NCBI GenBank assembly: GCA_937138415.1
Contig: CAKZPA010000003.1
Coordinates: forward strand, 23,897 to 87,896
Direction of reading: 5' to 3'
Origin: an uncultured Nitrospiraceae bacterium
Lineage (GTDB): Bacteria > Nitrospirota > Thermodesulfovibrionia > Thermodesulfovibrionales > SM23-35
DNA length: 64,000 nucleotides
The notes under the pieces are model-generated. The model was not told the origin of the DNA and searched no databases. It saw only the letters and a list, made by a program, of their open reading frames with translations. This document shows positions 1-64,000 of this stretch, piece by piece. Position 1 is the first letter of the stretch. Each line of letters starts with the position of its first letter. Position numbers and translations under genes: made by a program.

Positions 1-1
1 T

Positions 2-368
2 CGGAATGGTCCCCGTGGATATTCAGCGGCGCCGAAAGCGCTCTGTTCACGACCGGCATGACAATGGGAAGTCTCGTGCCCGACGCGATGAACAGTACTT
101 CCCACATGAGCGCCAGCCCTTGCGCCGAGGTCGCCGTCACGACACGGCCGCCGGCTGCGGATGCCCCGACGCACGCGCTCATGGCACTGTGTTCACTTTC
201 GACGAGGACCAACTCCGTCTTCACCTTGCCGTCCGACACGAAGGTCGAAAAGCGTTGCATCAACTCCGTCTGCGGGGTTATCGGATATGCGGCGCACACG
301 TCCGGATTCACCTGTCTCAAGGCATTGGCTACGGCCTCATTGCCCGTTGCCGCCTTAACCTTCGCCAT
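2..368 (-). CDS. porA: 2-oxoacid:acceptor oxidoreductase alpha subunit (partial, runs off window start)
   Basis: Reverse strand reads [44 protein letters not shown]...; YPITPQTE motif; adjacent to delta and gamma subunits. Confidence 0.85.
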
Positions 369-662
369 CTATTTCCCCTCCTCTACCATGACAATGGCCT
401 TATTGCCCTTCTTCCCCGGGCACTCCATGGCGCAGATGCCGCAACCCTTGCAATAATCGTAATCGAATTCGGCCCTCTTCCCGTCCTTCACTTTTATCGC
501 CATATCCGGGCAGTAGAGCCAGCAGAAAAGGCACTGTATGCAATTCTCCTCGATCCAGATCGGTCTGAACGACCGCCAGGAGCCAGTTTTGAACTCCCTC
601 GAATTGCCGGCCTCGGTAATGACCGCACCGGGCTCCAACTCCCGCCACCCCTTCAGTTTCAT
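369..662 (-). CDS. porD: 2-oxoacid:ferredoxin oxidoreductase delta subunit (2x[4Fe-4S] ferredoxin)
   Basis: Start trimmed from 158-aa ORF to MKLKGWRELEPG; CIQCLFCWLYCP and CKGCGICAMECP motifs; overlaps porG stop. Confidence 0.85.
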   Translation of the reverse strand: MKLKGWRELEPGAVITEAGNSREFKTGSWRSFRPIWIEENCIQCLFCWLYCPDMAIKVKDGKRAEFDYDYCKGCGICAMECPGKKGNKAIVMVEEGK

Positions 663-1234
663 CCTTCTCGAACCTCCTCGTACCCTCGCCGCGTCGCCTC
701 GAGGTTGCCGTCGATAATCTTCTGGGCGAACTTCTTTCCAAAGCTCATGCGCACATCCTCGAGGAGATGCTCCAGAGTGATAAGCCCCGTTACCCGACAG
801 ATCGCGCCGAGCATCGGTGCGTTCGGCAAAGCCCTCCCGATGCAATCGAGCGCGATCTTCGTCGCGTCGATCGTGACGACCCTCTGCTTCGGTCCTGCAT
901 GCAATTTCTCGCGAATCTCCTGCGGTGGCTTTGAAGTGTTTATGATAAATATCGCGTCGTCGGTAGCGCCCTCGGCCACGTTCACACCGTCGAGCAACGT
1001 CACATCGACTACACTGACGATCCGGGGGTGCAACACAGGGCAGTACATCCTGATCTCGCGGGAGCTTATCCTGTTGAACGCCCGGAGAGGAGCACCGGCT
1101 CTCTCAGGGCCGTACTCGGGGAATGCCTGCACATATCTTCCTCCGCTCAGACACGCATCGGCGAGGACCTTCGCAGCTGTCACCGTCCCTTGTCCGCCGC
1201 GCCCGTGCCACCGTATTTCGACCGTGTCAAACAT
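659..1234 (-). CDS. porG: 2-oxoacid:acceptor oxidoreductase gamma subunit
   Basis: IRWHGRGGQGTVTAAKVLADA...QAFPEYGPERAGAPLRAFNRIS typical of POR gamma. Confidence 0.88.
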   Translation of the reverse strand: MFDTVEIRWHGRGGQGTVTAAKVLADACLSGGRYVQAFPEYGPERAGAPLRAFNRISSREIRMYCPVLHPRIVSVVDVTLLDGVNVAEGATDDAIFIINTSKPPQEIREKLHAGPKQRVVTIDATKIALDCIGRALPNAPMLGAICRVTGLITLEHLLEDVRMSFGKKFAQKIIDGNLEATRRGYEEVREG

Positions 1235-1270
1235 TACATGCCTCCGCTCTTTTTAATGCATGGAATATTT

Positions 1271-1276
1271 ATTATA
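1271..1276 (-). promoter_or_regulatory. Putative -10 box (TATAAT) upstream of porG
   Basis: Minus strand gcTATAATaaat 37 nt before the porG start; no convincing -35. Confidence 0.35.
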
Positions 1277-1492
1277 GCACACATACCCATGAATCCCTCC
1301 TTACGCCGCGTCGGAATGCACTACTATACCTAAAAAATTAATATAGAATCAATCTGATTTATAGCGCTGAGGGAAGAGATGACACCGCACTCTCAACCGA
1401 TCATGCTCACGCCCTCTCATGAGCTGACTTGTGAAGACATCAACTCAATCGAGATGTCCCGATCCCGAGCTACAAACGGGGCAGAAAACGCA

Positions 1493-3544
1493 TTACGCGG
1501 CCGTCACGCGTTGGTCCCTCAGTCTCAGGAGCCACGACAGGCGCCGGCTCTGCAACGCCGCGGCATTGATACCCTCGAGGAACGTTTTGAAATCTTTCAT
1601 CGAGAGGGCGAACGCCGCTCGCCTGGCGAACGGTTTGAACGACGTCTTCTCTTTCGGCTTGATAACGGCTTTCTTTATCTCCGCTTCCGTCGGTCTCTTT
1701 AGCGGAGCTTTCAATATTTTCGAGAGCGCGATAAAAATATCCCTGTGACTCTTCGCCGATCCAGCAGGTTCGATGACTTTCCTGACTTCCTTGAATCTCC
1801 CCAGGTAGTCCACCACGGTACCGCCGGTCTCGTAGAAGGTCGTCGCGGGCAGCACAACATCGGCTTCGCGCGCAAGCGGGCTCATGTGAGAACTCTGCAC
1901 GACGAGAAAATCGGCCGGCGGCCTCGCGGAAAGGGGAACGTCACCGATGACGTAGAGCACTTTCATACCATTCGTCACCATATCCCGATACGTTTTCCCC
2001 GCAGATGAGAGGCCGATCTGCGCGACGCCCCTCGCATTGCTCTCGAGCCCGACCGCGATAACTTTACCCTTGACGAGGGTGAGGTTCGCCGCCGCATCGA
2101 ACAGAGCCGGCGCCGTAAAAATGAGGGGGTCGCTCGCCTCGAGAAAGAGTCGGGCCGCTTTTTCGATCTCCTCCGATGTTTCCGCATCCGCGACCGCCGA
2201 TTCGAGTTGCACATCCCCTTTTGCCCCCTGATCGAGCAGCGACTTCGCGAGGCCCCGGAGAATGGCGACTTCGTCGCCCTCCAAATTCACCGTCGCGATC
2301 TCATGGATCCTCGTCTCGGAAGCGGCGATGTCGGAATTGACGATGACGAGTTTCCCTCCCCGGTTGACCCGCTTCCGGATGGACGCGTTCAGCGCGGGCA
2401 GAATACGATGCCATTGCGAAGGATTCAAGCCGACGAGCACGATGAGATCGGATGTCGTGATGAGCGATGAATCGGAGTCCCGCAAACACTGCGTATCCGA
2501 ATAGAGGCTGAGCGTCGTATCGTAATGTTTCGTTTTCAGAACGTTCTTCGCGAACCACTTCATGACGAGGGCATCCTCATTCATAATGCCTGCGGTACTC
2601 ACGAGGCCCGCGTCGCGGCCGACTTCCTTCAATTTCGCCGCGACGATACCGAGCGCATCTTTCCATGTCGTCTCCTCGAGCGACCCGTTCACTCTTCTGA
2701 GAGGGGTCGTCAGCCTCGCTTCGGACCCCACGTAGTCGTAGCCGAATCTCCCATAAGCACAAATGTATCGTTTCGCGGAGCCGGGTTCGGCGCCGGAATT
2801 GATCTTCTGGATAGTGCCGTCTTTGGTGCTCACGAGGATGTCGCATCCGCTTCCGCACAAGAGACAGACGGACCGCACTTTTTCGTACTCCCACTCCCTC
2901 CCTTTTCGCCACCGGTCCGCCTCGGGCAACGCATTCACGGGGCACGCGTCTATGCAGCTCCCGCAGAACGTACAGCCCGATTCCCGGAGAGGTTTATTGA
3001 ATGCGGTGCCGATCTCTGCGTGGATGCCCCTCCCGATGAAGTCGAGCACGTTCGTCCCCTGCTCTTTGCAGACCCTCACGCAGCGACCGCAGAGAATGCA
3101 ATAGACGGGATCGCGCCGAATGAACGGATTCACCTCGTCGATCGGATACCCCATTCTCTTCCGCGTGAACGAGGTATCTTTCAGCTCGTACTCGTACGCG
3201 TACTGCTGGAGATTGCAGATCCCCGCTTTCGTGCACGTGAGGCAGTCGAGAGGATGGATGGAGAGGATAAGGTCCAGGACGAAGCGCCTGATCTCGCGCA
3301 CTTTCTCGGTCTGCGTGTGCACGACCATCCCTTCCCTCACCTTCGTGTTGCATCCGATGAGTGGGGTTTTCATCCCTTCCACTTCCACAAGACAAAGCCT
3401 GCACGCGCCGAACCCCCTCATCCCCTTGAGGTAACAGAGATGGGGAATGTGAATGCCGACGAGTTCCGCCGCATCGATCAGGTTCATGCCGGACGGCGCA
3501 ACGACCTCTTTCCCGTCAATCTGAAGCTTTACCATTTTATCCAT
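1493..3544 (-). CDS. NuoG-like molybdopterin-fold oxidoreductase with N-terminal [2Fe-2S] and [4Fe-4S] domains
   Basis: N-terminal 2Fe-2S domain (HLCYLKGMRGFGACRLCLVEVEG), CILCGRCVRVCKE, CTFCGSCIDACP, CLLCGSGC...ICAYGRFGYDYVGSEARLTTPLRR. Confidence 0.85.
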   Translation of the reverse strand: MDKMVKLQIDGKEVVAPSGMNLIDAAELVGIHIPHLCYLKGMRGFGACRLCLVEVEGMKTPLIGCNTKVREGMVVHTQTEKVREIRRFVLDLILSIHPLDCLTCTKAGICNLQQYAYEYELKDTSFTRKRMGYPIDEVNPFIRRDPVYCILCGRCVRVCKEQGTNVLDFIGRGIHAEIGTAFNKPLRESGCTFCGSCIDACPVNALPEADRWRKGREWEYEKVRSVCLLCGSGCDILVSTKDGTIQKINSGAEPGSAKRYICAYGRFGYDYVGSEARLTTPLRRVNGSLEETTWKDALGIVAAKLKEVGRDAGLVSTAGIMNEDALVMKWFAKNVLKTKHYDTTLSLYSDTQCLRDSDSSLITTSDLIVLVGLNPSQWHRILPALNASIRKRVNRGGKLVIVNSDIAASETRIHEIATVNLEGDEVAILRGLAKSLLDQGAKGDVQLESAVADAETSEEIEKAARLFLEASDPLIFTAPALFDAAANLTLVKGKVIAVGLESNARGVAQIGLSSAGKTYRDMVTNGMKVLYVIGDVPLSARPPADFLVVQSSHMSPLAREADVVLPATTFYETGGTVVDYLGRFKEVRKVIEPAGSAKSHRDIFIALSKILKAPLKRPTEAEIKKAVIKPKEKTSFKPFARRAAFALSMKDFKTFLEGINAAALQSRRLSWLLRLRDQRVTAA

Positions 3545-3575
3545 GGATACTCCCCGTCGTCACGAAAACCTCCGC

Positions 3576-6269
3576 TCATTCCGTCGGGACGACTTCTTCC
3601 CTGACGCGTGAAATAACCTCGATGGCGCCGGTGGGACAGACGGAGACGCAGTCGCCACACCGCACACAGACGTTCCTAAGGATCTCGAAGGGCGAAACCC
3701 CCTCTGAGGGATCTCCTTTCCTGCCCTCGATCGCATCGTACACGCATCGCACCGCACACGCCCCGCAGGCAACGCACAAATCAGGATTGACGACGTACTC
3801 GATGGAACTGATGCACTCTCTCCGCGGGCACGTGCCGGCGACGTGGAGCCGAAACTCCTCCTCGGCTGTCGAGAGAAGTTCCGACAGAAATCGTCCGGTA
3901 TCGCGCCCTTTCTTGCAGTAGGAGCCTTCGATCATGAAGTCAGCGATGCGCCTGAGCGCCGCGATGTCGTCTTCGCTCGCTCCGCCGAGATGCTGGCTCA
4001 GCCTGATCAGCCTGATCTTTGCCTCCTCCGTGCCAAGAGAGCACGGGTAGCACCTCCCGCACATCGGGCCCTCGATGAATTCCTCGATAAACGTGAGCGC
4101 TTTCTGTACCGCGCACGTTTTTTCTTCAGCCTCTCTGCGAATTTCATCGATCGTGATCTCGCCGACCGGCTGCTCTTGCCAGGTCGGGATGGTCACCGGC
4201 GCCGCCGCGCCTGCCTTCAGGAGCCGCACCTCTTTCTCGTACTTGATGGCTCCCATCGGGCAGACCTTGAAACAGTCCTCGCACTTCTTGCACACGTCCA
4301 GATCGATCATGAAGCCGGTCGACGTTTCCTTGATCGCGTCGACCCGGCAAATATTGATACAGTTCCTGCAGAAATAGCAGAGTTCCTTGTCGATGTACAG
4401 AACCGGCAGTTCGTGGATCTCGATCGCACCGAGCGGACAGACCGTGAAACAGGCTTTGCACCTCTGACAGCGGACCTGGTCCACATAGAAAAAGCCTTCA
4501 TTGGATTCCCTGATCGCCTCGTACGGACAGATATCAATGCACCGTTTGCACTGGTAACAAATCTCCGCATTGATCGATACCTGACCGAGACCCTGGCAGA
4601 CGAACGCCCTGCAATATTTCTCTCTTATGTGTTCTTCGTATTCATCGCGGAAATACTTGATCGTCGTGAGAACAGGGCTAGGGGCGCTCTTCCCCAACCC
4701 GCAGAGGGCGCTATTCTGGACATACGTGCCCAGCCGCTCGAGTTTCTCGATATCCTCTTCTTCACCCTTCCCGGAGGTGATCTTTTCGAGGATCTGGAGC
4801 ATCTGGTACGTCCCGATTCTGCATGGATAGCATTTCCCGCACGACTCCGCTTGGCAGAAAGAAAGGAAGTATTTCGCGATATCCACGATGCACGTATCTT
4901 CGTCCATGACGACCATCCCGCCGGAACCCATAATGGAACCGATTTTCTCGAGGGAGTCGAAATCGATTGGGAGATCAAGATACTGTTCCGGAATGCATCC
5001 GCCCGAAGGGCCACCGGTCTGAACGGCTTTGAACTTCTTATTGCCGATGATACCCCCGCCGATATCGTAAATTATCTCTCGGAGCGTTATCCCCATGGGA
5101 ACTTCCACGAGACCCGTGTTCTTGACCTTGCCCGTCAGCGCGAACACCTTTGTGCCCGGGGACGATGTCGTTCCCGTCTTAAGGAACCAGGTTGCGCCCT
5201 TTTCGATAATCGATGGCACACAGGCGAACGTCTCGATATTGTTGAGATTCGCGGGATATCCCCACGGCCCCCCACCGGGCTCCGACAGTCGCGGAGGCCT
5301 CGGGTTCGGGAATCCGCGCTGCCCCTCGAGCGACGCGACGAGGGCCGTCGCTTCACCGCAGACAAAGGCCCCGGCCCCCTCTCTCACCTGCACCGAGAAG
5401 TCGAAACCGCTCCCGAGAATATTCTTGCCGAGGAGACCGAGCTCATTGGCCTGCTGAATTGCGATTTGCAAGTGTTTCACGGCCAGCGGATATTCGTGCC
5501 GCACATAGATGAGCCCTTTTTGCGCACCGATCGCGTATGCGCACAACGTCATGCCCTCGAGCAGGCTGTGGGGATCGCCTTCCATGATCGATCGGTCCAT
5601 GAATGCGCCGGGATCGCCTTCGTCGCCGTTGGCGATGACTAACTTGACCTTGCCGGGTGCGCGACGGGTGTGTTCCCATTTTATTCCTGCCGGGAATCCG
5701 GCACCTCCCCTTCCCCTCAAATTGGCCGCTTTCACCTCATTGAGAACCTGCTCGGGAAGCATGCTCGAGAGGGCTTTTTCGAGGGCTTTATATCCTCCTA
5801 CAGCAATGTACTGGAGTATATCTGTCGGGTCGATCCTGCCGTTATGCCGGAGCGCAATCCTCTGCTGCTTCACGTAAAACGGCACGTCGCTGATGAAGAA
5901 TGCGGGCCTCTCGCCGATCGAGCGCCGAAAGAGCAGATCCCACACCGGCTTATCGTCGTGCACCGCCCTTGCGACGATATCACCTGCCCGCTCCGGCGTC
6001 ACCTTATGGTAGAAATATCCTGGCGGCTCGACCGTCATGACAGGACCCAGCTCGCAGAGACCCTGGCATCCCGTCGAAATAACCTCGATATCCGCGTCAT
6101 GATTGTGAGCCTCTTCGCGAATGCCGCCTACCAGCGCCAGGGAATGGTTTGCCCTGCACGCGGTGCCGCAACATACTCTCATGCGCTTCTTGCCGGGTGA
6201 CAGAATCTCTTTCGCGGAGAGCTCCTTACGGAGAGCCGCAAGTTCGTGGAGAGAATGCAATCTGTTCAT
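3576..6269 (-). CDS. NuoF/HydB-type flavoprotein with N-terminal thioredoxin-like [2Fe-2S] domain and a long multi-ferredoxin C-terminus
   Basis: RGRGGAGFPAGIKWE, GDEGDPGAFMDRSIMEGDPH, CGKCYPCRIG; later six CxxCxxCxxxC motifs and a second CGRCYPCSLG domain. Confidence 0.9.
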   Translation of the reverse strand: MNRLHSLHELAALRKELSAKEILSPGKKRMRVCCGTACRANHSLALVGGIREEAHNHDADIEVISTGCQGLCELGPVMTVEPPGYFYHKVTPERAGDIVARAVHDDKPVWDLLFRRSIGERPAFFISDVPFYVKQQRIALRHNGRIDPTDILQYIAVGGYKALEKALSSMLPEQVLNEVKAANLRGRGGAGFPAGIKWEHTRRAPGKVKLVIANGDEGDPGAFMDRSIMEGDPHSLLEGMTLCAYAIGAQKGLIYVRHEYPLAVKHLQIAIQQANELGLLGKNILGSGFDFSVQVREGAGAFVCGEATALVASLEGQRGFPNPRPPRLSEPGGGPWGYPANLNNIETFACVPSIIEKGATWFLKTGTTSSPGTKVFALTGKVKNTGLVEVPMGITLREIIYDIGGGIIGNKKFKAVQTGGPSGGCIPEQYLDLPIDFDSLEKIGSIMGSGGMVVMDEDTCIVDIAKYFLSFCQAESCGKCYPCRIGTYQMLQILEKITSGKGEEEDIEKLERLGTYVQNSALCGLGKSAPSPVLTTIKYFRDEYEEHIREKYCRAFVCQGLGQVSINAEICYQCKRCIDICPYEAIRESNEGFFYVDQVRCQRCKACFTVCPLGAIEIHELPVLYIDKELCYFCRNCINICRVDAIKETSTGFMIDLDVCKKCEDCFKVCPMGAIKYEKEVRLLKAGAAAPVTIPTWQEQPVGEITIDEIRREAEEKTCAVQKALTFIEEFIEGPMCGRCYPCSLGTEEAKIRLIRLSQHLGGASEDDIAALRRIADFMIEGSYCKKGRDTGRFLSELLSTAEEEFRLHVAGTCPRRECISSIEYVVNPDLCVACGACAVRCVYDAIEGRKGDPSEGVSPFEILRNVCVRCGDCVSVCPTGAIEVISRVREEVVPTE

Positions 6270-6324
6270 GATTCACTCGCCATTCGGCCATAGTCAACTG
6301 CGACTGTCTCAATTTTGCAAGGCA

Positions 6325-6813
6325 TTACTCTTCCCTCAGCGAACGGATAAACCGTTCGACCTTCCTGCTCCCTACCAGATCCCCGATTACAACATCGTTT
6401 ACCGTCGTCACCGGCGCGAGTCCACAACATCCTATGCACCCGACGGTTTCGAGGGTGAGGGCCAGATCGGGGGTCGTCTCGCTGACCTTGACATCGAACG
6501 CGTTTTCGATCGCGTCGAGCACCTTTTTCGATCCCCGCACGTAGCACGCGGTCCCGAGGCATACTTTCACAACTTTTTCGCCCCGCGGGGTAAAGCGGAA
6601 CATTTTGTAAAAGCTCGCGACACTGAATATTTCCGATAAAGAGAGGTTCAGATGCCGAGAGAGGGCCTGGAGGACGCCTTCCGGCAGGTATCCCCTGTCT
6701 TCCTGAATCTGCTGGAGTGCCTGGATGAGAATTCCCCTCTTTTTTTGTTGCTCGGAGAGCAATGCGCCGACCTCGCCGATCTGCTCCTCGATGCCGAGTG
6801 CTTCGACCTCCAT
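6325..6813 (-). CDS. nuoE: NADH-quinone oxidoreductase subunit E-like thioredoxin-like [2Fe-2S] protein
   Basis: Start placed at MEVEALGIEEQ inside the longer tracker ORF; CLGTACYVRGSKKVLDAIE...TLETVGCIGCCGLAPV. Confidence 0.87.
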   Translation of the reverse strand: MEVEALGIEEQIGEVGALLSEQQKKRGILIQALQQIQEDRGYLPEGVLQALSRHLNLSLSEIFSVASFYKMFRFTPRGEKVVKVCLGTACYVRGSKKVLDAIENAFDVKVSETTPDLALTLETVGCIGCCGLAPVTTVNDVVIGDLVGSRKVERFIRSLREE

Positions 6814-6867
6814 ATGCCCCCCCTCCGTCACGCTATAGAAGCTTCGGTCGTTTCGACCACTATCGCC

Positions 6868-6896
6868 ATTATATACCGAAATCTGCACTTTTTCAA
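6868..6896 (-). promoter_or_regulatory. Sigma70-like promoter upstream of nuoE-like gene
   Basis: Minus strand TTGAAA - 17 nt - TATAAT. Confidence 0.6.
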
Positions 6897-6970
6897 TAGA
6901 CTGCGCCGATGGATAAACGTTCCCTGAAATCATTTGACTATTTTGGAGACTTTTTATAGTGTAAATCACC

Positions 6971-7819
6971 GTGATACAGAGCATGACAGGCTTCGGGAGC
7001 GCATCGGACACTGACTTTGCCGTGCAGATACGGTCCGTGAACCACCGTTTTTTCGATATCTCGATAAAAATGCCGCCCTCGCTGCAGGAGCACGAGATTC
7101 CATTGAGGAATATCCTGAAAGAACAATTCTCCCGCGGGCGCTTCGACGTCGTCGTCTCGGTCGGCAGTGAGAAAGCATTGCGGATGACCTGGAACAGCGC
7201 GCAGGCGAAGAGCCTCTTCGCAGCGCTCCAGGATCTGCAGAAAGAACTTTCGTTGCCGGGTCGGATAACGATCCAGACCTTCACCGAGTTTCGTGACATC
7301 CTTTTCGAGCCCCAGCCCACGTTCGATGCCAGGGCCCTCTACGGTGTTTTTCGCGAGGCGGTCCGTGAACTCAGAAACATGAGGGTGCGCGAGGGCGCGC
7401 TCCTCGAGGCAGAAATTCGTTCCAGGGTGGAAACGCTTCGCACCACGGTCGACCGACTGAAAAGGGAAGCGCCCGACGAACTCGACAAGTGGAGGAGAAA
7501 ATTTTCATCCCGTCTCGAGGCGATCGTCGGCGAGGCAGGAGTCGATCACAACAGAATCCTGCAGGAGGCTGCGCTCCTCGCGGAAAAAATGGATATCTCG
7601 GAGGAGATCAGCCGTCTCGAGCATCATCTCAAACAGATGGGGGAGGTACTCGATGAAGACGGCGCGATCGGGAAAAAACTGGATTTTCTCGTCCAGGAGA
7701 TGAACAGGGAAGTGAATACGCTCGCCTGCAAATCGGCCGACTACACGATTTCCACGCTCGTCATCGACATGAAGACGGAGCTCGAGAAGATACGGGAGCA
7801 GGTTCAGAACATCCAGTGA
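6971..7819 (+). CDS. yicC: YicC family endoribonuclease
   Basis: [12 protein letters not shown]-terminus; C-terminal [15 protein letters not shown]...[15 protein letters not shown]. Confidence 0.92.
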
Positions 7820-7821
7820 CA

Positions 7822-7839
7822 CGCGCGGCCGCGCGTTTT
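7822..7839 (+). terminator. Possible weak terminator after yicC
   Basis: Perfect palindrome CGCGCGGCCGCGCG followed by TTTT. Confidence 0.3.
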
Positions 7840-7880
7840 GTTTCGTGACAATAGACCAAGGATTGAGTAGGAGGGTGAGC

Positions 7881-8165
7881 ATGAAAAAAGGTGACTTGAG
7901 CCCGGTCCTCGTCAACATCGGCTTCGGCAACGTCGTTGCGGCAGCAAAGGTGGTCGCGATAGTGACCCCCGGCTCCGCCCCGATGAAGAGACTTCGCGAG
8001 GAAGCCAAGAAAGCGGGGCGGCTCATCGACGCGACAGAAGGTCGCCGGACGCGATCGATTATCGTGACGGACAGTAACCATATTATCCTCTCCGCGATTC
8101 AAGCCGAGACGATCACCCAGCGCTTCTTCGAAGGCAAAGAAGAAAGTGCAGGCGAGACTGAATAA
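7881..8165 (+). CDS. remA: RemA/DUF370 family regulator
   Basis: [30 protein letters not shown]...[24 protein letters not shown]; next to gmk. Confidence 0.88.
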
Positions 8166-8778
8166 GGGGAGCCTTTTCGTCGTCTCCGCTCCATCGGGCA
8201 CAGGAAAGACATCGCTCTGCTCACGGCTGCTCGCCTCTATGCCGCGCCTGCAGTTCTCGGTCTCCTACACGACCCGCGCGCCGAGGCCTGGAGAAGTGGA
8301 CGGCCGCGATTATTCTTTCATATCGAGGCAGGAGTTTACCGCTATGATCGAACGCGGGGAGTTCATCGAATGGGCGGAAGTGCACGGTGAACTCTACGGG
8401 ACATCGCGTGCACGGCTTGAGGCTGCTTTGAACGCGGGCAATGATATCCTCCTCGACATCGATACGCAGGGTGCTCTTCAGATTAAGAAACAGATCGCGG
8501 ACGGCGTATTCATCTTTATTCTCCCCCCGTCTCTCGCCGCACTGCGTGCGCGCCTGGAAAGACGCATGACGGATTCGCCGGAAGGGATCGAGAGGAGACT
8601 CCAGAGAGCGCAGGTGGAGATAGAGACCTACGGGGAATACGACTATGTTATAATTAACGATATATTCGAGGAAGCGCTCGGGGAGCTGGCGTCGATCTGC
8701 ATCGCGCGACGCGCCCGAAGACAAAATGTGAATCCCCTGTGGATTCGGGAGCGCTTCTTCACGCAGGAGGGCAAGTGA
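8146..8778 (+). CDS. gmk: Guanylate kinase
   Basis: [38 protein letters not shown]. Confidence 0.95.
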
Positions 8779-8780
8779 AT

Positions 8781-9179
8781 ATGGACATTATTTCGCTTCC
8801 GATCGATTACGATCACGAGAAGATTGACGGAAGATTCAGAATTATCGCAATCGCCTCGCAGAGGGCAAAAGAACTCGCGGTCGGTGCGACCCCGAAAGTG
8901 AAGACCAAATCGAAAAAGGTCACGACGATCGCGCTCGAAGAGACGATCCAGAACTGTGTCGAATTCCTGACGGGAGAAGAAGCGAGAAAAGCAAAAGAAG
9001 AGGCTCAGCGATTCGACTACCGGAGACTCCTCGAGGAGAAGAAGAGAGAAATCGCCGGCGAAGACCTTTCAGAGTTCGAAAAAGACCTCAAGGTCTACCT
9101 CCACGAGAAGGAGACGATGGATAAGAAGGCTCTGGAGGGCCTCTTCAGTGAAAAACAAGGGGAAGGGACTGAAGAATAA
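8781..9179 (+). CDS. rpoZ: DNA-directed RNA polymerase omega subunit (extended C-terminus)
   Basis: DGRFRIIAIASQRAKELAVGA...TTIALEETI; position between gmk and coaBC. Confidence 0.75.
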   Translation: MDIISLPIDYDHEKIDGRFRIIAIASQRAKELAVGATPKVKTKSKKVTTIALEETIQNCVEFLTGEEARKAKEEAQRFDYRRLLEEKKREIAGEDLSEFEKDLKVYLHEKETMDKKALEGLFSEKQGEGTEE

Positions 9180-10338
9180 ATCCGTACTCCTCGGCATCTG
9201 CGGCGGTGTTTCGGCATACAAATCCATCGACCTGACGAGAAGACTCCGTGACGACGGCGCGGCCGTCACGGTCGTTCTGACCGAGTCTGCCCTGCAGTTC
9301 GTGACTCCCCTCTCCCTCGAAGTCGCTTCGCAGAATAAAGTATACTCAGACCTCTACAGTGCCCCCATGGCGCACGTTTCCCTGCCCGCGGACGCGGACA
9401 TCATGGTCGTCGCACCCGCGACCGCGCATACCATCGGAAAGTTCGCGCACGGCCTTGCCGACGACCTGTTGAGCCTCTGCTTCGTCGCGTTTCGCGGTCC
9501 TGTCGTCATTGCGCCGGCGATGAATTGGCGCATGTACGAGCATCCGGTCATCCAGAGGAACCTCGGCACGCTTCGCGATCTCGGCATTGTGCAGGTGGGA
9601 CCGGAAACCGGTCTCCTGGCCTGCGGGGAGGAAGGGATCGGCAGAATGGCCGACGTCCAAGACATCGTCGAGGCTGCGAGAGCCGCCCTCACCGAGAAGG
9701 ATCTTGCGCGCGAAAACGTCCTCGTGACGGCGGGTCCGACGAGAGAATACCTCGATCCGGTCCGTTTCATCTCGAACCGGTCATCCGGCAAAATGGGGTA
9801 TGCCCTCGCGAAGGCCGCCCTGAGGAGAGGCGCCCGCGTCACCCTGATCTCAGGTCCCACGACGCTGCCCAATCCCCCCGGGGTCAGGCTCGTGCCGGTC
9901 GAGACCGCTCACGAGATGCACGAAGCCATCGAACGGGAACTCCCCGCGATGACCGTGCTCATAATGGCCGCCGCCATCTCCGATTTTTCCCCTGCGGAGC
10001 GATCCGCGCAGAAAATCGACAAAACGGACGACCTGTCGCTCTCCTTCGTTCCAACCCCCGACATCCTCGCTGATCTCGGCAGGCGGACGCCACGGCCGTT
10101 CCTCGTGGGATTCTCGGCCGAAACAGGTCCCCATCTCGAGAGGGCGAGACGGAAACTTCGTGACAAGAACATCGATCTGATCGTCTTCAACGACGTCACG
10201 GAGCGCGACGCTGGGTTCGACGTCGACACGAACAGGGTGGTCCTTATCGATCCCGACAGAGAGACCCAGCTCCCGCTCCTCGATAAAGACGACGTTGCAG
10301 ATGCCATCCTCGACAGGGTCCGGGAACTGAGAGCTTGA
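9148..10338 (+). CDS. coaBC: Bifunctional phosphopantothenoylcysteine decarboxylase/phosphopantothenate-cysteine ligase
   Basis: LGICGGVSAYKSIDLTRRL; APAMNWRMYEHP; VTAGPTREYLDPVRFISNRSSGKMGYALA. Confidence 0.95.
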   Translation: MKNKGKGLKNKSVLLGICGGVSAYKSIDLTRRLRDDGAAVTVVLTESALQFVTPLSLEVASQNKVYSDLYSAPMAHVSLPADADIMVVAPATAHTIGKFAHGLADDLLSLCFVAFRGPVVIAPAMNWRMYEHPVIQRNLGTLRDLGIVQVGPETGLLACGEEGIGRMADVQDIVEAARAALTEKDLARENVLVTAGPTREYLDPVRFISNRSSGKMGYALAKAALRRGARVTLISGPTTLPNPPGVRLVPVETAHEMHEAIERELPAMTVLIMAAAISDFSPAERSAQKIDKTDDLSLSFVPTPDILADLGRRTPRPFLVGFSAETGPHLERARRKLRDKNIDLIVFNDVTERDAGFDVDTNRVVLIDPDRETQLPLLDKDDVADAILDRVRELRA

Positions 10339-10374
10339 CATTTACGATGCCAATCATCACAATTTGAGCGTACG

Positions 10375-11202
10375 ATGGGACGCGAGGAAATCGAGAGGCT
10401 CCAGAAGAAACTTGCGAAGGATCCCGACTCGAAACTGTTCGTTCCCCTCGCGGAAGAATACAGGAAAGCGGGCATGGCCGACGAGGCGATCACCGTCCTT
10501 CTCCAGGGCCTCGAGAGGCAGTCCCACTATCTGAGCGCGCGCGTCGCCCTAGGGAGAATCTACATGGAACGCGGTCTGCTCGCCGATGCGAGGGATGAGT
10601 TTCTGAAAGTTACCGAGACCATTCCCAATAACCTATACGCCCACAAGAAGCTCGCGGAAATTTACCGGGCCCTCGGAGACAGGGAAAACGCCATCAACGA
10701 ACTGAACGTCGTCCTGCGCCAGAACCCGACTGATGAGTGGGCGATCGCGAACCTTTCGGCGGTCGAGCGGGAACTCGCTGAAGCGACGGAAACACCCGGC
10801 CAGCCGGTCGCACAGGAGACCACGCAACCAGTCGGCGACGTGCCAGAAGAGCTGGATGTCGCTCCGGAACCGTCGCTTGGAGAGGACGGATCCGCTGAAG
10901 AAGAACTGTTCGTGCAGGAGCCCGTGCACGAAGAGGAAGACGTTGCCCCCACCTGTGACGATGCCGCGTACTTCCTCCAAGCCGAAGATCTTATCAGGCG
11001 AGGCAGGTACCGGGACGCGATGAATACCTACCAGGCAGCTCTCTCATCTTCCCCGGGGAACAGAGAGATTATGCAGCGCGTCGCGGAACTGGAAGCCCTT
11101 CTGCGGTTCGTCGAGCGCGACCCCAGAGCCCAGGTCCTCCGGCTCGAACGGTTCCTCGAAGGTGTCAAAAAGAGGAAAAGCGAAATTGCGGGCTCTCCCT
11201 AA
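10375..11202 (+). CDS. TPR-repeat protein
   Basis: Repeated 34-residue helical pattern, e.g. [51 protein letters not shown]. Confidence 0.75.
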
Positions 11203-11692
11203 ACGGAAGGAGGATGTCGTGCGGAAAAAAAAGAACCCGCGCCCTCGGGTGCTCGTTCTCCACGGACCGAATCTCAACCTCCTCGGCAGGAGAGAGACGT
11301 CCATTTACGGGACGAAATCGCTCGAGGCGATCAACGGAGAGATTGTTTCTCTCGCGTCGGAATTGAAAATGGACGTTTCCATCCTGCAGCTGAATAGCGA
11401 GGGCGAGATACTGGACGTCATTCAGAGAGGCGAGTACGACGCTCTCGTCATCAATCCGGCGGCGTACACGCATACGAGCATCGCTATCCGGGACGCGATA
11501 GCCGCCGTCCGCAAGCCGACCGTAGAGGTGCACCTCTCGAACATACACAAACGCGAGGAGTTCAGACGGAGATCGTACATCGCCGAAGTCGCGGACGGAC
11601 AGATCAGCGGACTCGGCTCCGAGAGCTACCTCCTCGCACTCCGCGCGGTGCGGAGCCTCCTCTCGAAACGCGGTGATATCCCCTCTCTTTAG
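11162..11692 (+). CDS. aroQ: 3-dehydroquinate dehydratase, type II
   Basis: [16 protein letters not shown]...[11 protein letters not shown]...[17 protein letters not shown]...[14 protein letters not shown]. Confidence 0.94.
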
Positions 11693-12773
11693 GGGAGCGG
11701 CCAACGACGCGGATCCGCCCCGGCTCGCCCTCCTCCGGAGGTTCCTGAAGAAGAAACGCCTCGACGGTTTTCTCGTCCTCGATCTGTCGAATATCCGCTA
11801 TCTCACGGGGTTCACAGGCTCTTCGGGGCTCCTCTTCATAACGCGGAAAGAACAGTTCTTTCTGACCGATTTCAGGTACAAAGAGCAATCGGAACGCGAG
11901 GTGAAGGATTGGACCGTCATCATCGAAAAAGGTGACCGCGTCCGAAGAATAGCCAATCTCTGCAGAAAGACCGGTACCCGGTCCATCGGCGTGGAATCAT
12001 CCGCGCCGTACTCGTTTTATTGCCAGTTATCCCGATCCGGCGTGCCAGCGATGGCCGTCGACGGACTCGTCGAGCGATTGAGAGCCGTCAAGACCTCTTC
12101 CGAGGTCGCGCGGATAAAGAGAGCTGTGGAAAGGGCGGAGGAGGCGTTTCTCGAGGTCAAGCCATTCATCCGCCCCGGGGTTTCGGAGTGGTCGCTCGCG
12201 CAGCGGCTCGCAGACCGCCTGCGAAGGAAAGGATGCAGGAAACTTCCGTTCGACATCATCGTCGCATCCGGTGCACAGTCGGCCCTTCCCCACGCGAAAC
12301 CGACCGAAAAGAAGATCTCGCGCGGTGATTTCGTCCTGATCGACTGGGGCGGCGAGGCGGACGGGTACTATTCGGATATGACACGAACGTTACTCGTGAG
12401 CGGGGAGAATACGCGGCGTCAGGAAGAGATGTACAACGTCGTACTGGAGGCGAACGAGACGGCGATCGCGGCGGTGAAACCCGGGGTCCGCTCGAAAGAT
12501 ATCGACAGAGCGGCCCGGGAATGCATACGCCGATCCGGATACGGGGACTTCTTCGGTCACGGGACCGGCCACGGCGTCGGCCTCCAGGTGCATGAAGCGC
12601 CCCGCATTTCGTGGCAGAAGAGCACCGCCATAGCGGAAAACATGATCTTTACGATAGAACCCGGCATCTACGTGCCGGGCATCGGCGGTGTCAGAATCGA
12701 AGACATGGTCGTCGTGAGAAAGACGGGAGCGGAGGTCCTCACGTCCCTGAGAAAAGAACTCGACATCCTGTGA
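11673..12773 (+). CDS. M24 family Xaa-Pro aminopeptidase/dipeptidase
   Basis: [69 protein letters not shown]. Confidence 0.92.
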
Positions 12774-12808
12774 GACGGAAGGGGTGAAGAACGACGTATA
12801 CGACTGAT

Positions 12809-14356
12809 TTACCCCGCCTCGTGGCCGGCCGTATTCATCTTCTTCCGAATGATCTCCTGCACCATCGCCGTCACCGTGCGAAAATCCACTTTGCCACTGC
12901 CCATTTTCGGCAGCTCTTCTACCACGACAAACTGCCTGGGAAGGGCGATATTCGGGAGATGCTCTGACATCTGTTTCAGCACCTTCTTCTCGTCCACCTT
13001 TTCGGTTACCGCCGCGACGATCCTGACGCCCTTCAGGGCATCCGGAATTTCGACGACCGAGCAGGTGACATGCTCCGGGAGGCACTTCTGCAGGACATCC
13101 TCGACCTTCACGAGAGAGACCATTTCGCCGCCAATCTTGACGAACCGTTTGAGCCTGCCACAGTGCCAGAGGAACCCGTCGGCATCGAGATACCCCATGT
13201 CGCCGGTATCGTACCAGCCGTGACGAATGCGCATCGACGTCTCTTCGAAGTCATCCAAATAGCCCCGCATGACGAGATCGCCTTTCACCAGTATCCTGCC
13301 GATCTCCCCCGGACCGCACTTTCTGCCCGTCTCGTAGTTTTCGATTCGGAGAAGGACGCCGGGGAGAACTTTGCCGACGCTCCCCGGTCTGTTGTGATCC
13401 GGCGTATTCGTGGAGATGACCGGTGACGTCTCCGTTGTCCCGTATCCTTCGTAGAGAGTGATGCCGTGCTTGTCGAGGAACTCCTTGCGCAGGACGTCGG
13501 GACACTTGTCCGCACCGCTCACGACGAGCCTGACGCTCTGAAAATCCCCCGGTTCCGACTTTCGCAGATATCCCCACAGGAAACTCGGCGTGCCGACCAT
13601 GATCGTCGGCTTCTCTTCCCGCACAATGGTGCATACCGATTTGTAATCGAGGGGATTCGCGTAGGTGACAATCGTCATGCCGAAACGGAGGGGTGTCCAG
13701 AGATTGACCGTGAGACCGAACACGTGAAAGTAGGGAAGATTTGCGAGCATCACATCGTCGTCGTAAATTTCGACCGCCCTGCTGAAGCTCTCGATGTTGG
13801 AGGAGATATTCCGGTGCGTCAACTGCACGGCCTTTGGGTCTTTCTCGCTCCCGCTCGTAAAGAGGATCACGACGTTATCGTCTTCCTGTCCGCCGTGAAC
13901 CATGCGCAGGACGAGCGGCAGCGGGAGCTTCGCCTTGAGGGCCGCCTTGAGTTTGTCCGCCACCGTGATCGACTCCATGATGTCTTCGATGAATACCATG
14001 CCGTCGACGACCGGACAGTTGATCTTCTCCAGCAACGTCTTCGAGGTGATGATGGTTCTGAAATTGCACTTCCTCTGCGCGTAGACCGCATTATTCGCGG
14101 CGCCGGTCGAATAGTTGATCATGACCGGCGTTCTCCCGCTCATGAGCGCTCCGAGAATAGCGAGGGCGCATCCGGCGGACGTCGGGATCATGACGCCGAT
14201 GAATCCCTTTTCGAAATCCCTGCATTTTTCCGACAGGATGAGAGACGCGATGAGGGCTTTCTTGTACGTCACCCTGCGGTCGGAGGTGCGGTCGATAAAG
14301 GCGAGCTTATCGCCGCACCTCTTCGCAATCTTCACGAAATGCTGGTGGAGGAGCAC
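12809..14356 (-). CDS. AMP-dependent acyl-CoA/acyl-ACP synthetase
   Basis: ILFTSGSEKDPKAVQLTHRN; YEGYGTTETSPVIS; GWYDTGDMGYLDADGFLWHCGR; GTG start. Confidence 0.9.
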   Translation of the reverse strand: MLLHQHFVKIAKRCGDKLAFIDRTSDRRVTYKKALIASLILSEKCRDFEKGFIGVMIPTSAGCALAILGALMSGRTPVMINYSTGAANNAVYAQRKCNFRTIITSKTLLEKINCPVVDGMVFIEDIMESITVADKLKAALKAKLPLPLVLRMVHGGQEDDNVVILFTSGSEKDPKAVQLTHRNISSNIESFSRAVEIYDDDVMLANLPYFHVFGLTVNLWTPLRFGMTIVTYANPLDYKSVCTIVREEKPTIMVGTPSFLWGYLRKSEPGDFQSVRLVVSGADKCPDVLRKEFLDKHGITLYEGYGTTETSPVISTNTPDHNRPGSVGKVLPGVLLRIENYETGRKCGPGEIGRILVKGDLVMRGYLDDFEETSMRIRHGWYDTGDMGYLDADGFLWHCGRLKRFVKIGGEMVSLVKVEDVLQKCLPEHVTCSVVEIPDALKGVRIVAAVTEKVDEKKVLKQMSEHLPNIALPRQFVVVEELPKMGSGKVDFRTVTAMVQEIIRKKMNTAGHEAG

Positions 14357-14357
14357 G

Positions 14358-15473
14358 CTAAAATCTCATCGTGAGCTGTGCGCTGACGATGTCAATGTAC
14401 GCGTCGTACGTCCCTCTCAACCCGCCGCGAGACGCGTCGTCACCGGTCGCGGTCTTGTAGATCTCGGGGTCATTGATAAAGAGGTGCGCGTACCCCAGAT
14501 CGAGAGCGAAGGTGTCGGAAAGCGCATACCCAATGCCGAGTGCCGCCCAGATGCGGTCGGAGTCCGGGATGCGGGGGGTGCGGGGGGGGTTAACTGATGG
14601 GTGAAGCTGATCGAGAGACTGTCAGGAAGAGTCACGTCGGCCTCCGCGCCCGTGTCACGAAACCTCGTGCTCAGCAACGAAGGCACGCCGGAAAAATCAG
14701 CGTCCCCTTCGAGCGTGTGTTTGACCCGGGATCGGTAAGAGATCCCGCAGCGGGTATCTTTCGAAAACTCGTAAGAGCAGCCCGACATTATACCCGACGC
14801 CCTAGCTGTCGCCTTCGACGCTCGCGAAGCCATCGTTCCGCTGCGGAAGGAGACCAGGGATGTCGGCTAAATTACCGATAAGGCCGAAGTCGACGGCATT
14901 CGAGAGTTTCGCTTTCACGTACGGAGCGCTGAATCCACCGCCGACGCTCAACCGGTCGGTAACGTTGTACGCAACCGAAGGATTGATAGTGATGCTCATC
15001 ATGTCCGATTCGATCGCGTGGTACCGGCCGACCCACCCTTCCTCGTATTTCGTGGCGAGCCCGAACGGAGCGTTCACCCCGACACCCACGGAAAGACGGT
15101 CACTCACCTTCCTGCTGTAGTAGAAGTTCGGCTCGACTCGCGTCTTGCCCGCTTCGCCGCCGTTCCCACCGGTGAGCGGAAAGCCGGTCGCATAGGTCGA
15201 CCCTTCGTTGATAAAAACGAGATACGGCATGATCAGATGCGCGCCGGCCACGATCTCGTGCCCCTTGAGGCGCGTCATACCGGCCGGATTGAAGAATATG
15301 AATATGGTGGAGGCATCGTCGGCACTCGCGGCACCGCCCGCATAGGCGTTCCCGAGGCCGCGCACACCCTGCTCGATCAGCGCGAATCCTCCTCCGAAGG
15401 CAGCGGTTACGGAGCAAAGAGACAAACAGACGACGAGAGCAAAAATGCACTTCAGGTCAAACATCACTCGCAC
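14358..15473 (-). pseudogene. FadL/OmpP1/TodX outer-membrane transporter, disrupted
   Basis: Intact N-terminus (GGFALIEQGVRGLGNAYAGGAASADDASTIFIFFNPAGMTRL), then in-frame TAG, extra T, and a further frame change at a C-rich tract; C-terminus ...YDAYIDIVSAQLTMRF in a third frame. Confidence 0.8.
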
Positions 15474-15722
15474 TTCATATTCCCCCTCCTGTGAATGGAA
15501 TTCGACGACACGTAAAATTACCTGTTTTAAAAATCAATGTCAAGCGGAAAACATCGTCCCGCCATCGGCCGAGCTACGCCGTTCATCGGCTATTGCTGTC
15601 ATGAGAACATCCTGGTTACATTGTATATTTTCTGAATTCCCCGTGGTGCATTGCACGCTCTGCGCGGTGGAAAAATTTGCGGAAAATGCTAGAATAAGGT
15701 ACTTCATTCGGAGGGAGGAGCG

Positions 15723-16286
15723 GTGATTTCGACGAGCGACTTCAGAAAGGGTCTCAAAGTTGAGTACAAAGGAGAGCCATGTGAAATCGTGGATTTCCAG
15801 CACGTCAAGATGGGGAGGGGAGGCGCGATCGTCAGGACGAAACTGAAAAGTTTGAAGACGGGCGCGATCCTCGAAGAGACCTTTCGTTCGGGCGAAAAGC
15901 TTGAAAAACCCGGCCTCGAGGAAAAGAGCATGCAGTACCTTTACAGTCAAGACGATCTTTACTTCTTCATGGATATGGAGACCTTCGAGCAGATCCCGCT
16001 CACCTCGGTGCAACTCGGCGATTCGAAGAACTTTCTCAAGGAGAACATGACCGTGAAGGTCTTGTACCACAGAGAAGCTCCCATCAGCGTCGATATTCCG
16101 ACCTTCGTCGAACTCGTCGTGGTCAAGACGGATCCTGCCGGATTCAGGGGGGATACCGCCTCAGGAGGAGGAAAGCCGGCCATCTTGGAGACAGGCGCTG
16201 TCGTCAAAGTCCCCTTCCACATTAATGAGGGAGACATGATCAAAGTCGACACGAGGACATCGGAGTACATCGAAAGGGTGAAATAA
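15723..16286 (+). CDS. efp: Elongation factor P
   Basis: [45 protein letters not shown]. Confidence 0.95.
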
Positions 16287-16720
16287 TGGAACACGAGGAT
16301 TTGAAGGAACTTATCGAACTGCTGAAGGACACCGACATCACCGAGCTCCAGATCGAGAAGAACGGAACGAAGGTGAAGATTCGCAGAGAAAAAATCCTCT
16401 CTCCGCTCGACCTTCCGATCCAAAAGTCCCCCGTGCTGCAGGAAAAAATCTCTGCGCCGCCGGGCGACGAGACCCAGAGACTGGTGACGATCACCTCGCC
16501 GATCGTGGGGACGTTCTACCGTGCAGCCTTGCCCGACGCGAATCCCTTCGTCGAGGTCGGTTCACGGGTTAAAAAGAATCAGGTGCTTTGTATTGTGGAA
16601 GCGATGAAGCTCATGAACGAAATCGAGAGCGAGGTCGACGGGATCGTCGTGAAAATCCTCGTCGAAAATGGCCAGCCCGTCGAATACGGCGAACCGCTCT
16701 TCCTGATCGAGCCCGTGTAG
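16286..16720 (+). CDS. accB: Biotin carboxyl carrier protein of acetyl-CoA carboxylase
   Basis: [40 protein letters not shown] biotinyl domain. Confidence 0.95.
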
Positions 16721-16736
16721 GTAGCACGTTCCCGGA

Positions 16737-18098
16737 ATGAAAGTCTTCAAGAAAATCCTCATCGCCAACCGCGGGGAGATCGCGGTCAGAATCATACGCG
16801 CGTGCAGGGAGCTAGGGATAAAAACGGTTGCGGTGTACTCGGAGGCGGACAGGGGGTCCCTCCACGTGAAACTCGCGGATGAATCGGTCTGTATCGGCCC
16901 TGCGAACTTAGCCCAGAGTTACCTCAACATTCCCGCTATCCTGAGTGCCGCCGAAATTACCGACTCCGACGCGATTCACCCGGGGTACGGCTTCCTCTCG
17001 GAAAACCATCACTTTGCGGAAGCCTGCACCACGTCCGGCATCACGTTCATCGGCCCGACCGCCGAGAACATCAGGCTCGGAGGCGACAAGGCGAAAGCGC
17101 GGCAGATCATGAAGAGGAGGGGCGTACCGGTCGTCTCGGGTAGTGACGGTCCAGTCCCGAATGAAGAGAGCGCGATGAAGATCGCGAAGAAGATCGGGTT
17201 CCCGATCGTCCTGAAGGCATCTGCCGGCGGCGGCGGACACGGCATGAAGATCGTGAAAGAGGAAAAAGACCTCGAACAATCCTTCTATTTGGCGCAGCGC
17301 GAGGCGTTGACCGCCTTCGGAAACAGCGAGTTGTACATCGAGGAGTACATCCCCGAGCTGAGGCACGTGGAAGTCCAGATCCTCGCGGACAACAAAGGGA
17401 ATACCGTCTATCTCGGGGAGAGGGACTGCACGATACAGCGGCGGCACCAAAAACTCATCGAGGAAACCCCATCCCCCATCGCGACCACGGAAAAATTCAA
17501 GAGACGGATCGGGGAACTCGGCGTAAAGGCAGCGCGCGCGCTCAAATACCGGAATGCCGGCACCGTGGAGTTCATCGTCGATCCGAAAGGGAACATCTAT
17601 TTCATCGAGATCAACACCCGGATACAGGTGGAACATCCCGTGACGGAGGCGGTGACCGGTATCGACATTGTCAAGGAGCAGATTAAAATAGCCGCGGGGC
17701 TGCCGCTCGAGTACCGGCAGAACCAGATCCGTCCGTCGGGACACGCGATAGAGTGCCGGATCAATGCGGAGGACCCTGACCGTTTCATCCCTTCGCCCGG
17801 CACGATAACCTTCCTCTCCTTCCCCGGTGGCCCCGGCGTGAGGGTCGACACGGCGATCTACCAGGGATACACGATCCCCCCGCACTACGATTCCCTCATT
17901 GCGAAACTGATCGTCCACGGCAGAAACCGTTCGGATGCGATCATGAAAATGAGAAGCGCCCTCCACGAGTTCATCATCGAAGGGATAAACACGACCATCC
18001 CCTTTCACAAAAAAGTCCTCGCGAATGCGGACTTCGTGAGCGGTAACTTCTATACGAATTTTATAGAGAAGTTGAACAGTCGTCGGGAAGATGGATAG
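16737..18098 (+). CDS. accC: Biotin carboxylase subunit
   Basis: [50 protein letters not shown]. Confidence 0.96.
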
Positions 18099-18103
18099 CC
18101 GCA

Positions 18104-18733
18104 GTGTATCTCGGAGGTCTCTGCTTTATCACCGATAAACGCTTCGGTGGGTGGTCCTACGGAGAGATGGTTCGCCTCGCTCTCGAAGCGGGCGTGAGAT
18201 GGATCCAGTACCGGGACAAAGAAGGAAGCGGTCGCGATAAATACAGAACCGCTCTCGAGATCAGACGACTGACACTCGATTATGGCGCCGTCTTCATTGT
18301 GAATGACCACACCGACATTGCGCTGGCGGTGGACGCCGATGGCGTGCATCTCGGCCAGGACGATCTGCCTGCTGAACAAGCGCGCCGGTTGCTCGGTGGG
18401 GAGAAGCTGATCGGCCTTTCCACTCATACGGTCGAACAGGCCGTCAACGGTGAAGCATGCGGTGTCGATTACATCGGTTTCGGCCCTATTTTCACCACGC
18501 AAACAAAGGATGCCGGTCGCCCCCACGGCGCCGAGATACTCCACCACCTGCGGAGGCAGGTCAGGATCCCGATCGTTGCGATAGGCGGAATAACGACCGG
18601 CAATCTCGCCCCCGTTCTGGAGTCCGGCGTCGATGCCGTCGCGGCCGCGTCAGGGATCCTCAGCGGGGATATTGGGCAGAACGTACGCGCGTTCCTGGAA
18701 ATAATCGGGCGGCATGCGACCGCTCGGGGATGA
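18104..18733 (+). CDS. thiE: Thiamine-phosphate synthase
   Basis: GVRWIQYRDKEGS...VNDHTDIALAVDADGVHLGQDDLP...GFGPIFTTQTKDAG. Confidence 0.9.
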   Translation: MYLGGLCFITDKRFGGWSYGEMVRLALEAGVRWIQYRDKEGSGRDKYRTALEIRRLTLDYGAVFIVNDHTDIALAVDADGVHLGQDDLPAEQARRLLGGEKLIGLSTHTVEQAVNGEACGVDYIGFGPIFTTQTKDAGRPHGAEILHHLRRQVRIPIVAIGGITTGNLAPVLESGVDAVAAASGILSGDIGQNVRAFLEIIGRHATARG

Positions 18734-18843
18734 CGCCGCCCGGACACGGATTGTTACGCGAAGCAGTTTTGCCGCTCGGGAAAAGGCAAAAAACGACAGG
18801 AAACCATGACTGAACCGTTATCTTTCTCTTCATCGGGAGGTTT

Positions 18844-19953
18844 GTGATGAAAAAAACGTTATTGCTCTTCTGTATGGCAGTGCTGCTGTCCTGCGCTTGC
18901 CAGAAGCGAGAGGATGTCGTGAAGATCGGTATGGCCGGCCCCATGACCGGCGACCAGGCAAAAATGGGAATGGATTTCAAGAACGGGGTGCTTCTCGCCG
19001 TGGACGAATGGAACAGCAGAGGGGGGGTTCTCGGGAAGAAAATCCTTCTCATCGTGAGCGACGATCAGCGCGATCCGAAGCAGGCGGTCGCCGTCGCGAA
19101 CAAGATGGTGAACGAAGGCGTGGTCGGGGTCATCGGTCACTTCAACTCGAGCTGTTCCATACCCGCCTCGGACGTTTACCACAGAGCGGGCATACCGATG
19201 ATCACGCCCGGCTCGACGAATCCCCAACTGACGGAGAAAGGGTACCGCAACGTCTTCAGGGTATGCGGCAGGGATGACCAACAGGGGAAGGTGGGCGCTG
19301 AATACGTCACGAAGATCCTCAAAGCGAAGCGCGTGGCCGTCCTCCATGACAAAACGACCTACGGGCAGGGTCTTGCCGATGAGTTCAAGAAATTCCTGGG
19401 CTCCGGCGTCGACGTCGTCTACTACGGAGGCATCGCGCAGGGCGACAAAGACTTCAAGATGGTTCTCACGACGGTGAAAACGAAAAATCCCGAGATCGTC
19501 TTTTTCGGTGGCATTTACCCAGAAGCCGGCCTTCTCGTGAAACAGGCGAGAGAACTCAGCTTGAATGCACCCTTCATGAGCGGTGACGGGACGATAGACA
19601 CAAAATTCATCGAAATCGCGGGCGCACAGGCAGCGGAGGGAACGTATCTTACCTTCAGCTCCGATCCCAACAACATTCCGACGGCGAAGGGGTTCATCGA
19701 GCGCTACCGGGCGAAATTCGGAGAAATCGGCCCATACTCCATCTACGCGTACGACGCGACGAATATCCTTCTGACGGCAATTCGCGAAGCGCGGAGTACC
19801 GACGGGAAACTGATCAGCGACACGCTTCACGCGCTCGAGTTCGACGGCGCCCTCGGAAAAATGAAGTTCGACGAAAAAGGAGACGTCACGGAATCCCCCT
19901 ATGTGGTATGGGTAACCCGCGACGGGAAATTCATCGAACATTGGAAACCATAA
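18844..19953 (+). CDS. Branched-chain amino-acid-type ABC transporter substrate-binding lipoprotein
   Basis: Lipobox-like LLSCACQ; VKIGMAGPMTGDQAKMGMDFKNGVLLAVDEWNSRGGVLGKKI. Confidence 0.88.
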   Translation: MMKKTLLLFCMAVLLSCACQKREDVVKIGMAGPMTGDQAKMGMDFKNGVLLAVDEWNSRGGVLGKKILLIVSDDQRDPKQAVAVANKMVNEGVVGVIGHFNSSCSIPASDVYHRAGIPMITPGSTNPQLTEKGYRNVFRVCGRDDQQGKVGAEYVTKILKAKRVAVLHDKTTYGQGLADEFKKFLGSGVDVVYYGGIAQGDKDFKMVLTTVKTKNPEIVFFGGIYPEAGLLVKQARELSLNAPFMSGDGTIDTKFIEIAGAQAAEGTYLTFSSDPNNIPTAKGFIERYRAKFGEIGPYSIYAYDATNILLTAIREARSTDGKLISDTLHALEFDGALGKMKFDEKGDVTESPYVVWVTRDGKFIEHWKP

Positions 19954-20015
19954 GTGAAAAAAGACTTCCATTGTCATTGGTTACTGACTGTCGATACAAG
20001 AGGAGGTAGCACATC

Positions 20016-20531
20016 ATGGATATCATGAAAGCGGTCAAAGAGAGGCGAAGTATACGGGATTTCCAGAAGAAACCGATTCCCGACGACCTCGCGAAGAAGT
20101 TAATGGAAGCCCTGATATGGGCACCGAGCGCCGGCAATCTTCAATCGCGGAAGTTCTATTTCGTTCTGAACGACTCCGTCAAAAGAATGCTCGCGCGCGC
20201 GGCTTTGAATCAGAATTTCATCGCCGAGGCACCGCTCGTGATCGTCGGTTGCGCCGACAGGAGAATATCCTCCAAATACGGCGACCGCGGCGTGGACCTG
20301 TACATGATCCAAGACGTTGCCGTCAGCATCATGGGCATGATGCTCGTCGCGCACGAGAACGGTCTCGGTTCCACCTGGGTCGGTGCCTTCCACGAGAAGG
20401 ACGTCGCCAAGATCTTGCAGCTGCCGGCGCATCTGCGGCCCGTCGCCATCGTTCCCGTGGGATATCCATCGAAGATACCCTCCCCTCCTCCGAGGGTGTC
20501 ACTACGAGAAGCAGTGGAGGTCATAGAATGA
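20016..20531 (+). CDS. Nitroreductase family protein
   Basis: MDIMKAVKERRSIRDFQKKPIPDDL...APSAGNLQSRKFYFV...GLGSTWVGAF. Confidence 0.9.
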   Translation: MDIMKAVKERRSIRDFQKKPIPDDLAKKLMEALIWAPSAGNLQSRKFYFVLNDSVKRMLARAALNQNFIAEAPLVIVGCADRRISSKYGDRGVDLYMIQDVAVSIMGMMLVAHENGLGSTWVGAFHEKDVAKILQLPAHLRPVAIVPVGYPSKIPSPPPRVSLREAVEVIE

Positions 20532-21607
20532 AGATTGCGGTCAATACGGGCGGTGGCGATGCCCCGGGGCTGAATGCCGTCATTCGGAGCGTCGTCCTCG
20601 CCGCCAACCGAAAAGGCTGGGAGGTGTACGGGATTAAATACGGGTACCGGGGCCTTCTCGACACGAAACAGATAGTGAGGCTCACGCCCGAATACGTCTG
20701 GGACATCACAAATATCGGCGGCACGATCCTCGGTACGGCAATCAAAGGGGACCCGTTCAATTTCCCCATGGCAACGATTGATGGGACGTACGTCGAGACG
20801 GATATTTCGGATACCATCATTTCCAACTTCAAGGCGCTCGGCTTCGATGCGCTCATCGCGATCGGCGGAGACGGGAGTCTTCGCATTGCCAGCAAATTTT
20901 TGAAGAAAGGGTTGCCGATCATCGGGGTCCCGAAGACCATCGATAACGACATCAGTTCGACCGACTTCACCTTTGGCTTCGACACCGCCGTCAATACCGC
21001 CACCGAAGCGATCGACAAACTGCATACGACCGCAAAATCACACGACCGGGTCATGGTCGTCGAGGTGATGGGAAGATACGTGGGCTGGATTGCCTTGCAC
21101 TCCGGCATTTCCGGATCCGCGGACGTCATCCTCATTCCCGAGATACCCTTCGACATCGAGAAAGTCTGCAACAAGGTCAGGCAGCGCGCGCTTATCGGCC
21201 AGGACTATTCGATCGTCGTCGTCGCGGAGGGCGCAAAACCGGTCGGAGGGGACGTCACCGTCCTCGAGCAGGCACCAGTCGGCGGAGAGGTCAGGCTCGG
21301 GGGGATAGGCCGAAAAGTTGCCGACGCAATCGGGAGGATGACGGGGAAGGAAACGAGGCACATCGTCCTCGGACATCTCCAGAGGGGAGGCGCTCCGACG
21401 ACATTCGATCGGCTCCTCGCCCTGAGGTTCGGCGTCGCAGCGGTCAATCTCGCGGAAGCCGGAAAGTTTGGCTACATGGCAGCTCTCCGTTCAACGGAAA
21501 TCGTCTGCGTGCCCATAGAGGAAGCGATCGGTCAGATGAAGTCCGTTTCGCCGGACTCGGATATCGTTCAGACGGCGCGCTCGCTCGGCATCAGCTTCGG
21601 GGACTGA
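20528..21607 (+). CDS. pfkA: 6-phosphofructokinase
   Basis: Start trimmed to MKIAVNTGGGDAPGLNAVIRS; IGGDGSLRIA; VPKTIDNDI; MGRYVGWIAL. Confidence 0.9.
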   Translation: MKIAVNTGGGDAPGLNAVIRSVVLAANRKGWEVYGIKYGYRGLLDTKQIVRLTPEYVWDITNIGGTILGTAIKGDPFNFPMATIDGTYVETDISDTIISNFKALGFDALIAIGGDGSLRIASKFLKKGLPIIGVPKTIDNDISSTDFTFGFDTAVNTATEAIDKLHTTAKSHDRVMVVEVMGRYVGWIALHSGISGSADVILIPEIPFDIEKVCNKVRQRALIGQDYSIVVVAEGAKPVGGDVTVLEQAPVGGEVRLGGIGRKVADAIGRMTGKETRHIVLGHLQRGGAPTTFDRLLALRFGVAAVNLAEAGKFGYMAALRSTEIVCVPIEEAIGQMKSVSPDSDIVQTARSLGISFGD

Positions 21608-22535
21608 CGATCCGAAGTTCCTCTATTGTGCACGACATGTCCTCGGGCGGTGGGCTTGAAAATTCCATGTACTGACCCGTGACCGGATGGACGAACCCCA
21701 GCAGCGCTGCATGGAGCATCTGACGGGGAACGTGGAGCAGTCCCTTCCCCCTGATGGCGAGCGATACCTTTCTCCCGTATGTCCTGTCGCCGACGACCGG
21801 ATGGCCGATTGCGGCGAAGTGGACTCTGATTTGATGCGTCCTTCCGGTTCCGAGCGTGACCCCGATCAGTGTCGCGGCACCGAATCGCTTGAGCACCTTC
21901 CACGAGGTCCACGCCTCTTTCCCCCTCTTCGTCCTCGTCGACATCTTTTTCCTGTCGGTTAGTGAGCGGCCGATTTCGAGGTCGATGGTGCCTTCGTCCC
22001 CTCTCAAGTCGCCAAAGACGAGCGCCCGGTAGCTTCTCCGAATGCTCCGCCTTTGAAACTGCCCGACGAGGCTATAGTAGGCATAGTCATCCAGGGCAAC
22101 GACCATAACGCCCGACGTATCCTTGTCGAGCCTGTGAACCACGCCCGGTCTGAGAGGCGCTCCCACGGACGCGAAGTGGTCGCAGACCGACGCGAGCGCG
22201 TTCATCAACGTCCCGCGTGCGTGCCCCGCCGCCGGGTAGACAACCATGCCAGGGGGCTTGTTTACAACGATTAACTGATCGTCTCGATAGAGGATATCGA
22301 GGGGTATAGGCTCCGGGACGAGGACCCCGGCCGTCTTTTCGCCGAACTCGATGACGACGACGTCATTTCCTCTCACCCTGTAGCTGGCCGCGACCTCTGT
22401 GCCGTTGACGAGTACGTCACGGTTCCCGATCATTTTTTGGATCTGCGAGCGGCTGACTTTCGTCTTCCGGGCGAGGAAGAGATCGATCCGCTCGCCTGCT
22501 TCCGCAGGATGAATAACGATCTGTTCTCGCCGCAT
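21591..22535 (-). CDS. RluA/RluD family pseudouridine synthase
   Basis: S4-like N-terminus (RIDLFLARKTKVSRSQIQKMI); GVVHRLDKDTSGVMVVA; GRTHQIRVHFAAIGHPVVGDRTYG. Confidence 0.93.
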   Translation of the reverse strand: MRREQIVIHPAEAGERIDLFLARKTKVSRSQIQKMIGNRDVLVNGTEVAASYRVRGNDVVVIEFGEKTAGVLVPEPIPLDILYRDDQLIVVNKPPGMVVYPAAGHARGTLMNALASVCDHFASVGAPLRPGVVHRLDKDTSGVMVVALDDYAYYSLVGQFQRRSIRRSYRALVFGDLRGDEGTIDLEIGRSLTDRKKMSTRTKRGKEAWTSWKVLKRFGAATLIGVTLGTGRTHQIRVHFAAIGHPVVGDRTYGRKVSLAIRGKGLLHVPRQMLHAALLGFVHPVTGQYMEFSSPPPEDMSCTIEELRIVSPRS

Positions 22536-22772
22536 GAACGATCAACCCCCGCAAATGCACGAGAAGAGTGCGGCTTTTCTAAGAACAATTATGTTTCGAT
22601 ACGGATAATCTCTCGCCGTCATCGAATGAAAGAACGTTTCGTCTGACAGGGCGGATTTGCCGAGCGAAAGCTCTGTCTGTACTTTCCCGTGGCATCTCAT
22701 CACCCTCGCGACCCGTTCATCTACCGCTCACCGCCTGTGACGTTCGGTCGAGTATCGCGCCGGCTCCCGATG

Positions 22773-23522
22773 TCAGCGGCATATCTTCCGTTCCACCTGC
22801 GCGCAGATGCCGTAGAGCATGTTCATCTCCCACTCGGTCAGTCCGGCCCTTGCGATGAGGCGCGCGAGGTTCTTCATGATCTTCGCTTCGAGGTCCGTGT
22901 TTCCGCGAGGAATGTATTCGAGCAGCTTGAGCGTCGACTCGACCCTCCCGTAGAAATGCTGAAGTTTCTCCTGCGTTACCAGCTTCGGCAGTGACGCGCC
23001 CCACACGCCTTGGGTCAATTCATACGCGACGAGCATGACGCTCTGCGCGAGATTGAGAGATGGCGCCGCCGCATCGGACGGTATGGTGACGAGCAGACCG
23101 CACCTGTTCACTTCACTGTTGGTGAGTCCGTTTCGCTCCCTTCCGAACACGATCGCAACCTTGTTCTTCGCCGCTACCGAAACGATCCTTTCGACGCCGT
23201 CTCTGAGAGGAAGGATCAATCCCCTTCGCCTTCCGAGCCTCCGCGTCGTCCCGACAATCAGGTGTTTGTCGCGGATCGCGCCATCGAAGGTTGCGTGCAC
23301 CCTCGCCTGTTTGAGAATCTCATAGCCCTGACACGCCATCCACCGCGCCTCCCTTGTCCGAAACCGGACAGGGTTCACCAACTCGAGATTCCTGAACCCC
23401 ATATTGAGCAGGGCTCTCCCGGCAGCCCCGACATTTCCGGGTTCCCGGGGTTCGACAAGGATGAAGGAGACGTTCTCTTTCCATGACGGATTCATGCCGA
23501 TAGCCATTATACCAGAAGGCAC
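22773..23522 (-). CDS. TrmJ-like SpoU-family RNA methyltransferase
   Basis: FILVEPREPGNVGAAGRALLNMGF...VFGRERNGLTNSEVNRCGLLVTIPSDAAAPSLNLAQSV. Confidence 0.9.
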   Translation of the reverse strand: MPSGIMAIGMNPSWKENVSFILVEPREPGNVGAAGRALLNMGFRNLELVNPVRFRTREARWMACQGYEILKQARVHATFDGAIRDKHLIVGTTRRLGRRRGLILPLRDGVERIVSVAAKNKVAIVFGRERNGLTNSEVNRCGLLVTIPSDAAAPSLNLAQSVMLVAYELTQGVWGASLPKLVTQEKLQHFYGRVESTLKLLEYIPRGNTDLEAKIMKNLARLIARAGLTEWEMNMLYGICAQVERKICR

Positions 23523-23715
23523 GTTCTCGTCACAGATCGTTCGTTGATTGCGAAGACGGGCTTGCAGTATACTGATGCATCGACCGTTTCACGCGCTAAC
23601 ACTTTTCATTCATAAATTTCGGGCGATGGTGAGAGGACGTAGTGTTCGAGCGGGTTTATTGTGCCGGTGTTCAAATACTGTGCATTCGATACTAACGGGG
23701 CACAATCGCCTCGCA

Positions 23716-23741
23716 GGCCCTCCGATCTCCATCGGGGGGCC
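23716..23741. repeat. Inverted repeat / hairpin in intergenic region
   Basis: GGCCCTCCGAT-CTCC-ATCGGGGGGCC, 11-bp stem with one T:G pair. Confidence 0.5.
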
Positions 23742-23857
23742 GAGAACGGGCGAGAATACCCCGTCCCGTCTCGTGAAGGTATGGATAATCTGGGCCAAGG
23801 GGAATTGGCACATGTCCGGGTCCGTCGACAACGTCGAGCATTGCTGATGCCGATGTA

Positions 23858-23882
23858 TCGTCCTGAGCCTGCCGAAGGACCC
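23858..23882. repeat. REP-like dispersed palindrome
   Basis: TCGTCCTGAGCCTGCCGAAGGACCC resembles the widespread intergenic TCCTTCGxCAxGCTCAGGA motif. Confidence 0.45.
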
Positions 23883-24055
23883 GCCAAGGGCCTGCAGGCA
23901 TATCCATCGCACGTTGTCGCCAAATGCGGGTCGTAGACGACATGAGCCGCCATCCCCGACCCGATTTGGGAACCTGGTTTTCACTATTGTCCGATTTGTC
24001 CGGGCGATGACAAACGTCCACACGACCGAAACACGTGTACCCGAAAGGAGCGCAT

Positions 24056-24607
24056 ATGGAAAAGTTCTTTCTCGAAAGGAATTCCGCCGCCCTCGTCATC
24101 ATCGACATCCAGGAGCGTCTCGCAGCCGTCATGAAGATGAAAGACGCGGTCGTCAACAACTGTCTTCACCTCATCGAGCTTGCGAAAATGTACTCGATCC
24201 CGATCATTCTCACCGAACAGTACCCGAAAGGTTTGGGACCGACCGTGGAACCATTACGCGCCGCTCTGCCCGACGTGCAGCCGATCGAGAAACTGGCCTT
24301 CAGTTGCTGTGACGAACCCTCGTTCCTCGACGCGATCAGAGGCATCGGGAGGACGTCTCTTATCGTCACGGGGATGGAAACCCATATCTGCGTCCTCCAG
24401 ACGAGCATCGGCCTTCTCAGGGAAGGTTACAGTGTCCATCTCGTGAAGGACGCCGTGTGCTCGAGGACGAAGGAGAATTGGAAGGTTGCCTGCGAATTCA
24501 TCCGAGATGCGGGAGGGGTTATCACCTGCACGGAAACGGTCCTTTTCCAGCTCCTCAAGGTTGCGGGCACAGAAGAATTTAAAGCCATTTCGAAGAGAAT
24601 TAAATGA
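24056..24607 (+). CDS. Isochorismatase-family cysteine hydrolase
   Basis: ALVIIDIQERLAAVM...TEQYPKGLGPTVEPLR...LIVTGMETHICVLQTSIGLL. Confidence 0.92.
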   Translation: MEKFFLERNSAALVIIDIQERLAAVMKMKDAVVNNCLHLIELAKMYSIPIILTEQYPKGLGPTVEPLRAALPDVQPIEKLAFSCCDEPSFLDAIRGIGRTSLIVTGMETHICVLQTSIGLLREGYSVHLVKDAVCSRTKENWKVACEFIRDAGGVITCTETVLFQLLKVAGTEEFKAISKRIK

Positions 24608-24849
24608 CTCCCATGGGCGGTGAATGGGTCGAGGTCTCTATTACATACGACCCCCTCGAGGCGGAGATGATCAGAGACGTCCTCGAGAGCGGGGGTATCC
24701 CTGTCGTTCTCCGCTCGTCGAAAGTAACCCCGTACCCGGTGAATATCGGAAAAATGGGCGAGATAAGAATCCTGGTGCGGAAGGAAGACCGGGAAGCGGC
24801 CGAAGAAGCGCTACAGGCGGAGACGGAAAAGACTACCGAAGATACCTGA
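24604..24849 (+). CDS. DUF2007-family putative signal-transducing protein
   Basis: WVEVSITYDPLEAEMIRDVLESGGIPVVLRSS...GEIRILVRKEDREAAEEAL. Confidence 0.75.
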   Translation: MTPMGGEWVEVSITYDPLEAEMIRDVLESGGIPVVLRSSKVTPYPVNIGKMGEIRILVRKEDREAAEEALQAETEKTTEDT

Positions 24850-25444
24850 CCTTCATTTCGAAAGGCTGTTTTTGAGGCCCCGCGACCGGCCGTTCTGGAT
24901 ACCCGACAGCGACCACCGCCATGAATTCTCCCCTCGGTTCACCCAGGAAGTGGAGTACTTCATCCTTGAGGAGGAATAAAATCCCCAGCCACACCGTTCC
25001 AATGCCCAGAGAAGTCGCTGCGAGGAGCATATTTTCCACCGCAGCCGCGGAACTCTGGATCTCCATGGTGCGGAAAAAATCCCGCGCCATGCCTTTTTCG
25101 ATTTCGAAGAGCTCTGTCCCGCGCTCGACGAGGTCGCCCGTATTCGCCACGGCGATGACGACGGGCGCACTCAGGATGCTCCGTGCCGCCATACGGAGCA
25201 AGGCAGACGCGGGTTTCGGAAATTCAGCCGACTTCGCCGTCACGAGCTGCGCCAGTTCCTGCTTCTTCGAACCGCGAATGACGATGAATTTCCACGGCTG
25301 CTGGTTGTGGGCAGATGGCGCTTCGTTCGCGGCACGAAGGAGAAGGGTGACAATCTCATCGGGCACATCCCGTTCAGAAAATCTCCGTACGCTCCGCCGC
25401 TTGCGGATCGCGTCTAACGTCTCATTGTGAGGGTACCCGGGCAA
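24833..25444 (-). CDS. Nitroreductase family protein
   Basis: ETLDAIRKRRSVRRFSERDVPDEIV...EAPSAHNQQPWKFIVIRG...LGIGTVWLGI. Confidence 0.9.
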   Translation of the reverse strand: MPGYPHNETLDAIRKRRSVRRFSERDVPDEIVTLLLRAANEAPSAHNQQPWKFIVIRGSKKQELAQLVTAKSAEFPKPASALLRMAARSILSAPVVIAVANTGDLVERGTELFEIEKGMARDFFRTMEIQSSAAAVENMLLAATSLGIGTVWLGILFLLKDEVLHFLGEPRGEFMAVVAVGYPERPVAGPQKQPFEMKVRYLR

Positions 25445-25458
25445 AGAAGGGGCGTCTC

Positions 25459-26886
25459 TTAGAAGCCTTTGACCGCCATCCTCGCAAACTCAACAAGGGC
25501 TGTCGGGAATACGCCGATGATGAGGACTGCAGCGGTCGTAACCGCGAGGGCGACTCCGCTCGAGAAAGACGTGGAGAGACTGACCGTTACCTTCGGATCT
25601 CTCATGTACATGTACATGACAATCCTGAGGTAAAAGTATGCCGATATCGCGCTGAAGATCACCGCAACGACGACAAGCCACGTATACCCCGCGTTGACCG
25701 CCGCCATGAAGATATACAGTTTGCCGATAAAGCCGGCAGTCGGAGGGATTCCGGTGAGAGAGAACATAAAAATGAGCATGAGCGCCGCAGCCATTGGGTG
25801 GGTCTTTGAAAGTCCCTCATAGTCGTAGATACTGTCACCTTTGAACCCTTCGCTCCTCAGCATGATGATGACCGCAAACGCGCCGATGTTCATGAACGCG
25901 TAAATCATGAGGTAGTTCATCATGCTCGCGAGCCCTTCGTTGTTCGCGACGATGACGCCGAGCAGTGCGTACCCGGCATGCGCGATCGACGAATACGCGA
26001 GCATCCTCTTTATGTTCGTCTGCGCGAGCGCGATGATGTTCCCGACCGCCATCGTGAGGATGGCCAGGGGAATCAGAATGGTCACCCAGTCCACGCGTGC
26101 CGCCGCGAAGGCAACGAGGAAAACTCGCCCGATGACAGCGAAACCGGCCGCTTTGGGCCCGACCGACATGAACGCGGTAATCGAGGTGGGTGCTCCTTCG
26201 TACACGTCGGGTGCCCACATATGGAACGGGGCAGCGGCAATTTTGAATCCGAATGCGACCATCAGGAACAAGATCGAGAGCAGAAGAGAAACGTTGTCGT
26301 AGAGCCCGCGCTCGACGATAAAGGCTGCAATCCCCTTGAGGTCCGTCGTTCCGGTCAAACCGTAGACAATCGAGATACCGTAGAGAAGAAATCCTGATGA
26401 AAACGCGCCGAGCAGGAAATACTTCAACGCTGCTTCGTTGGACTTGATATCGTGCCTGATGAAACCGGCGAGGATATAAGTGCTGAGCGCCATGAGTTCG
26501 AGCCCGAGGTAGAGGACGATCAGGTCTCCCGCAGACGCCATAATCATCATGCCGATCGTCGAGAAGAGGATGAGGCTGTAATACTCCCCATAATTCACCC
26601 TCTCGATGGCAATGTACTTGATGGATATGAGGATGGAGAGGATGACATTGACGAAGAAGATGATCTTGAAAAACGTGCTGTACCCGTCGGAGATAAACAT
26701 CGTCCCGAACGTCTCACCGCGCGGACCGAGCAGCGTGAGCGCCACGAGAGCGACGCCCGCCATGCTGATGACCGCAACCGCCTCCTTCTTTTTGACCACG
26801 AGGTCGATCAGCATTACGAAGAGCGCAAGCGCCGTCATGAGGAGTTCCGGTACTATCGGCGTCAGATCGGGAAGCTGAAAATTCAT
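25459..26886 (-). CDS. nuoN: NADH-quinone oxidoreductase subunit N
   Basis: Antiporter-like membrane protein; ALKYFLLGAFSSGFLLYGISIVYGLTG; SLTGIPPTAGFIGKLYIF; last in nuo operon. Confidence 0.94.
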   Translation of the reverse strand: MNFQLPDLTPIVPELLMTALALFVMLIDLVVKKKEAVAVISMAGVALVALTLLGPRGETFGTMFISDGYSTFFKIIFFVNVILSILISIKYIAIERVNYGEYYSLILFSTIGMMIMASAGDLIVLYLGLELMALSTYILAGFIRHDIKSNEAALKYFLLGAFSSGFLLYGISIVYGLTGTTDLKGIAAFIVERGLYDNVSLLLSILFLMVAFGFKIAAAPFHMWAPDVYEGAPTSITAFMSVGPKAAGFAVIGRVFLVAFAAARVDWVTILIPLAILTMAVGNIIALAQTNIKRMLAYSSIAHAGYALLGVIVANNEGLASMMNYLMIYAFMNIGAFAVIIMLRSEGFKGDSIYDYEGLSKTHPMAAALMLIFMFSLTGIPPTAGFIGKLYIFMAAVNAGYTWLVVVAVIFSAISAYFYLRIVMYMYMRDPKVTVSLSTSFSSGVALAVTTAAVLIIGVFPTALVEFARMAVKGF

Positions 26887-28424
26887 CTGATTACCTCCAG
26901 CACAGCTTTAGCCGCTACCGCCTCCTGCATCCCAGCGGAGGAAACCCTCTCGAGGAGGTGCGCAACAGAGGGGTGCATAAAACTGAGGAACGTATTCGGA
27001 TACACTCCTATCCAGAGTACGAGAATGATGAGGGGAATCAAGGTAATCGTCTCCCGAACGTTCATGTCGGGGAGACCATAGACTTTCGGATTGACCTCCA
27101 TGAAGAATATGCGCTGATAGAGCCAGAGCATGTATCCCGCACCGATGATAATGCCTGTGCACGCGAGCACACCCACGAGCTTGCTCTTCATAAAGCCGCC
27201 GAGCAGGATGAGGAATTCCCCGATGAACCCGTTCGTCGCCGGCAGTCCAATCGACGCCAGGGTGAAGACCATGAAGAACGACGCGTAAATGGGCATGACG
27301 GTCGCGAGACCGCCGTAATCGACGATGAGCCTCGAATGGGTTCTGTCGTACACGATCCCCACGGACAAGAAGAGCGCGCCGGTCACGATACCGTGATTGA
27401 TCATCTGGAGGATGCCTCCTTCAATCCCCTGCGTGTTCAGGGCAAAAATGCCGAGCGTGACGAAGCCCATGTGGCTGACAGAACTGTAGGCGATGAGCCG
27501 CTTCAAATCGGTCTGCGCGAGGCAGATGACGGCGCCGTAAATGATCGCGATGACCGACAGCGTGAGCATGACCGGTGTCATCGCTTTCGCCGCCTCCGGG
27601 AAAAGCGGCAGCGAGAACCTCAGGAACCCGTACGCGCCCATCTTGATGAGGATGGCCGCGAGGATGACGCTGCCCGCCGTCGGCGCCTCCGTGTGCGCAT
27701 CCGGAAGCCAGGTGTGGACCGGCCACATCGGAACCTTCACCGCGAACGCCGCGAAGAAAGCCCAGAAGAGCCACAATTGCATCGTATAAGGATACGTCCT
27801 CGTCATGAGGTCGAGAATGTTGAACGTCTTGCCTCCATAGAGGTAGAGCACGATAATGCCGACGAGCATGAGGACGCTCCCGACGAGCGTATAGAGGAAG
27901 AACTTGATCGCCGCGTAGACCCTGTTGGGGCCACCCCAAACGCCGATGATGAGGAACATCGGGATGAGCATGGCTTCCCAGAAAAGGTAGAAGAGGAAGA
28001 AGTCGAGCGAGCAGAAGACGCCGATCATGAACGACGTCGTGAGGAGAATCGAGATGTAAAACTCTTTCACCTTCTTCGTGATCGACTCCCACGAGATGAG
28101 GACGCACAGGATGGCAGTGAGCGTCGAGAGGAGAACGAGGAGAATGCTTATCCCGTCAACGCCGAGGAAGTAATGGATATTCCAGTTCGGAATCCAGCTG
28201 TGACGCTCGACGAACTGCATCTTGTGTGTCGTCTTATCGAACTCCGTGAAGAGTGGCAAGGAGAGGAGGAACGTTGCAATGCTCGTGACGAGTGCGATGA
28301 ACTTCGTGAGGAGCTCCCATGATCGCCTCATGATTAAAATGAGGAGAGATCCCAGAATCGGCAAGAAGATGAGCAGACTAAGAATCGGGTAGCTCAAGTG
28401 ATTCATGATTACCTGTTGTTCCAT
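26883..28424 (-). CDS. nuoM: NADH-quinone oxidoreductase subunit M
   Basis: FWEAMLIPMFLIIGVWGG; KVPMWPVHTWLPDAHTEAPTAGSVILAAILIKMGAYGFLRF. Confidence 0.95.
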   Translation of the reverse strand: MEQQVIMNHLSYPILSLLIFLPILGSLLILIMRRSWELLTKFIALVTSIATFLLSLPLFTEFDKTTHKMQFVERHSWIPNWNIHYFLGVDGISILLVLLSTLTAILCVLISWESITKKVKEFYISILLTTSFMIGVFCSLDFFLFYLFWEAMLIPMFLIIGVWGGPNRVYAAIKFFLYTLVGSVLMLVGIIVLYLYGGKTFNILDLMTRTYPYTMQLWLFWAFFAAFAVKVPMWPVHTWLPDAHTEAPTAGSVILAAILIKMGAYGFLRFSLPLFPEAAKAMTPVMLTLSVIAIIYGAVICLAQTDLKRLIAYSSVSHMGFVTLGIFALNTQGIEGGILQMINHGIVTGALFLSVGIVYDRTHSRLIVDYGGLATVMPIYASFFMVFTLASIGLPATNGFIGEFLILLGGFMKSKLVGVLACTGIIIGAGYMLWLYQRIFFMEVNPKVYGLPDMNVRETITLIPLIILVLWIGVYPNTFLSFMHPSVAHLLERVSSAGMQEAVAAKAVLEVIR

Positions 28425-28430
28425 ATCGTC

Positions 28431-30533
28431 TTATCTCATAAAATAGAGGAGCGCTAGGATGAAGACCGCCCCCGCTGCCATGAAGATGCCGTAGTGTTCC
28501 ACGATGCCCGTCTGGATCTTCCGGAGGCTCTGACTGAACCGTCCGATCGCACCCGGCACGCCATTGACGATGCCCTCGATAATCTTTGCATCCGTTATCG
28601 CAACGAGCACGCTGTTCGCGATCCAGAGTGTCGGCTTCACGATCGTATAGTGGTAAAGCTCATCGACGTAGTACTTGCGGAAAGAGATTCTGTAGAGCAT
28701 CGAGAATTGCTCCGCGAGTTTTTTCGGCAGATCCGTCTTCCTCAGGTAGAAGAAAGCCGCGAGTCCTATGCCGAGCAGAGCGATCGTCGTCGACAGCCCC
28801 ATGACCGCCCATTCTTCGGCGTGCGTGCCATGGAATTCCGGATGTCCGAGAACCGGCTCGAGAAAATGCGCGAAATGCGCGCCGCCGCCAAGGATCGGCG
28901 GGATCCCTACCCATCCGGCCGCTACCGCTCCGACGGCAAGGAACATAAGCGGGACCGTCATGATCTTTGGCGATTCGTGGATATGGTGCTCGCCGTGATG
29001 AGATCCTTGAGCGCCGTGACCCGCTGCGTGGGTGTTATGCCCCGAACCGTGCGTATCGTGTCCGGGGTCGTGGGAGCCATGTCCCGCATCGTGGGCACCG
29101 TGCCCTGAAGTGTGCGGAGCGGGATGCGCGTGAGCGCTGTGGGTCACCGCGTGCCCGTGCGCCTCCGCGTGGTGTCCGCCGCGGTACGTTCCGTGGAACG
29201 TCAGGAAGATCAGCCTGAACGTGTAGAGAGGCGTGAAAAATGCGACCGCCGTGCCCATGAGCCAGACGAGTTTCCCGACGCTCGAATGGGAAGCGTAGGC
29301 TGACCAGATAATTTCGTCCTTGCTGAAGAATCCGGAAAATCCCGGTACTCCCGCCGCACTGAGCGCCGCGATGATGAAGACCGCGTAAGTAATCGGCATG
29401 TACTTTTTCAAGCCACCCATTTCCTGAATATCGTTCGTATGGACGGCGTGAATCACGCTCCCCGCGGCGAGGAAAAGGAGTGCCTTGAAAAACGCATGGG
29501 TGTACAGGTGGAAAATACCCGCAGCATACGCCCCGACGCCGCACGCGAGGAACATGAGGCCCAGGTGACTGCACGTCGAGTATGCGATGATTCTCTTGAT
29601 GTCGTTCTGAGTAATCGCAATGGTCGCCGCGAACAGAGATGTCGCAGCCCCGATGATCGCCACCGTGTCCATTGCAAACGGCGAAAGATTGAAGATCGGA
29701 TTGCACCTCGCGACCATGAAAACCCCCGCGGTCACCATGGTCGCCGCATGGATGAGGGCGCTCACAGGAGTCGGGCCCTCCATGGCGTCCGGCAACCAGA
29801 CGTGGAGAGGTATCTGGGCCGATTTCCCCACCGCTCCGCAGAAGAGGAGGAGCGCTATGAGCGTGGGCAGGTCGACAGTGAATCCGAGGAAATCGACGCG
29901 CTGCCCAGCGATAGAGGAAACGTTCCCGAACACGTCGGCATAGTGAAGCGTCCCGAACGCGATAAAGACCATGAAAACGCCGATGCCGAAACCGAAATCG
30001 CCGAACCTGTTGACGATAAACGCCTTCTTCCCGGCATCCGCAGCGGATTTTTTGTTGAAGTAATAGCCGATGAGGAAGTAGGAGCAGAGGCCGACGCCTT
30101 CCCAGCCGAAGTAGAGGAGCAGGAAATTATTCCCCATGACGAGCATGAGCATGCAGAAGGTGAACAGGTTCAGGTACGCGAAAAACCGGTAGTACCCCGT
30201 ATCGCCGTGCATGTATCCGATCGAGTAGATGTGGATGAGGGTCGCGCACGTCGTGACGACGATGAGCATCACCGCCGTCAGCGGATCGATGAGAAAACCG
30301 ACGGAGACCTTGAACGTCCCCGAAACGATCCACGAATAGAGGTCTGCATCGATCGTATGGCCCGCGAGGACGTCACGCAACGTGAACAGAGAGCACACCC
30401 ATGAGCCAGCGACGGTAAGGACCCCCGGCCAGTGCGCCCCGTATCTGGTCACTTCCTTGCCGATCAGGATATTGACGATGAACCCGACCAGCGGGAGGAA
30501 AGGTATCAACACATGGTAAAATTGCAGTTCCAT
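28431..30533 (-). CDS. nuoL: NADH-quinone oxidoreductase subunit L, with His-rich loop
   Basis: GWEGVGLCSYFLIGYYF; GKSAQIPLHVWLPDAMEGPTPVSALIHAATMVTAGVF. Confidence 0.95.
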   Translation of the reverse strand: MELQFYHVLIPFLPLVGFIVNILIGKEVTRYGAHWPGVLTVAGSWVCSLFTLRDVLAGHTIDADLYSWIVSGTFKVSVGFLIDPLTAVMLIVVTTCATLIHIYSIGYMHGDTGYYRFFAYLNLFTFCMLMLVMGNNFLLLYFGWEGVGLCSYFLIGYYFNKKSAADAGKKAFIVNRFGDFGFGIGVFMVFIAFGTLHYADVFGNVSSIAGQRVDFLGFTVDLPTLIALLLFCGAVGKSAQIPLHVWLPDAMEGPTPVSALIHAATMVTAGVFMVARCNPIFNLSPFAMDTVAIIGAATSLFAATIAITQNDIKRIIAYSTCSHLGLMFLACGVGAYAAGIFHLYTHAFFKALLFLAAGSVIHAVHTNDIQEMGGLKKYMPITYAVFIIAALSAAGVPGFSGFFSKDEIIWSAYASHSSVGKLVWLMGTAVAFFTPLYTFRLIFLTFHGTYRGGHHAEAHGHAVTHSAHAHPAPHTSGHGAHDAGHGSHDPGHDTHGSGHNTHAAGHGAQGSHHGEHHIHESPKIMTVPLMFLAVGAVAAGWVGIPPILGGGAHFAHFLEPVLGHPEFHGTHAEEWAVMGLSTTIALLGIGLAAFFYLRKTDLPKKLAEQFSMLYRISFRKYYVDELYHYTIVKPTLWIANSVLVAITDAKIIEGIVNGVPGAIGRFSQSLRKIQTGIVEHYGIFMAAGAVFILALLYFMR

Positions 30534-30534
30534 G

Positions 30535-30837
30535 CTACCCCCGCAGCTCCTTCACATCATCCACATGAGCCGTGGCCTTGTTCCTGAAGAGCGCGATCAC
30601 GATCGCAAGCCCGATCGCCGCTTCTGCAGCCGCGACCGCGATGACGAAGAACGCGAGAATCTGGCCTCTCAAATCTTGGAGGTAGTGGCTCAGCGCAATG
30701 AGGTTGATATTGACCCCATTCAGCATGAGTTCGATCGACATGAACATGAGGATGACGTTCCTCCGCGACAGGAATCCGAAAACGCCGATCGCAAAGACGA
30801 TCACGCTGAGCACCATGTACCAGCTTAACGGTACCAT
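30535..30837 (-). CDS. nuoK: NADH-quinone oxidoreductase subunit K
   Basis: FGFLSRRNVILMFMSIELMLNGVNINLIA; AVAAAEAAIGLAIVIAL. Confidence 0.95.
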   Translation of the reverse strand: MVPLSWYMVLSVIVFAIGVFGFLSRRNVILMFMSIELMLNGVNINLIALSHYLQDLRGQILAFFVIAVAAAEAAIGLAIVIALFRNKATAHVDDVKELRG

Positions 30838-30838
30838 C

Positions 30839-31351
30839 CTACCCTCTCAACCCCTTCTTGGCGAGAACGATCGCTCCGATGATGGCGACGAGCAGAATCA
30901 GGGACGTTATCTCGAAGGGGTACAGGAATTCCGTGTAGAGAACTTTCCCCAGAGCGATCGCATTCGTCTCCTGCTGTATATGCTCGATCGTGTACATCCC
31001 AGGTGGCGCTGCGATGAACGAGCGCAGTGCCATGAGCACGACCACGAGGAGGCCGACCGCAAAGGTAAACCCCGCCGCCCCGGCACCGATGAACCTGCTG
31101 ATCCTCATCTCTTCCCGCACGTTCACGAGCAAAACGGCGAACAGGAATAGTACGAGGATACCGCCCGCATAGACGATGACCTGCACCGCTGCGAGAAACT
31201 CCGCATTCAGGAAGAGGTAGAGAGCCGCGATGTGAAAGAAGAGGAGCAGCATCCACGCGACGCTATGGATAGGGTTCTTCCTCGTGATCACGACGAGTGC
31301 GAGCACCGTGATCGCGAAAGCGAAGTACGCGAAGAACGCCTGCTGGATCAT
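30839..31351 (-). CDS. nuoJ: NADH-quinone oxidoreductase subunit J
   Basis: KNPIHSVAWMLLLFFHIAALYLFLNAEFLAAVQVIVYAGGILVLFLFAVLLVN. Confidence 0.94.
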   Translation of the reverse strand: MIQQAFFAYFAFAITVLALVVITRKNPIHSVAWMLLLFFHIAALYLFLNAEFLAAVQVIVYAGGILVLFLFAVLLVNVREEMRISRFIGAGAAGFTFAVGLLVVVLMALRSFIAAPPGMYTIEHIQQETNAIALGKVLYTEFLYPFEITSLILLVAIIGAIVLAKKGLRG

Positions 31352-31890
31352 TGCTGTTTCCCTCTGAACGTTGCCTGGCCAGGCGGAGTACCGAAATCAT
31401 CGGACATCGGTCGCCAGAACTTCTTAAAGTACTCCTCCCCCTTCGTGCCCGGCATGTATTTGTCCCAGCTCTCGAGGAGCCTCTCCCTCTTGAGGATCAG
31501 GTCCTCTTTCCGGTACGCGGAATACTCGTAATTTTCGGTAAGCGCGATCGCTCCGTACGGGCAGGCTTCCACACAGAAGCCACAGTAAATGCAGCGCAGG
31601 ACCTCGATCTCGTACTTGGTCACTTTCCCCTTCGCGCGACCGATGCTGATGCACTGGGAGGGACAGATCGCCGCGCAGAGTCCGCAGCCGACGCACTTCG
31701 CCTCCCCCTGTCTCTTCGCCAGGGCGTGCTGCCCCCTGAATCCCGGCGCGATCGGTCTTCTCTCCTTCGGGTACTGGATCGTCACCGCGTGGGAAAACAT
31801 TCTCCGCAGCGTGAGCGCCATCCCCTTCAGGATCTCGATGAAGGTGAACCGTTTGACGATAGCCTTTGCGATCGCGTTCCAGTCTCTCAT
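31348..31890 (-). CDS. nuoI: NADH-quinone oxidoreductase subunit I
   Basis: Start at MRDWNAIAKAI; KCVGCGLCAAICPSQCI; CIYCGFCVEACPYGAIALTENYEYSAY. Confidence 0.94.
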   Translation of the reverse strand: MRDWNAIAKAIVKRFTFIEILKGMALTLRRMFSHAVTIQYPKERRPIAPGFRGQHALAKRQGEAKCVGCGLCAAICPSQCISIGRAKGKVTKYEIEVLRCIYCGFCVEACPYGAIALTENYEYSAYRKEDLILKRERLLESWDKYMPGTKGEEYFKKFWRPMSDDFGTPPGQATFRGKQQ

Positions 31891-31892
31891 CG

Positions 31893-32939
31893 CTATAAGA
31901 TAAGTTTCACGAATCCCGTGACGACGATGTTCGCCAGCGCGATCGGGATGAGGATCTTCCATCCGATCTTCATGAGCTGGTCATACCGGTAGCGTGGCAC
32001 GGTCGCACGGATCCAGTAATAGAAAAAGATGAATGCGTACACTTTTATGAGATACCAGACGATGCCCGGGACGTACTCGAGGAACGGGAGGATTTTCAAA
32101 ACGTACCAGGGAAGCGTCCATCCGCCGAGGAAGCAGACCGCGGAAATCGAGGCTATGATGAACATCGCGATATACTCGCCCAGGAAAAAGAGGGCGAACC
32201 TGAACCCGCTGTACTCGGTGAAATACCCGGCGACCAGTTCGCTCTCCGCCTCCGGGAGGTCGAACGGCGTCCGGTTCGTCTCTGCGACCGCGGAGATCGT
32301 GAAGACGATAAAAGCGACGAACTGCGGGATGACGTACATGCCAAACACCGATTGCTGCTGGGCCCTCACAATGTCGGAGAGATTGAACGACCCCGCGAGG
32401 ATCATAACGCCCACGAGACTGAGACCCATGGCGATTTCGTAGCTGAGCACCTGCGCCGAGGAGCGAAGCCCGCCGATGAACGCGTACTTCGAATTGGAGG
32501 CCCAACCGGCGAGGAATATGCCGTACACGCCGATGCCGGCGATCGCGAAAATGAACAACAGCCCCACGTTGATATCCGCGATGACGAAATTCTCGGAGTA
32601 CGGGATGACCGACAAATTCACCATGGCGGAGGCCATGAAGATGACGGGCGCGAGGTAGAACATCGCCTTGTCCGCCTGCGCAGGGATAATGTCCTCTTTA
32701 AAGAAGAGCTTGAGGCCGTCAGCGAATGGCTGAAGGAGACCGTGCGGCCCGACCCTCATGGGGCCGAGACGAACCTGCATGTGGCCGATGACTTTCCGTT
32801 CGAAGTACGTCGCGTACGCGACGTGGAGGAGGCCCACGGCGAGCACAACGGCAATCTTCACGATGATGATGAGCACATTGATGCCGAACGCCGCCAGTCC
32901 CTCGAGCGTCGCAGGATCTATGATGTTCGCCGCATTCAT
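31893..32939 (-). CDS. nuoH: NADH-quinone oxidoreductase subunit H
   Basis: YFERKVIGHMQVRLGPMRVGPHGLLQPFADGLKLFFKED; NRTPFDLPEAESELVAGYFTEYSGFRFALFFLGEY. Confidence 0.95.
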   Translation of the reverse strand: MNAANIIDPATLEGLAAFGINVLIIIVKIAVVLAVGLLHVAYATYFERKVIGHMQVRLGPMRVGPHGLLQPFADGLKLFFKEDIIPAQADKAMFYLAPVIFMASAMVNLSVIPYSENFVIADINVGLLFIFAIAGIGVYGIFLAGWASNSKYAFIGGLRSSAQVLSYEIAMGLSLVGVMILAGSFNLSDIVRAQQQSVFGMYVIPQFVAFIVFTISAVAETNRTPFDLPEAESELVAGYFTEYSGFRFALFFLGEYIAMFIIASISAVCFLGGWTLPWYVLKILPFLEYVPGIVWYLIKVYAFIFFYYWIRATVPRYRYDQLMKIGWKILIPIALANIVVTGFVKLIL

Positions 32940-32941
32940 TG

Positions 32942-34411
32942 CTAACGGTCGCATTCTCCGAGCACGATGTCGATCGTCCCGATCGCCGCGATGACGTCGG
33001 CGACCAGATGACCCACGCAGAGCCTCGGCAGGCACCCCGCGTGGACGAACGACGGTGCCCTCACGCGCATTCGGTAAGGTTTCCCCGAGCCGTCGCTCAC
33101 GAAATAGAACCCGAGTTCTCCTTTGGGGACCTCCGTCGCAACGTAAATTTCGCCTTCCGGCACCTTCGGTCCCTTCTTTATGAAATCGAACTGCCTCGTC
33201 AGATTCTGCTGCGCTTCCTTGATGTCATCCGGCAGTTTGTCGGGCGCAACCGCCAGCTCGGCGAGCTTCTCGTCGCTCAGCCCTTTCCCCCCCGGTACGA
33301 CCGTCAGCGCTTTGAACTTGCAGGTGGTGAAACAGGTCGAACACTGGAGGCACTGCGATTGATCGATCTTGTGCGCCTTCTTCTTTTCTCCCGAGATCGC
33401 TTTCGCCGGGCACGCCCTCAAACACATACCGCAGCCCTTGCACGCCTTCTCGATGATGAAATACGCCATGTCCGTCGGCTGCGTGATCGGCAGCATTTTG
33501 TCTTTGGGGGGAAGGACGAACTTCGGATCGTCAGCCATGACAGGCCCCGGCGGCAATTTTTCGATACACTGCCGGATAATGCTGTTCGACTGCCGCATCT
33601 CGAGCATTCTGCAACGGTACCGATCGTACGTGTCACCCGCGGTTCCGATCGGGACGTCGAATTCCACCTGATCATAGGCGTCGTACGGCATATGCTTCCT
33701 CACGTCGTACGGCACGCCCGATCCCCTCAGCGTCGGACCCGTCATGCCCCAGTTGACCGCCTCTTCCGCGGAAATCACCCCGATGCCGACCGTTCTCTGC
33801 AGCCAGATCCGATTTTGGTCGATAAGGGTCTCGTATTCGAGGATCCTCGAGGGGAACTCCTCGGTAAACTTCCACAGGCTGTCGAGGAACGCCTGCGGCA
33901 CGTCGTTCCGCACGCCTCCGACCCGCGGATACGTGACCGTGAGCCGCGCACCGCAAATCATTTCGAAGAGATCGAGAATCCATTCTCTTTCACGGAAACA
34001 GTAAAGGAAGACGGTCATCGCCCCGATATCGAGGGCGTGGGTCGCGAGCCAGAGCAAATGATTCGCGATCCTCGACATCTCCCCGACGATGGTTCTGATG
34101 AACTTTGCCCGCATCGGGGGGTCTATGCCGAAGAGCTTCTCGACCGCGACGCAGTAACCGATGTTATTCGACATCGCGGAGACGTAGTCCATTCGGTCCG
34201 TGAGCGGAAGGGCCTGGAAGTAACTCAGGTTCTCGCCGAGCTTCTCGATCCCGCGATGGAGGTAACCCACGTAGGGAGTCACCTTCACGATCGTTTCGCC
34301 GTCGATATCGAGGACGAGACGGAGAACGCCGTGTGTCGCGGGGTGTTGCGGACCCATGTTGACATTCAGTTCCCTCGTCTCGAAGATTCTCTCCGCTTCC
34401 TTCTGAATCAT
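32942..34411 (-). CDS. nuoD: NADH-quinone oxidoreductase subunit D with internal 2x[4Fe-4S] ferredoxin-like domain
   Basis: [60 protein letters not shown]; internal [12 protein letters not shown] / [12 protein letters not shown]. Confidence 0.95.
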
Positions 34412-34412
34412 A

Positions 34413-35003
34413 TCAACCTTCCCACTCGAACTCTCTCAGTTCCCGAGAACGTTTCACCATATCGGTAAATCCCGGCCAGTCATGCTCGAAGTCAGGGCCT
34501 TTCAACGGATAATCCTTTCTGAGCGGATACCCTTCCCAATCCTCCGGCATGAGAATCCGTCTCAGGTCCGGATGCCCGGTGAAAGTGATGCCGAACATAT
34601 CGTAGCACTCCCGCTCGTGCCAGTTCGCACCGGCCCAGATGGGCACGACAGAGTCGATCTTCGGATCGTTCTCCGGCACCTGGGCGCGTATTCTGATTCT
34701 GTGCCGGTACTTGATGGAGTAAAGGCTGTACACCACTTCGAACCGAACGTCTTTCTTCTTCGCGTAGTCGACAGCCGTGAGGTCCTGGAGATGGTCAAAG
34801 CTGAGGAAGGGATCGTCATGGAGGTATCTCAGAATCGCGACGATCTGCCCCTTCTTGACGATGACGGAGACCTGGTCTCTGAATTCAACGACCTCGACAA
34901 CCTGGTCGGGGAATGCCTCTCTTATTTTTTCAGCGATGGCGAGCGGCGCAAGGCCTGACGGGGCGAATGTCAGCCGTACCTGCGTTACCGCCATGGGCTC
35001 CAC
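34413..35003 (-). CDS. nuoC: NADH-quinone oxidoreductase subunit C
   Basis: [47 protein letters not shown]. Confidence 0.95.
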
Positions 35004-35506
35004 CTCGCGCGTTCTTTCCGCATCTTTTCCTGGAGCATCATCATGCCTTCAAGCAACGTCTCCGGGCGCGGCGGACAACCGGGCACGAACACGTCGACCG
35101 GCAAAAAGGTATCGCAGCCTTGAACCGTGCTGTACGTCTTGAAGACGCCGCCGGTGCACGCGCAGCTCCCCATCGCGACGACATAGCGCGGCTCCGGTAT
35201 CTGGTCGTAGACCCGCCTCACCACCGGGGCCATCTTCTTCGTCACCGTGCCGGCGACGATAACGCAGTCAGACTGACGCGGCGACCCTCTGAAAATAATG
35301 CCGAATCGGTCGAAGTCGTAATGGGATGCACCGACCGCCATCATTTCGATGGCGCAGCACGCGAGTCCGAAGGTGGTTGGCCAGATGGATGACAGTCTCC
35401 CCCAGTTGATGATCTTGTCGAGCGATGTGACGATGACATTGGGCGGTAGGACCTTAACGCCTCGTTCCACCTCGACGAGACCGACTGTTGACGTATCGAT
35501 CAGCAT
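34985..35506 (-). CDS. nuoB: NADH-quinone oxidoreductase subunit B
   Basis: [55 protein letters not shown]. Confidence 0.95.
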
Positions 35507-35526
35507 CTTTCCTCCCTGCTGTCAGA

Positions 35527-35898
35527 TCAATCCCACTCGAACGCCTCTTTCCTCCAAGCATAGACGTAGCCGACGAGGAGGATCACGATGAAAAGCACCA
35601 TCTCGATGAACGCATAGATACCGATTTTATCGAAGACGACGGCCCACGGGTAGATAAAGATCGCTTCCACATCGAACACCACGAAGAGCATTGCGATGAT
35701 GTAGAAGCGGATGGAGAACCGGTAACGAGGCTCCCCTTTCGGGGTGATGCCGGATTCGTACGGCATCAGCTTCTCGAAATACGGTTTCCGGGGCCTGAAA
35801 ATATAGCCGATGAGAAGCGCGCCGAGACCGAACGCGCCGGCGATAAGGATGAAGATGAGGACCGGCAGATATTCGGATGGCAAATAGGTTCCAGGCAT
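35527..35898 (-). CDS. nuoA: NADH-quinone oxidoreductase subunit A
   Basis: KLMPYESGITPKGEPRYRFSIRFYIIAMLFVVFDVEAIFIYPWAV. Confidence 0.95.
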   Translation of the reverse strand: MPGTYLPSEYLPVLIFILIAGAFGLGALLIGYIFRPRKPYFEKLMPYESGITPKGEPRYRFSIRFYIIAMLFVVFDVEAIFIYPWAVVFDKIGIYAFIEMVLFIVILLVGYVYAWRKEAFEWD

Positions 35899-35908
35899 AA
35901 GCGGTTAT

Positions 35909-35938
35909 GTTATACTGAAAAGCGTTTACGCTTGTCAA
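35909..35938 (-). promoter_or_regulatory. Sigma70-like promoter of the nuo operon with an inverted repeat in the spacer
   Basis: Minus strand TTGACA - 18 nt - TATAAC; AAGCG-N4-CGCTT lies between the boxes. Confidence 0.6.
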
Positions 35939-36166
35939 GCAAAAAAATGTGTCGCCGCCATTAATTTTTATAGGGATTTTTATAAGGAGAAATGACGCCG
36001 AAAATCGTCTCGAACGGCGTCATCCGTGGGCATACCTGTATCGCGATTCATCTCCCGAATTCGTCTTCGGACGTTCACTCCCACGCAGTGTTCGCGTTCC
36101 GTGCCGGTCATCGATCGCTCCGGGCGAAACGACCGAACGCGATCAGCTTTCAAAGAAAGGATCTCC

Positions 36167-37003
36167 ATGTACCGAATAGCGAGAAAGGACATCCTTTCCG
36201 AAGCGGTCGTCTCCTTCGAGATAGAGGCGCGCGAGATCGCGAACAAGGCGAGAGCGGGGCAATTCTTCGTGCTGAGAATAGATGAACGAGGGGAGCGTAT
36301 TCCCCTTACGATCGCCGATTTTGACAGAGACCGTGGCACGATCACGACCGTTTTTCAGAAAGTGGGCAAGACGACTCACCATCTGGCCACGCTCGGCGAA
36401 GGCGACTCCATTTCTGATGTGGTGGGCCCTTTGGGAACGCCGACGCACATCGATCGCTTCGGGAACGTCATCTGCGTGGGCGGCGGTGTCGGTATCGCGC
36501 CTATCTTCCCGATAGCCCGCGCCCTGAAGCATGCCGGCAACACGGTCATTTCAATAATCGGCGCGCGGATGCGGGAACTGATTTTCTGGGAGGAAAAAAT
36601 GCGGTCCGTCTCCGACAAGCTCATCGTCACGACGGACGACGGCTCCTATGGACGCAAAGCAGTCGTGACCGTGCCCCTCGATGAGCTGCTCACGAACAAT
36701 GAAGATATCCAGAGGGTCTACGCGATCGGCCCCGCGATCATGATGAAATTCGTGTGCATCACCACGCAGAAGCACCGGGTGAAGACGATCGTCAGCCTGA
36801 ACTCCATCATGGTCGATGCAACAGGGATGTGCGGTGCGTGCAGGGTGGAGGTCGGGGGAGAGACGAAATTTGCCTGCGTCGATGGTCCTGAATTCGACGG
36901 TCACGCAGTCGATTTCGACGTGCTCATGGCGCGCCAGCGGATGTACCTCAGCGAGGAAAAAGAAGCGCTCGAGCACTACCGGAAGAAAAAGGAGGTCTCG
37001 TAA
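36167..37003 (+). CDS. nfnA: NADH-dependent ferredoxin:NADP+ oxidoreductase small subunit (FAD/[2Fe-2S]; NfnA/SudB-like)
   Basis: Start at MYRIARKDILSEAVVSFEIEA; CVGGGVGIAPIFPIARALK; SLNSIMVDATGMCGACRVEVGGETKFACVDGPEFDGH. Confidence 0.9.
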   Translation: MYRIARKDILSEAVVSFEIEAREIANKARAGQFFVLRIDERGERIPLTIADFDRDRGTITTVFQKVGKTTHHLATLGEGDSISDVVGPLGTPTHIDRFGNVICVGGGVGIAPIFPIARALKHAGNTVISIIGARMRELIFWEEKMRSVSDKLIVTTDDGSYGRKAVVTVPLDELLTNNEDIQRVYAIGPAIMMKFVCITTQKHRVKTIVSLNSIMVDATGMCGACRVEVGGETKFACVDGPEFDGHAVDFDVLMARQRMYLSEEKEALEHYRKKKEVS

Positions 37004-38446
37004 ATGGGAGAGCGGCAGGAAACCGAGAGACCGAAAAAGAGAATCCCCATGCGAGAGCAGCCTCCCGGCGAACGGGCGAGGAACTTCATGGAAGTCCCCT
37101 ACGGGTATACAGCCGAAGAAGCAGTGGAAGAGGCGTCGAGATGTCTCCAGTGCCTGAAGCCGATGTGCCGTCTGGGGTGCCCCGTGTTGGTCGATATCCC
37201 CGCGTTCATCAAATTAATCCGGGAGGGGCGCTTCATCGAGGCAGCCTGGAAAATCAAGGAGGATAACGCGCTTCCCGCGGTCTGCGGGAGGGTGTGCCCG
37301 CAGGAGATACAGTGCGAATCGCTGTGCATCCTCGGGAAGAAAGGCGAACCGGTCGCGATCGGAAATCTTGAGCGTTTTGTCGCCGATTTCGAGCGCGACG
37401 CGGGAGAGATCAGAGTGCCGGAAAAACTCCCGACAACGGGGAGAAGGATCGCCGTGATCGGTTCGGGCCCGGCGGGTCTCGCCTGTGCGGCCGACCTCGC
37501 GAAGTTAGGCCACCACGTTACCATATTTGAAGCACTGCATAAGCCGGGAGGCGTCCTCATCTACGGCATACCGGAATTCAGGCTTCCGAAAATCATCGTC
37601 GAGAGAGAAGTCGACTACATCAAAAAGCTCGGCGTCGACGTCATGGTGAACACCGTAATCGGCAAGCTCTACACGATCGACGAACTCCTCACCGAGGGAC
37701 GCTACGATGCCTGTTTCATCGCAACGGGCGCCGGGTTACCGCTCTTTCTGGGAATTCCCGGAGAAAATCTCAATGGCATCTATTCGGCGAATGAATTTTT
37801 AACTCGAGCGAATCTCATGAAATCGTACCTTTTCCCCGAGTACGATACCCCCGTAAAGAGAGGCCGGAGCGTCGCGGTCATCGGTGGCGGGAACGTCGCC
37901 ATGGACGCGGCACGCGTCGCCCTTCGCCTCGGCGCGGAGAAGGTACACCTCATCTACAGGCGCTCCGAGGCGGAGATGCCTGCGCGACGTGCGGAAATCC
38001 ACCACGCCCGCGAGGAAGGAGTGGAATTCAACACGCTGACGAATCCCGTGCGCTTCCTGGACGACGGGAAAGGAAACGTGAGCGGAGTTGAGTGTATCCG
38101 GATGGAACTCGGCGAACCGGACGAATCGGGCAGAAGAAAGCCGGTTCCCGTGAAAGGGAGCGAATTCACGATCCCGATCGACGTCGCGATCCCCGCGCTC
38201 GGAACACGTTCGAATCCCCTGCTCGTCTCCAATGTCCCCGGACTCGGACTGACGAAGAAGGGATACATCGTGGCGGATGAAGAGACAGGGATGACGACAA
38301 AAAAAGGAGTCTTCGCCGGCGGAGACATCGTCACGGGTTCGGCGACGGTCATCCTCGCACTCGGCGCCGGAAGGAAGTCAGCGCAGGCTATCGACGATTA
38401 CCTGAAATGGAAATTCTGGGATACGAGAAAATTCGCGCCTTCCTGA
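37004..38446 (+). CDS. nfnB: NfnB / glutamate synthase small-subunit-like flavoprotein
   Basis: ASRCLQCLKPMCRLGCPVLVDIPAFIKLI; VCGRVCPQEIQCESLC; VIGSGPAGLACAADLAKLGHHVTIFEA. Confidence 0.9.
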   Translation: MGERQETERPKKRIPMREQPPGERARNFMEVPYGYTAEEAVEEASRCLQCLKPMCRLGCPVLVDIPAFIKLIREGRFIEAAWKIKEDNALPAVCGRVCPQEIQCESLCILGKKGEPVAIGNLERFVADFERDAGEIRVPEKLPTTGRRIAVIGSGPAGLACAADLAKLGHHVTIFEALHKPGGVLIYGIPEFRLPKIIVEREVDYIKKLGVDVMVNTVIGKLYTIDELLTEGRYDACFIATGAGLPLFLGIPGENLNGIYSANEFLTRANLMKSYLFPEYDTPVKRGRSVAVIGGGNVAMDAARVALRLGAEKVHLIYRRSEAEMPARRAEIHHAREEGVEFNTLTNPVRFLDDGKGNVSGVECIRMELGEPDESGRRKPVPVKGSEFTIPIDVAIPALGTRSNPLLVSNVPGLGLTKKGYIVADEETGMTTKKGVFAGGDIVTGSATVILALGAGRKSAQAIDDYLKWKFWDTRKFAPS

Positions 38447-38453
38447 TCGATCG

Positions 38454-38573
38454 TCACTTCTTTTTCTTGCTCAGAATACCGAGGAAAACGAGCGCCGCCG
38501 CGCCGATACCGACCACCGTCCTCACAACCGCACCGGATACCTTCACGATCTTCTCTATCGCCTTCCGATTCAT
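38454..38573 (-). CDS. 39-aa hypothetical small membrane protein
   Basis: MNRKAIEKIVKVSGAVVRTVVGIGAAALVFLGILSKKKK: one hydrophobic segment with Lys-rich tail; below tracker cutoff. Confidence 0.4.
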   Translation of the reverse strand: MNRKAIEKIVKVSGAVVRTVVGIGAAALVFLGILSKKKK

Positions 38574-38592
38574 GGAGATGCGGTTTCTTTCC

Positions 38593-39396
38593 TCATCGTG
38601 GGATACCCACGGTTCCCGACGATCGCTCTCTCGAAAACGCCTCGAGACGGGACGAGATTCCCCCTATGTCATCGGTGCGCGGGAGGCGCGCTGTGATACG
38701 CCCTATGTAATCCCGCTCAAGCAGCATCTTGAACGAAGGACGGTAATTCAGATCGTATATCCAGGAGAGTTGCATCAACTTCAAATCATCGAGCGTCTTC
38801 ACCAGAGACAATGGCACGATCTCGCCATTGATGATCGTATCGACGACCGGAGCTGAATAGCCGGGTAGATCGGGCAAGCCGAGACCGACCGCCGATGCCC
38901 GGCTCTCCTTCGGGCTTTCGTAATACTCGATAAACACCCTCCAGATGTCCAGCTTGTCAGCATCTCTGATGAGCTTGATAAAGAACAGCGTATCGGCGTC
39001 GCTCTTCTTCGGGAGTGAAAATGCGTTGTGGAATTTGACCGCCTCGGCCACGATGCGCCGCTCGTCCGCGTCGAGCCTCCCCAGCACATTCTGCTCCGCG
39101 AGAATTTCCGCGCCAAGGAGCCCGTGGTTGACCGAAAGGCTGTCCTGAAATGTTCTGAAACGCGCATATTGGGGGAACCGGCCGACGTCGTGGAAGAGCG
39201 CGATCGCCTCGGCGAGCAAACACTGCTCGGCGCCCTCCGACAGATCACGGGCGAGAGCGAGAATATTTTCGCAGACCCGAACTGTGTGTACTTCCTTTAA
39301 ACGAATATTCATTTGGTCGCTCTCGTCCGGCATGGAGTAGGAAGCGCAAAAGTCCGCGAACCAGCATTTGAAAAACTGAAGATCCTCCGGCGTCAT
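38593..39396 (-). CDS. HD-domain phosphohydrolase
   Basis: EAIALFHDVGRFPQYARFRTFQD...NHGLLGAEIL...FIKLIRDADKLDIWRV. Confidence 0.85.
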   Translation of the reverse strand: MTPEDLQFFKCWFADFCASYSMPDESDQMNIRLKEVHTVRVCENILALARDLSEGAEQCLLAEAIALFHDVGRFPQYARFRTFQDSLSVNHGLLGAEILAEQNVLGRLDADERRIVAEAVKFHNAFSLPKKSDADTLFFIKLIRDADKLDIWRVFIEYYESPKESRASAVGLGLPDLPGYSAPVVDTIINGEIVPLSLVKTLDDLKLMQLSWIYDLNYRPSFKMLLERDYIGRITARLPRTDDIGGISSRLEAFSRERSSGTVGIPR

Positions 39397-39461
39397 ACGA
39401 TAGTATAGCCTCTTTTTCGGATTGTCGAGCGCGGCGATCTTTCGATAGAATAGAGAGTGCG

Positions 39462-39914
39462 GTGGATGAGACGGATATTTTCTACATGCGCGCTGCGCTT
39501 TCAGAAGCGGAGGCAGCGTACGCGGAGGGCGAAGTGCCCGTGGGCGCGATCTTGGTCAGCGGCGGTCGCGTCATTGCGAGGGCCCACAACGTCAAGGAGG
39601 CATCGGGAGATCCGACTGGCCACGCGGAACTCCTCGCCCTGAGAGCCGGCGCACGAGAGATCGGCAACTGGAGACTCTCGGATGCGACATTGTACGCGAC
39701 GAAGGAACCATGTATCATGTGTGCGGGAGCGATGGTGAATGCCCGGTTGGGGAAGCTCGTCTACGGCTGCAACGATGAAAAAGGAGGAGCCGTTGAGAGC
39801 CTCTACGCGTTGCTTTCGGATCGGAGGCTCAACCACCAAGTAGTGGTCGTATCTGGAATTCTCGAGGACGAATGCGCCGAGATACTGAAAAGATTTTTCC
39901 GCGAGAAAAGATAG
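39462..39914 (+). CDS. tadA: tRNA-specific adenosine deaminase
   Basis: GHAELLALRAGAREIGNWRLSDATLYATKEPCIMCAGAMVNARLGKLVYGCNDEKGGAVESLY; GTG start. Confidence 0.93.
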   Translation: MDETDIFYMRAALSEAEAAYAEGEVPVGAILVSGGRVIARAHNVKEASGDPTGHAELLALRAGAREIGNWRLSDATLYATKEPCIMCAGAMVNARLGKLVYGCNDEKGGAVESLYALLSDRRLNHQVVVVSGILEDECAEILKRFFREKR

Positions 39915-39920
39915 AGACGT

Positions 39921-40313
39921 TTGTTTAGGACCGAGTTATTCGAATTGAGGATGTATCCGTGGAGAGGTGCCAGAGTGGTTGAATGGGACGGTCTCGCTCG
40001 CCCCGGCGAGTCCGCCCGAGGCGGAAAAATCGTTGTGGGGGCTAAAGAGGGAGACGCCGATAAAGGGTTCACGTACGTACTCTGTTGTCACGATCGGAAA
40101 TGGTATATCGGTTCGACGAGAAATTTACAGAAGAGACTCGAAGCCCACAGAATGGGGCGCGTCAAAACGACGAAGCACCGCAGACCGGTTCGGTTGCTGT
40201 ATAGCGAAGAACATGGGAGCTTCCATGAAGCTCGCCGACGGGAGCTCTTCCTCAAGAGTGGAACGGGAAGAGATTGGCTTAAACAAATAGTGGAGAGGTG
40301 CCAGAGTGGTTGA
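39921..40313 (+). CDS. GIY-YIG nuclease-domain ORF, copy 1 (core domain starts near 40062)
   Basis: FTYVLCCHDRKWYIGSTRNLQKRLEAH...RRRELFLKSGTGRDWLK; upstream part reads through tRNA-derived DNA, so the true start is unclear. Confidence 0.7.
   Translation: MFRTELFELRMYPWRGARVVEWDGLARPGESARGGKIVVGAKEGDADKGFTYVLCCHDRKWYIGSTRNLQKRLEAHRMGRVKTTKHRRPVRLLYSEEHGSFHEARRRELFLKSGTGRDWLKQIVERCQSG
39961..40291 (+). mobile_element. 331-bp tRNA-Ser/GIY-YIG unit, copy 1
   Basis: 5' 36 nt of tRNA-Ser + 29-bp double hairpin + 17 nt of tRNA + GIY-YIG ORF; followed by an identical copy. Confidence 0.75.
39997..40025. repeat. 29-bp double hairpin, copy 1
   Basis: CTCGCC-CC-GGCGAG + TCCGCC-CGA-GGCGGA. Confidence 0.85.
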
Positions 40314-40622
40314 ATGGGACGGTCTCGCTCGCCCCGGCGAGTCCGCCCGAGGCGGAAAAATCGTTGTGGGGGCTAAAGAGGGAGACGCCGATAAAGGGTT
40401 CACGTACGTACTCTGTTGTCACGATCGGAAATGGTATATCGGTTCGACGAGAAATTTACAGAAGAGACTCGAAGCCCACAGAATGGGGCGCGTCAAAACG
40501 ACGAAGCACCGCAGACCGGTTCGGTTGCTGTATAGCGAAGAACATGGGAGCTTCCATGAAGCTCGCCGACGGGAGCTCTTCCTCAAGAGTGGAACGGGAA
40601 GAGATTGGCTTAAACAAATAGT
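40292..40622 (+). mobile_element. 331-bp tRNA-Ser/GIY-YIG unit, copy 2
   Basis: Same order and same encoded protein as copy 1; exact 331-nt offset of all landmarks. Confidence 0.75.
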
Positions 40623-40644
40623 GGAGAGGTGCCAGAGTGGTTGA
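40306..40644 (+). CDS. GIY-YIG nuclease-domain ORF, copy 2
   Basis: Translation identical to copy 1 over the shared region; ends VERCQSG, i.e. inside the 5' end of the next tRNA copy. Confidence 0.7.
   Translation: MVEWDGLARPGESARGGKIVVGAKEGDADKGFTYVLCCHDRKWYIGSTRNLQKRLEAHRMGRVKTTKHRRPVRLLYSEEHGSFHEARRRELFLKSGTGRDWLKQIVERCQSG
40328..40356. repeat. 29-bp double hairpin, copy 2
   Basis: Same sequence as 39997-40025. Confidence 0.85.
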
Positions 40645-40712
40645 ATGGGACGGTCTCGAAAATCGTTGTGGGGGCAACTCCACCCAGGGTTCGAATCCCT
40701 GCCTCTCCGCCA
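40623..40712 (+). tRNA. tRNA-Ser (anticodon CGA), complete with CCA
   Basis: Acceptor GGAGAGG/CCTCTCC, anticodon arm ACGGT-CTCGAAA-ATCGT, long variable arm, T-arm CAGGGTTCGAATCCCTG, GCCA. Confidence 0.9.
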
Positions 40713-40740
40713 CCTACTCGTCAATAGCGTCTCATCTCGT

Positions 40741-40835
40741 GGGATGGTCTCGCTCGCCCCGGCGAGTCCGCCCGAGGCGGAAAAATCGTTGTGGGGGCAA
40801 CTCCACCCAGGGTTCGAATCCCTGCCTCTCCGCCA
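40741..40835 (+). pseudogene. tRNA-Ser 3' fragment carrying the 29-bp hairpin insertion
   Basis: gggatggtctcg + hairpin + aaaatcgttgtgggggcaactccacccagggttcgaatccctgcctctccgcca; no 5' acceptor/D-arm. Confidence 0.8.
40753..40781. repeat. 29-bp double hairpin, copy 3
   Basis: Same sequence as 39997-40025. Confidence 0.85.
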
Positions 40836-40890
40836 CCTAATGCAGAACCAGTCTTTTCAACCTGCCCGCTGCTTCGTTCGCGAGGAAATC

Positions 40891-41787
40891 ATGCCGCCAG
40901 CGGGGAAGGAGACGATCCACATCCTGCTCATTCTGGATTGCCGTGAAGACTGCTGCCTCATGGAAGGAATGCTCCAGGATTCCGCGGGCATTCATTTCGA
41001 AATCGAGACAGTCCACTCCCTGACCGAAGGAACCGCCCGCCTCGCGGAGAAGGCCTTTCACGTCGTCATCCTCGATCTCGGCCTTCCCGAGAGCAGCGGC
41101 ATAGAGTCTCTCAAAAAGATTCTCGGGCACACACTCGAAGTCCCGATCGTCGTCCTCACCGGGCACGATGACGATGAACTCGGCGTTGCGGCGATCAAAG
41201 AAGGCGCACAGGACTATCTCTCGAAGGCGCAGCTCGATCGGAACACGCTCCTGCGTTCCATACGTTATTCGATCGAACGTCATCGGCTGCTGGCGGAGCT
41301 GCATCGTCAGTCTCTCGAGGATTACCTGACCGGCCTCAATAACAGGCGGGGCTTCTTTCTCCTCGCGCAGCAGCACGCGAAACTCGCAAAGCGGATGAAG
41401 CGTGCGCTGTTGATCATGATCGCAGACCTCGACGGCATGAAGAAGATCAACGATACCTTCGGCCATGAAGCGGGCGACAGGGCGCTGGTCGAAATAGCGA
41501 CCGTGCTGAAGAATACTTTTCGCGACGCGGATATCACCGCGAGAATCGGCGGCGATGAGTTCGCGGTGTGCATCATCGATGACGACACCTCCACGGCGGA
41601 TGTCGTCATCGCCCGACTGAACGACAACATACGTTCGGCCAATACCCGCGCGAAGCTACCTTATCGACTCTCGCTCAGCGTGGGCGTGGCCCGATTCGGT
41701 CCGGACGCCGAGACCACGTTCGACGAGATGCTCGCGCAGGCGGACGCTCTCATGTACGAAGAGAAGCGAAGCAAACGGCACGCGTGA
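40891..41787 (+). CDS. Response regulator with GGDEF diguanylate cyclase domain
   Basis: REC-like (VVILDLGLPESSGIESLKKI, VVLTGHDDDELG), DYLTGLNNRRGF, ARIGGDEFAVCI; start uncertain. Confidence 0.9.
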   Translation: MPPAGKETIHILLILDCREDCCLMEGMLQDSAGIHFEIETVHSLTEGTARLAEKAFHVVILDLGLPESSGIESLKKILGHTLEVPIVVLTGHDDDELGVAAIKEGAQDYLSKAQLDRNTLLRSIRYSIERHRLLAELHRQSLEDYLTGLNNRRGFFLLAQQHAKLAKRMKRALLIMIADLDGMKKINDTFGHEAGDRALVEIATVLKNTFRDADITARIGGDEFAVCIIDDDTSTADVVIARLNDNIRSANTRAKLPYRLSLSVGVARFGPDAETTFDEMLAQADALMYEEKRSKRHA

Positions 41788-41893
41788 CCGTGGGCACCAT
41801 TCCGCCGCCCGAGAGCTCGCGTAAAAAATCCTTCCCGTAAGGGACAACCCCTTTCATCTCTAAAGTGTTCTGCTCTCTTCGGGTCAACGCATA

Positions 41894-42316
41894 TCATCTC
41901 GGTACCCACACTTTCCCTTTGTCGATGATATGCTCGACCTGCCACCCCCGTTTCTGCAATTCCCGCGAAATCCACCTCCTGTGGCATTTCCACGGGAACC
42001 GCTCCGCACAGACAATAACGGAAAGTTTTTGACGGGCGATCGATTCGAGGAGCTCGATCCCCCGCATGAAATCATCGGTGACGAGGTAACTGACGTATCC
42101 TCCTTTTCTGAATCCGCCGAGTTCCCTGCCGAGGTAGTGGTATTCGATGCCCTCTCCTTCGAGGAGCTCGGCCAGATTCTCCCTCGTAAAAAAAGGAACC
42201 CTGCTCTTCGGGAAACTCCTCACGTCGACCACAGATCCAACAGAATACGCGTGCAGAATTTCGATGAAATCCTCCTCGCTTCTCCTGTCCGTTCCCAGGG
42301 TATAAATCCTCTGCAT
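41894..42316 (-). CDS. DUF488 family protein
   Basis: IYTLGTDRRSEEDFIEIL...VVDVRSFPKSR...YHYLGRELGGFRKGGY...ICAERFPWKCHRRWI. Confidence 0.85.
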   Translation of the reverse strand: MQRIYTLGTDRRSEEDFIEILHAYSVGSVVDVRSFPKSRVPFFTRENLAELLEGEGIEYHYLGRELGGFRKGGYVSYLVTDDFMRGIELLESIARQKLSVIVCAERFPWKCHRRWISRELQKRGWQVEHIIDKGKVWVPR

Positions 42317-43305
42317 CAGGACAGATCTACCTCGAGCTGAATCGCGAGTTTGATCGCCTCGACCAAGCTCGAAGGGTCGGCTTTCCCCGTCCACGCAATA
42401 TCGTACGCGGTCCCGTGGTCCGGCGACGTGCGCACGAACGGAAGGCCGACGGTCACGTTCACACCGGTCTCAAACGCGACCATCTTGAGCGGGATCAATC
42501 CCTGATCGTGGTACATGCATACGACGATGTCGAATTCGCTTCGATACGCTTTGTGGAAAAGGCTATCGGGTGGGTGCGGACCCGAAACAGGAATCCCTTC
42601 CTTGATCGCCCTCCGAACTGCCGGGCCGATGATCGTGCGTTCCTCCGTCCCGAACAGTCCTCCCTCGCCTGCGTGCGGATTCAACCCAGCCACGCCGATC
42701 TTCGGAGACGAAATCCCGAACATCGCGCACGCCTTGTGAGCGAGCCGGATCACCCGGAGAATCCTGCCCCTCGTGATAAGCGAGGGGACATCTTTCAGCG
42801 CTGCATGGGTCGTCGCGAGAACCACACGCAGGGGTCCGCCGACGAGCATCATCGCGAAATTCCGCGTGCCCGACAGTTCGGCCAACATCTCAGTGTGCCC
42901 GGGCCACGGAAACCCGGCCATGTGCAGTGCCTCTTTCGAGATGGGCGCGGTCACTAACGCTGCCGCGCGTCTCTCCATCATGAGCCCCACCGCCGTCATG
43001 ATGTACCGCGCGGAGGCGGCGCCCCCTGCCGCATCCGGGCGTCCGCTCACAGGCGCAGCTGCCCTTTCGCAGGGTACGTGGATGACGTCGACCCAATTCG
43101 AACGGCGTACCGCTTCCTCTGGGGAGGAGATAACGCGGAGCTTCCAGGGGATGCCGACGAGCCGAAACGCGCGTTCCATGATGAGCGCATCTCCAATGAC
43201 AATCGGGGCGCAGCATTTCCTCACCCGTGCCTCTCCAAGCGCCCGGGCAATGATCTCGGGGCCGACTCCCCCGGGGTCGCCCATGGTGATGAGAATCGTT
43301 TTCAT
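42316..43305 (-). CDS. pdxA: 4-hydroxythreonine-4-phosphate dehydrogenase
   Basis: ITMGDPGGVGPEIIARAL; GHTEMLAELSGT; GLNPHAGEGGLFGTEE; YHDQGLIPLKMVAFE...RTSPDHGTAYDIAW. Confidence 0.94.
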   Translation of the reverse strand: MKTILITMGDPGGVGPEIIARALGEARVRKCCAPIVIGDALIMERAFRLVGIPWKLRVISSPEEAVRRSNWVDVIHVPCERAAAPVSGRPDAAGGAASARYIMTAVGLMMERRAAALVTAPISKEALHMAGFPWPGHTEMLAELSGTRNFAMMLVGGPLRVVLATTHAALKDVPSLITRGRILRVIRLAHKACAMFGISSPKIGVAGLNPHAGEGGLFGTEERTIIGPAVRRAIKEGIPVSGPHPPDSLFHKAYRSEFDIVVCMYHDQGLIPLKMVAFETGVNVTVGLPFVRTSPDHGTAYDIAWTGKADPSSLVEAIKLAIQLEVDLS

Positions 43306-43384
43306 GCGAGAATCCTCCCTCTCATCACCCTCCGAATGAAACGGCAACGTCCATAAACACGGGGGGTCGGACAACCCTCGCCAT

Positions 43385-43906
43385 TCATTCGACCGCGTTG
43401 GGGTCCAGCTGAATGACCACGCAAGCACCGCCGCGAAGTTCGTCTAAATGGCGTCTGAGTCGTTTGTTCAATTCCTCCTCGACGAGCACCTTCTCGATAT
43501 CGTCCCTCACTTCGTCGATATCCTTCCCCTGAAATTCGTGACGGTGCGCATCGTAAAACTGCTTTATATCGTCGTCCCCTACCCGTATGAAGGCACGAAC
43601 CCGAAGGTCGATGTACTCTTTTACCAACGCATCCTCGTTTTGGGGCTTGAGGCGCATCCTTCGCGCCTCCCTCACGAGGAGAAGCCTGTTGATCATCGTG
43701 TTCAAGACGTCCTCGCGCGTCACGGTGGGAACCGCCTTTACCGTTTCAGCGTAGGTTTTTTCCAGCTCGCTGAGCGTGATCGCCCCGGTGTCGACGAACG
43801 CGACGACCCTGTCCTCGATGCCCGCGGATACCGGAAGGCAGAACCAGGCAATCGCCCCCACAAGATACACGACAGACAGACCGCGCATCGCCTCCCTAAA
43901 ACGCAT
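43385..43906 (-). CDS. SurA N-terminal-domain-like periplasmic protein
   Basis: Signal-like N-terminus; IEDRVVAFVDTGAITLSELEKTYAET...NTMINRLLLVREARRMRL. Confidence 0.6.
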   Translation of the reverse strand: MRFREAMRGLSVVYLVGAIAWFCLPVSAGIEDRVVAFVDTGAITLSELEKTYAETVKAVPTVTREDVLNTMINRLLLVREARRMRLKPQNEDALVKEYIDLRVRAFIRVGDDDIKQFYDAHRHEFQGKDIDEVRDDIEKVLVEEELNKRLRRHLDELRGGACVVIQLDPNAVE

Positions 43907-46574
43907 GACCAATGCTGAAATGCAATTCACCCCTGCTCTCGTCCCGCTTCCGCTGCAGTTTATGCCCGTAATCGACCCGCAGGGGCCCGACGGGCGTTTC
44001 ATAACGGAAACCGATCCCCGTCGTGAATGTGCTTTCGGAGGGATCGATATCCTCCACTTCCCGCCAGACGTTTCCTCCGTCGAGGAACGTCACGAGTCCG
44101 AAACCTCTGCCGAGAGAGATCCGCAGCTCGAGATTCTCCATGAGAAACGCGTTGCCGCCCGTCGGACTTCCGTCGGATCCTTTGGGGCCAAGGGTATCCT
44201 GTTCGTACCCTCTGACGGTGGTCCTCCCTCCGAGGAAAAACCGCTCGACAATCGGCAGTTCGGCCGTCGCGCCATACCCTTTCGCAAAACCGCCCCTGAG
44301 GGAAGCGGCGCACACGATCCCGGAAACGAGTTCATGATAAATGTTGCCATAGAAGCTCAGTTTCACAAAATCCGACTCGGACAGGAAAAGAGGCGACGTG
44401 AGTTTCGCAGCGACCCCGGCGAGAATCCCTCGCGACGGATAGAACGGGTCGTTTCTCGTGTCGTAGATGAGCCCGAGCCTCAACCCGCTGATCACGAGCG
44501 TTCCGGTATCTTCGCGCGTCAGGATGACATCGGGCTGTACATCGTAGGTATTCACCACGGAAAATTCGTAGAACAATTCGGACTTGATGTGCGGCCCGAT
44601 TTTGCGTTCCACGCCGCTGCTGATCGCGTTCCGAGAAAGTTTGTAGCGCGTCTCCCTCGTGTCGATGTTGATTTCCTCGCGGTGCTCCGTCAGGAAGAAA
44701 GCCCTGAGCGCCGTGGCGCCGTCGAGAAACCACGGCTCGTAGTACTGGAGTATGAGCCGTCTGTGCAACGCACTGAGTTCGGTGCGAACCGAGGCTTGAC
44801 GGTGCATGCCCCATAGGTTCCGATAGCTCACATCGAGGTATCCTCTGTACTGCTCATAATCGGAATAGCCGAGGCCGAACTCGACGGCTCCCGCGTTGCC
44901 TTCGTGGAGACTGACGAGGACATCCCGCCGCTGATTCTCCCCTTCGAGCATCTCGACGTTGACGTCGGTGAAGAGACCGAGCCGGTAGAGCCGCTGCTTC
45001 TCCTTCCTGAGCAGGCTGTAGTCGAACGGCGCGTTCTCCTCCTTGAGGAGTTCCCGCCGTATGACCGCATACCGCGTTTTCCTGTTGCCGGTGACGATCG
45101 TCTTCCCGAAGAGCGTCAGTGGGCCTTCCTCGATCACGAACAAGACGTTCGCCCGATGCGCGTCAAAGGACCGCTGGACCGTCACGTCGACCATGGGGAA
45201 TCCCTTCGTCGTATAAAACTCGATCAGCCGGTAGCGGGCATTCGAAATGTCGACATCGTTGTACGGCGCACCGGGCTGCAATTGCATAATCCGCCGCACC
45301 TCGTCTTCGGAGACAATCCGCGTCCCGACGATATCGATCCGCCCGATCTCGGTACGCTCGCCTTCTTCTACGGGAATCGTAATATTCATAGTCCGGGAGG
45401 TCTCGTCATACGATGTCCGGAATTCGCCGATGCTCACGTTCAGGTATCCGAGGGCAAAGTAGAAGTCGCGCAAAGTCTCGCGGTCCGTCTCGAAAAACTC
45501 GGGATTGTAGAGCGTGCCCTCCCTGAGCGAAAGGATACGCCTGAGCCTATCTTCGTCGAGCGATACCCCGTCGAAGGAAATTCTCCCCGTGCGAACCATC
45601 TTCCCTTCGAATATGAAGAACGTGACCGTAATGACATCGTTCCGCTCTGTCACGACCGGTGCGATCTGCGCGAACGGGAATCCGTTCGCGTGGTAGAGGG
45701 CCTGCAGCCGATGGACGGCCTCCTGCACGATGTCATCGTTGAAATCCTCGGCATCGCGAAAAGGCATCTCCGCGAGAATTTTTTTCCCCGAGATTGCCTC
45801 GTTGCCGTCGATCGCGATGAGGAGGCGTCTTCCTGGAAGCACGGAGAGAACGAGGACCCCATCCCGATAGGAGAGAAGCTTGACGGTCGGTCGCAGGTAG
45901 TGCCGGTCCTTGTAGTACTTCCGAACCCGCTCGATCTCTTTTTGCACTGTGATTTGATCGTAGATATCTCCCTCGGATATTCTCAGCACAGAACGTACGT
46001 CGTCAGTCGTGCCGACGATGACGATTTTCGCGATCCTCTCCGGCACCCCGGTGTCGACGATCAAGCGGATCCCCACCCTCGAGCGGCCACCCAACGGCTC
46101 GACCGCTGCGTCAACGCGCGCTCGCGGGAATCCACGGATCGCGATCGCCTCTCTCAGCGCGCCCGCCGCCTTTTCGACCGCATTACACGAAAGATACTCT
46201 CCCTCTTTTACGGGAAACAGGGAGAGGATCGTTCCGCGGGAGAAGGCATGATCACCGGCGACCGAAATCTTTTCCACGCGCGGTTTTTCCCTGACACGGA
46301 TACGAACGGCCGCGCGTTCCCAATCATCGACCTCCACAGCGATATCATCGAATATCCCTTTCAAGAACGCCCTCTTGATCCCGTCCCGGACGCGTCCCTC
46401 GTCGATCGGTTCCCCGGGGACGATGTCGAGAAGATATAAGAGTTCGTCTTTCCCGATTGACTGTAGTCCCGCAATGTCGACCGTTTCGACGACGGGCACA
46501 GCGAAGACGACGTGGGGCGATACCAGTGCGCAGAGGAGAATGAGCGAAAGGACCGTTCTCGGCATGGTCATCAC
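43896..46574 (-). CDS. BamA/TamA (Omp85) family outer-membrane assembly protein
   Basis: Signal peptide, POTRA-like repeats, C-terminal barrel GGRTTVRGYEQDTLGP...GFRYETPVGPLRVDYGHKL. Confidence 0.9.
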   Translation of the reverse strand: MMTMPRTVLSLILLCALVSPHVVFAVPVVETVDIAGLQSIGKDELLYLLDIVPGEPIDEGRVRDGIKRAFLKGIFDDIAVEVDDWERAAVRIRVREKPRVEKISVAGDHAFSRGTILSLFPVKEGEYLSCNAVEKAAGALREAIAIRGFPRARVDAAVEPLGGRSRVGIRLIVDTGVPERIAKIVIVGTTDDVRSVLRISEGDIYDQITVQKEIERVRKYYKDRHYLRPTVKLLSYRDGVLVLSVLPGRRLLIAIDGNEAISGKKILAEMPFRDAEDFNDDIVQEAVHRLQALYHANGFPFAQIAPVVTERNDVITVTFFIFEGKMVRTGRISFDGVSLDEDRLRRILSLREGTLYNPEFFETDRETLRDFYFALGYLNVSIGEFRTSYDETSRTMNITIPVEEGERTEIGRIDIVGTRIVSEDEVRRIMQLQPGAPYNDVDISNARYRLIEFYTTKGFPMVDVTVQRSFDAHRANVLFVIEEGPLTLFGKTIVTGNRKTRYAVIRRELLKEENAPFDYSLLRKEKQRLYRLGLFTDVNVEMLEGENQRRDVLVSLHEGNAGAVEFGLGYSDYEQYRGYLDVSYRNLWGMHRQASVRTELSALHRRLILQYYEPWFLDGATALRAFFLTEHREEINIDTRETRYKLSRNAISSGVERKIGPHIKSELFYEFSVVNTYDVQPDVILTREDTGTLVISGLRLGLIYDTRNDPFYPSRGILAGVAAKLTSPLFLSESDFVKLSFYGNIYHELVSGIVCAASLRGGFAKGYGATAELPIVERFFLGGRTTVRGYEQDTLGPKGSDGSPTGGNAFLMENLELRISLGRGFGLVTFLDGGNVWREVEDIDPSESTFTTGIGFRYETPVGPLRVDYGHKLQRKRDESRGELHFSIGHAF

Positions 46575-49500
46575 CGGAACTCGAACCTAAACTTTACGTC
46601 TCCGCCGATACTGCCGGTATCGTCGCGCGTCCCGACGAGGGAGATATTCCTGTTCAGGACGTACTCGACTCTCAGTACCTGTTCTTCCGTGGAGCCGACG
46701 GATGTCGTGTACGTGACAAAGACCTTGTCGCCGATAAACCTCTCCGATACGGTTACCCGAGGCTGTACGGTCCCGGTCACTTTCGAGACGTACGGTTCGA
46801 CCTGGAACCGATCGATCCCCGTCAAAGCCCGTATTCTCTCCTCGAGGATATCCTGCTGTTTGCCCGTGATGAATGACGTCGCCGCTCCCGCGCCGATTCC
46901 ACCTTCGAGCCCTTTCGTCTGCTTGCCAAGTTGCCCGACCGTGAGGAGAGAGAGAATGTCCACTTCCTCGAGCGGGGGATCGGACGACAGTGCGAGGGTG
47001 AATCGATCCATCTCTCCTTCGAGGCTCAGCCTGATCGCGTACCCCTTCATCGTCGTCTCCGCCGTGAGACCGAGGATGGGCTTGATCCTGTGCGGATCCG
47101 TAAAATCCGCGCTGGCGTGGATGATTCTGAACTCATTGTTGCGAAAATAGATGTACCCTTCTTTGGACTCGAGCCTTCCGAAGAGGATGGGATTGCCGAG
47201 AGTGCCCTTGACCAGCATATCGCCGCGTATCCGCACCGGGGCCCGCGCGATATTGTTGTCAACCGTGATATTTTCGCTGCCGGAAATCTGAATATTGAGT
47301 TCCGCCCTCTCGAACAGAGACGCTTCCGCCTTCGGCTTCTCGATCGCACGCGCGGCCAGGAGCCATCCCCGCCACTCGACCGGTTCGCGATAGCGCGCTC
47401 GATTGATGCGGATATCGCCCGTCACCTGCATGGCATCTGGCGTGCCCCGGGAGAGGAGATTCCCGCTGAAGTTCACGGAAAACTCCGGCGATATCTTCAC
47501 CGTAATATCGTCGAGCCGCATATCGAGGTGAAACCGCCGCACCGCGAACCCCGTCAGATATGCGAGACCCGTGATACTGGCCGTTCCGCCCCCGAAACGC
47601 CCGGTCAATTTTTCGATGACAATTCTGTCTTCGTCGACGTAGAGATACCCATTGATTCCGCTCATGTACGCAGCGTAGCCCCTCAATCCGAAAGATCCGT
47701 CCGAGATCGTCATGCCGCCTTTTACGTCGGGCTTGTCCCATTTCCCCCTCACCACGAAAACGAAATCGGTGTCGCCTTTCAGATATCCGATTTTTCTCGA
47801 TAGGCCTTTCAGCGGCGATAACGTCGACCTCCCGTCCAATTGGAGGTCATACTCTCTGCCCATCTCTACAGTGCCGGCGACGCGGAACGCCATATCGCCG
47901 CTCCGGATCGAGAACCGGGGGAGTTCCACCCTGCGGTTCCGAACGGAGAAGCGGACTTCGGAGTCATTCGAGAAAGACTGGCCGAACAGGAGGAGGCTCA
48001 GGCGGTTGATATTCGCGGACGCTTCGAATGTCTTCCAGTCCCCTTTCATATCGATCTTCCCCTCCAAATTGAGATGGAGGTCCTCCGGGACGTCTTTGAG
48101 GAGAGCGCTCGCGATGAAATCGTACCGCGACGGCTGGATGACAAGTCGAGCGCTCCACGGCAACCTCTCATCGAGATATCCCTGACCGTCGAGCTTCATC
48201 TTCTCGCCGAAGAGAGCGCCCCTCACGGTGATTTCGCGATTCCGGACTTCTCCGTGAATCGTTCCGGTCCCCATGTCTTTCCCTTTGAACGTCCCGCCCG
48301 CGATGATCGCGTCGATCGCGAGCGATGGATTGTCGAACGTGCCGCTCCCTTCGCATTTGACCGACATGAGGGCGTCGTCCGGCATTCCCCGAAGTCCCAT
48401 GTCCTTCAAAAATACTCTCTCGGACGTGGCGCGCACCGAAAACGCCTTGCGGACGTCGATCGTCCCATCGGCGGCGATCGAAGATTGCCCTCGTGCGATC
48501 CGCGCCCGCGTGAGGGAAAACTCCCCGTGCGCGTACCGAACGCCTCCCGACGCCGAATCGAAGGGAAGCGAATAGACCGACCCATTCTCGACCGAGGCCG
48601 TTCCCGTGACCGTGATCCCCCGTCCCCTGCCCTCTATCTTCACGTCCGCGCTCAGGAGTCCGCTCGCCATGATATCGCCCGCGAACACCTTCACCGCCTC
48701 CCCGAACTTCGCCCTCCGAATGGTTGCGGCCAACTCGTACACCGGGTCCGCGACGTCGAAGAGATCGACGGCTTCGGGGAAGAGAATTCTGCCTTTGATT
48801 CGGTGTTCCTCCCCCGGCGCACTCACCACCGCGTCCCGAACCGTCAGGAGGTCTTTCTGGTACGAAACATCGGCGGTGAACCCTTGCGCCCGATATCCTT
48901 CGACCGAGGGATTCGCCACAGCGATTCTGCCCGTTATGATCGGGTGAGACAACGAGCCGCTCACGCCACCGGAAAACAGCGCGCTCCCCTCTGCTCCACT
49001 GTAGTAGGGCATCGAGAGATCCCGAACATTCTCGGTTGCCAGTTTGACCTTGAGATCGAGAGTCTTCCGCGAGAGATCTATCACCCCGTCACCCGAGCCG
49101 CGCGACTGAGGCGTCGCCAACGCGAGATTCACAAGGGACAGATCCGACCCGCGGAGCGCGTACCTCCCCGTGATGTCGGTTATACGGTCGAGGACATTTC
49201 CGGGCCGGCTCCTGTTCCTTGGCTGCGCCGTTCCCGAGTGAGGATTCCTGTAAGCGAACCATCCTTCAGGGCTGAACGATCTTCCCGCGGTCGAGAGTTC
49301 GCCATCCACCTTCCCTTCGGGGATTCCCGGATCCCACCGTATCAACTGAAATACGCCGCTGCTGTTCACCGATTGGGCGCTCACGTTTACCGAAAACTCG
49401 TCCACGACGGGGAGATGGATGAACGCGTCGGCGCGGGCGGTACCCCCATAGAGAACCGCCGAACCGTCCGAGAAATGCATCACGCCCTTTCGGTACGTAA

Positions 49501-50605
49501 TAACGCATTGGAGAGAGTCCACATCGACGGTAAAGAGATTGCCCTTCCGGAGGCGTGCGCGCGCTTTGCCGTTGATATCGGAGAGCGGACCATTGATCTC
49601 CCCGTCGAATTGCACGAAGCCCTCGACGCGCTCTCTGACCTTGAGGAGTTCCATGAGCGTTTCCAGATAGAAATTTCCATCGAGCTCGAGATGCACAGAG
49701 ATTTCATCCGGACGGGGGAAGCCAACGCCCACCTTCCCGATTTCAGGAGACGGCATCCCGCGTTCCGAACGGAATTCCGGCAACGCGCGCCCGCCCTTTT
49801 CAAACCGGATCGTCCCCGTGGCCGTAATGCGCCCGTCACCTTTTTCTTTCAACCCGAGAAAGCGCTTGACTGAATCCATGAGGACCGACATGCGTGTTTC
49901 GAAACGACCCCTTCCTTTCGCATAGACACCCTCTCCTGCGAGGTCGGAGCCGAATGCGCCGACCCGGAGCTTCTTCACGTCGATGCCGTTGTCCGAGAGG
50001 ACAACCGCGACAGTCACATCGCACGCGATCTGTGGCCAGTTCTGGCGGTCAATGACAACATTCTCGGCCGAGGCTTTCAGGCGGGGCCGCTCTCCCGTGA
50101 TCAGCTCGCCGGACAGCCCGTCAACTGCGATGTCCGCACGCAACGCGCTGTCATGGATCTTCACTGTGCCCGACGTCACCTCGACCGCTTTGATCTTGAC
50201 TTTCCAAACCCCTTTCCGCTCCCGCTGGAGATACGCTTTGACGTGCGTGATCATCTCCTCGATCTTCTCTCTTTCAGCCGTTACCGACGCCCCTCGCAGG
50301 ACGAGCCGGTGGAGATAAACGGTGCGGGTAAAAACCCCGCCGAGGCCGAGATACGCCTTCGCTCTTTCGACGCTGACGATATGACCCGCGGCGCCGTCGG
50401 ACACAGCGATGGCATCCGCTTCAACCGCGAGCGGGAACAGATCCAGCGTGATGTCGTCGACGGTAACGTCTTCTCCCAGGAGGTCCTTCAACTCAGGGAT
50501 GAGGTAAGCCTTCAGCGCAACAGAGAGCGCGGGGGTTCCCGCAAGGAACAGGACGAGAAAGACCGCGACGAGGCCGAAACAAATGAGGAGATATATTTTC
50601 TTCAC
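46571..50605 (-). CDS. tamB: TamB / DUF490 translocation-assembly protein
   Basis: Long repetitive beta-rich protein with N-terminal TM (VKKIYLLICFGLVAVFLVLFLAG); GTLGNPILFGRLESKEGYIYFRNNEFRI; tracker ORF extends to 50701. Confidence 0.85.
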   Translation of the reverse strand: MKKIYLLICFGLVAVFLVLFLAGTPALSVALKAYLIPELKDLLGEDVTVDDITLDLFPLAVEADAIAVSDGAAGHIVSVERAKAYLGLGGVFTRTVYLHRLVLRGASVTAEREKIEEMITHVKAYLQRERKGVWKVKIKAVEVTSGTVKIHDSALRADIAVDGLSGELITGERPRLKASAENVVIDRQNWPQIACDVTVAVVLSDNGIDVKKLRVGAFGSDLAGEGVYAKGRGRFETRMSVLMDSVKRFLGLKEKGDGRITATGTIRFEKGGRALPEFRSERGMPSPEIGKVGVGFPRPDEISVHLELDGNFYLETLMELLKVRERVEGFVQFDGEINGPLSDINGKARARLRKGNLFTVDVDSLQCVITYRKGVMHFSDGSAVLYGGTARADAFIHLPVVDEFSVNVSAQSVNSSGVFQLIRWDPGIPEGKVDGELSTAGRSFSPEGWFAYRNPHSGTAQPRNRSRPGNVLDRITDITGRYALRGSDLSLVNLALATPQSRGSGDGVIDLSRKTLDLKVKLATENVRDLSMPYYSGAEGSALFSGGVSGSLSHPIITGRIAVANPSVEGYRAQGFTADVSYQKDLLTVRDAVVSAPGEEHRIKGRILFPEAVDLFDVADPVYELAATIRRAKFGEAVKVFAGDIMASGLLSADVKIEGRGRGITVTGTASVENGSVYSLPFDSASGGVRYAHGEFSLTRARIARGQSSIAADGTIDVRKAFSVRATSERVFLKDMGLRGMPDDALMSVKCEGSGTFDNPSLAIDAIIAGGTFKGKDMGTGTIHGEVRNREITVRGALFGEKMKLDGQGYLDERLPWSARLVIQPSRYDFIASALLKDVPEDLHLNLEGKIDMKGDWKTFEASANINRLSLLLFGQSFSNDSEVRFSVRNRRVELPRFSIRSGDMAFRVAGTVEMGREYDLQLDGRSTLSPLKGLSRKIGYLKGDTDFVFVVRGKWDKPDVKGGMTISDGSFGLRGYAAYMSGINGYLYVDEDRIVIEKLTGRFGGGTASITGLAYLTGFAVRRFHLDMRLDDITVKISPEFSVNFSGNLLSRGTPDAMQVTGDIRINRARYREPVEWRGWLLAARAIEKPKAEASLFERAELNIQISGSENITVDNNIARAPVRIRGDMLVKGTLGNPILFGRLESKEGYIYFRNNEFRIIHASADFTDPHRIKPILGLTAETTMKGYAIRLSLEGEMDRFTLALSSDPPLEEVDILSLLTVGQLGKQTKGLEGGIGAGAATSFITGKQQDILEERIRALTGIDRFQVEPYVSKVTGTVQPRVTVSERFIGDKVFVTYTTSVGSTEEQVLRVEYVLNRNISLVGTRDDTGSIGGDVKFRFEFR

Positions 50606-50884
50606 ACGTTGATGGCCGTCTCCACCGTAATGGTACTCACTGCCATGGTTGCGGCAGAAAAGGCGTCGCATATCCGGGCGCGGGGAGACGCGGAGTGCCA
50701 CGCATTCTCTATCGCTCCGCTCTCCTGAGCGCCGTTACCATACGATCGATCCACCGATTTTCCGTCATCGCGTCGCATCGTGTAACACACGCCGTTTCGC
50801 CGTTTTATTGTATCAGTAACATTGCCATCTTGACCATCACGGCCACCTTTTCAAAAGAAATTGCTATAATTTTCTGAAGAGGCC

Positions 50885-52066
50885 GTGGCGCAAAACATTG
50901 ACGAGAGACCGGGGTCATCGTCGCCGATCACGCGTCGCATAATGACCATTGCGGGGTACGCGATTGTGCTATTCTTCATGGCAGCCGTGAACAATGCTTC
51001 TTCCGCGGATGAAGTTGTCGCGCGGAGTGCCGAGAAACGTCCGGACACCGTGGAGAAAGCCACATTCGCCGGCGGTTGTTTCTGGTGCATGGAGGCGGCC
51101 TTCCGAAAGCTCGAGGGAGTGATCGACGTGGTCTCGGGATACACCGGCGGGCATAAGCCGAATCCGACGTACGAGGAGGTCTGTTCGGGAACGACCGGAC
51201 ATGCCGAAGCCGTTCTCGTCACGTTCGATCCCGCAAGGATACGGTATAGCGATCTCCTCGACGTCTTCTGGAGGCAGATAGACCCGACCGATCCCGGTGG
51301 TCAGTTCGCCGACCGCGGCGAGCAGTACCGTACCGCGATCTTCTACCACGATAGCGAGCAAAAACGTCTTGCGGAACAGTCGCGCGAACGGCTGGAAAAG
51401 TCCGGCACGTTTTCGAAACCGATCGTGACCCGCATAGTGCCCGCGACGACGTTTTACCCCGCGGAGGAATACCACCGAAAGTACCATGAGAAAAACCCGG
51501 TCCGTTATATGCTGTACCGCGCAGGCTCGGGACGCGATCAGTTCCTCGAGGCGGCGTGGGGGAGAAAAGGAGAAACGCCGGGGACGCGGAAATCGGGAAA
51601 CGTCTTTGTGAAACCGTCGCGGGAGGAATTGAGAAAGAAGCTGACACCGTTACAATTCGAGGTGACGCAGGAGGGCGGGACGGGACCCGCATTCGGCAAC
51701 GAGTACTGGGAGAACAAGAGAGACGGGATTTACGTCGACGTCGTCTCCGGAGAGCCATTGTTCAGTTCCCTCGACAAATATGACTCCGGGACCGGCTGGC
51801 CAAGTTTCACGAAGACTCTCGAGCCCGCCAACATCGTCGAAAAAGAAGATCGCAGCCTCTTTATGAAAAGGACGGAGGTGAGGAGCAGGCATGCAGACTC
51901 TCACCTTGGACATGTCTTCCCTGACGGGCCGCCCCCGACCGGCCTTCGCTACTGCATCAACTCCGCGGCCCTTCGCTTCGTTCCCGTGGACGAACTCGAG
52001 GCCGAGGGATACGGACGGTATAAAAACCTCTTCGAGAAAAAGGAGCGTTCCGGTCACCGGGAGTGA
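50885..52066 (+). CDS. msrAB: Exported methionine sulfoxide reductase MsrA-MsrB fusion
   Basis: [19 protein letters not shown]...[21 protein letters not shown]...[31 protein letters not shown]-terminal hydrophobic segment. Confidence 0.94.
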
Positions 52067-52106
52067 CCGGGTTCACCGGTATCCGCCTGCTGATAATAAT
52101 AGATAC

Positions 52107-53027
52107 ATGAAAGTCATCGTATGCGGGGGTGCCGGTCTCATTGGACACCGGCTGTCTTCTTTCCTCCTCGAGAGCGGATACGAGGTGATCGTTCTCGACA
52201 GGAACCGGTCCCGGATAGAGTCCCCGAAACTGCATTCCTTCCCCGTGAATCTCTTGAGGACAGAGGACTTCGACAGGAGCTGGTTCGAGGGCGTATCCGC
52301 GGTCGTTAACCTCAGCGGAAAAGACGTTCTAAAGCTCTGGACGGAAGAATACAAAAAAGCCATTTGGGAGAGCCGGGTGACCGTGAATGAGCGCCTCGTC
52401 GATTTCATGAGCACGCTCGACAGTAAACCGACCGTGTTCGTCTCGGCTTCCGCCGTCGGATATTACGGAGACACGGGAGACCGCGAGATCGACGAGAACA
52501 CCCCGGCCGGAGAGGGGTTTCTCGCCGATGTCTGCGTGGCCTGGGAACGCGCTGCCCGGCGCGCGGAGACGCTCGGGATGCGGTCCGTCCAGGTGCGCAC
52601 CGCGCCGGTCCTCAGCAGCGAGGGGGGATTCCTCCAGAAGCTCACCCAGTCCATGAAATTCGGCCTCACGGTGCGTTTTGGTGAAGGATCGAACTGGTTT
52701 CCGTGGATCCACATGCAGGATCTCGTTCAGATTTACGAACTGACGCTCAGAGAGACCCGCCTTTCGGGCCCTGTAAACGCGTGTGCGCCGGGGTTCGTTC
52801 GATTCCGGGAATTGCTCGATCTCGTCCGGCGCTACCGGAAAGCGGTCGTTCTGCCCCTGCCCGTTGCCCTTTTCAGGATGGTGTCGAAGGAACTTGCTGA
52901 AGAGCTGACGCACAGCCAGAAAATCTTCCCCGCGAAATTGCGTGACGTCGGGTTTCGTTTCCGGTACGGAGCTCTTGCCAAAGCGCTCGAAGACGTTTTC
53001 GGACGCATGGGTACCGGGGTCTCGTAG
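52107..53027 (+). CDS. TIGR01777-family epimerase-like protein
   Basis: MKVIVCGGAGLIGHRLSSFLLESGYEVIVLDR; SASAVGYYGDTGDREIDENTPAGEGFLADVCVAWE. Confidence 0.9.
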   Translation: MKVIVCGGAGLIGHRLSSFLLESGYEVIVLDRNRSRIESPKLHSFPVNLLRTEDFDRSWFEGVSAVVNLSGKDVLKLWTEEYKKAIWESRVTVNERLVDFMSTLDSKPTVFVSASAVGYYGDTGDREIDENTPAGEGFLADVCVAWERAARRAETLGMRSVQVRTAPVLSSEGGFLQKLTQSMKFGLTVRFGEGSNWFPWIHMQDLVQIYELTLRETRLSGPVNACAPGFVRFRELLDLVRRYRKAVVLPLPVALFRMVSKELAEELTHSQKIFPAKLRDVGFRFRYGALAKALEDVFGRMGTGVS

Positions 53028-53136
53028 TTCGTTCCGTCGTGAGCGAAACATTTCTGACGGGCGGATCCGGGAGAGAGAAACGGCGTTGTTCTCGTCGCAG
53101 TAAGTCATTGGCGTGCCATGTGGGGAAACATCCGTG

Positions 53137-53928
53137 ATGGAGATACCTTTTCAGAGATGGTATGACGCGCTCCTGAGGAGGAGATCCCGGCGCCTCTATC
53201 AGGCGAAAGCGGTCCCCCCAAACGTGTTACAGTCGCTCGCGGATACCTATACCAATTTTCGCCCATTTGATTCGGTTCGCGCGGCCTCCGCGCGAATGAC
53301 GGACGACGTGTTCAAAGGCATTATCGGCGCGTACGGAAAGATAAGAGGAGCGCCGCACATGATCGCGTTCATCGGCGACACGCGGGACCGCCATGTGCGG
53401 GAAAAGATCGGCTACTACGGCGAAGCGATCGTGCTCGAAGCGACCGCTCTCGGCCTTGGAACGTGCTGGGTGGGGAAATCGTTCGATCGGAACGTTGCCT
53501 CGTCGTTCGTTGTGCTCGAGGAACACGAGCACATATTCGCGATCACCCCAATCGGCTATGCCGCTGAAAGATCCTCTTTCGAAGAACGCGCCCTCACCGC
53601 ATTCGGTCGTTCCCACGCACGGAAACCGCTCGGCGAACTGGCGAGCGGGCTGCCGGAAAACACGTGGAGCGAGTGGACGAGAAAATCCCTCGAAGCAGCC
53701 CGCCTCGCGCCTTCCGCGGTGAACAGACAACCCTGGAGGTTTTACGTCGAACACGGCAGAATCACGATATCCGTCGATACCATGGACGACAGCTACGGGA
53801 TATCGAAACGCATCGACTGCGGTATCGCAATGCTCCACATCGAAATCGCCGCCCTGGCGTGCGGCGTCAGCGGGACATGGGAATTCCTCGACCCTCCCCG
53901 TGTCGCGGCATTCGTCGCCCGATCCTGA
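53137..53928 (+). CDS. Nitroreductase-fold protein (TM1586-like)
   Basis: WYDALLRRRSRRLYQAKAV...GYYGEAIVLEATALGLGTCWVG...EAARLAPSAVNRQPWRFYV. Confidence 0.8.
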   Translation: MEIPFQRWYDALLRRRSRRLYQAKAVPPNVLQSLADTYTNFRPFDSVRAASARMTDDVFKGIIGAYGKIRGAPHMIAFIGDTRDRHVREKIGYYGEAIVLEATALGLGTCWVGKSFDRNVASSFVVLEEHEHIFAITPIGYAAERSSFEERALTAFGRSHARKPLGELASGLPENTWSEWTRKSLEAARLAPSAVNRQPWRFYVEHGRITISVDTMDDSYGISKRIDCGIAMLHIEIAALACGVSGTWEFLDPPRVAAFVARS

Positions 53929-53931
53929 TTC

Positions 53932-54543
53932 CTATCGTGCGAGCTTCGAAGCGATAGCGGCGACGTGTCTGCCCTGGAAACGGGCCGCCGCCAGCTCGTT
54001 GTCGCTCGGCAGCCGTTCGCCTGTGGGACCCGCGATCGTCGACGCACCGTAAGGCGATCCGCCGGTAATCTCGTCTATCCGCATCTGTCCCGCAAACGAA
54101 TACGGCAGCCCCACGATAATCATGCCGTGGTGGAGGAGCGTGAGATGGAAGCTGAGAATCGTCGATTCCTGGCCGCCGTGCTGGGTGTTGGAACTCGTGA
54201 ACACGCTCCCGATCTTTCCAACGAGCGCTCCCCGGGCCCATAGATGGCCTGTCGCGTCGAGGAACTGGCGCATCTGACCGCACATGTTGCCGAACCGGGT
54301 CGGCGTACCGAAGATGATCGCATCGGCCGAAGAGAGCTCGTCGACGGTGCAGACCGGGACGTGTGCGAATGCCTTTTGTGCTTCGAGAGCGCCCATCTTC
54401 GCGAGGACGTCGTGAGAGAGCGTTTCCGGGACGCGCTTCACGTCGCACGTTACGCCTTCGACATCCCTCGCTCCCAGCGCTACGGCCTCAGCCATGCGGT
54501 AAATATGCCCGTACATGGAATAGAAGAGAACCAAAACGTTCAC
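53932..54543 (-). CDS. wrbA: NAD(P)H:quinone oxidoreductase, WrbA type
   Basis: [77 protein letters not shown]. Confidence 0.94.
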
Positions 54544-54644
54544 GGCATCGCCCTCCTCGCAGGTAGCATGAACTGTTGGGTCATCCCAATTATTCTACCA
54601 CCGGCAACAGGATTTTTTCCGCGATGTCCCCCGATGCCGAGAGC

Positions 54645-55115
54645 CTACGCGTTTTTCGTTCTCTTTTGGTAAAAAGGCCTGTAGAGGCTAAAGATCTCCT
54701 GCTCGGACTTTATCCCCCCGAAACGGAGCAGGAGACCGAGGACGACGATGAAGAGAGACGCCGCGGCGATCATGATCGGTTGCACATGGAGGAAGCCGCT
54801 CACGATGATTTCTCTGATCACCGATACGATCGCGATTTCGACCATAGTGTCGAGCGCGACCCGGTGCGTCTCGAGATAGATGATGAGGAGTCTGACCGTC
54901 TCCGCGAGGATAAAGATGAACATGATCTCGGAAATGACGTGCGCAATGTTCGTCTCGCTGTAGAGGGACAATCCCATGGAATAAATCGTTTTGACGATGA
55001 GAATAAACGCGACGATGACGAGGCCCGTGAGAATGAGATCCATGATGACCTCGACGTATCTCCGGAATGCCGCGTGAATCCAGAAATAGAACTCGACCTC
55101 TTTTTTCGGCTTCAT
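54645..55115 (-). CDS. PsiE-family membrane protein
   Basis: VIMDLILTGLVIVAFILIVKTIYSM...ISEIMFIFILAETVRLLIIYLETHRVALDTMVEIAIVSVIREIIV. Confidence 0.75.
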   Translation of the reverse strand: MKPKKEVEFYFWIHAAFRRYVEVIMDLILTGLVIVAFILIVKTIYSMGLSLYSETNIAHVISEIMFIFILAETVRLLIIYLETHRVALDTMVEIAIVSVIREIIVSGFLHVQPIMIAAASLFIVVLGLLLRFGGIKSEQEIFSLYRPFYQKRTKNA

Positions 55116-55144
55116 CGGCTGTTGGGTGTTCGCGTTTATGATCC

Positions 55145-56213
55145 TCAGCTCCCGGTGGAGCAGTGTACCGTGCCCGCCCTCTCTCCCGGGGCTACGCGGA
55201 CATCCTGTTTCGGGAGGGTGAAGCTGAATGTGCTTCCCTCTCCGAGCTTGCTCTCTACCCATATTTTCCCACCGTGCGCTTCCACGATCTTTTTCACGAT
55301 GGAGAGCCCCAGACCGGAACCATCCGACTTCGGGTTGACGCGATAGAATGCGTCAAAAATGTGCGGCAGGTGTTCGTTCGCGATGCCCGCTCCGCTATCG
55401 GTAATCTGTACGAGGATATCATCGGGTCGGTCGACTGGGTTGACGGTAATCTTTCCGCCCCGATTCGTATACTTCAAGGCATTGTCGAGGAGATTCGTTA
55501 TCACTCGGTTGATCATGATCGTATCGGCCTGAATGATCGGATCCCCAGCGGGCTTGTCGAAAGCGACCTGGACCGCCTTCTCGTCATATTTCGCTTTGCC
55601 CGATCCGATGCTCTTGTCGAGAGCGTCTTTCATGCTGAACGGAGCGAGAACAGGTTTATCCTCCTGGTTGACGAGCCGCGAATACTCGAGAAAATCCTTG
55701 ACCAGCACCTCGAGTTTGCGCTGATCTTCCAGCACCAGCTCGAGCGTGCTCCTCTGTGCGTCGGTGAGCGGTCCCGCTTTCCCCTTGAGGATTCTCGTCA
55801 GGAAGCCGATCGATGTGAGGACGGGATTTTTCATATCGTGCGCGAGCATCGACAGAAAATGTCGACGCTCCCGTTCCCGCTGCTTCTGGAGCGTGATATC
55901 CTTGAAAAACTCCACGCCCCCCCATGAATGTTCCGTCCTCGGTAAAGAGGCTGCCGGCAACGCAGGAAGCAGGGACAACGCTGCCATCGGCTTTTGTCAT
56001 GAACACCTCTGATTCGACCGCACGACGTTCCGATCGGCCGGCAGCAAACAGGGGGCAGTTTTCCCGCCCGCTCGTGCCATGGATGACCTCGAAGTGCGAC
56101 GCGCCGAGGAGTGCGTTCACGGCATGCCCGGTCAGCTCCGCGACGGCATCGTTGCATTCCCGGATGAATCCCTGTTCATCGACCCGTATGTATGGGATTG
56201 GAATCATGGGCAT
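55145..56213 (-). pseudogene. PAS-domain sensor histidine kinase split by a single frameshift
   Basis: PAS part (55656..56213 frame) ends ...EDGTFMGG; kinase part (55145..55987 frame) resumes [40 protein letters not shown]...[14 protein letters not shown]. Confidence 0.75.
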
Positions 56214-56287
56214 GGAACATCATGCGATGAAGAAGCTGACGCGGGTCCCTCTTGCCGCTTCCTCCGCGTCAGCTTCTCGGAAAAAAC

Positions 56288-56779
56288 CTATTCGGCCTTG
56301 ATGGGAATCTTTCTCGTTTCCTTGATCGCTTCCGGCGTTTTCGGGAGGATCACCGTCAGCAGACCCTTCCGAAACTCAGCCCGAATCTTGTCCACATCGA
56401 CCTCCGATGGGAGAGGGATGGACCTGCTGAACGATCCATACGAACGTTCCATCCGGTAGTAATCCTTCCCCGTATCCTCCTTCTCTTCCTTCTTTTCTCC
56501 GCGGATCGTGAGCACGTCCTTCTGGATGGATACGTCGATATCCTTTTCGTCCATGCCGGGAAGCTCGGCAGTTATCTTGATTTCCTTATCGTTCTCCACC
56601 ACGTCGACAGAGGGGCTGAACCTATCGCGGCGCGTTTCGAACGGCTCCCACCAGAATGAGCGCGTCAATTCATCGAACATCCTGTTGACTTCATTCCTGA
56701 GGAAGGTGAAAGGATCGACATCCTCCCTCCTGACCGGGATCGTCTTTTTCCCGAACGGTATGAGGCTTTTCAGATCCAT
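56288..56779 (-). CDS. Small heat-shock protein Hsp20
   Basis: FSPSVDVVENDKEIKITAELPGMDEKDIDVSIQKDVLTIRGEKKEEKE...ERSYGSFSRSIPLP. Confidence 0.94.
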   Translation of the reverse strand: MDLKSLIPFGKKTIPVRREDVDPFTFLRNEVNRMFDELTRSFWWEPFETRRDRFSPSVDVVENDKEIKITAELPGMDEKDIDVSIQKDVLTIRGEKKEEKEDTGKDYYRMERSYGSFSRSIPLPSEVDVDKIRAEFRKGLLTVILPKTPEAIKETRKIPIKAE

Positions 56780-56821
56780 AGGAACACCTCCTTTTTTATT
56801 TAGTTGTTTAATAACAATATA

Positions 56822-56848
56822 TTAGCACTCACAATGCTAGAGTGCTAA
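56822..56848. promoter_or_regulatory. CIRCE element (HrcA operator) upstream of hsp20
   Basis: Perfect TTAGCACTC-N9-GAGTGCTAA. Confidence 0.95.
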
Positions 56849-57140
56849 ACACTATTTACCATACCGTTTTTGACGAGGTCAAGATTTTTTACCGTCAAGC
56901 ATCGTTTTTTAAAAACGAATAAGCGCGGATAGCCATAAATACGTCTGTTTTTTTCTCTCTTCCTCCAATTCACTTCGAATAACAGCGCCTCGTTCTCTCG
57001 GATATGATCGCATCCAACGGCAGGCACCGGGATTTTTTCCCCGTCTTGCCTGCGCCTCCTTCCTGAAACGAAGACCTTGGAGCGGGGTGACAAACGGGGC
57101 GCAAACCGAACAGATAAACGGAAACTGGTATAATGGGGGT

Positions 57141-58148
57141 ATGAGAGAGGCGATGTTTTACGAAAGGCAAGCCGACGCAAAGGTCAGGTGTTTCCTGTGC
57201 AATCACCACTGCGTCATTCAGGACGGCAGACGAGGCCTTTGCGGGGTGCGCGAAAACAGAAACGGAACCCTTTACAGTCTCGTCTTCGGAAAACTCATCT
57301 CCATGAACGTGGATCCGATCGAAAAAAAGCCGCTCTTCCACTTCCTCCCCTCATCGACGTCGTTTTCCATCGCCACGGTCGGCTGCAATTTCCGTTGCGA
57401 ACATTGCCAAAATTACGAGATATCGCAGTACCCGAAGGAGCACGACGACATCCCCGGTTACGACATTTCTCCCGAAAAAGTCGTGGAGGCAGCGATCAAA
57501 AATGGCTGCAAGAGCATCTCCTACACCTATACGGAACCGACCGTTTTCTTCGAGTTCGCTTACGAGTGCGCGATGCGGGCGCACGAAAAAGGCATCAAGA
57601 ACGTCTTCGTGAGCAATGGCTACACGAGTCCGGAAGCGACGAGAGCGATCGCGCCATTCCTCGACGGGAACAACATCGACCTAAAAGGAAACGACGAGTT
57701 TTACAAGAAAATCTGCGGCGCGCGCGTGGAACCGGTCAAGAATACCATCCGGCTCATGAGAGAACTCGGGGTATGGGTGGAGGTGACGACGCTCATCATT
57801 CCGGATTACAACGATTCGGAGGATGACCTCCACGAGATCGCGAATTTCCTCGCATCCGTCGATCCGTCAATCCCGTGGCACGTCACACAGTTTTATCCCA
57901 CGTATCACCTCACCGACAAACCGAGAACGCCCGTGCAGACGCTCCGGCGGGCCCGCCAAATCGGCTTCGAAGCCGGTCTGCGATACGTTTACGAGGGGAA
58001 CGTCCCGGGCGAAGGAGGAGAAAACACCTACTGTCCGAATTGCCGGGAACTGCTCATTCAACGGTACGGTTTCGGTATCCGCAAGATGAAGTGCCCGGAG
58101 GGAAGGTGTCCCCACTGCGGATACGCACTGGCGGGCATCTGGGGATGA
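57141..58148 (+). CDS. amrS: AmmeMemoRadiSam system radical SAM enzyme
   Basis: CFLCNHHCVIQDGRRGLCGVRENRNG; VGCNFRCEHCQNYEISQ; YTYTEPTVFFEF. Confidence 0.92.
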   Translation: MREAMFYERQADAKVRCFLCNHHCVIQDGRRGLCGVRENRNGTLYSLVFGKLISMNVDPIEKKPLFHFLPSSTSFSIATVGCNFRCEHCQNYEISQYPKEHDDIPGYDISPEKVVEAAIKNGCKSISYTYTEPTVFFEFAYECAMRAHEKGIKNVFVSNGYTSPEATRAIAPFLDGNNIDLKGNDEFYKKICGARVEPVKNTIRLMRELGVWVEVTTLIIPDYNDSEDDLHEIANFLASVDPSIPWHVTQFYPTYHLTDKPRTPVQTLRRARQIGFEAGLRYVYEGNVPGEGGENTYCPNCRELLIQRYGFGIRKMKCPEGRCPHCGYALAGIWG

Positions 58149-58592
58149 TCAGATTCTCCCCATCATGAGGAGGGCATCCTCCTCCGGATGGGCGTAATAC
58201 TTTTTTCGCCTGCCGACCGCCGTGAACCCGAACTGCTGATAAAAGGCTTGCGCGCCGCTGTTCGAAGCCCTCACCTCGAGGTACACGAATACGCACCCTC
58301 TCTTCTTCAACTCCCTGAGGAGGTGATTCATCAGCATCGTTCCGACGCCGCGTCGCCTGAACTCATGGTGCACGGCCAGATTGAGGATATGCGCCTCGTG
58401 GAGGAGGTACGTGGCGCACGCATAGCCGATGACATTCTGCTCGAACTCGGCCACGATCGCGATACCATTTTTTCGGTATATTTCGCTCAAGAACGAAAGT
58501 TCCGACCATGGAGTCGTGAACGAAGAGCGTTCGATTTCCATGAGAACGGGCACGTCGCTCTCCCGCATCGCACGGATAACGAGATCAGCCAT
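58149..58592 (-). CDS. rimI: Ribosomal-protein-alanine N-acetyltransferase
   Basis: IRAMRESDVPVLMEIERSSFTTPWS...ILNLAVHHEFRRRGVGTMLMNHLL; next to tsaB. Confidence 0.92.
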   Translation of the reverse strand: MADLVIRAMRESDVPVLMEIERSSFTTPWSELSFLSEIYRKNGIAIVAEFEQNVIGYACATYLLHEAHILNLAVHHEFRRRGVGTMLMNHLLRELKKRGCVFVYLEVRASNSGAQAFYQQFGFTAVGRRKKYYAHPEEDALLMMGRI

Positions 58593-59292
58593 CCTTCTCG
58601 AGTTCCGCCTCGGACTTGCGTCCGTACACGGGCACGAGACTGATCGGTTCCGAAAATTCTCCGCGACGTGCCTTGCCCAGTCCGAGATGAGCGACATTGA
58701 TCGGCGAGGGAATCATCTTGATCGGGGGAGGGAAGACTGCTCGTTCAGCGAAGGCGTTCAGGATCGCGTCGCGGTAAAGCCCGGCTCCCTCGCCGGTGAA
58801 GAGGATGCGTTCACCTCGCGTTTCCGACCGCGACCCGATGACCTCCGGGAGACGTTCGACGGCAACCGACGTTTCGGGCACGACGCGCCCGAACCCCTCT
58901 CCGTCCCACAGAAAGAGAGCGGCAAACACTTCTTTCTTCCTCGCATCCAGCATCGCACACACCGGATGACGACAAGAGGGGAAATGCCACGCGAGCGCCT
59001 CGAGCGTCGGGACGGCGACGATCGGCCTGCCCGTCGCGAACGAGAGCCCTTTCACCGTGCTCACGCCTATCCTGAGCCCCGTAAAAGACCCCGGGCCGAT
59101 CGAGACCGCGAAGACGTCGATATCCTGCAGCTCGAGCGATGCCTTTTCGATCGCGTGGGCAATCACCGACATGAGCTGCTCGGAATGGGTGGAACTCACG
59201 TTCAGCGTTATCTCCACGATCAGGCGCGCGGCGTCATCGATGAGTGCGACACCGCCGAGCAACGTGGACGTCTCTATGGCGAGGATCTTCAT
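58585..59292 (-). CDS. tsaB: tRNA threonylcarbamoyladenosine biosynthesis protein TsaB
   Basis: MKILAIETSTLLGGVAL...STHSEQLMSVI...SIGPGSFTGLRIGVSTVKGLSFA. Confidence 0.93.
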   Translation of the reverse strand: MKILAIETSTLLGGVALIDDAARLIVEITLNVSSTHSEQLMSVIAHAIEKASLELQDIDVFAVSIGPGSFTGLRIGVSTVKGLSFATGRPIVAVPTLEALAWHFPSCRHPVCAMLDARKKEVFAALFLWDGEGFGRVVPETSVAVERLPEVIGSRSETRGERILFTGEGAGLYRDAILNAFAERAVFPPPIKMIPSPINVAHLGLGKARRGEFSEPISLVPVYGRKSEAELEKDG

Positions 59293-60515
59293 CCGGGCCT
59301 CCTGCCATCGTACCCCGTCTCCACGCATATCTTTCGGCAGAAAAAACCAGATATGACCAGGCAGGTGACCGCCACGGCGCCTATCGCGAGGGGTGTTCCG
59401 ATGGCGTGCGCCAGCGTGCCGATGAGCGAGTTCCCGATGGGGGCGGTCCCGAGAAAGACGAACGTGTAAACGCTCATTGCCCGGCCTCTCAGCGTATCCG
59501 GGACCGTGAGCTGGATATGACTGTTCGCCACCGCGAAGAAGCTCACGAGGCTCCACCCGATGCACACCAGGAGCGCAATAGAAACGGTATAGTGCCGAAT
59601 CAGCGCGAAGAGGAGGAGAAGAATCGAAAAAAAGAAGGCTGAAAGGGTCATGGACCTCGTTTTGTCGGGTATATCCTCCCTGAACGCGAGCGAGAGCGCC
59701 GCGAGCAGGGCGCCGGCGCCCGTTGCACCCACCATCAGGCCGAATCCTTCCGGTCCCCTATGGTAAATGTCGCCGGCGAAAATCGGGAGCAACGTGATGA
59801 AAGGCATCCCGAGGAGGCTGAATACCGCTACGAGCACGATGACCCGCAGGACATGCGCATGCCCTCTCATATACCGCAATCCTTCTGCGAGATCACCGGC
59901 GAGGCTTTCTGATTTTTCTCTCGTCATCCCGCGCGCGCGGATTCTCGAGAGAGCGACGATCACCGCCACGAAGCTGAGTGCGTTGAGATAGAAACAGGCA
60001 GGGAGCCCTATGGAGGCGATCGTGACACCCGCGATGACCGGACCGATCATGCGCGCACCGTGGAAAGCGGCGGAGTTGAGCGCGATCGCGTTCGTCAGGT
60101 TCTCGCGCCCCACCATCTCGACGATGAAAGACTGGCGCGCCGGCATGTCGAAGGCGTTGACCGTCCCGAGGAGCGCGGCAAAGAGCGCGACTTCCCAGAC
60201 GGTGACGACCCGGATGTCCGTCAAGATGCCTAACGCGAGAGCGGGAATGATCGAGAGGGCCTGCGTGACGAGGAGGAGGTTCCTCTTCCTGAATCTGTCG
60301 GCGACGATGCCGCCTGCGAGGGTCAAAAGGAGGATCGGCAATGTACCGCTCGCCGCAACCACGCCGAGGTAGAACGGCGACCCCGTCAGGCTGTAGACGA
60401 GCCATCCCTGCGCGACGGACTGCATCCAGGTGCCCGAGAGCGAGATGAGCTGCCCCACCCAGAATATCCTGAAATCCCTGTTCCGTAACGCAGCCAGGCG
60501 GACGGTGATGGCCAT
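59289..60515 (-). CDS. MFS transporter (EntS-like)
   Basis: LRNRDFRIFWVGQLISLSGTWMQSVAQGWLVYSLTGSPFYLGVV; GGIVADRFRKRNLLL. Confidence 0.92.
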   Translation of the reverse strand: MAITVRLAALRNRDFRIFWVGQLISLSGTWMQSVAQGWLVYSLTGSPFYLGVVAASGTLPILLLTLAGGIVADRFRKRNLLLVTQALSIIPALALGILTDIRVVTVWEVALFAALLGTVNAFDMPARQSFIVEMVGRENLTNAIALNSAAFHGARMIGPVIAGVTIASIGLPACFYLNALSFVAVIVALSRIRARGMTREKSESLAGDLAEGLRYMRGHAHVLRVIVLVAVFSLLGMPFITLLPIFAGDIYHRGPEGFGLMVGATGAGALLAALSLAFREDIPDKTRSMTLSAFFFSILLLLFALIRHYTVSIALLVCIGWSLVSFFAVANSHIQLTVPDTLRGRAMSVYTFVFLGTAPIGNSLIGTLAHAIGTPLAIGAVAVTCLVISGFFCRKICVETGYDGRRPG

Positions 60516-60618
60516 CTGCTATTTTACCTGTTCGGGCGCACAGCGCGCGTCACCGCATACCGATGAAACCGGAGATGCATCGGGGATCGATCCGCGGTCA
60601 ATTCGGGAGCGAGACGTC

Positions 60619-62703
60619 CTACGGCGCGGACAGCTTCGAAAAATCAGCGATGCTCGCGACGGTTTCCCATACCTCTCGCAGCAGGGAGAGCCTGTTGAGC
60701 CTGATTTCCTCCCGCTTGTCCATGACGAGCACGCGGTCGAAAAATGCATTGATCGCATCGGCGAGTGAAGAAAAGAGAACCAGAGCGTCATCGTATCTCC
60801 TCTCGTCGAGGAGAGGTCGCAACTTGCCCCGCACGCCGTCAAGATTCGCCTTGAGAACGCGCTCTTCGTCATCGATCAGCACGTCGGCGTTCACCGGCGG
60901 GACGGGAACTTTAGGAAGAATATTGTGCACTCTTTTGACCGCCGCCAGAAAAGCGGGATAAAGCGGATGTTCACTGAACCTCGCGAGTGCTTGCATTCGC
61001 TCCCTGACATCGCAGAGAGGCACGCGGAGCGAAAGGCCCAGAACCGACTGCGTGAACCCTTCGCTGAAACCGAGATCCGAGAGCACCGCCTCCACCCTGT
61101 TGAGGAAAAATTCCGAAACCTGCGCTCTGACCGATTCGCCGCGGGCACCGTCGGGAAATGCGCTCAGCGCTTTTTCGATGATGTCGTGCAGGCTGACTTC
61201 AAGCGATTTCCCGAGGAGTATCGCGACGACACCGAGGGCGTGCCTGCGCAAGGCGTATGGGTCTTCCGAGCCCGTGGGTACGATCCCCACCGAGAAAAAC
61301 GCGGCGATCGTGTCCACCTTGTCCGCGAGGCTCAGGAGGGCTCCGATATCGGTCTGCGGCAGTGCGCCGCCCGAAGTAGACGGGAGATACTGCTCCTCGA
61401 TCGCCTGCGCAACGTCCGCCGATTCTCCGCCGAGGGCAGCGTAGTACTTGCCCATCGTCCCCTGGAGTTCCGGGAATTCTCTCACGACACCGGAAAGGAG
61501 ATCCGTCTTCGAAAGCCAGGCGGCGCGCACGAGTCTCTCCTTTGCCGCGGGCATGAGCCGATCAGCCAAAAATTCGGCGAACGCCGCGACGCGCTCCGTC
61601 TTGTCGTAGAGGCTCCCGAGCCTTTCCTGAAAGGTAACGCTCCTGAGGGCATCGATCCGCCGATCGAGCGGGACTTTTCTGTCCTCCTCGAAATAAAAGC
61701 GCGCGTCCTCGAACCGCGCCCGTATGACGCGCTCGGCGCCGATCCTCACCGTATCCGCGTTCTCCTCACCGGTATTGCTGACCACGATAAAATGATTCGT
61801 TATCGCGCCATCCCTATCTTCTACGGCGAAATATTTTTGATGGCCTTTCATGACCGTGATCAGCAACTCTCTGGGCAGAGTCAGGTATTCTCGCGGAAAG
61901 GTCGCGAGAACGGGAACAGGGTACTCGACGAGGTTCACCACCGTGTCGAGAAGTTCTTCGTCATGCACCGGCTTTTCTTGAAAAGCGAGGAGGATTTCGT
62001 CCATCTTCCGGGCGATCGTCTCTTTCCGTTCCGACTGATCGACGATGACAAAGTGTTCCGCGAGAACGCTCTTATACGATGCTGCGTCGTGGAATCGGAC
62101 GCGAACGGGCGAGAGGAACCTATGCCCCATCGTCGCGTCGCCGCTCCTGATACCGTCCACCTCGAAGTCGATGTTTTCGGTGCCGAAGAGAGCGAGCAAC
62201 CACCGAATGGGACGGGCGAATCGGAGATCGCCGTTCCCCCACCGCATCGTCTTCGGAAAGTGAAGAGAGAGGACGATTTTCTCAAGGGCTTCAGGGAGCA
62301 CCGCGTGTACCGGACGTCCCTTTTCCTCCACGACCGCGACGACGTATTCCCCCTTCCCTTTCCTTTTGATGACGAGCCGATCGACCGTCACGCCGACCGA
62401 TTGGGCGAATCCGACCGCGGCTTTCGTCGGGTTGCCGTTCGCGTCGAAAGCCGCTCTGCTCGACGGACCGACGATCTCCCGCACTCTGTCCTCCTGCACC
62501 CGCGGCAGTCCATCCGCGATCAGCGCGAGCCTGCGCGGCGTGCCATAAGTCTCAATCGCGGAAAAACGTATCGACAGTCCGCGCAGAATCCTCGCCGCGT
62601 GCTCTTCGAGCTGCTGCAACGCCGGCGCCAGAAATCGGGCAGGGAGATCCTCCGTCCCGATTTCAAGAAGCAATGGGGACGTCCCCAGCATAATTTCGAC
62701 CAT
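60619..62703 (-). CDS. glyS: Glycyl-tRNA synthetase beta subunit
   Basis: LLLEIGTEDLPARFLAPALQQL; TMRWGNGDLRFARPIRWLLAL; MKGHQKYFAVED; VMDKREEIRLNRLSLL. Confidence 0.95.
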   Translation of the reverse strand: MVEIMLGTSPLLLEIGTEDLPARFLAPALQQLEEHAARILRGLSIRFSAIETYGTPRRLALIADGLPRVQEDRVREIVGPSSRAAFDANGNPTKAAVGFAQSVGVTVDRLVIKRKGKGEYVVAVVEEKGRPVHAVLPEALEKIVLSLHFPKTMRWGNGDLRFARPIRWLLALFGTENIDFEVDGIRSGDATMGHRFLSPVRVRFHDAASYKSVLAEHFVIVDQSERKETIARKMDEILLAFQEKPVHDEELLDTVVNLVEYPVPVLATFPREYLTLPRELLITVMKGHQKYFAVEDRDGAITNHFIVVSNTGEENADTVRIGAERVIRARFEDARFYFEEDRKVPLDRRIDALRSVTFQERLGSLYDKTERVAAFAEFLADRLMPAAKERLVRAAWLSKTDLLSGVVREFPELQGTMGKYYAALGGESADVAQAIEEQYLPSTSGGALPQTDIGALLSLADKVDTIAAFFSVGIVPTGSEDPYALRRHALGVVAILLGKSLEVSLHDIIEKALSAFPDGARGESVRAQVSEFFLNRVEAVLSDLGFSEGFTQSVLGLSLRVPLCDVRERMQALARFSEHPLYPAFLAAVKRVHNILPKVPVPPVNADVLIDDEERVLKANLDGVRGKLRPLLDERRYDDALVLFSSLADAINAFFDRVLVMDKREEIRLNRLSLLREVWETVASIADFSKLSAP

Positions 62704-62821
62704 ACTCCCTCTCTTTCGGTCAATGCGAGGTGTCTGAAATTATACAGTCGCGCATGAGAGCATGACAAGGTTATTCTCATTCTTCGATAAACAGTACCCC
62801 ATCTTTCTGTGCGCGGACATA

Positions 62822-62849
62822 TTGACAAAATGAAAAAATTTGGTATTAT
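62822..62849 (+). promoter_or_regulatory. Strong sigma70-like promoter upstream of collagen-like gene
   Basis: TTGACA - 16 nt - TATTAT. Confidence 0.65.
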
Positions 62850-62988
62850 AAAGCGCAAAAAATATTTCATTACGGGAGGTGATTGGGAAAAGATGAAGTG
62901 CTATTTTATGGTCGGAATGGTCGAAGGACAGCAGGGCGATGTCCTTCAGTTTTCTTAAACAATTGACCTTGCAAAAAGGAGGAAATGT

Positions 62989-64000
62989 ATGAAAAGAAAC
63001 ACTGTCCCAAGCTTTCTCCTCATGGCCGTCGTCTTACTGCTCTGCATCCCAGCCGTCTCTTTCGGGGTTCAGGCGGTCCTGACGGACGACTCTTTCACCT
63101 CTGCAACGTCTTCGAAAACGAATTACGGAAGCGGTAAAAACCTCGTTCTAAGCGATGACACATCGAACAGAAATGTTTTCATCAAATTCGCAATCCCGCA
63201 AGGAATAACGGAAGAGAATATCTCGGCTGCGCACCTCAGGCTTTTTGTGAGCAAAGCGTATTTCAAACCCGGGGCATTGAGCATTCACGCGGTGTCAGGC
63301 CCATGGGACGAGGAAACGATCACGCATTTCAACCGTCCCTCTCACGAATTCTCCCCTTCCGCTGGCCCTGTCTGGATCGACAAGACTAACGCGTACGTGA
63401 CGGTCGATATTACGAACCTCGTCAAAGACTGGGTCGCCGGCGACCTCGCCAATAACGGACTCGTGATCATACCGTCAAATGGGATCGTCGCGCGGTTTGA
63501 CAGCAAGGAAAATACGACGACCAGCCACCCGCCCGTTCTCGAAATAATGCTTGCGGGACAAGGACCGGCGGGACCGCAGGGACCTCAGGGTGAAAAGGGC
63601 GACAAGGGTGACCCAGGCGATCCGGGCCCACAGGGACCTCAGGGCGAAAAGGGCGATAAGGGCGACCCGGGTGAGCCGGGACCACCAGGACCTCAGGGCG
63701 AAAAGGGCGATAAGGGCGACCCGGGCCCACAGGGACCTCAGGGCGAAAAGGGCGATAAGGGCGATCGCGGAGCCGACTTCGTATGGAGGGGCGAATGGAG
63801 CAATGAAGCACAGTATGTCGCGGGTGAAGTTATTTACTACAACGGTATCCCCTATATCGCTCTGAAAGACAATGAAGGCAGCGATCCCGCCTCCTCACCG
63901 GATGACTGGGGCGTCCTGATGATAAAGGGCGACAAGGGTGACCCAGGCGATCCGGGCCCACAGGGACCTCAGGGCGAAAAGGGCGATAAGGGCGACCCGG
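62989..64000 (+). CDS. Exported DNRLRE-like / collagen-like (GXX-repeat) surface protein with carbohydrate-binding-like module, truncated at window end
   Basis: RBS aaggaggaaatgt; signal [53 protein letters not shown]...; [27 protein letters not shown]...; [29 protein letters not shown]. Confidence 0.85.

Follow-up and report, generated by a model that had tools for sequence, protein, structure and literature searches.

SegB is a free-standing GIY-YIG homing endonuclease of T-even phages whose gene lies beside that of tRNA-Tyr in T6, where it drives tandem amplification of the tRNA together with the nuclease. These amplifications involve homology between the 5' end of the tRNA and the 3' end of segB, segB is enriched near tRNAs in phages, and free-standing GIY-YIG enzymes are reportedly poor cutters of their own allele (PMC13096335). 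Islander islands, which encode tyrosine integrases, resemble the element described here in that the tRNA gene they enter is split and then made whole again with sequence from the island, while a displaced piece stays behind (PMC4383910). A split target that has been restored and a displaced fragment left behind, as in such tRNA-targeting islands, are both seen in our material. We interpret the locus as a minimal homing-type mobile element that parasitises tRNA genes, inserting in the anticodon arm and rebuilding the tRNA; we assign this reading a probability of roughly 0.7, with cleavage by the nuclease as the step that we infer.

The array at the tadA/tRNA-Ser(CGA) locus

The window, the whole 64,000-nucleotide stretch analysed, comes from a 2.11-Mb assembly of 57 contigs, and all of its features given here lie on the + strand. 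Downstream of tadA (39462..39914), the conserved upstream neighbour of tRNA-Ser(CGA) and our handle in the search for empty sites, the first unit opens with a 5' fragment of tRNA-Ser(CGA), nt 1-36 (39961..39996), that matches the intact tRNA exactly. It continues with a 29-nt double hairpin placed at nt 36|37, inside the anticodon (39997..40025; exact matching, with compensatory changes in relatives), 17 nt of tRNA-Ser corresponding to nt 37-53 (40026..40042; exact matching) and a GIY-YIG nuclease gene (40062..40313, catalytic domain 40062-40289), assigned by Pfam PF01541, its ORF, alignment and a structural model with a pLDDT of 93.8. Exact matching places the same parts in the second unit, namely tRNA-Ser nt 1-36 (40292..40327), the 29-nt double hairpin (40328..40356) and the 17 nt of nt 37-53 (40357..40373), followed by an identical nuclease gene (40393..40644; TRF, ORF and exact matching) whose stop codon lies within the intact tRNA gene. 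The two 331-bp units with matching landmarks that the first-pass annotation had described, and the order of parts it gave them, are right to the base: 39961-40291 and 40292-40622 are identical by exact matching, and TRF reports a period of 331 with 100% matches over 39959-40658. Both nuclease frames end in ...VERCQSG*, with the 5' end of the following tRNA copy supplying the last residues and the stop, a feature that the annotation had also pointed out and that the ORF list bears out in both units.

The intact tRNA-Ser(CGA) occupies 40623..40712 (ARAGORN; Rfam RF00005, 53.8 bits), with its nt 1-36 at 40623-40658 by exact matching, and is the sole CGA gene found in whole-genome searches. Behind it lies a right-hand remnant (40741-40835) composed of 12 nt, GGGATGGTCTCG, from the 5' side of the split anticodon arm (40741..40752; exact matching, and the same in L120 and L200), the 29-nt double hairpin (40753..40781; exact matching) and a tRNA-Ser 3' fragment, nt 37-90 (40782..40835), that matches the intact tRNA exactly. 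The annotation was correct that the array ends in an intact tRNA-Ser followed by a 3' fragment, but it missed the hairpin and the 12 nt GGGATGGTCTCG of that fragment, because of which hairpins stand at both outer edges of the array. The double hairpin, CTCGCCCCGGCGAG TCCGCCCGAGGCGGA (29 nt), splits the anticodon C35-G36-A37 between nt 36 and 37, and the intact copy lacks it.

Empty sites and related loci

Empty sites, which the annotation had proposed to look for in relatives, were found at two loci. The tadA/tRNA-Ser(CGA) locus carries neither nuclease nor element-type fragments in 25 relatives; the few partial matches near these empty loci are at a distance of about 600 bp or more and appear to belong to other tRNA-Ser genes. 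For leuB/tRNA-Asn, one genus offers both states, empty in G001 and filled in G015. When the empty locus of G007 is compared with the filled one of G002, the upstream sequence and the whole tRNA align, and behind the right remnant the alignment picks up again at tRNA nt 35 and runs on through 74 bp of the native flank downstream, which places the insertion at nt 34|35, inside the anticodon, with the old 3' half displaced downstream. Filled and empty alleles at one locus and a patchy distribution are thus both seen. Comparison shows that the element lies within the tRNA gene already present at the site, which it divides in the anticodon arm; both outer parts of that gene persist as dead, hairpin-tagged remnants, and one complete tRNA gene lies inside the element.

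The window genome holds another GIY-YIG gene at leuB, after tRNA-Asn and between 5' and 3' pieces of tRNA-Asn, in which the hairpin TCCCGCCCCCGGCGGGA stands in place of nt 25-34; a sixth GIY-YIG match of this genome, in a 689-aa frame, is probably UvrC. In G008, one unit sits in tRNA-Ser(TGA), again split at nt 36|37, here by the hairpin TTCGCCTCGGCGAATCCGCCTGGGGCGGA, and the tRNA-Ser(CGA) of that genome has neither nuclease nor fragments. G101 (L120) carries a mirror form, with the intact tRNA, the nuclease, and then nt 26-36, the hairpin and nt 37-90, and the Planctomycetota contig L200 carries a single unit in the complete window-type form, with a left remnant, the nuclease, the intact tRNA and a right remnant in that order. 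The earlier proposal of an element that moves into the tRNA gene and rebuilds a working copy is supported by these loci; the distal position it gave to the intact copy applies to the window but not generally, the copy being on the proximal edge in many relatives. The split or the hairpin also occurs outside the anticodon arm, in the D loop (L056, L116), in the T arm (several Leu) and at nt 22|23 (Arg).

To gauge the association between nuclease and tRNA, we listed all small GIY-YIG matches in 121 Thermodesulfovibrionales genomes, minus the tRNA-linked ones of the window genome, fetched the loci blind to context and called tRNAs with ARAGORN under a 300-bp limit. An intact tRNA lies within 300 bp of 26 of the 113 small GIY-YIG genes (all actually within 162 bp; the count omits L165, added by hand, and L122, a dubious Phe call), compared with about 2 of 113 expected from 43 tRNAs in 2.11 Mb, and nuclease and tRNA share a strand in all 26. 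The rest of the ±4 kb around all loci of the order holds about ten other tRNAs. One locus, L081, has tRNA fragments alone, without an intact tRNA, because the contig ends there. In other phyla, a sample of 18 genomes that is biased, each having been chosen because it carries a relative of the window nuclease, gave a tRNA within 300 bp at 36 of 75 GIY-YIG loci, on the same strand in 36/36 and of many isotypes, and 28 had partial tRNA copies. The tie of GIY-YIG genes to tRNA boundaries suggested by the first-pass annotation is therefore strong and recurrent in relatives (26/113 in the order, 36/75 in other phyla), and the element family is real, recurrent, widespread and not peculiar to one assembly.

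Partial copies of the adjoining tRNA are present in 40 of the 43 tRNA-linked loci. Among 77 control tRNA genes (those of the window genome plus the tRNA-Ser loci of relatives), two have such copies, exactly the two with a nuclease neighbour; of the 86 nuclease loci that lack an intact tRNA, one has fragments, and it lies at a contig edge. Identity is 98.0% between the fragments and their own tRNA versus 80.3% between the fragments and the same isotype elsewhere, a difference partly biased by the choice of fragments for similarity to their own tRNA. Intact copies show no visible difference from the tRNAs of empty sites. In L120 the intact copy looks native and the remnant does not, and so either which copy is old varies or gene conversion blurs it.

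Several further loci bear on tRNA pieces or on small GIY-YIG genes. A 67-bp tandem array in G079 (L117, 2367-2670; 4.6 copies, 90% identical) consists of hairpin-tagged tRNA-Ala 3' pieces in repeats without a nuclease. Between a native leuB and a native promoter plus tRNA, G017 (L345, 1235-1450) has a left remnant of tRNA-Asn with no nuclease; around the start of the remnant, 104 bp align end to end with G002 and piecewise with G007 of the same genus, suggesting a horizontally acquired relic. At the tadA/tRNA-Ser locus of Bacterium BMS3Bbin08 (L235), a 23-residue nuclease match directly 5' of tRNA-Ser(CGA) is apparently a decayed copy. Two further small GIY-YIG genes of the window genome, in L001 (1390-2000) and L002 (1180-1990), have no tRNA nearby and are surrounded by palindromic repeats of a dispersed kind (GTCATTCCGG..CCGGAATCCAG; TCCTTCGACAAGCTCAGGATGAC), perhaps a second association of nuclease and palindrome. 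In G114, a TCCTTCGAC..TCAGGA repeat and a GIY-YIG gene come after tRNA-Ser(GCT) and again after tRNA-Asn (L062, L135), and both loci close with a second palindromic repeat and a small 3' piece of tRNA; the L062 nuclease has a stop, and both nucleases fall outside the main tRNA clade, so that we do not count these loci as the same kind of element, and they may be of separate origin or due to chance. Finally, the 2.5-Mb genome G036 has 19 GIY-YIG matches, several near-identical and, where fetched, without a nearby tRNA, possibly another proliferating small nuclease.

Nuclease, hairpins and proposed mechanism

The window nuclease matches Pfam GIY-YIG at E = 1.9e-14. At about 80 residues, the tRNA-linked nuclease is barely more than the catalytic domain, and the domain has no recognisable DNA-binding part. 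The catalytic Tyr, Tyr, Arg and Glu are invariant in the alignment of Ser-type nucleases, in keeping with the annotation's view that the active-site motifs are retained, and dN/dS values of 0.08-0.18 in three nuclease pairs indicate purifying selection (other pairs were saturated, and L300 copies 2 vs 3 were left out as out of frame). By sequence and fold the closest proteins are of the UPF0213 type, with weak fold matches also to Slx1 and the I-TevI domain, and the nearest named relatives come from Nitrospirota, one being labelled Thermodesulfovibrionales. Searches of phages and plasmids found no close phage relative but three weak phage and two weak plasmid matches of <60% identity, one annotated yazA, on which grounds we set aside a phage or plasmid origin, although viral carriers may exist; one of six Ser-type nucleases matches PHROG 314 'homing endonuclease' (E 4.5e-5). 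A defence system was likewise discarded, PADLOC having given no match.

In trees built from 118 and 154 sequences, the tRNA-linked nucleases group together and are faithful to an isotype, and most other small GIY-YIG genes of the order lie apart from them. Isotype changes on the tree number 11, versus a shuffle mean of 27.8 and minimum of 24. The Ser and Asp clades (support 98 and 95) both span several families, and Asn and Ala are almost supported, in a short alignment of about 92 columns that leaves many forks open. Judged from these sequences, the nuclease phylogeny follows tRNA isotype across host families and phyla, and the clade of the window nuclease is shown by this comparison to have its members at tRNA genes and to be faithful to one isotype.

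The 29-nt hairpin has three copies with at most 3 mismatches in the 2.11-Mb genome, all at the window array, which rules it out as a dispersed repeat of the genome; the hairpin at tRNA-Asn, of a simpler TCCCGC..GCGGGA type, does show mild dispersal (20 sites vs 2 for the reversed control). Of 34 different split-point inserts, 24 fold better than shuffles. Among six sequences of the Ser double hairpin, two base pairs have changed on both sides and 98.4% of cells are paired, vs at most 56% when slid, a pattern that suggests, though with six sequences it does not prove, that the structure is under selection. The element carries the double hairpin as an inherited component and not by accident.

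We propose that the GIY-YIG nuclease would break the DNA of its own tRNA gene at the anticodon arm, that repair would copy the element in with the tRNA halves at its edges as homology, and that the rebuilt tRNA would render the insertion harmless for the host. Tandems such as the 2 x 331 bp of the window could then arise when the rebuilt tRNA is broken again or when its halves cross over unequally with the remnants. For the split-point hairpin we considered protection of remnants, silencing of tRNA-like transcripts and a recognition signal for the nuclease; it probably prevents remnants from being cut again or from acting as tRNA, which is the least certain step. The main difficulty of the homing reading is self-cutting: hairpins break up the site in the outer remnants, yet the element's own intact tRNA retains it uninterrupted and looks like a perfect target, which leaves the donor allele with no evident classical immunity. 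Tandem arrays would be the expected trace of occasional self-cutting or of plain unequal crossing-over. We class the element as a homing-type variant because it behaves like one, also in the genomic tests.

How much of this could reflect the assembly, or local duplication? That the window array is an assembly artefact, as 57 contigs and units of 100% identity might suggest, is scarcely credible given the same architecture in independent genomes: in G013, an independent MAG (L081/L033), the tadA locus holds a tandem cut off by the contig end; the tRNA-Asn of G072 has a tandem with a 335-bp unit; and the single unit of G008 shows every part without a repeat. The 335-bp unit repeated in L118 starts exactly at tRNA-Asn nt 35. 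On the 366,884-bp contig of a Bacteroidia genome (L300), six left remnants in series with a 95-bp unit are followed by one intact tRNA-Ala and three nuclease plus right-remnant units of 357 bp, whose nuclease copies are 94% identical; repeats diverged by about 6% rule out assembly error for arrays in general, and such tandems contradict the artefact that the annotation had named as a risk. Since the window units are identical, the window array alone could be explained as a simple recent duplication, and one chance landing of a GIY-YIG gene beside a tRNA followed by unequal crossing-over, without any targeting, would be favoured by the 36-nt direct repeats between remnant and intact tRNA. Set against the many isotypes, the several phyla, the strand fidelity, the same split point for the hairpin and clades that track isotype, this account is largely refuted for the family, for which we give it next to no chance; as a mechanism of array growth alone it is possible.

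The nuclease might also be kept as a host- or phage-style module that amplifies the tRNA gene under tRNA attack, with mobility secondary. The many loci with tandem arrays and the behaviour of SegB in T6 (PMC13096335) speak for this; however, L300 has six left remnants and three nuclease units for one tRNA, the arrays thus multiplying nuclease and broken remnants rather than intact tRNA, with no rise in tRNA dose, and the module is absent from most relatives, which makes it very improbable. A less remote alternative, though one we still consider unlikely, holds that the nuclease recognises hairpins or cruciforms (tRNA arms, palindromes) instead of sequence and that the split-point hairpins are the working ends of a structure-directed element akin to IS200/IS605. 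It draws on the branched-DNA nuclease Slx1 among the fold neighbours, on hairpins at nearly every split point that mostly fold better than shuffles (24/34) and are always there though their position varies, on the compensatory changes in the double hairpin, and on related tRNA-free nucleases amid palindromic repeats, whereas the isotype fidelity of the clades suggests a protein that reads sequence. Returning to the minimal homing-type element, we tentatively extend it, as a doubtful but conceivable generalisation, to a pan-bacterial class in which a GIY-YIG protein of catalytic-domain size with hairpin-tagged remnants would be targeted by folded tRNA-gene DNA (a cruciform or single-stranded cloverleaf) or by a guide transcript of tRNA plus hairpin, rather than by a DNA-binding domain.

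Comparison with known systems

Among open PubMed Central papers our searches brought up SegB and the tRNA islands but no account of bacterial elements of this sort, and by this measure the family is apparently undescribed. If our reading is true, bacterial chromosomes of several phyla would harbour one of the smallest self-contained mobile elements known, one that is aimed at tRNA genes, does no harm because it rebuilds its target in the DNA itself, and has neither intron nor integrase. Such an element would also account for many tRNA fragments and small GIY-YIG genes annotated as unrelated, and 80-residue nucleases sorted by tRNA isotype would offer a direct test of how a tiny protein finds its target.

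To our knowledge, UPF0213 / YazA-type stand-alone GIY-YIG proteins have no known tRNA association. They provide the nearest solved relatives in both sequence and fold (PDB 1zg2, 1ywl). Short palindromes mark the edges of REP/RAYT and IS200/IS605 elements, as they do here. Those systems rely on a Y1 transposase, whereas the window element has a GIY-YIG gene and a tRNA-gene target; Pfam shows GIY-YIG only in the 331-bp unit, where no Y1 (HUH) transposase was found. Group I introns in tRNA genes sit in the anticodon loop. They share insertion in tRNA genes and, in some cases, a homing endonuclease (PMC3984707), but the window tRNA is restored in DNA and not via splicing, and a group I intron was rejected, with no Rfam intron match in the window nor in 39900-40900 at E ≤ 1. 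Islander islands differ in having an integrase and being far larger, compared with about 330 bp and a GIY-YIG gene alone, and the window element leaves both halves, with hairpins at the split (PMC4383910). The 331-bp unit fits the GIY-YIG frame alone, the sole frame matching a family, and contains no tyrosine or serine integrase.

By analogy, phage SegB appears to be the closest precedent. SegB is phage-borne, whereas the window nuclease is chromosomal with little beyond a catalytic domain; split tRNA halves, hairpin tags and a rebuilt tRNA are not described for SegB in the available part of PMC13096335, nor is an isotype preference reported there, whereas clades of the window family keep to one isotype. 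Both have a GIY-YIG gene adjoining tRNA genes; in both, tRNA and nuclease are repeated together in tandem, the 5' end of the tRNA shares microhomology with the 3' end of the nuclease, and transfer has linked distant hosts (PMC13096335).

Follow-up and report, generated by a model that had tools for sequence, protein, structure and literature searches.

The stretch of DNA analysed here (the window, 64,000 nucleotides in length) carries a compact locus that is made of a small nuclease gene and of whole and broken copies of one tRNA gene, all on the + strand. The locus follows tadA (39462..39914; NF008113, 175.9 bits), a host gene which is conserved at empty sites in other genera and serves as the synteny anchor of the tRNA-Ser(CGA) site. 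The intact tRNA-Ser(CGA) (40623..40712) is the sole tRNA gene in the window, recognised both by ARAGORN and by Rfam (RF00005, 53.8 bits), and it is flanked on its left by two identical tandem units of 331 bp (39959..40620; the identity runs 369 nt) with one GIY-YIG open reading frame each, and on its right by a plugged 3′ piece of the same tRNA. Unit 1 has a dead tRNA 5′ half (39961..39996, tRNA nt 1-36, identical to 40623-40658 of the intact gene), followed by a 29-bp double hairpin that separates G35 from A36 in the anticodon loop (39997..40025), by tRNA nt 37-53 (AAAATCGTTGTGGGGGC; 40026..40042), and by the core of a GIY-YIG nuclease (40062..40313; PF01541, E = 5.3e-15) in an open frame of 39921-40313. 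The GTG at 40035, inside the tRNA piece, is an in-frame candidate start for this nuclease, and the stop codon falls within the next tRNA 5′ half. Unit 2 has the same order, with a 5′ half (40292..40327) and tRNA nt 37-53 (40357..40373) that match the intact tRNA, the exact 29-mer between them (40328..40356), and a nuclease core identical to the first (40393..40644) whose stop codon lies within the intact tRNA gene. On the right side, a 13-nt remnant of the tRNA 5′ side (TGGGATGGTCTCG; 40740..40752, sequence match, family D2) precedes the third double hairpin (40753..40781) and a dead 3′ half with nt 37-90 (40782..40835, sequence match, family D4). The mechanically called frame of a response-regulator/GGDEF gene (40645-41787) also starts inside the intact tRNA and crosses the dead 3′ half, its true start being probably further downstream, near 40891. 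Such cases warn annotators that predicted proteins can read into tRNA genes. A terminator search at the locus gave nothing terminator-like on the + strand, and a promoter search gave nothing promoter-like at the double hairpin.

The double hairpins are copies of one 29-mer (CTCGCCCCGGCGAGTCCGCCCGAGGCGGA), of which none is expected by chance (0 in 100 shuffles), and the repeats at 40328 and 40753 that an earlier note on this DNA had listed are both exact. Its placement of the insert within the CGA anticodon is borne out by an unambiguous junction, in which the interrupted copies read GGTCTCG, the 29 bp and AAAATCG where the intact gene reads GGTCTCGAAAATCG. The same note had described two perfect 6-bp hairpins; the adjacent pair stands, and outside the three 29-mers no two perfect 6-bp hairpins lie side by side anywhere in the 64-kb window (ten Markov-shuffled windows had a mean of 0.1 such pairs), but arm 1, whose 6-bp inverted repeats are 2 nt apart, forms a 5-bp stem with a 4-nt loop when folded. 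A genome-wide search with the half-motif TCCGCCCGAGGCGGA returned the three copies and one more on contig C36, within a related double hairpin without a tRNA, so that the motif, which the note had proposed to check for scatter away from tRNA and GIY-YIG genes, lies at the tRNA in three copies of its own genome and apart from any tRNA in one related copy. On the - strand of this contig (L008, G000:C36:24500), the double hairpin TCCACCTCGGTGGATCCGCCCGAGGCGGA carries CCTTG/CAAGG at its flanks and has no tRNA.

The insert had also been considered as a degenerate intron, and this suggestion fails. There are indeed three interruptions, but none affects a whole tRNA: two are in 5′ parts (copies 1 and 2, tRNA nt 1-53) and one is in a 3′ part (copy 3, 13 nt of the 5′ side and nt 37-90), and hence removal of the insert could not yield a tRNA from any of them. 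A tRNA intron of group I or archaeal type is ruled out, since each copy holds nt 1-53 or nt 37-90 only. In an Rfam scan, the intact tRNA was the sole match above threshold and no intron covariance model matched, even at E<=1. A role at the RNA level, either as an intron or with the transcribed dead halves and their hairpins regulating the nuclease or serving as its RNA antidote, is very improbable for similar reasons; the hairpins are kept by covariation and the open reading frame follows directly on the dead 5′ halves, which may supply its start codon, but no complete interrupted tRNA and no Rfam intron family is present, and loci of mirror form (see below) have the dead 3′ half downstream of the nuclease gene.

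The encoded protein has a GIY-YIG domain with conserved catalytic-type residues, which are invariant in 14 relatives, and the nearest solved sequences are the single-domain GIY-YIG proteins of the UPF0213 type (1zg2 and 1ywl; E 1e-6 and 4e-5). Its gene lies outside any intron or intein, as an open reading frame between tRNA pieces without an Rfam intron family. Of 18 such small genes, eight are located <=400 bp from a tRNA, compared with 0 of 12 UvrC genes (both in 12 genomes). A scan of the contigs of other genomes for the nuclease found one relative, in Patescibacteria, and viral contigs, scanned for a viral origin with a single nuclease protein of the Ser type, yielded no relative. The genome of the window encodes two more small GIY-YIG genes away from tRNAs (L001, 1100-2100; L002, 1100-2126), amid dense dispersed palindromes of the types GTCATTCCGG...CCGGAATCC and TCATCCTTCGAC...GTCGAAGGATGA, which suggests a broader association of GIY-YIG genes with palindromes.

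tRNA genes are favoured targets of insertion, usually by tyrosine integrases and at the 3′ end. Twelve relatives have conserved the arrangement of tadA followed by tRNA-Ser(CGA), and their flanks of 1.5 kb contain no such nuclease; within one genus the empty and the filled site can be compared directly. In G052 the tRNA is followed by native flank, whereas in G310 a nuclease gene, a double hairpin and a dead 3′ half lie between them; the upstream flanks of the two agree by 91.6% over 383 nt, and the downstream flanks by 86.4% over 400 nt, counted from the first base past the CCA of the dead half. Judged from these alignments, the element is an insertion at a tRNA gene. The 54-nt dead half of G310 equals the tRNA-Ser(CGA) of G023, a member of another family, at 54/54 positions, and differs from the intact tRNA of its own genome (49/54); for this reason the dead half may have arrived with the element, in what is a single case over a short sequence of 54 nt.

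The link between double hairpin and GIY-YIG element that the earlier note had proposed proved well founded, as it recurs in several genera. On tRNA-Ser, the architecture was found in G013, G008, G012, G310, G234, G379 and G286. The nuclease of G013, from the same family, is 69% identical; one contig of this genome again carries two units and a different one carries two plugged 3′ halves, and a second double hairpin lies in the T loop at TTCG^AATC. The tRNA-Ser(UGA) of G008 carries the element at the same anticodon position as in the window, and the tRNA-Ser(CGA) site of this genome is empty; G012 has kept the plugged half and the intact tRNA with a stub or relic of the nuclease, and G310 is of mirror form, in the order intact tRNA, nuclease, double hairpin and dead 3′ half. 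In G234, G379 and G286, a hairpin insert lies in the D loop of tRNA-Ser(UGA), at or ending at GGTTG^AAGG. The sequence TYGAA occurs in tRNA-Ser at exactly three places (nt 19, 34 and 69, in the D, anticodon and T loops), and double hairpins are found at all three, the anticodon site being exactly conserved across five genomes and two isoacceptors. A phylum-wide pattern search gave matches beyond the genome of the window (G000), G013, G012 and G310 that look like chance. That the tandem repeat is an artefact of assembly is scarcely credible: its two units show 100% identity across 331 bp and the contigs of G013 end in the same repeat, but the architecture occurs without tandem copies in relatives with few contigs (G020, G052, G027) and within single contigs of several other genomes.

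The same set consists of a GIY-YIG nuclease gene, an intact tRNA and dead tRNA halves in which hairpins plug or replace loops or arms; relatives carry it on tRNA-Ser(CGA), Ser(UGA), Ala, Asp and Asn, and a Patescibacteria genome has it on Ile/Cys. At the nuclease loci on Asn (own genome, contig C39), Ala and Asp, palindromes of a different sequence replace or interrupt arms of the dead tRNA pieces; the anticodon arm of Asp, for instance, is replaced by TCCCGATTCATCGGGA. The Asn locus (L005, 1100-2000 on G000:C39) is a second element of the same genome on tRNA-Asn(GTT), with a dead 5′ part with a palindrome, the intact tRNA, the GIY-YIG gene and a dead 3′ part with two palindromes in this order. 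Beside a GIY-YIG gene of the Patescibacteria genome (L107, G400:C14), double hairpins lie in the anticodon loop of a dead tRNA-Cys and in the D arm of a dead tRNA-Ile. At another locus (L123, G402), one GIY-YIG gene lies between two dead tRNA-Asp 3′ parts, in each of which palindromes replace the anticodon and T arms. All loci were read from draft genomes. Partial same-strand tRNA copies were present at 20 of the 22 nuclease-linked loci, a set that includes G012 with its nuclease relic only, and at one of 36 nuclease-free tRNA loci (a 37th control entry, the window's own locus, stands outside the 36); the sole control with such a copy, L130, has no nuclease or hairpin there by eye. Perfect hairpins of 4 bp or more were found in 28 of 31 inserts, with a combined p of 2.5e-28 against shuffles, a value which describes these inserts and is no unbiased test, because they were picked by eye.

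The double hairpins also form a repeat family in their own right. Across seven variants, in an alignment from which the loops were taken out by hand, 97.6% of stem cells pair and four pairs are changed on both sides, which was matched by none of 500 shuffles and by no slid register. Dispersed copies away from tRNAs occur in G013 (11), G310 (8) and G008 (2), with 0 in a reversed-pattern control, and therefore the double hairpins are not exclusive to the nuclease element. Several of these sit centrally in another palindrome; such insertion is strong for one repeat class and for the C36 copy and weak elsewhere, and as the sites are not independent, a general rule of insertion at palindrome centres is only suggestive. 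Y1_Tnp genes are encoded in these genomes, away from the window locus, and Y1 transposases could be the carrier of the double-hairpin repeat. One has to consider, then, that the element and the tRNA halves are real and the double hairpins passive hitch-hikers, independent repeats that enter any hairpin loop, perhaps moved by a Y1/RAYT-type transposase, and are merely tolerated by dead halves. This alternative deserves serious weight, although we think it rather unlikely: the dispersed copies without tRNA or nuclease, the palindrome-centred copies, for which REPs inserted in palindromes are a known precedent (PMC3733652), and the Y1_Tnp genes all fit it, but it does not account for an anticodon site conserved exactly in five genomes and two isoacceptors, nor for hairpins at nearly all dead copies, including those of unrelated sequence on Ala, Asn and Asp, and G000 has no further double hairpin of the CTCGCC type.

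With regard to the position of the double hairpin, which the earlier note had proposed as a possible recognition or excision signal, the comparative data favour a plug at TYG^AA in loops of the dead halves over the end of an excised element, since the hairpins lie inside the tRNA sequence and the borders of the units do not coincide with them. Drawing on the observed architecture, its recurrence, the empty and filled sites, the covariation in the stems and the places where the double hairpins sit, we lean, with moderate confidence, towards a free-standing element resembling a homing endonuclease, in which the tRNA halves would act as homology arms and mobile double hairpins would plug the TYG^AA sites of the dead halves. 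The nuclease would cut intact tRNA genes in their loops, and repair from a filled allele along the tRNA halves would copy in the nuclease gene and a spare half, with one intact tRNA retained. Hairpins in the dead halves would abolish the cut site and break the homology with the intact tRNA, so that the element is neither cut again nor looped out, and repeated break repair at the intact tRNA could give rise to tandem arrays like the pair of 331-bp units. The main weakness of this homing-like model is that the intact tRNA retains the supposed cut sites, and hence self-cutting must be tolerated or limited by the flanks. Further points against it are that the T loop of copy 3 is without a plug, that on Ala, Asn and Asp the hairpins stand in place of arms and sometimes lie away from TYGAA, and that double hairpins occur also without tRNA or nuclease (the 11 in G013). 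An additional and unlikely proposal is that the GIY-YIG protein itself recognises stem-loops, including single-stranded loops of tRNA genes, cuts at TYG^AA and drives the insertion or swapping of palindromes; if true, a hairpin-moving nuclease would represent structure-guided mobility, unlike both RAYT/REP and classical homing.

It is likewise improbable that the double hairpin is simply the nuclease's own substrate or binding site, a repeat of REP-like kind that the GIY-YIG protein mobilises. A Neisseria GIY-YIG family acts on single-stranded repeat targets, which would count in favour of this possibility; no confirmation of this lead was found in the open-access literature searched. The constant association with the nuclease gene and the covarying stems agree with it too, as does the lack of target-site duplication, which is also reported for the double-hairpin elements of Allomyces (PMC2800124). 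However, the hairpin sequences differ wholly between tRNA types that have related nucleases, and Y1 transposases are alternative agents.

On the homing-like reading, a roughly 300-bp element with a single small nuclease gene would occupy tRNA genes, keep one tRNA working and leave hairpin-marked half genes as footprints, and the tRNA-occupying element spans many genera and no fewer than two phyla. The element would also make it possible to test where some dispersed bacterial palindromes come from.

Among known systems, the best functional parallel is SegB of phage T6. SegB of T-even phages is a GIY-YIG nuclease that cuts within tRNA genes, and the tandem amplification that it drives in T6, by recombination, involves a tRNA-segB unit of 718 bp, compared with 331 bp for the unit here (PMC13096335). 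Both genes are free-standing beside tRNA genes and outside introns, and the motif RAWTSGAAC reported for SegB resembles the T-loop sequence GATTCGAAC, whereas SegB belongs to phage genomes and the consulted part of the same paper describes no hairpin-plugged dead tRNA halves (PMC13096335). The double-hairpin elements of Allomyces mtDNA, organellar GC clusters and RHEs are short, GC-rich, adjacent hairpins that are dispersed and conserved in their stems, and intron endonucleases have been proposed to aid the mobility of such elements in yeast mtDNA (PMC4478555, PMC2800124). They share with our repeats two adjacent stem-loops, compensatory stem changes, dispersed copies and no evident target-site duplication, while ours are found in a bacterial genome (2.1 Mb), in the loops of dead tRNA halves and beside a GIY-YIG gene. 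REP/BIME palindromes associated with RAYT are 20-40 bp long, often dimers, and some are inside other palindromes (PMC3733652); they differ in that the flanks of the double-hairpin copies listed here have no constant GTAG or CGTC end tag and that a GIY-YIG gene, not a Y1 transposase, stands at these loci. The parts are thus of known kinds, and what appears new is the combination of a chromosomal tRNA-linked GIY-YIG gene with a preserved tRNA and hairpin-plugged dead halves, a description of which was not found in the open-access literature, most subscription papers lying outside the search. The element thereby offers a bacterial counterpart to the SegB-driven amplification of tRNA genes.
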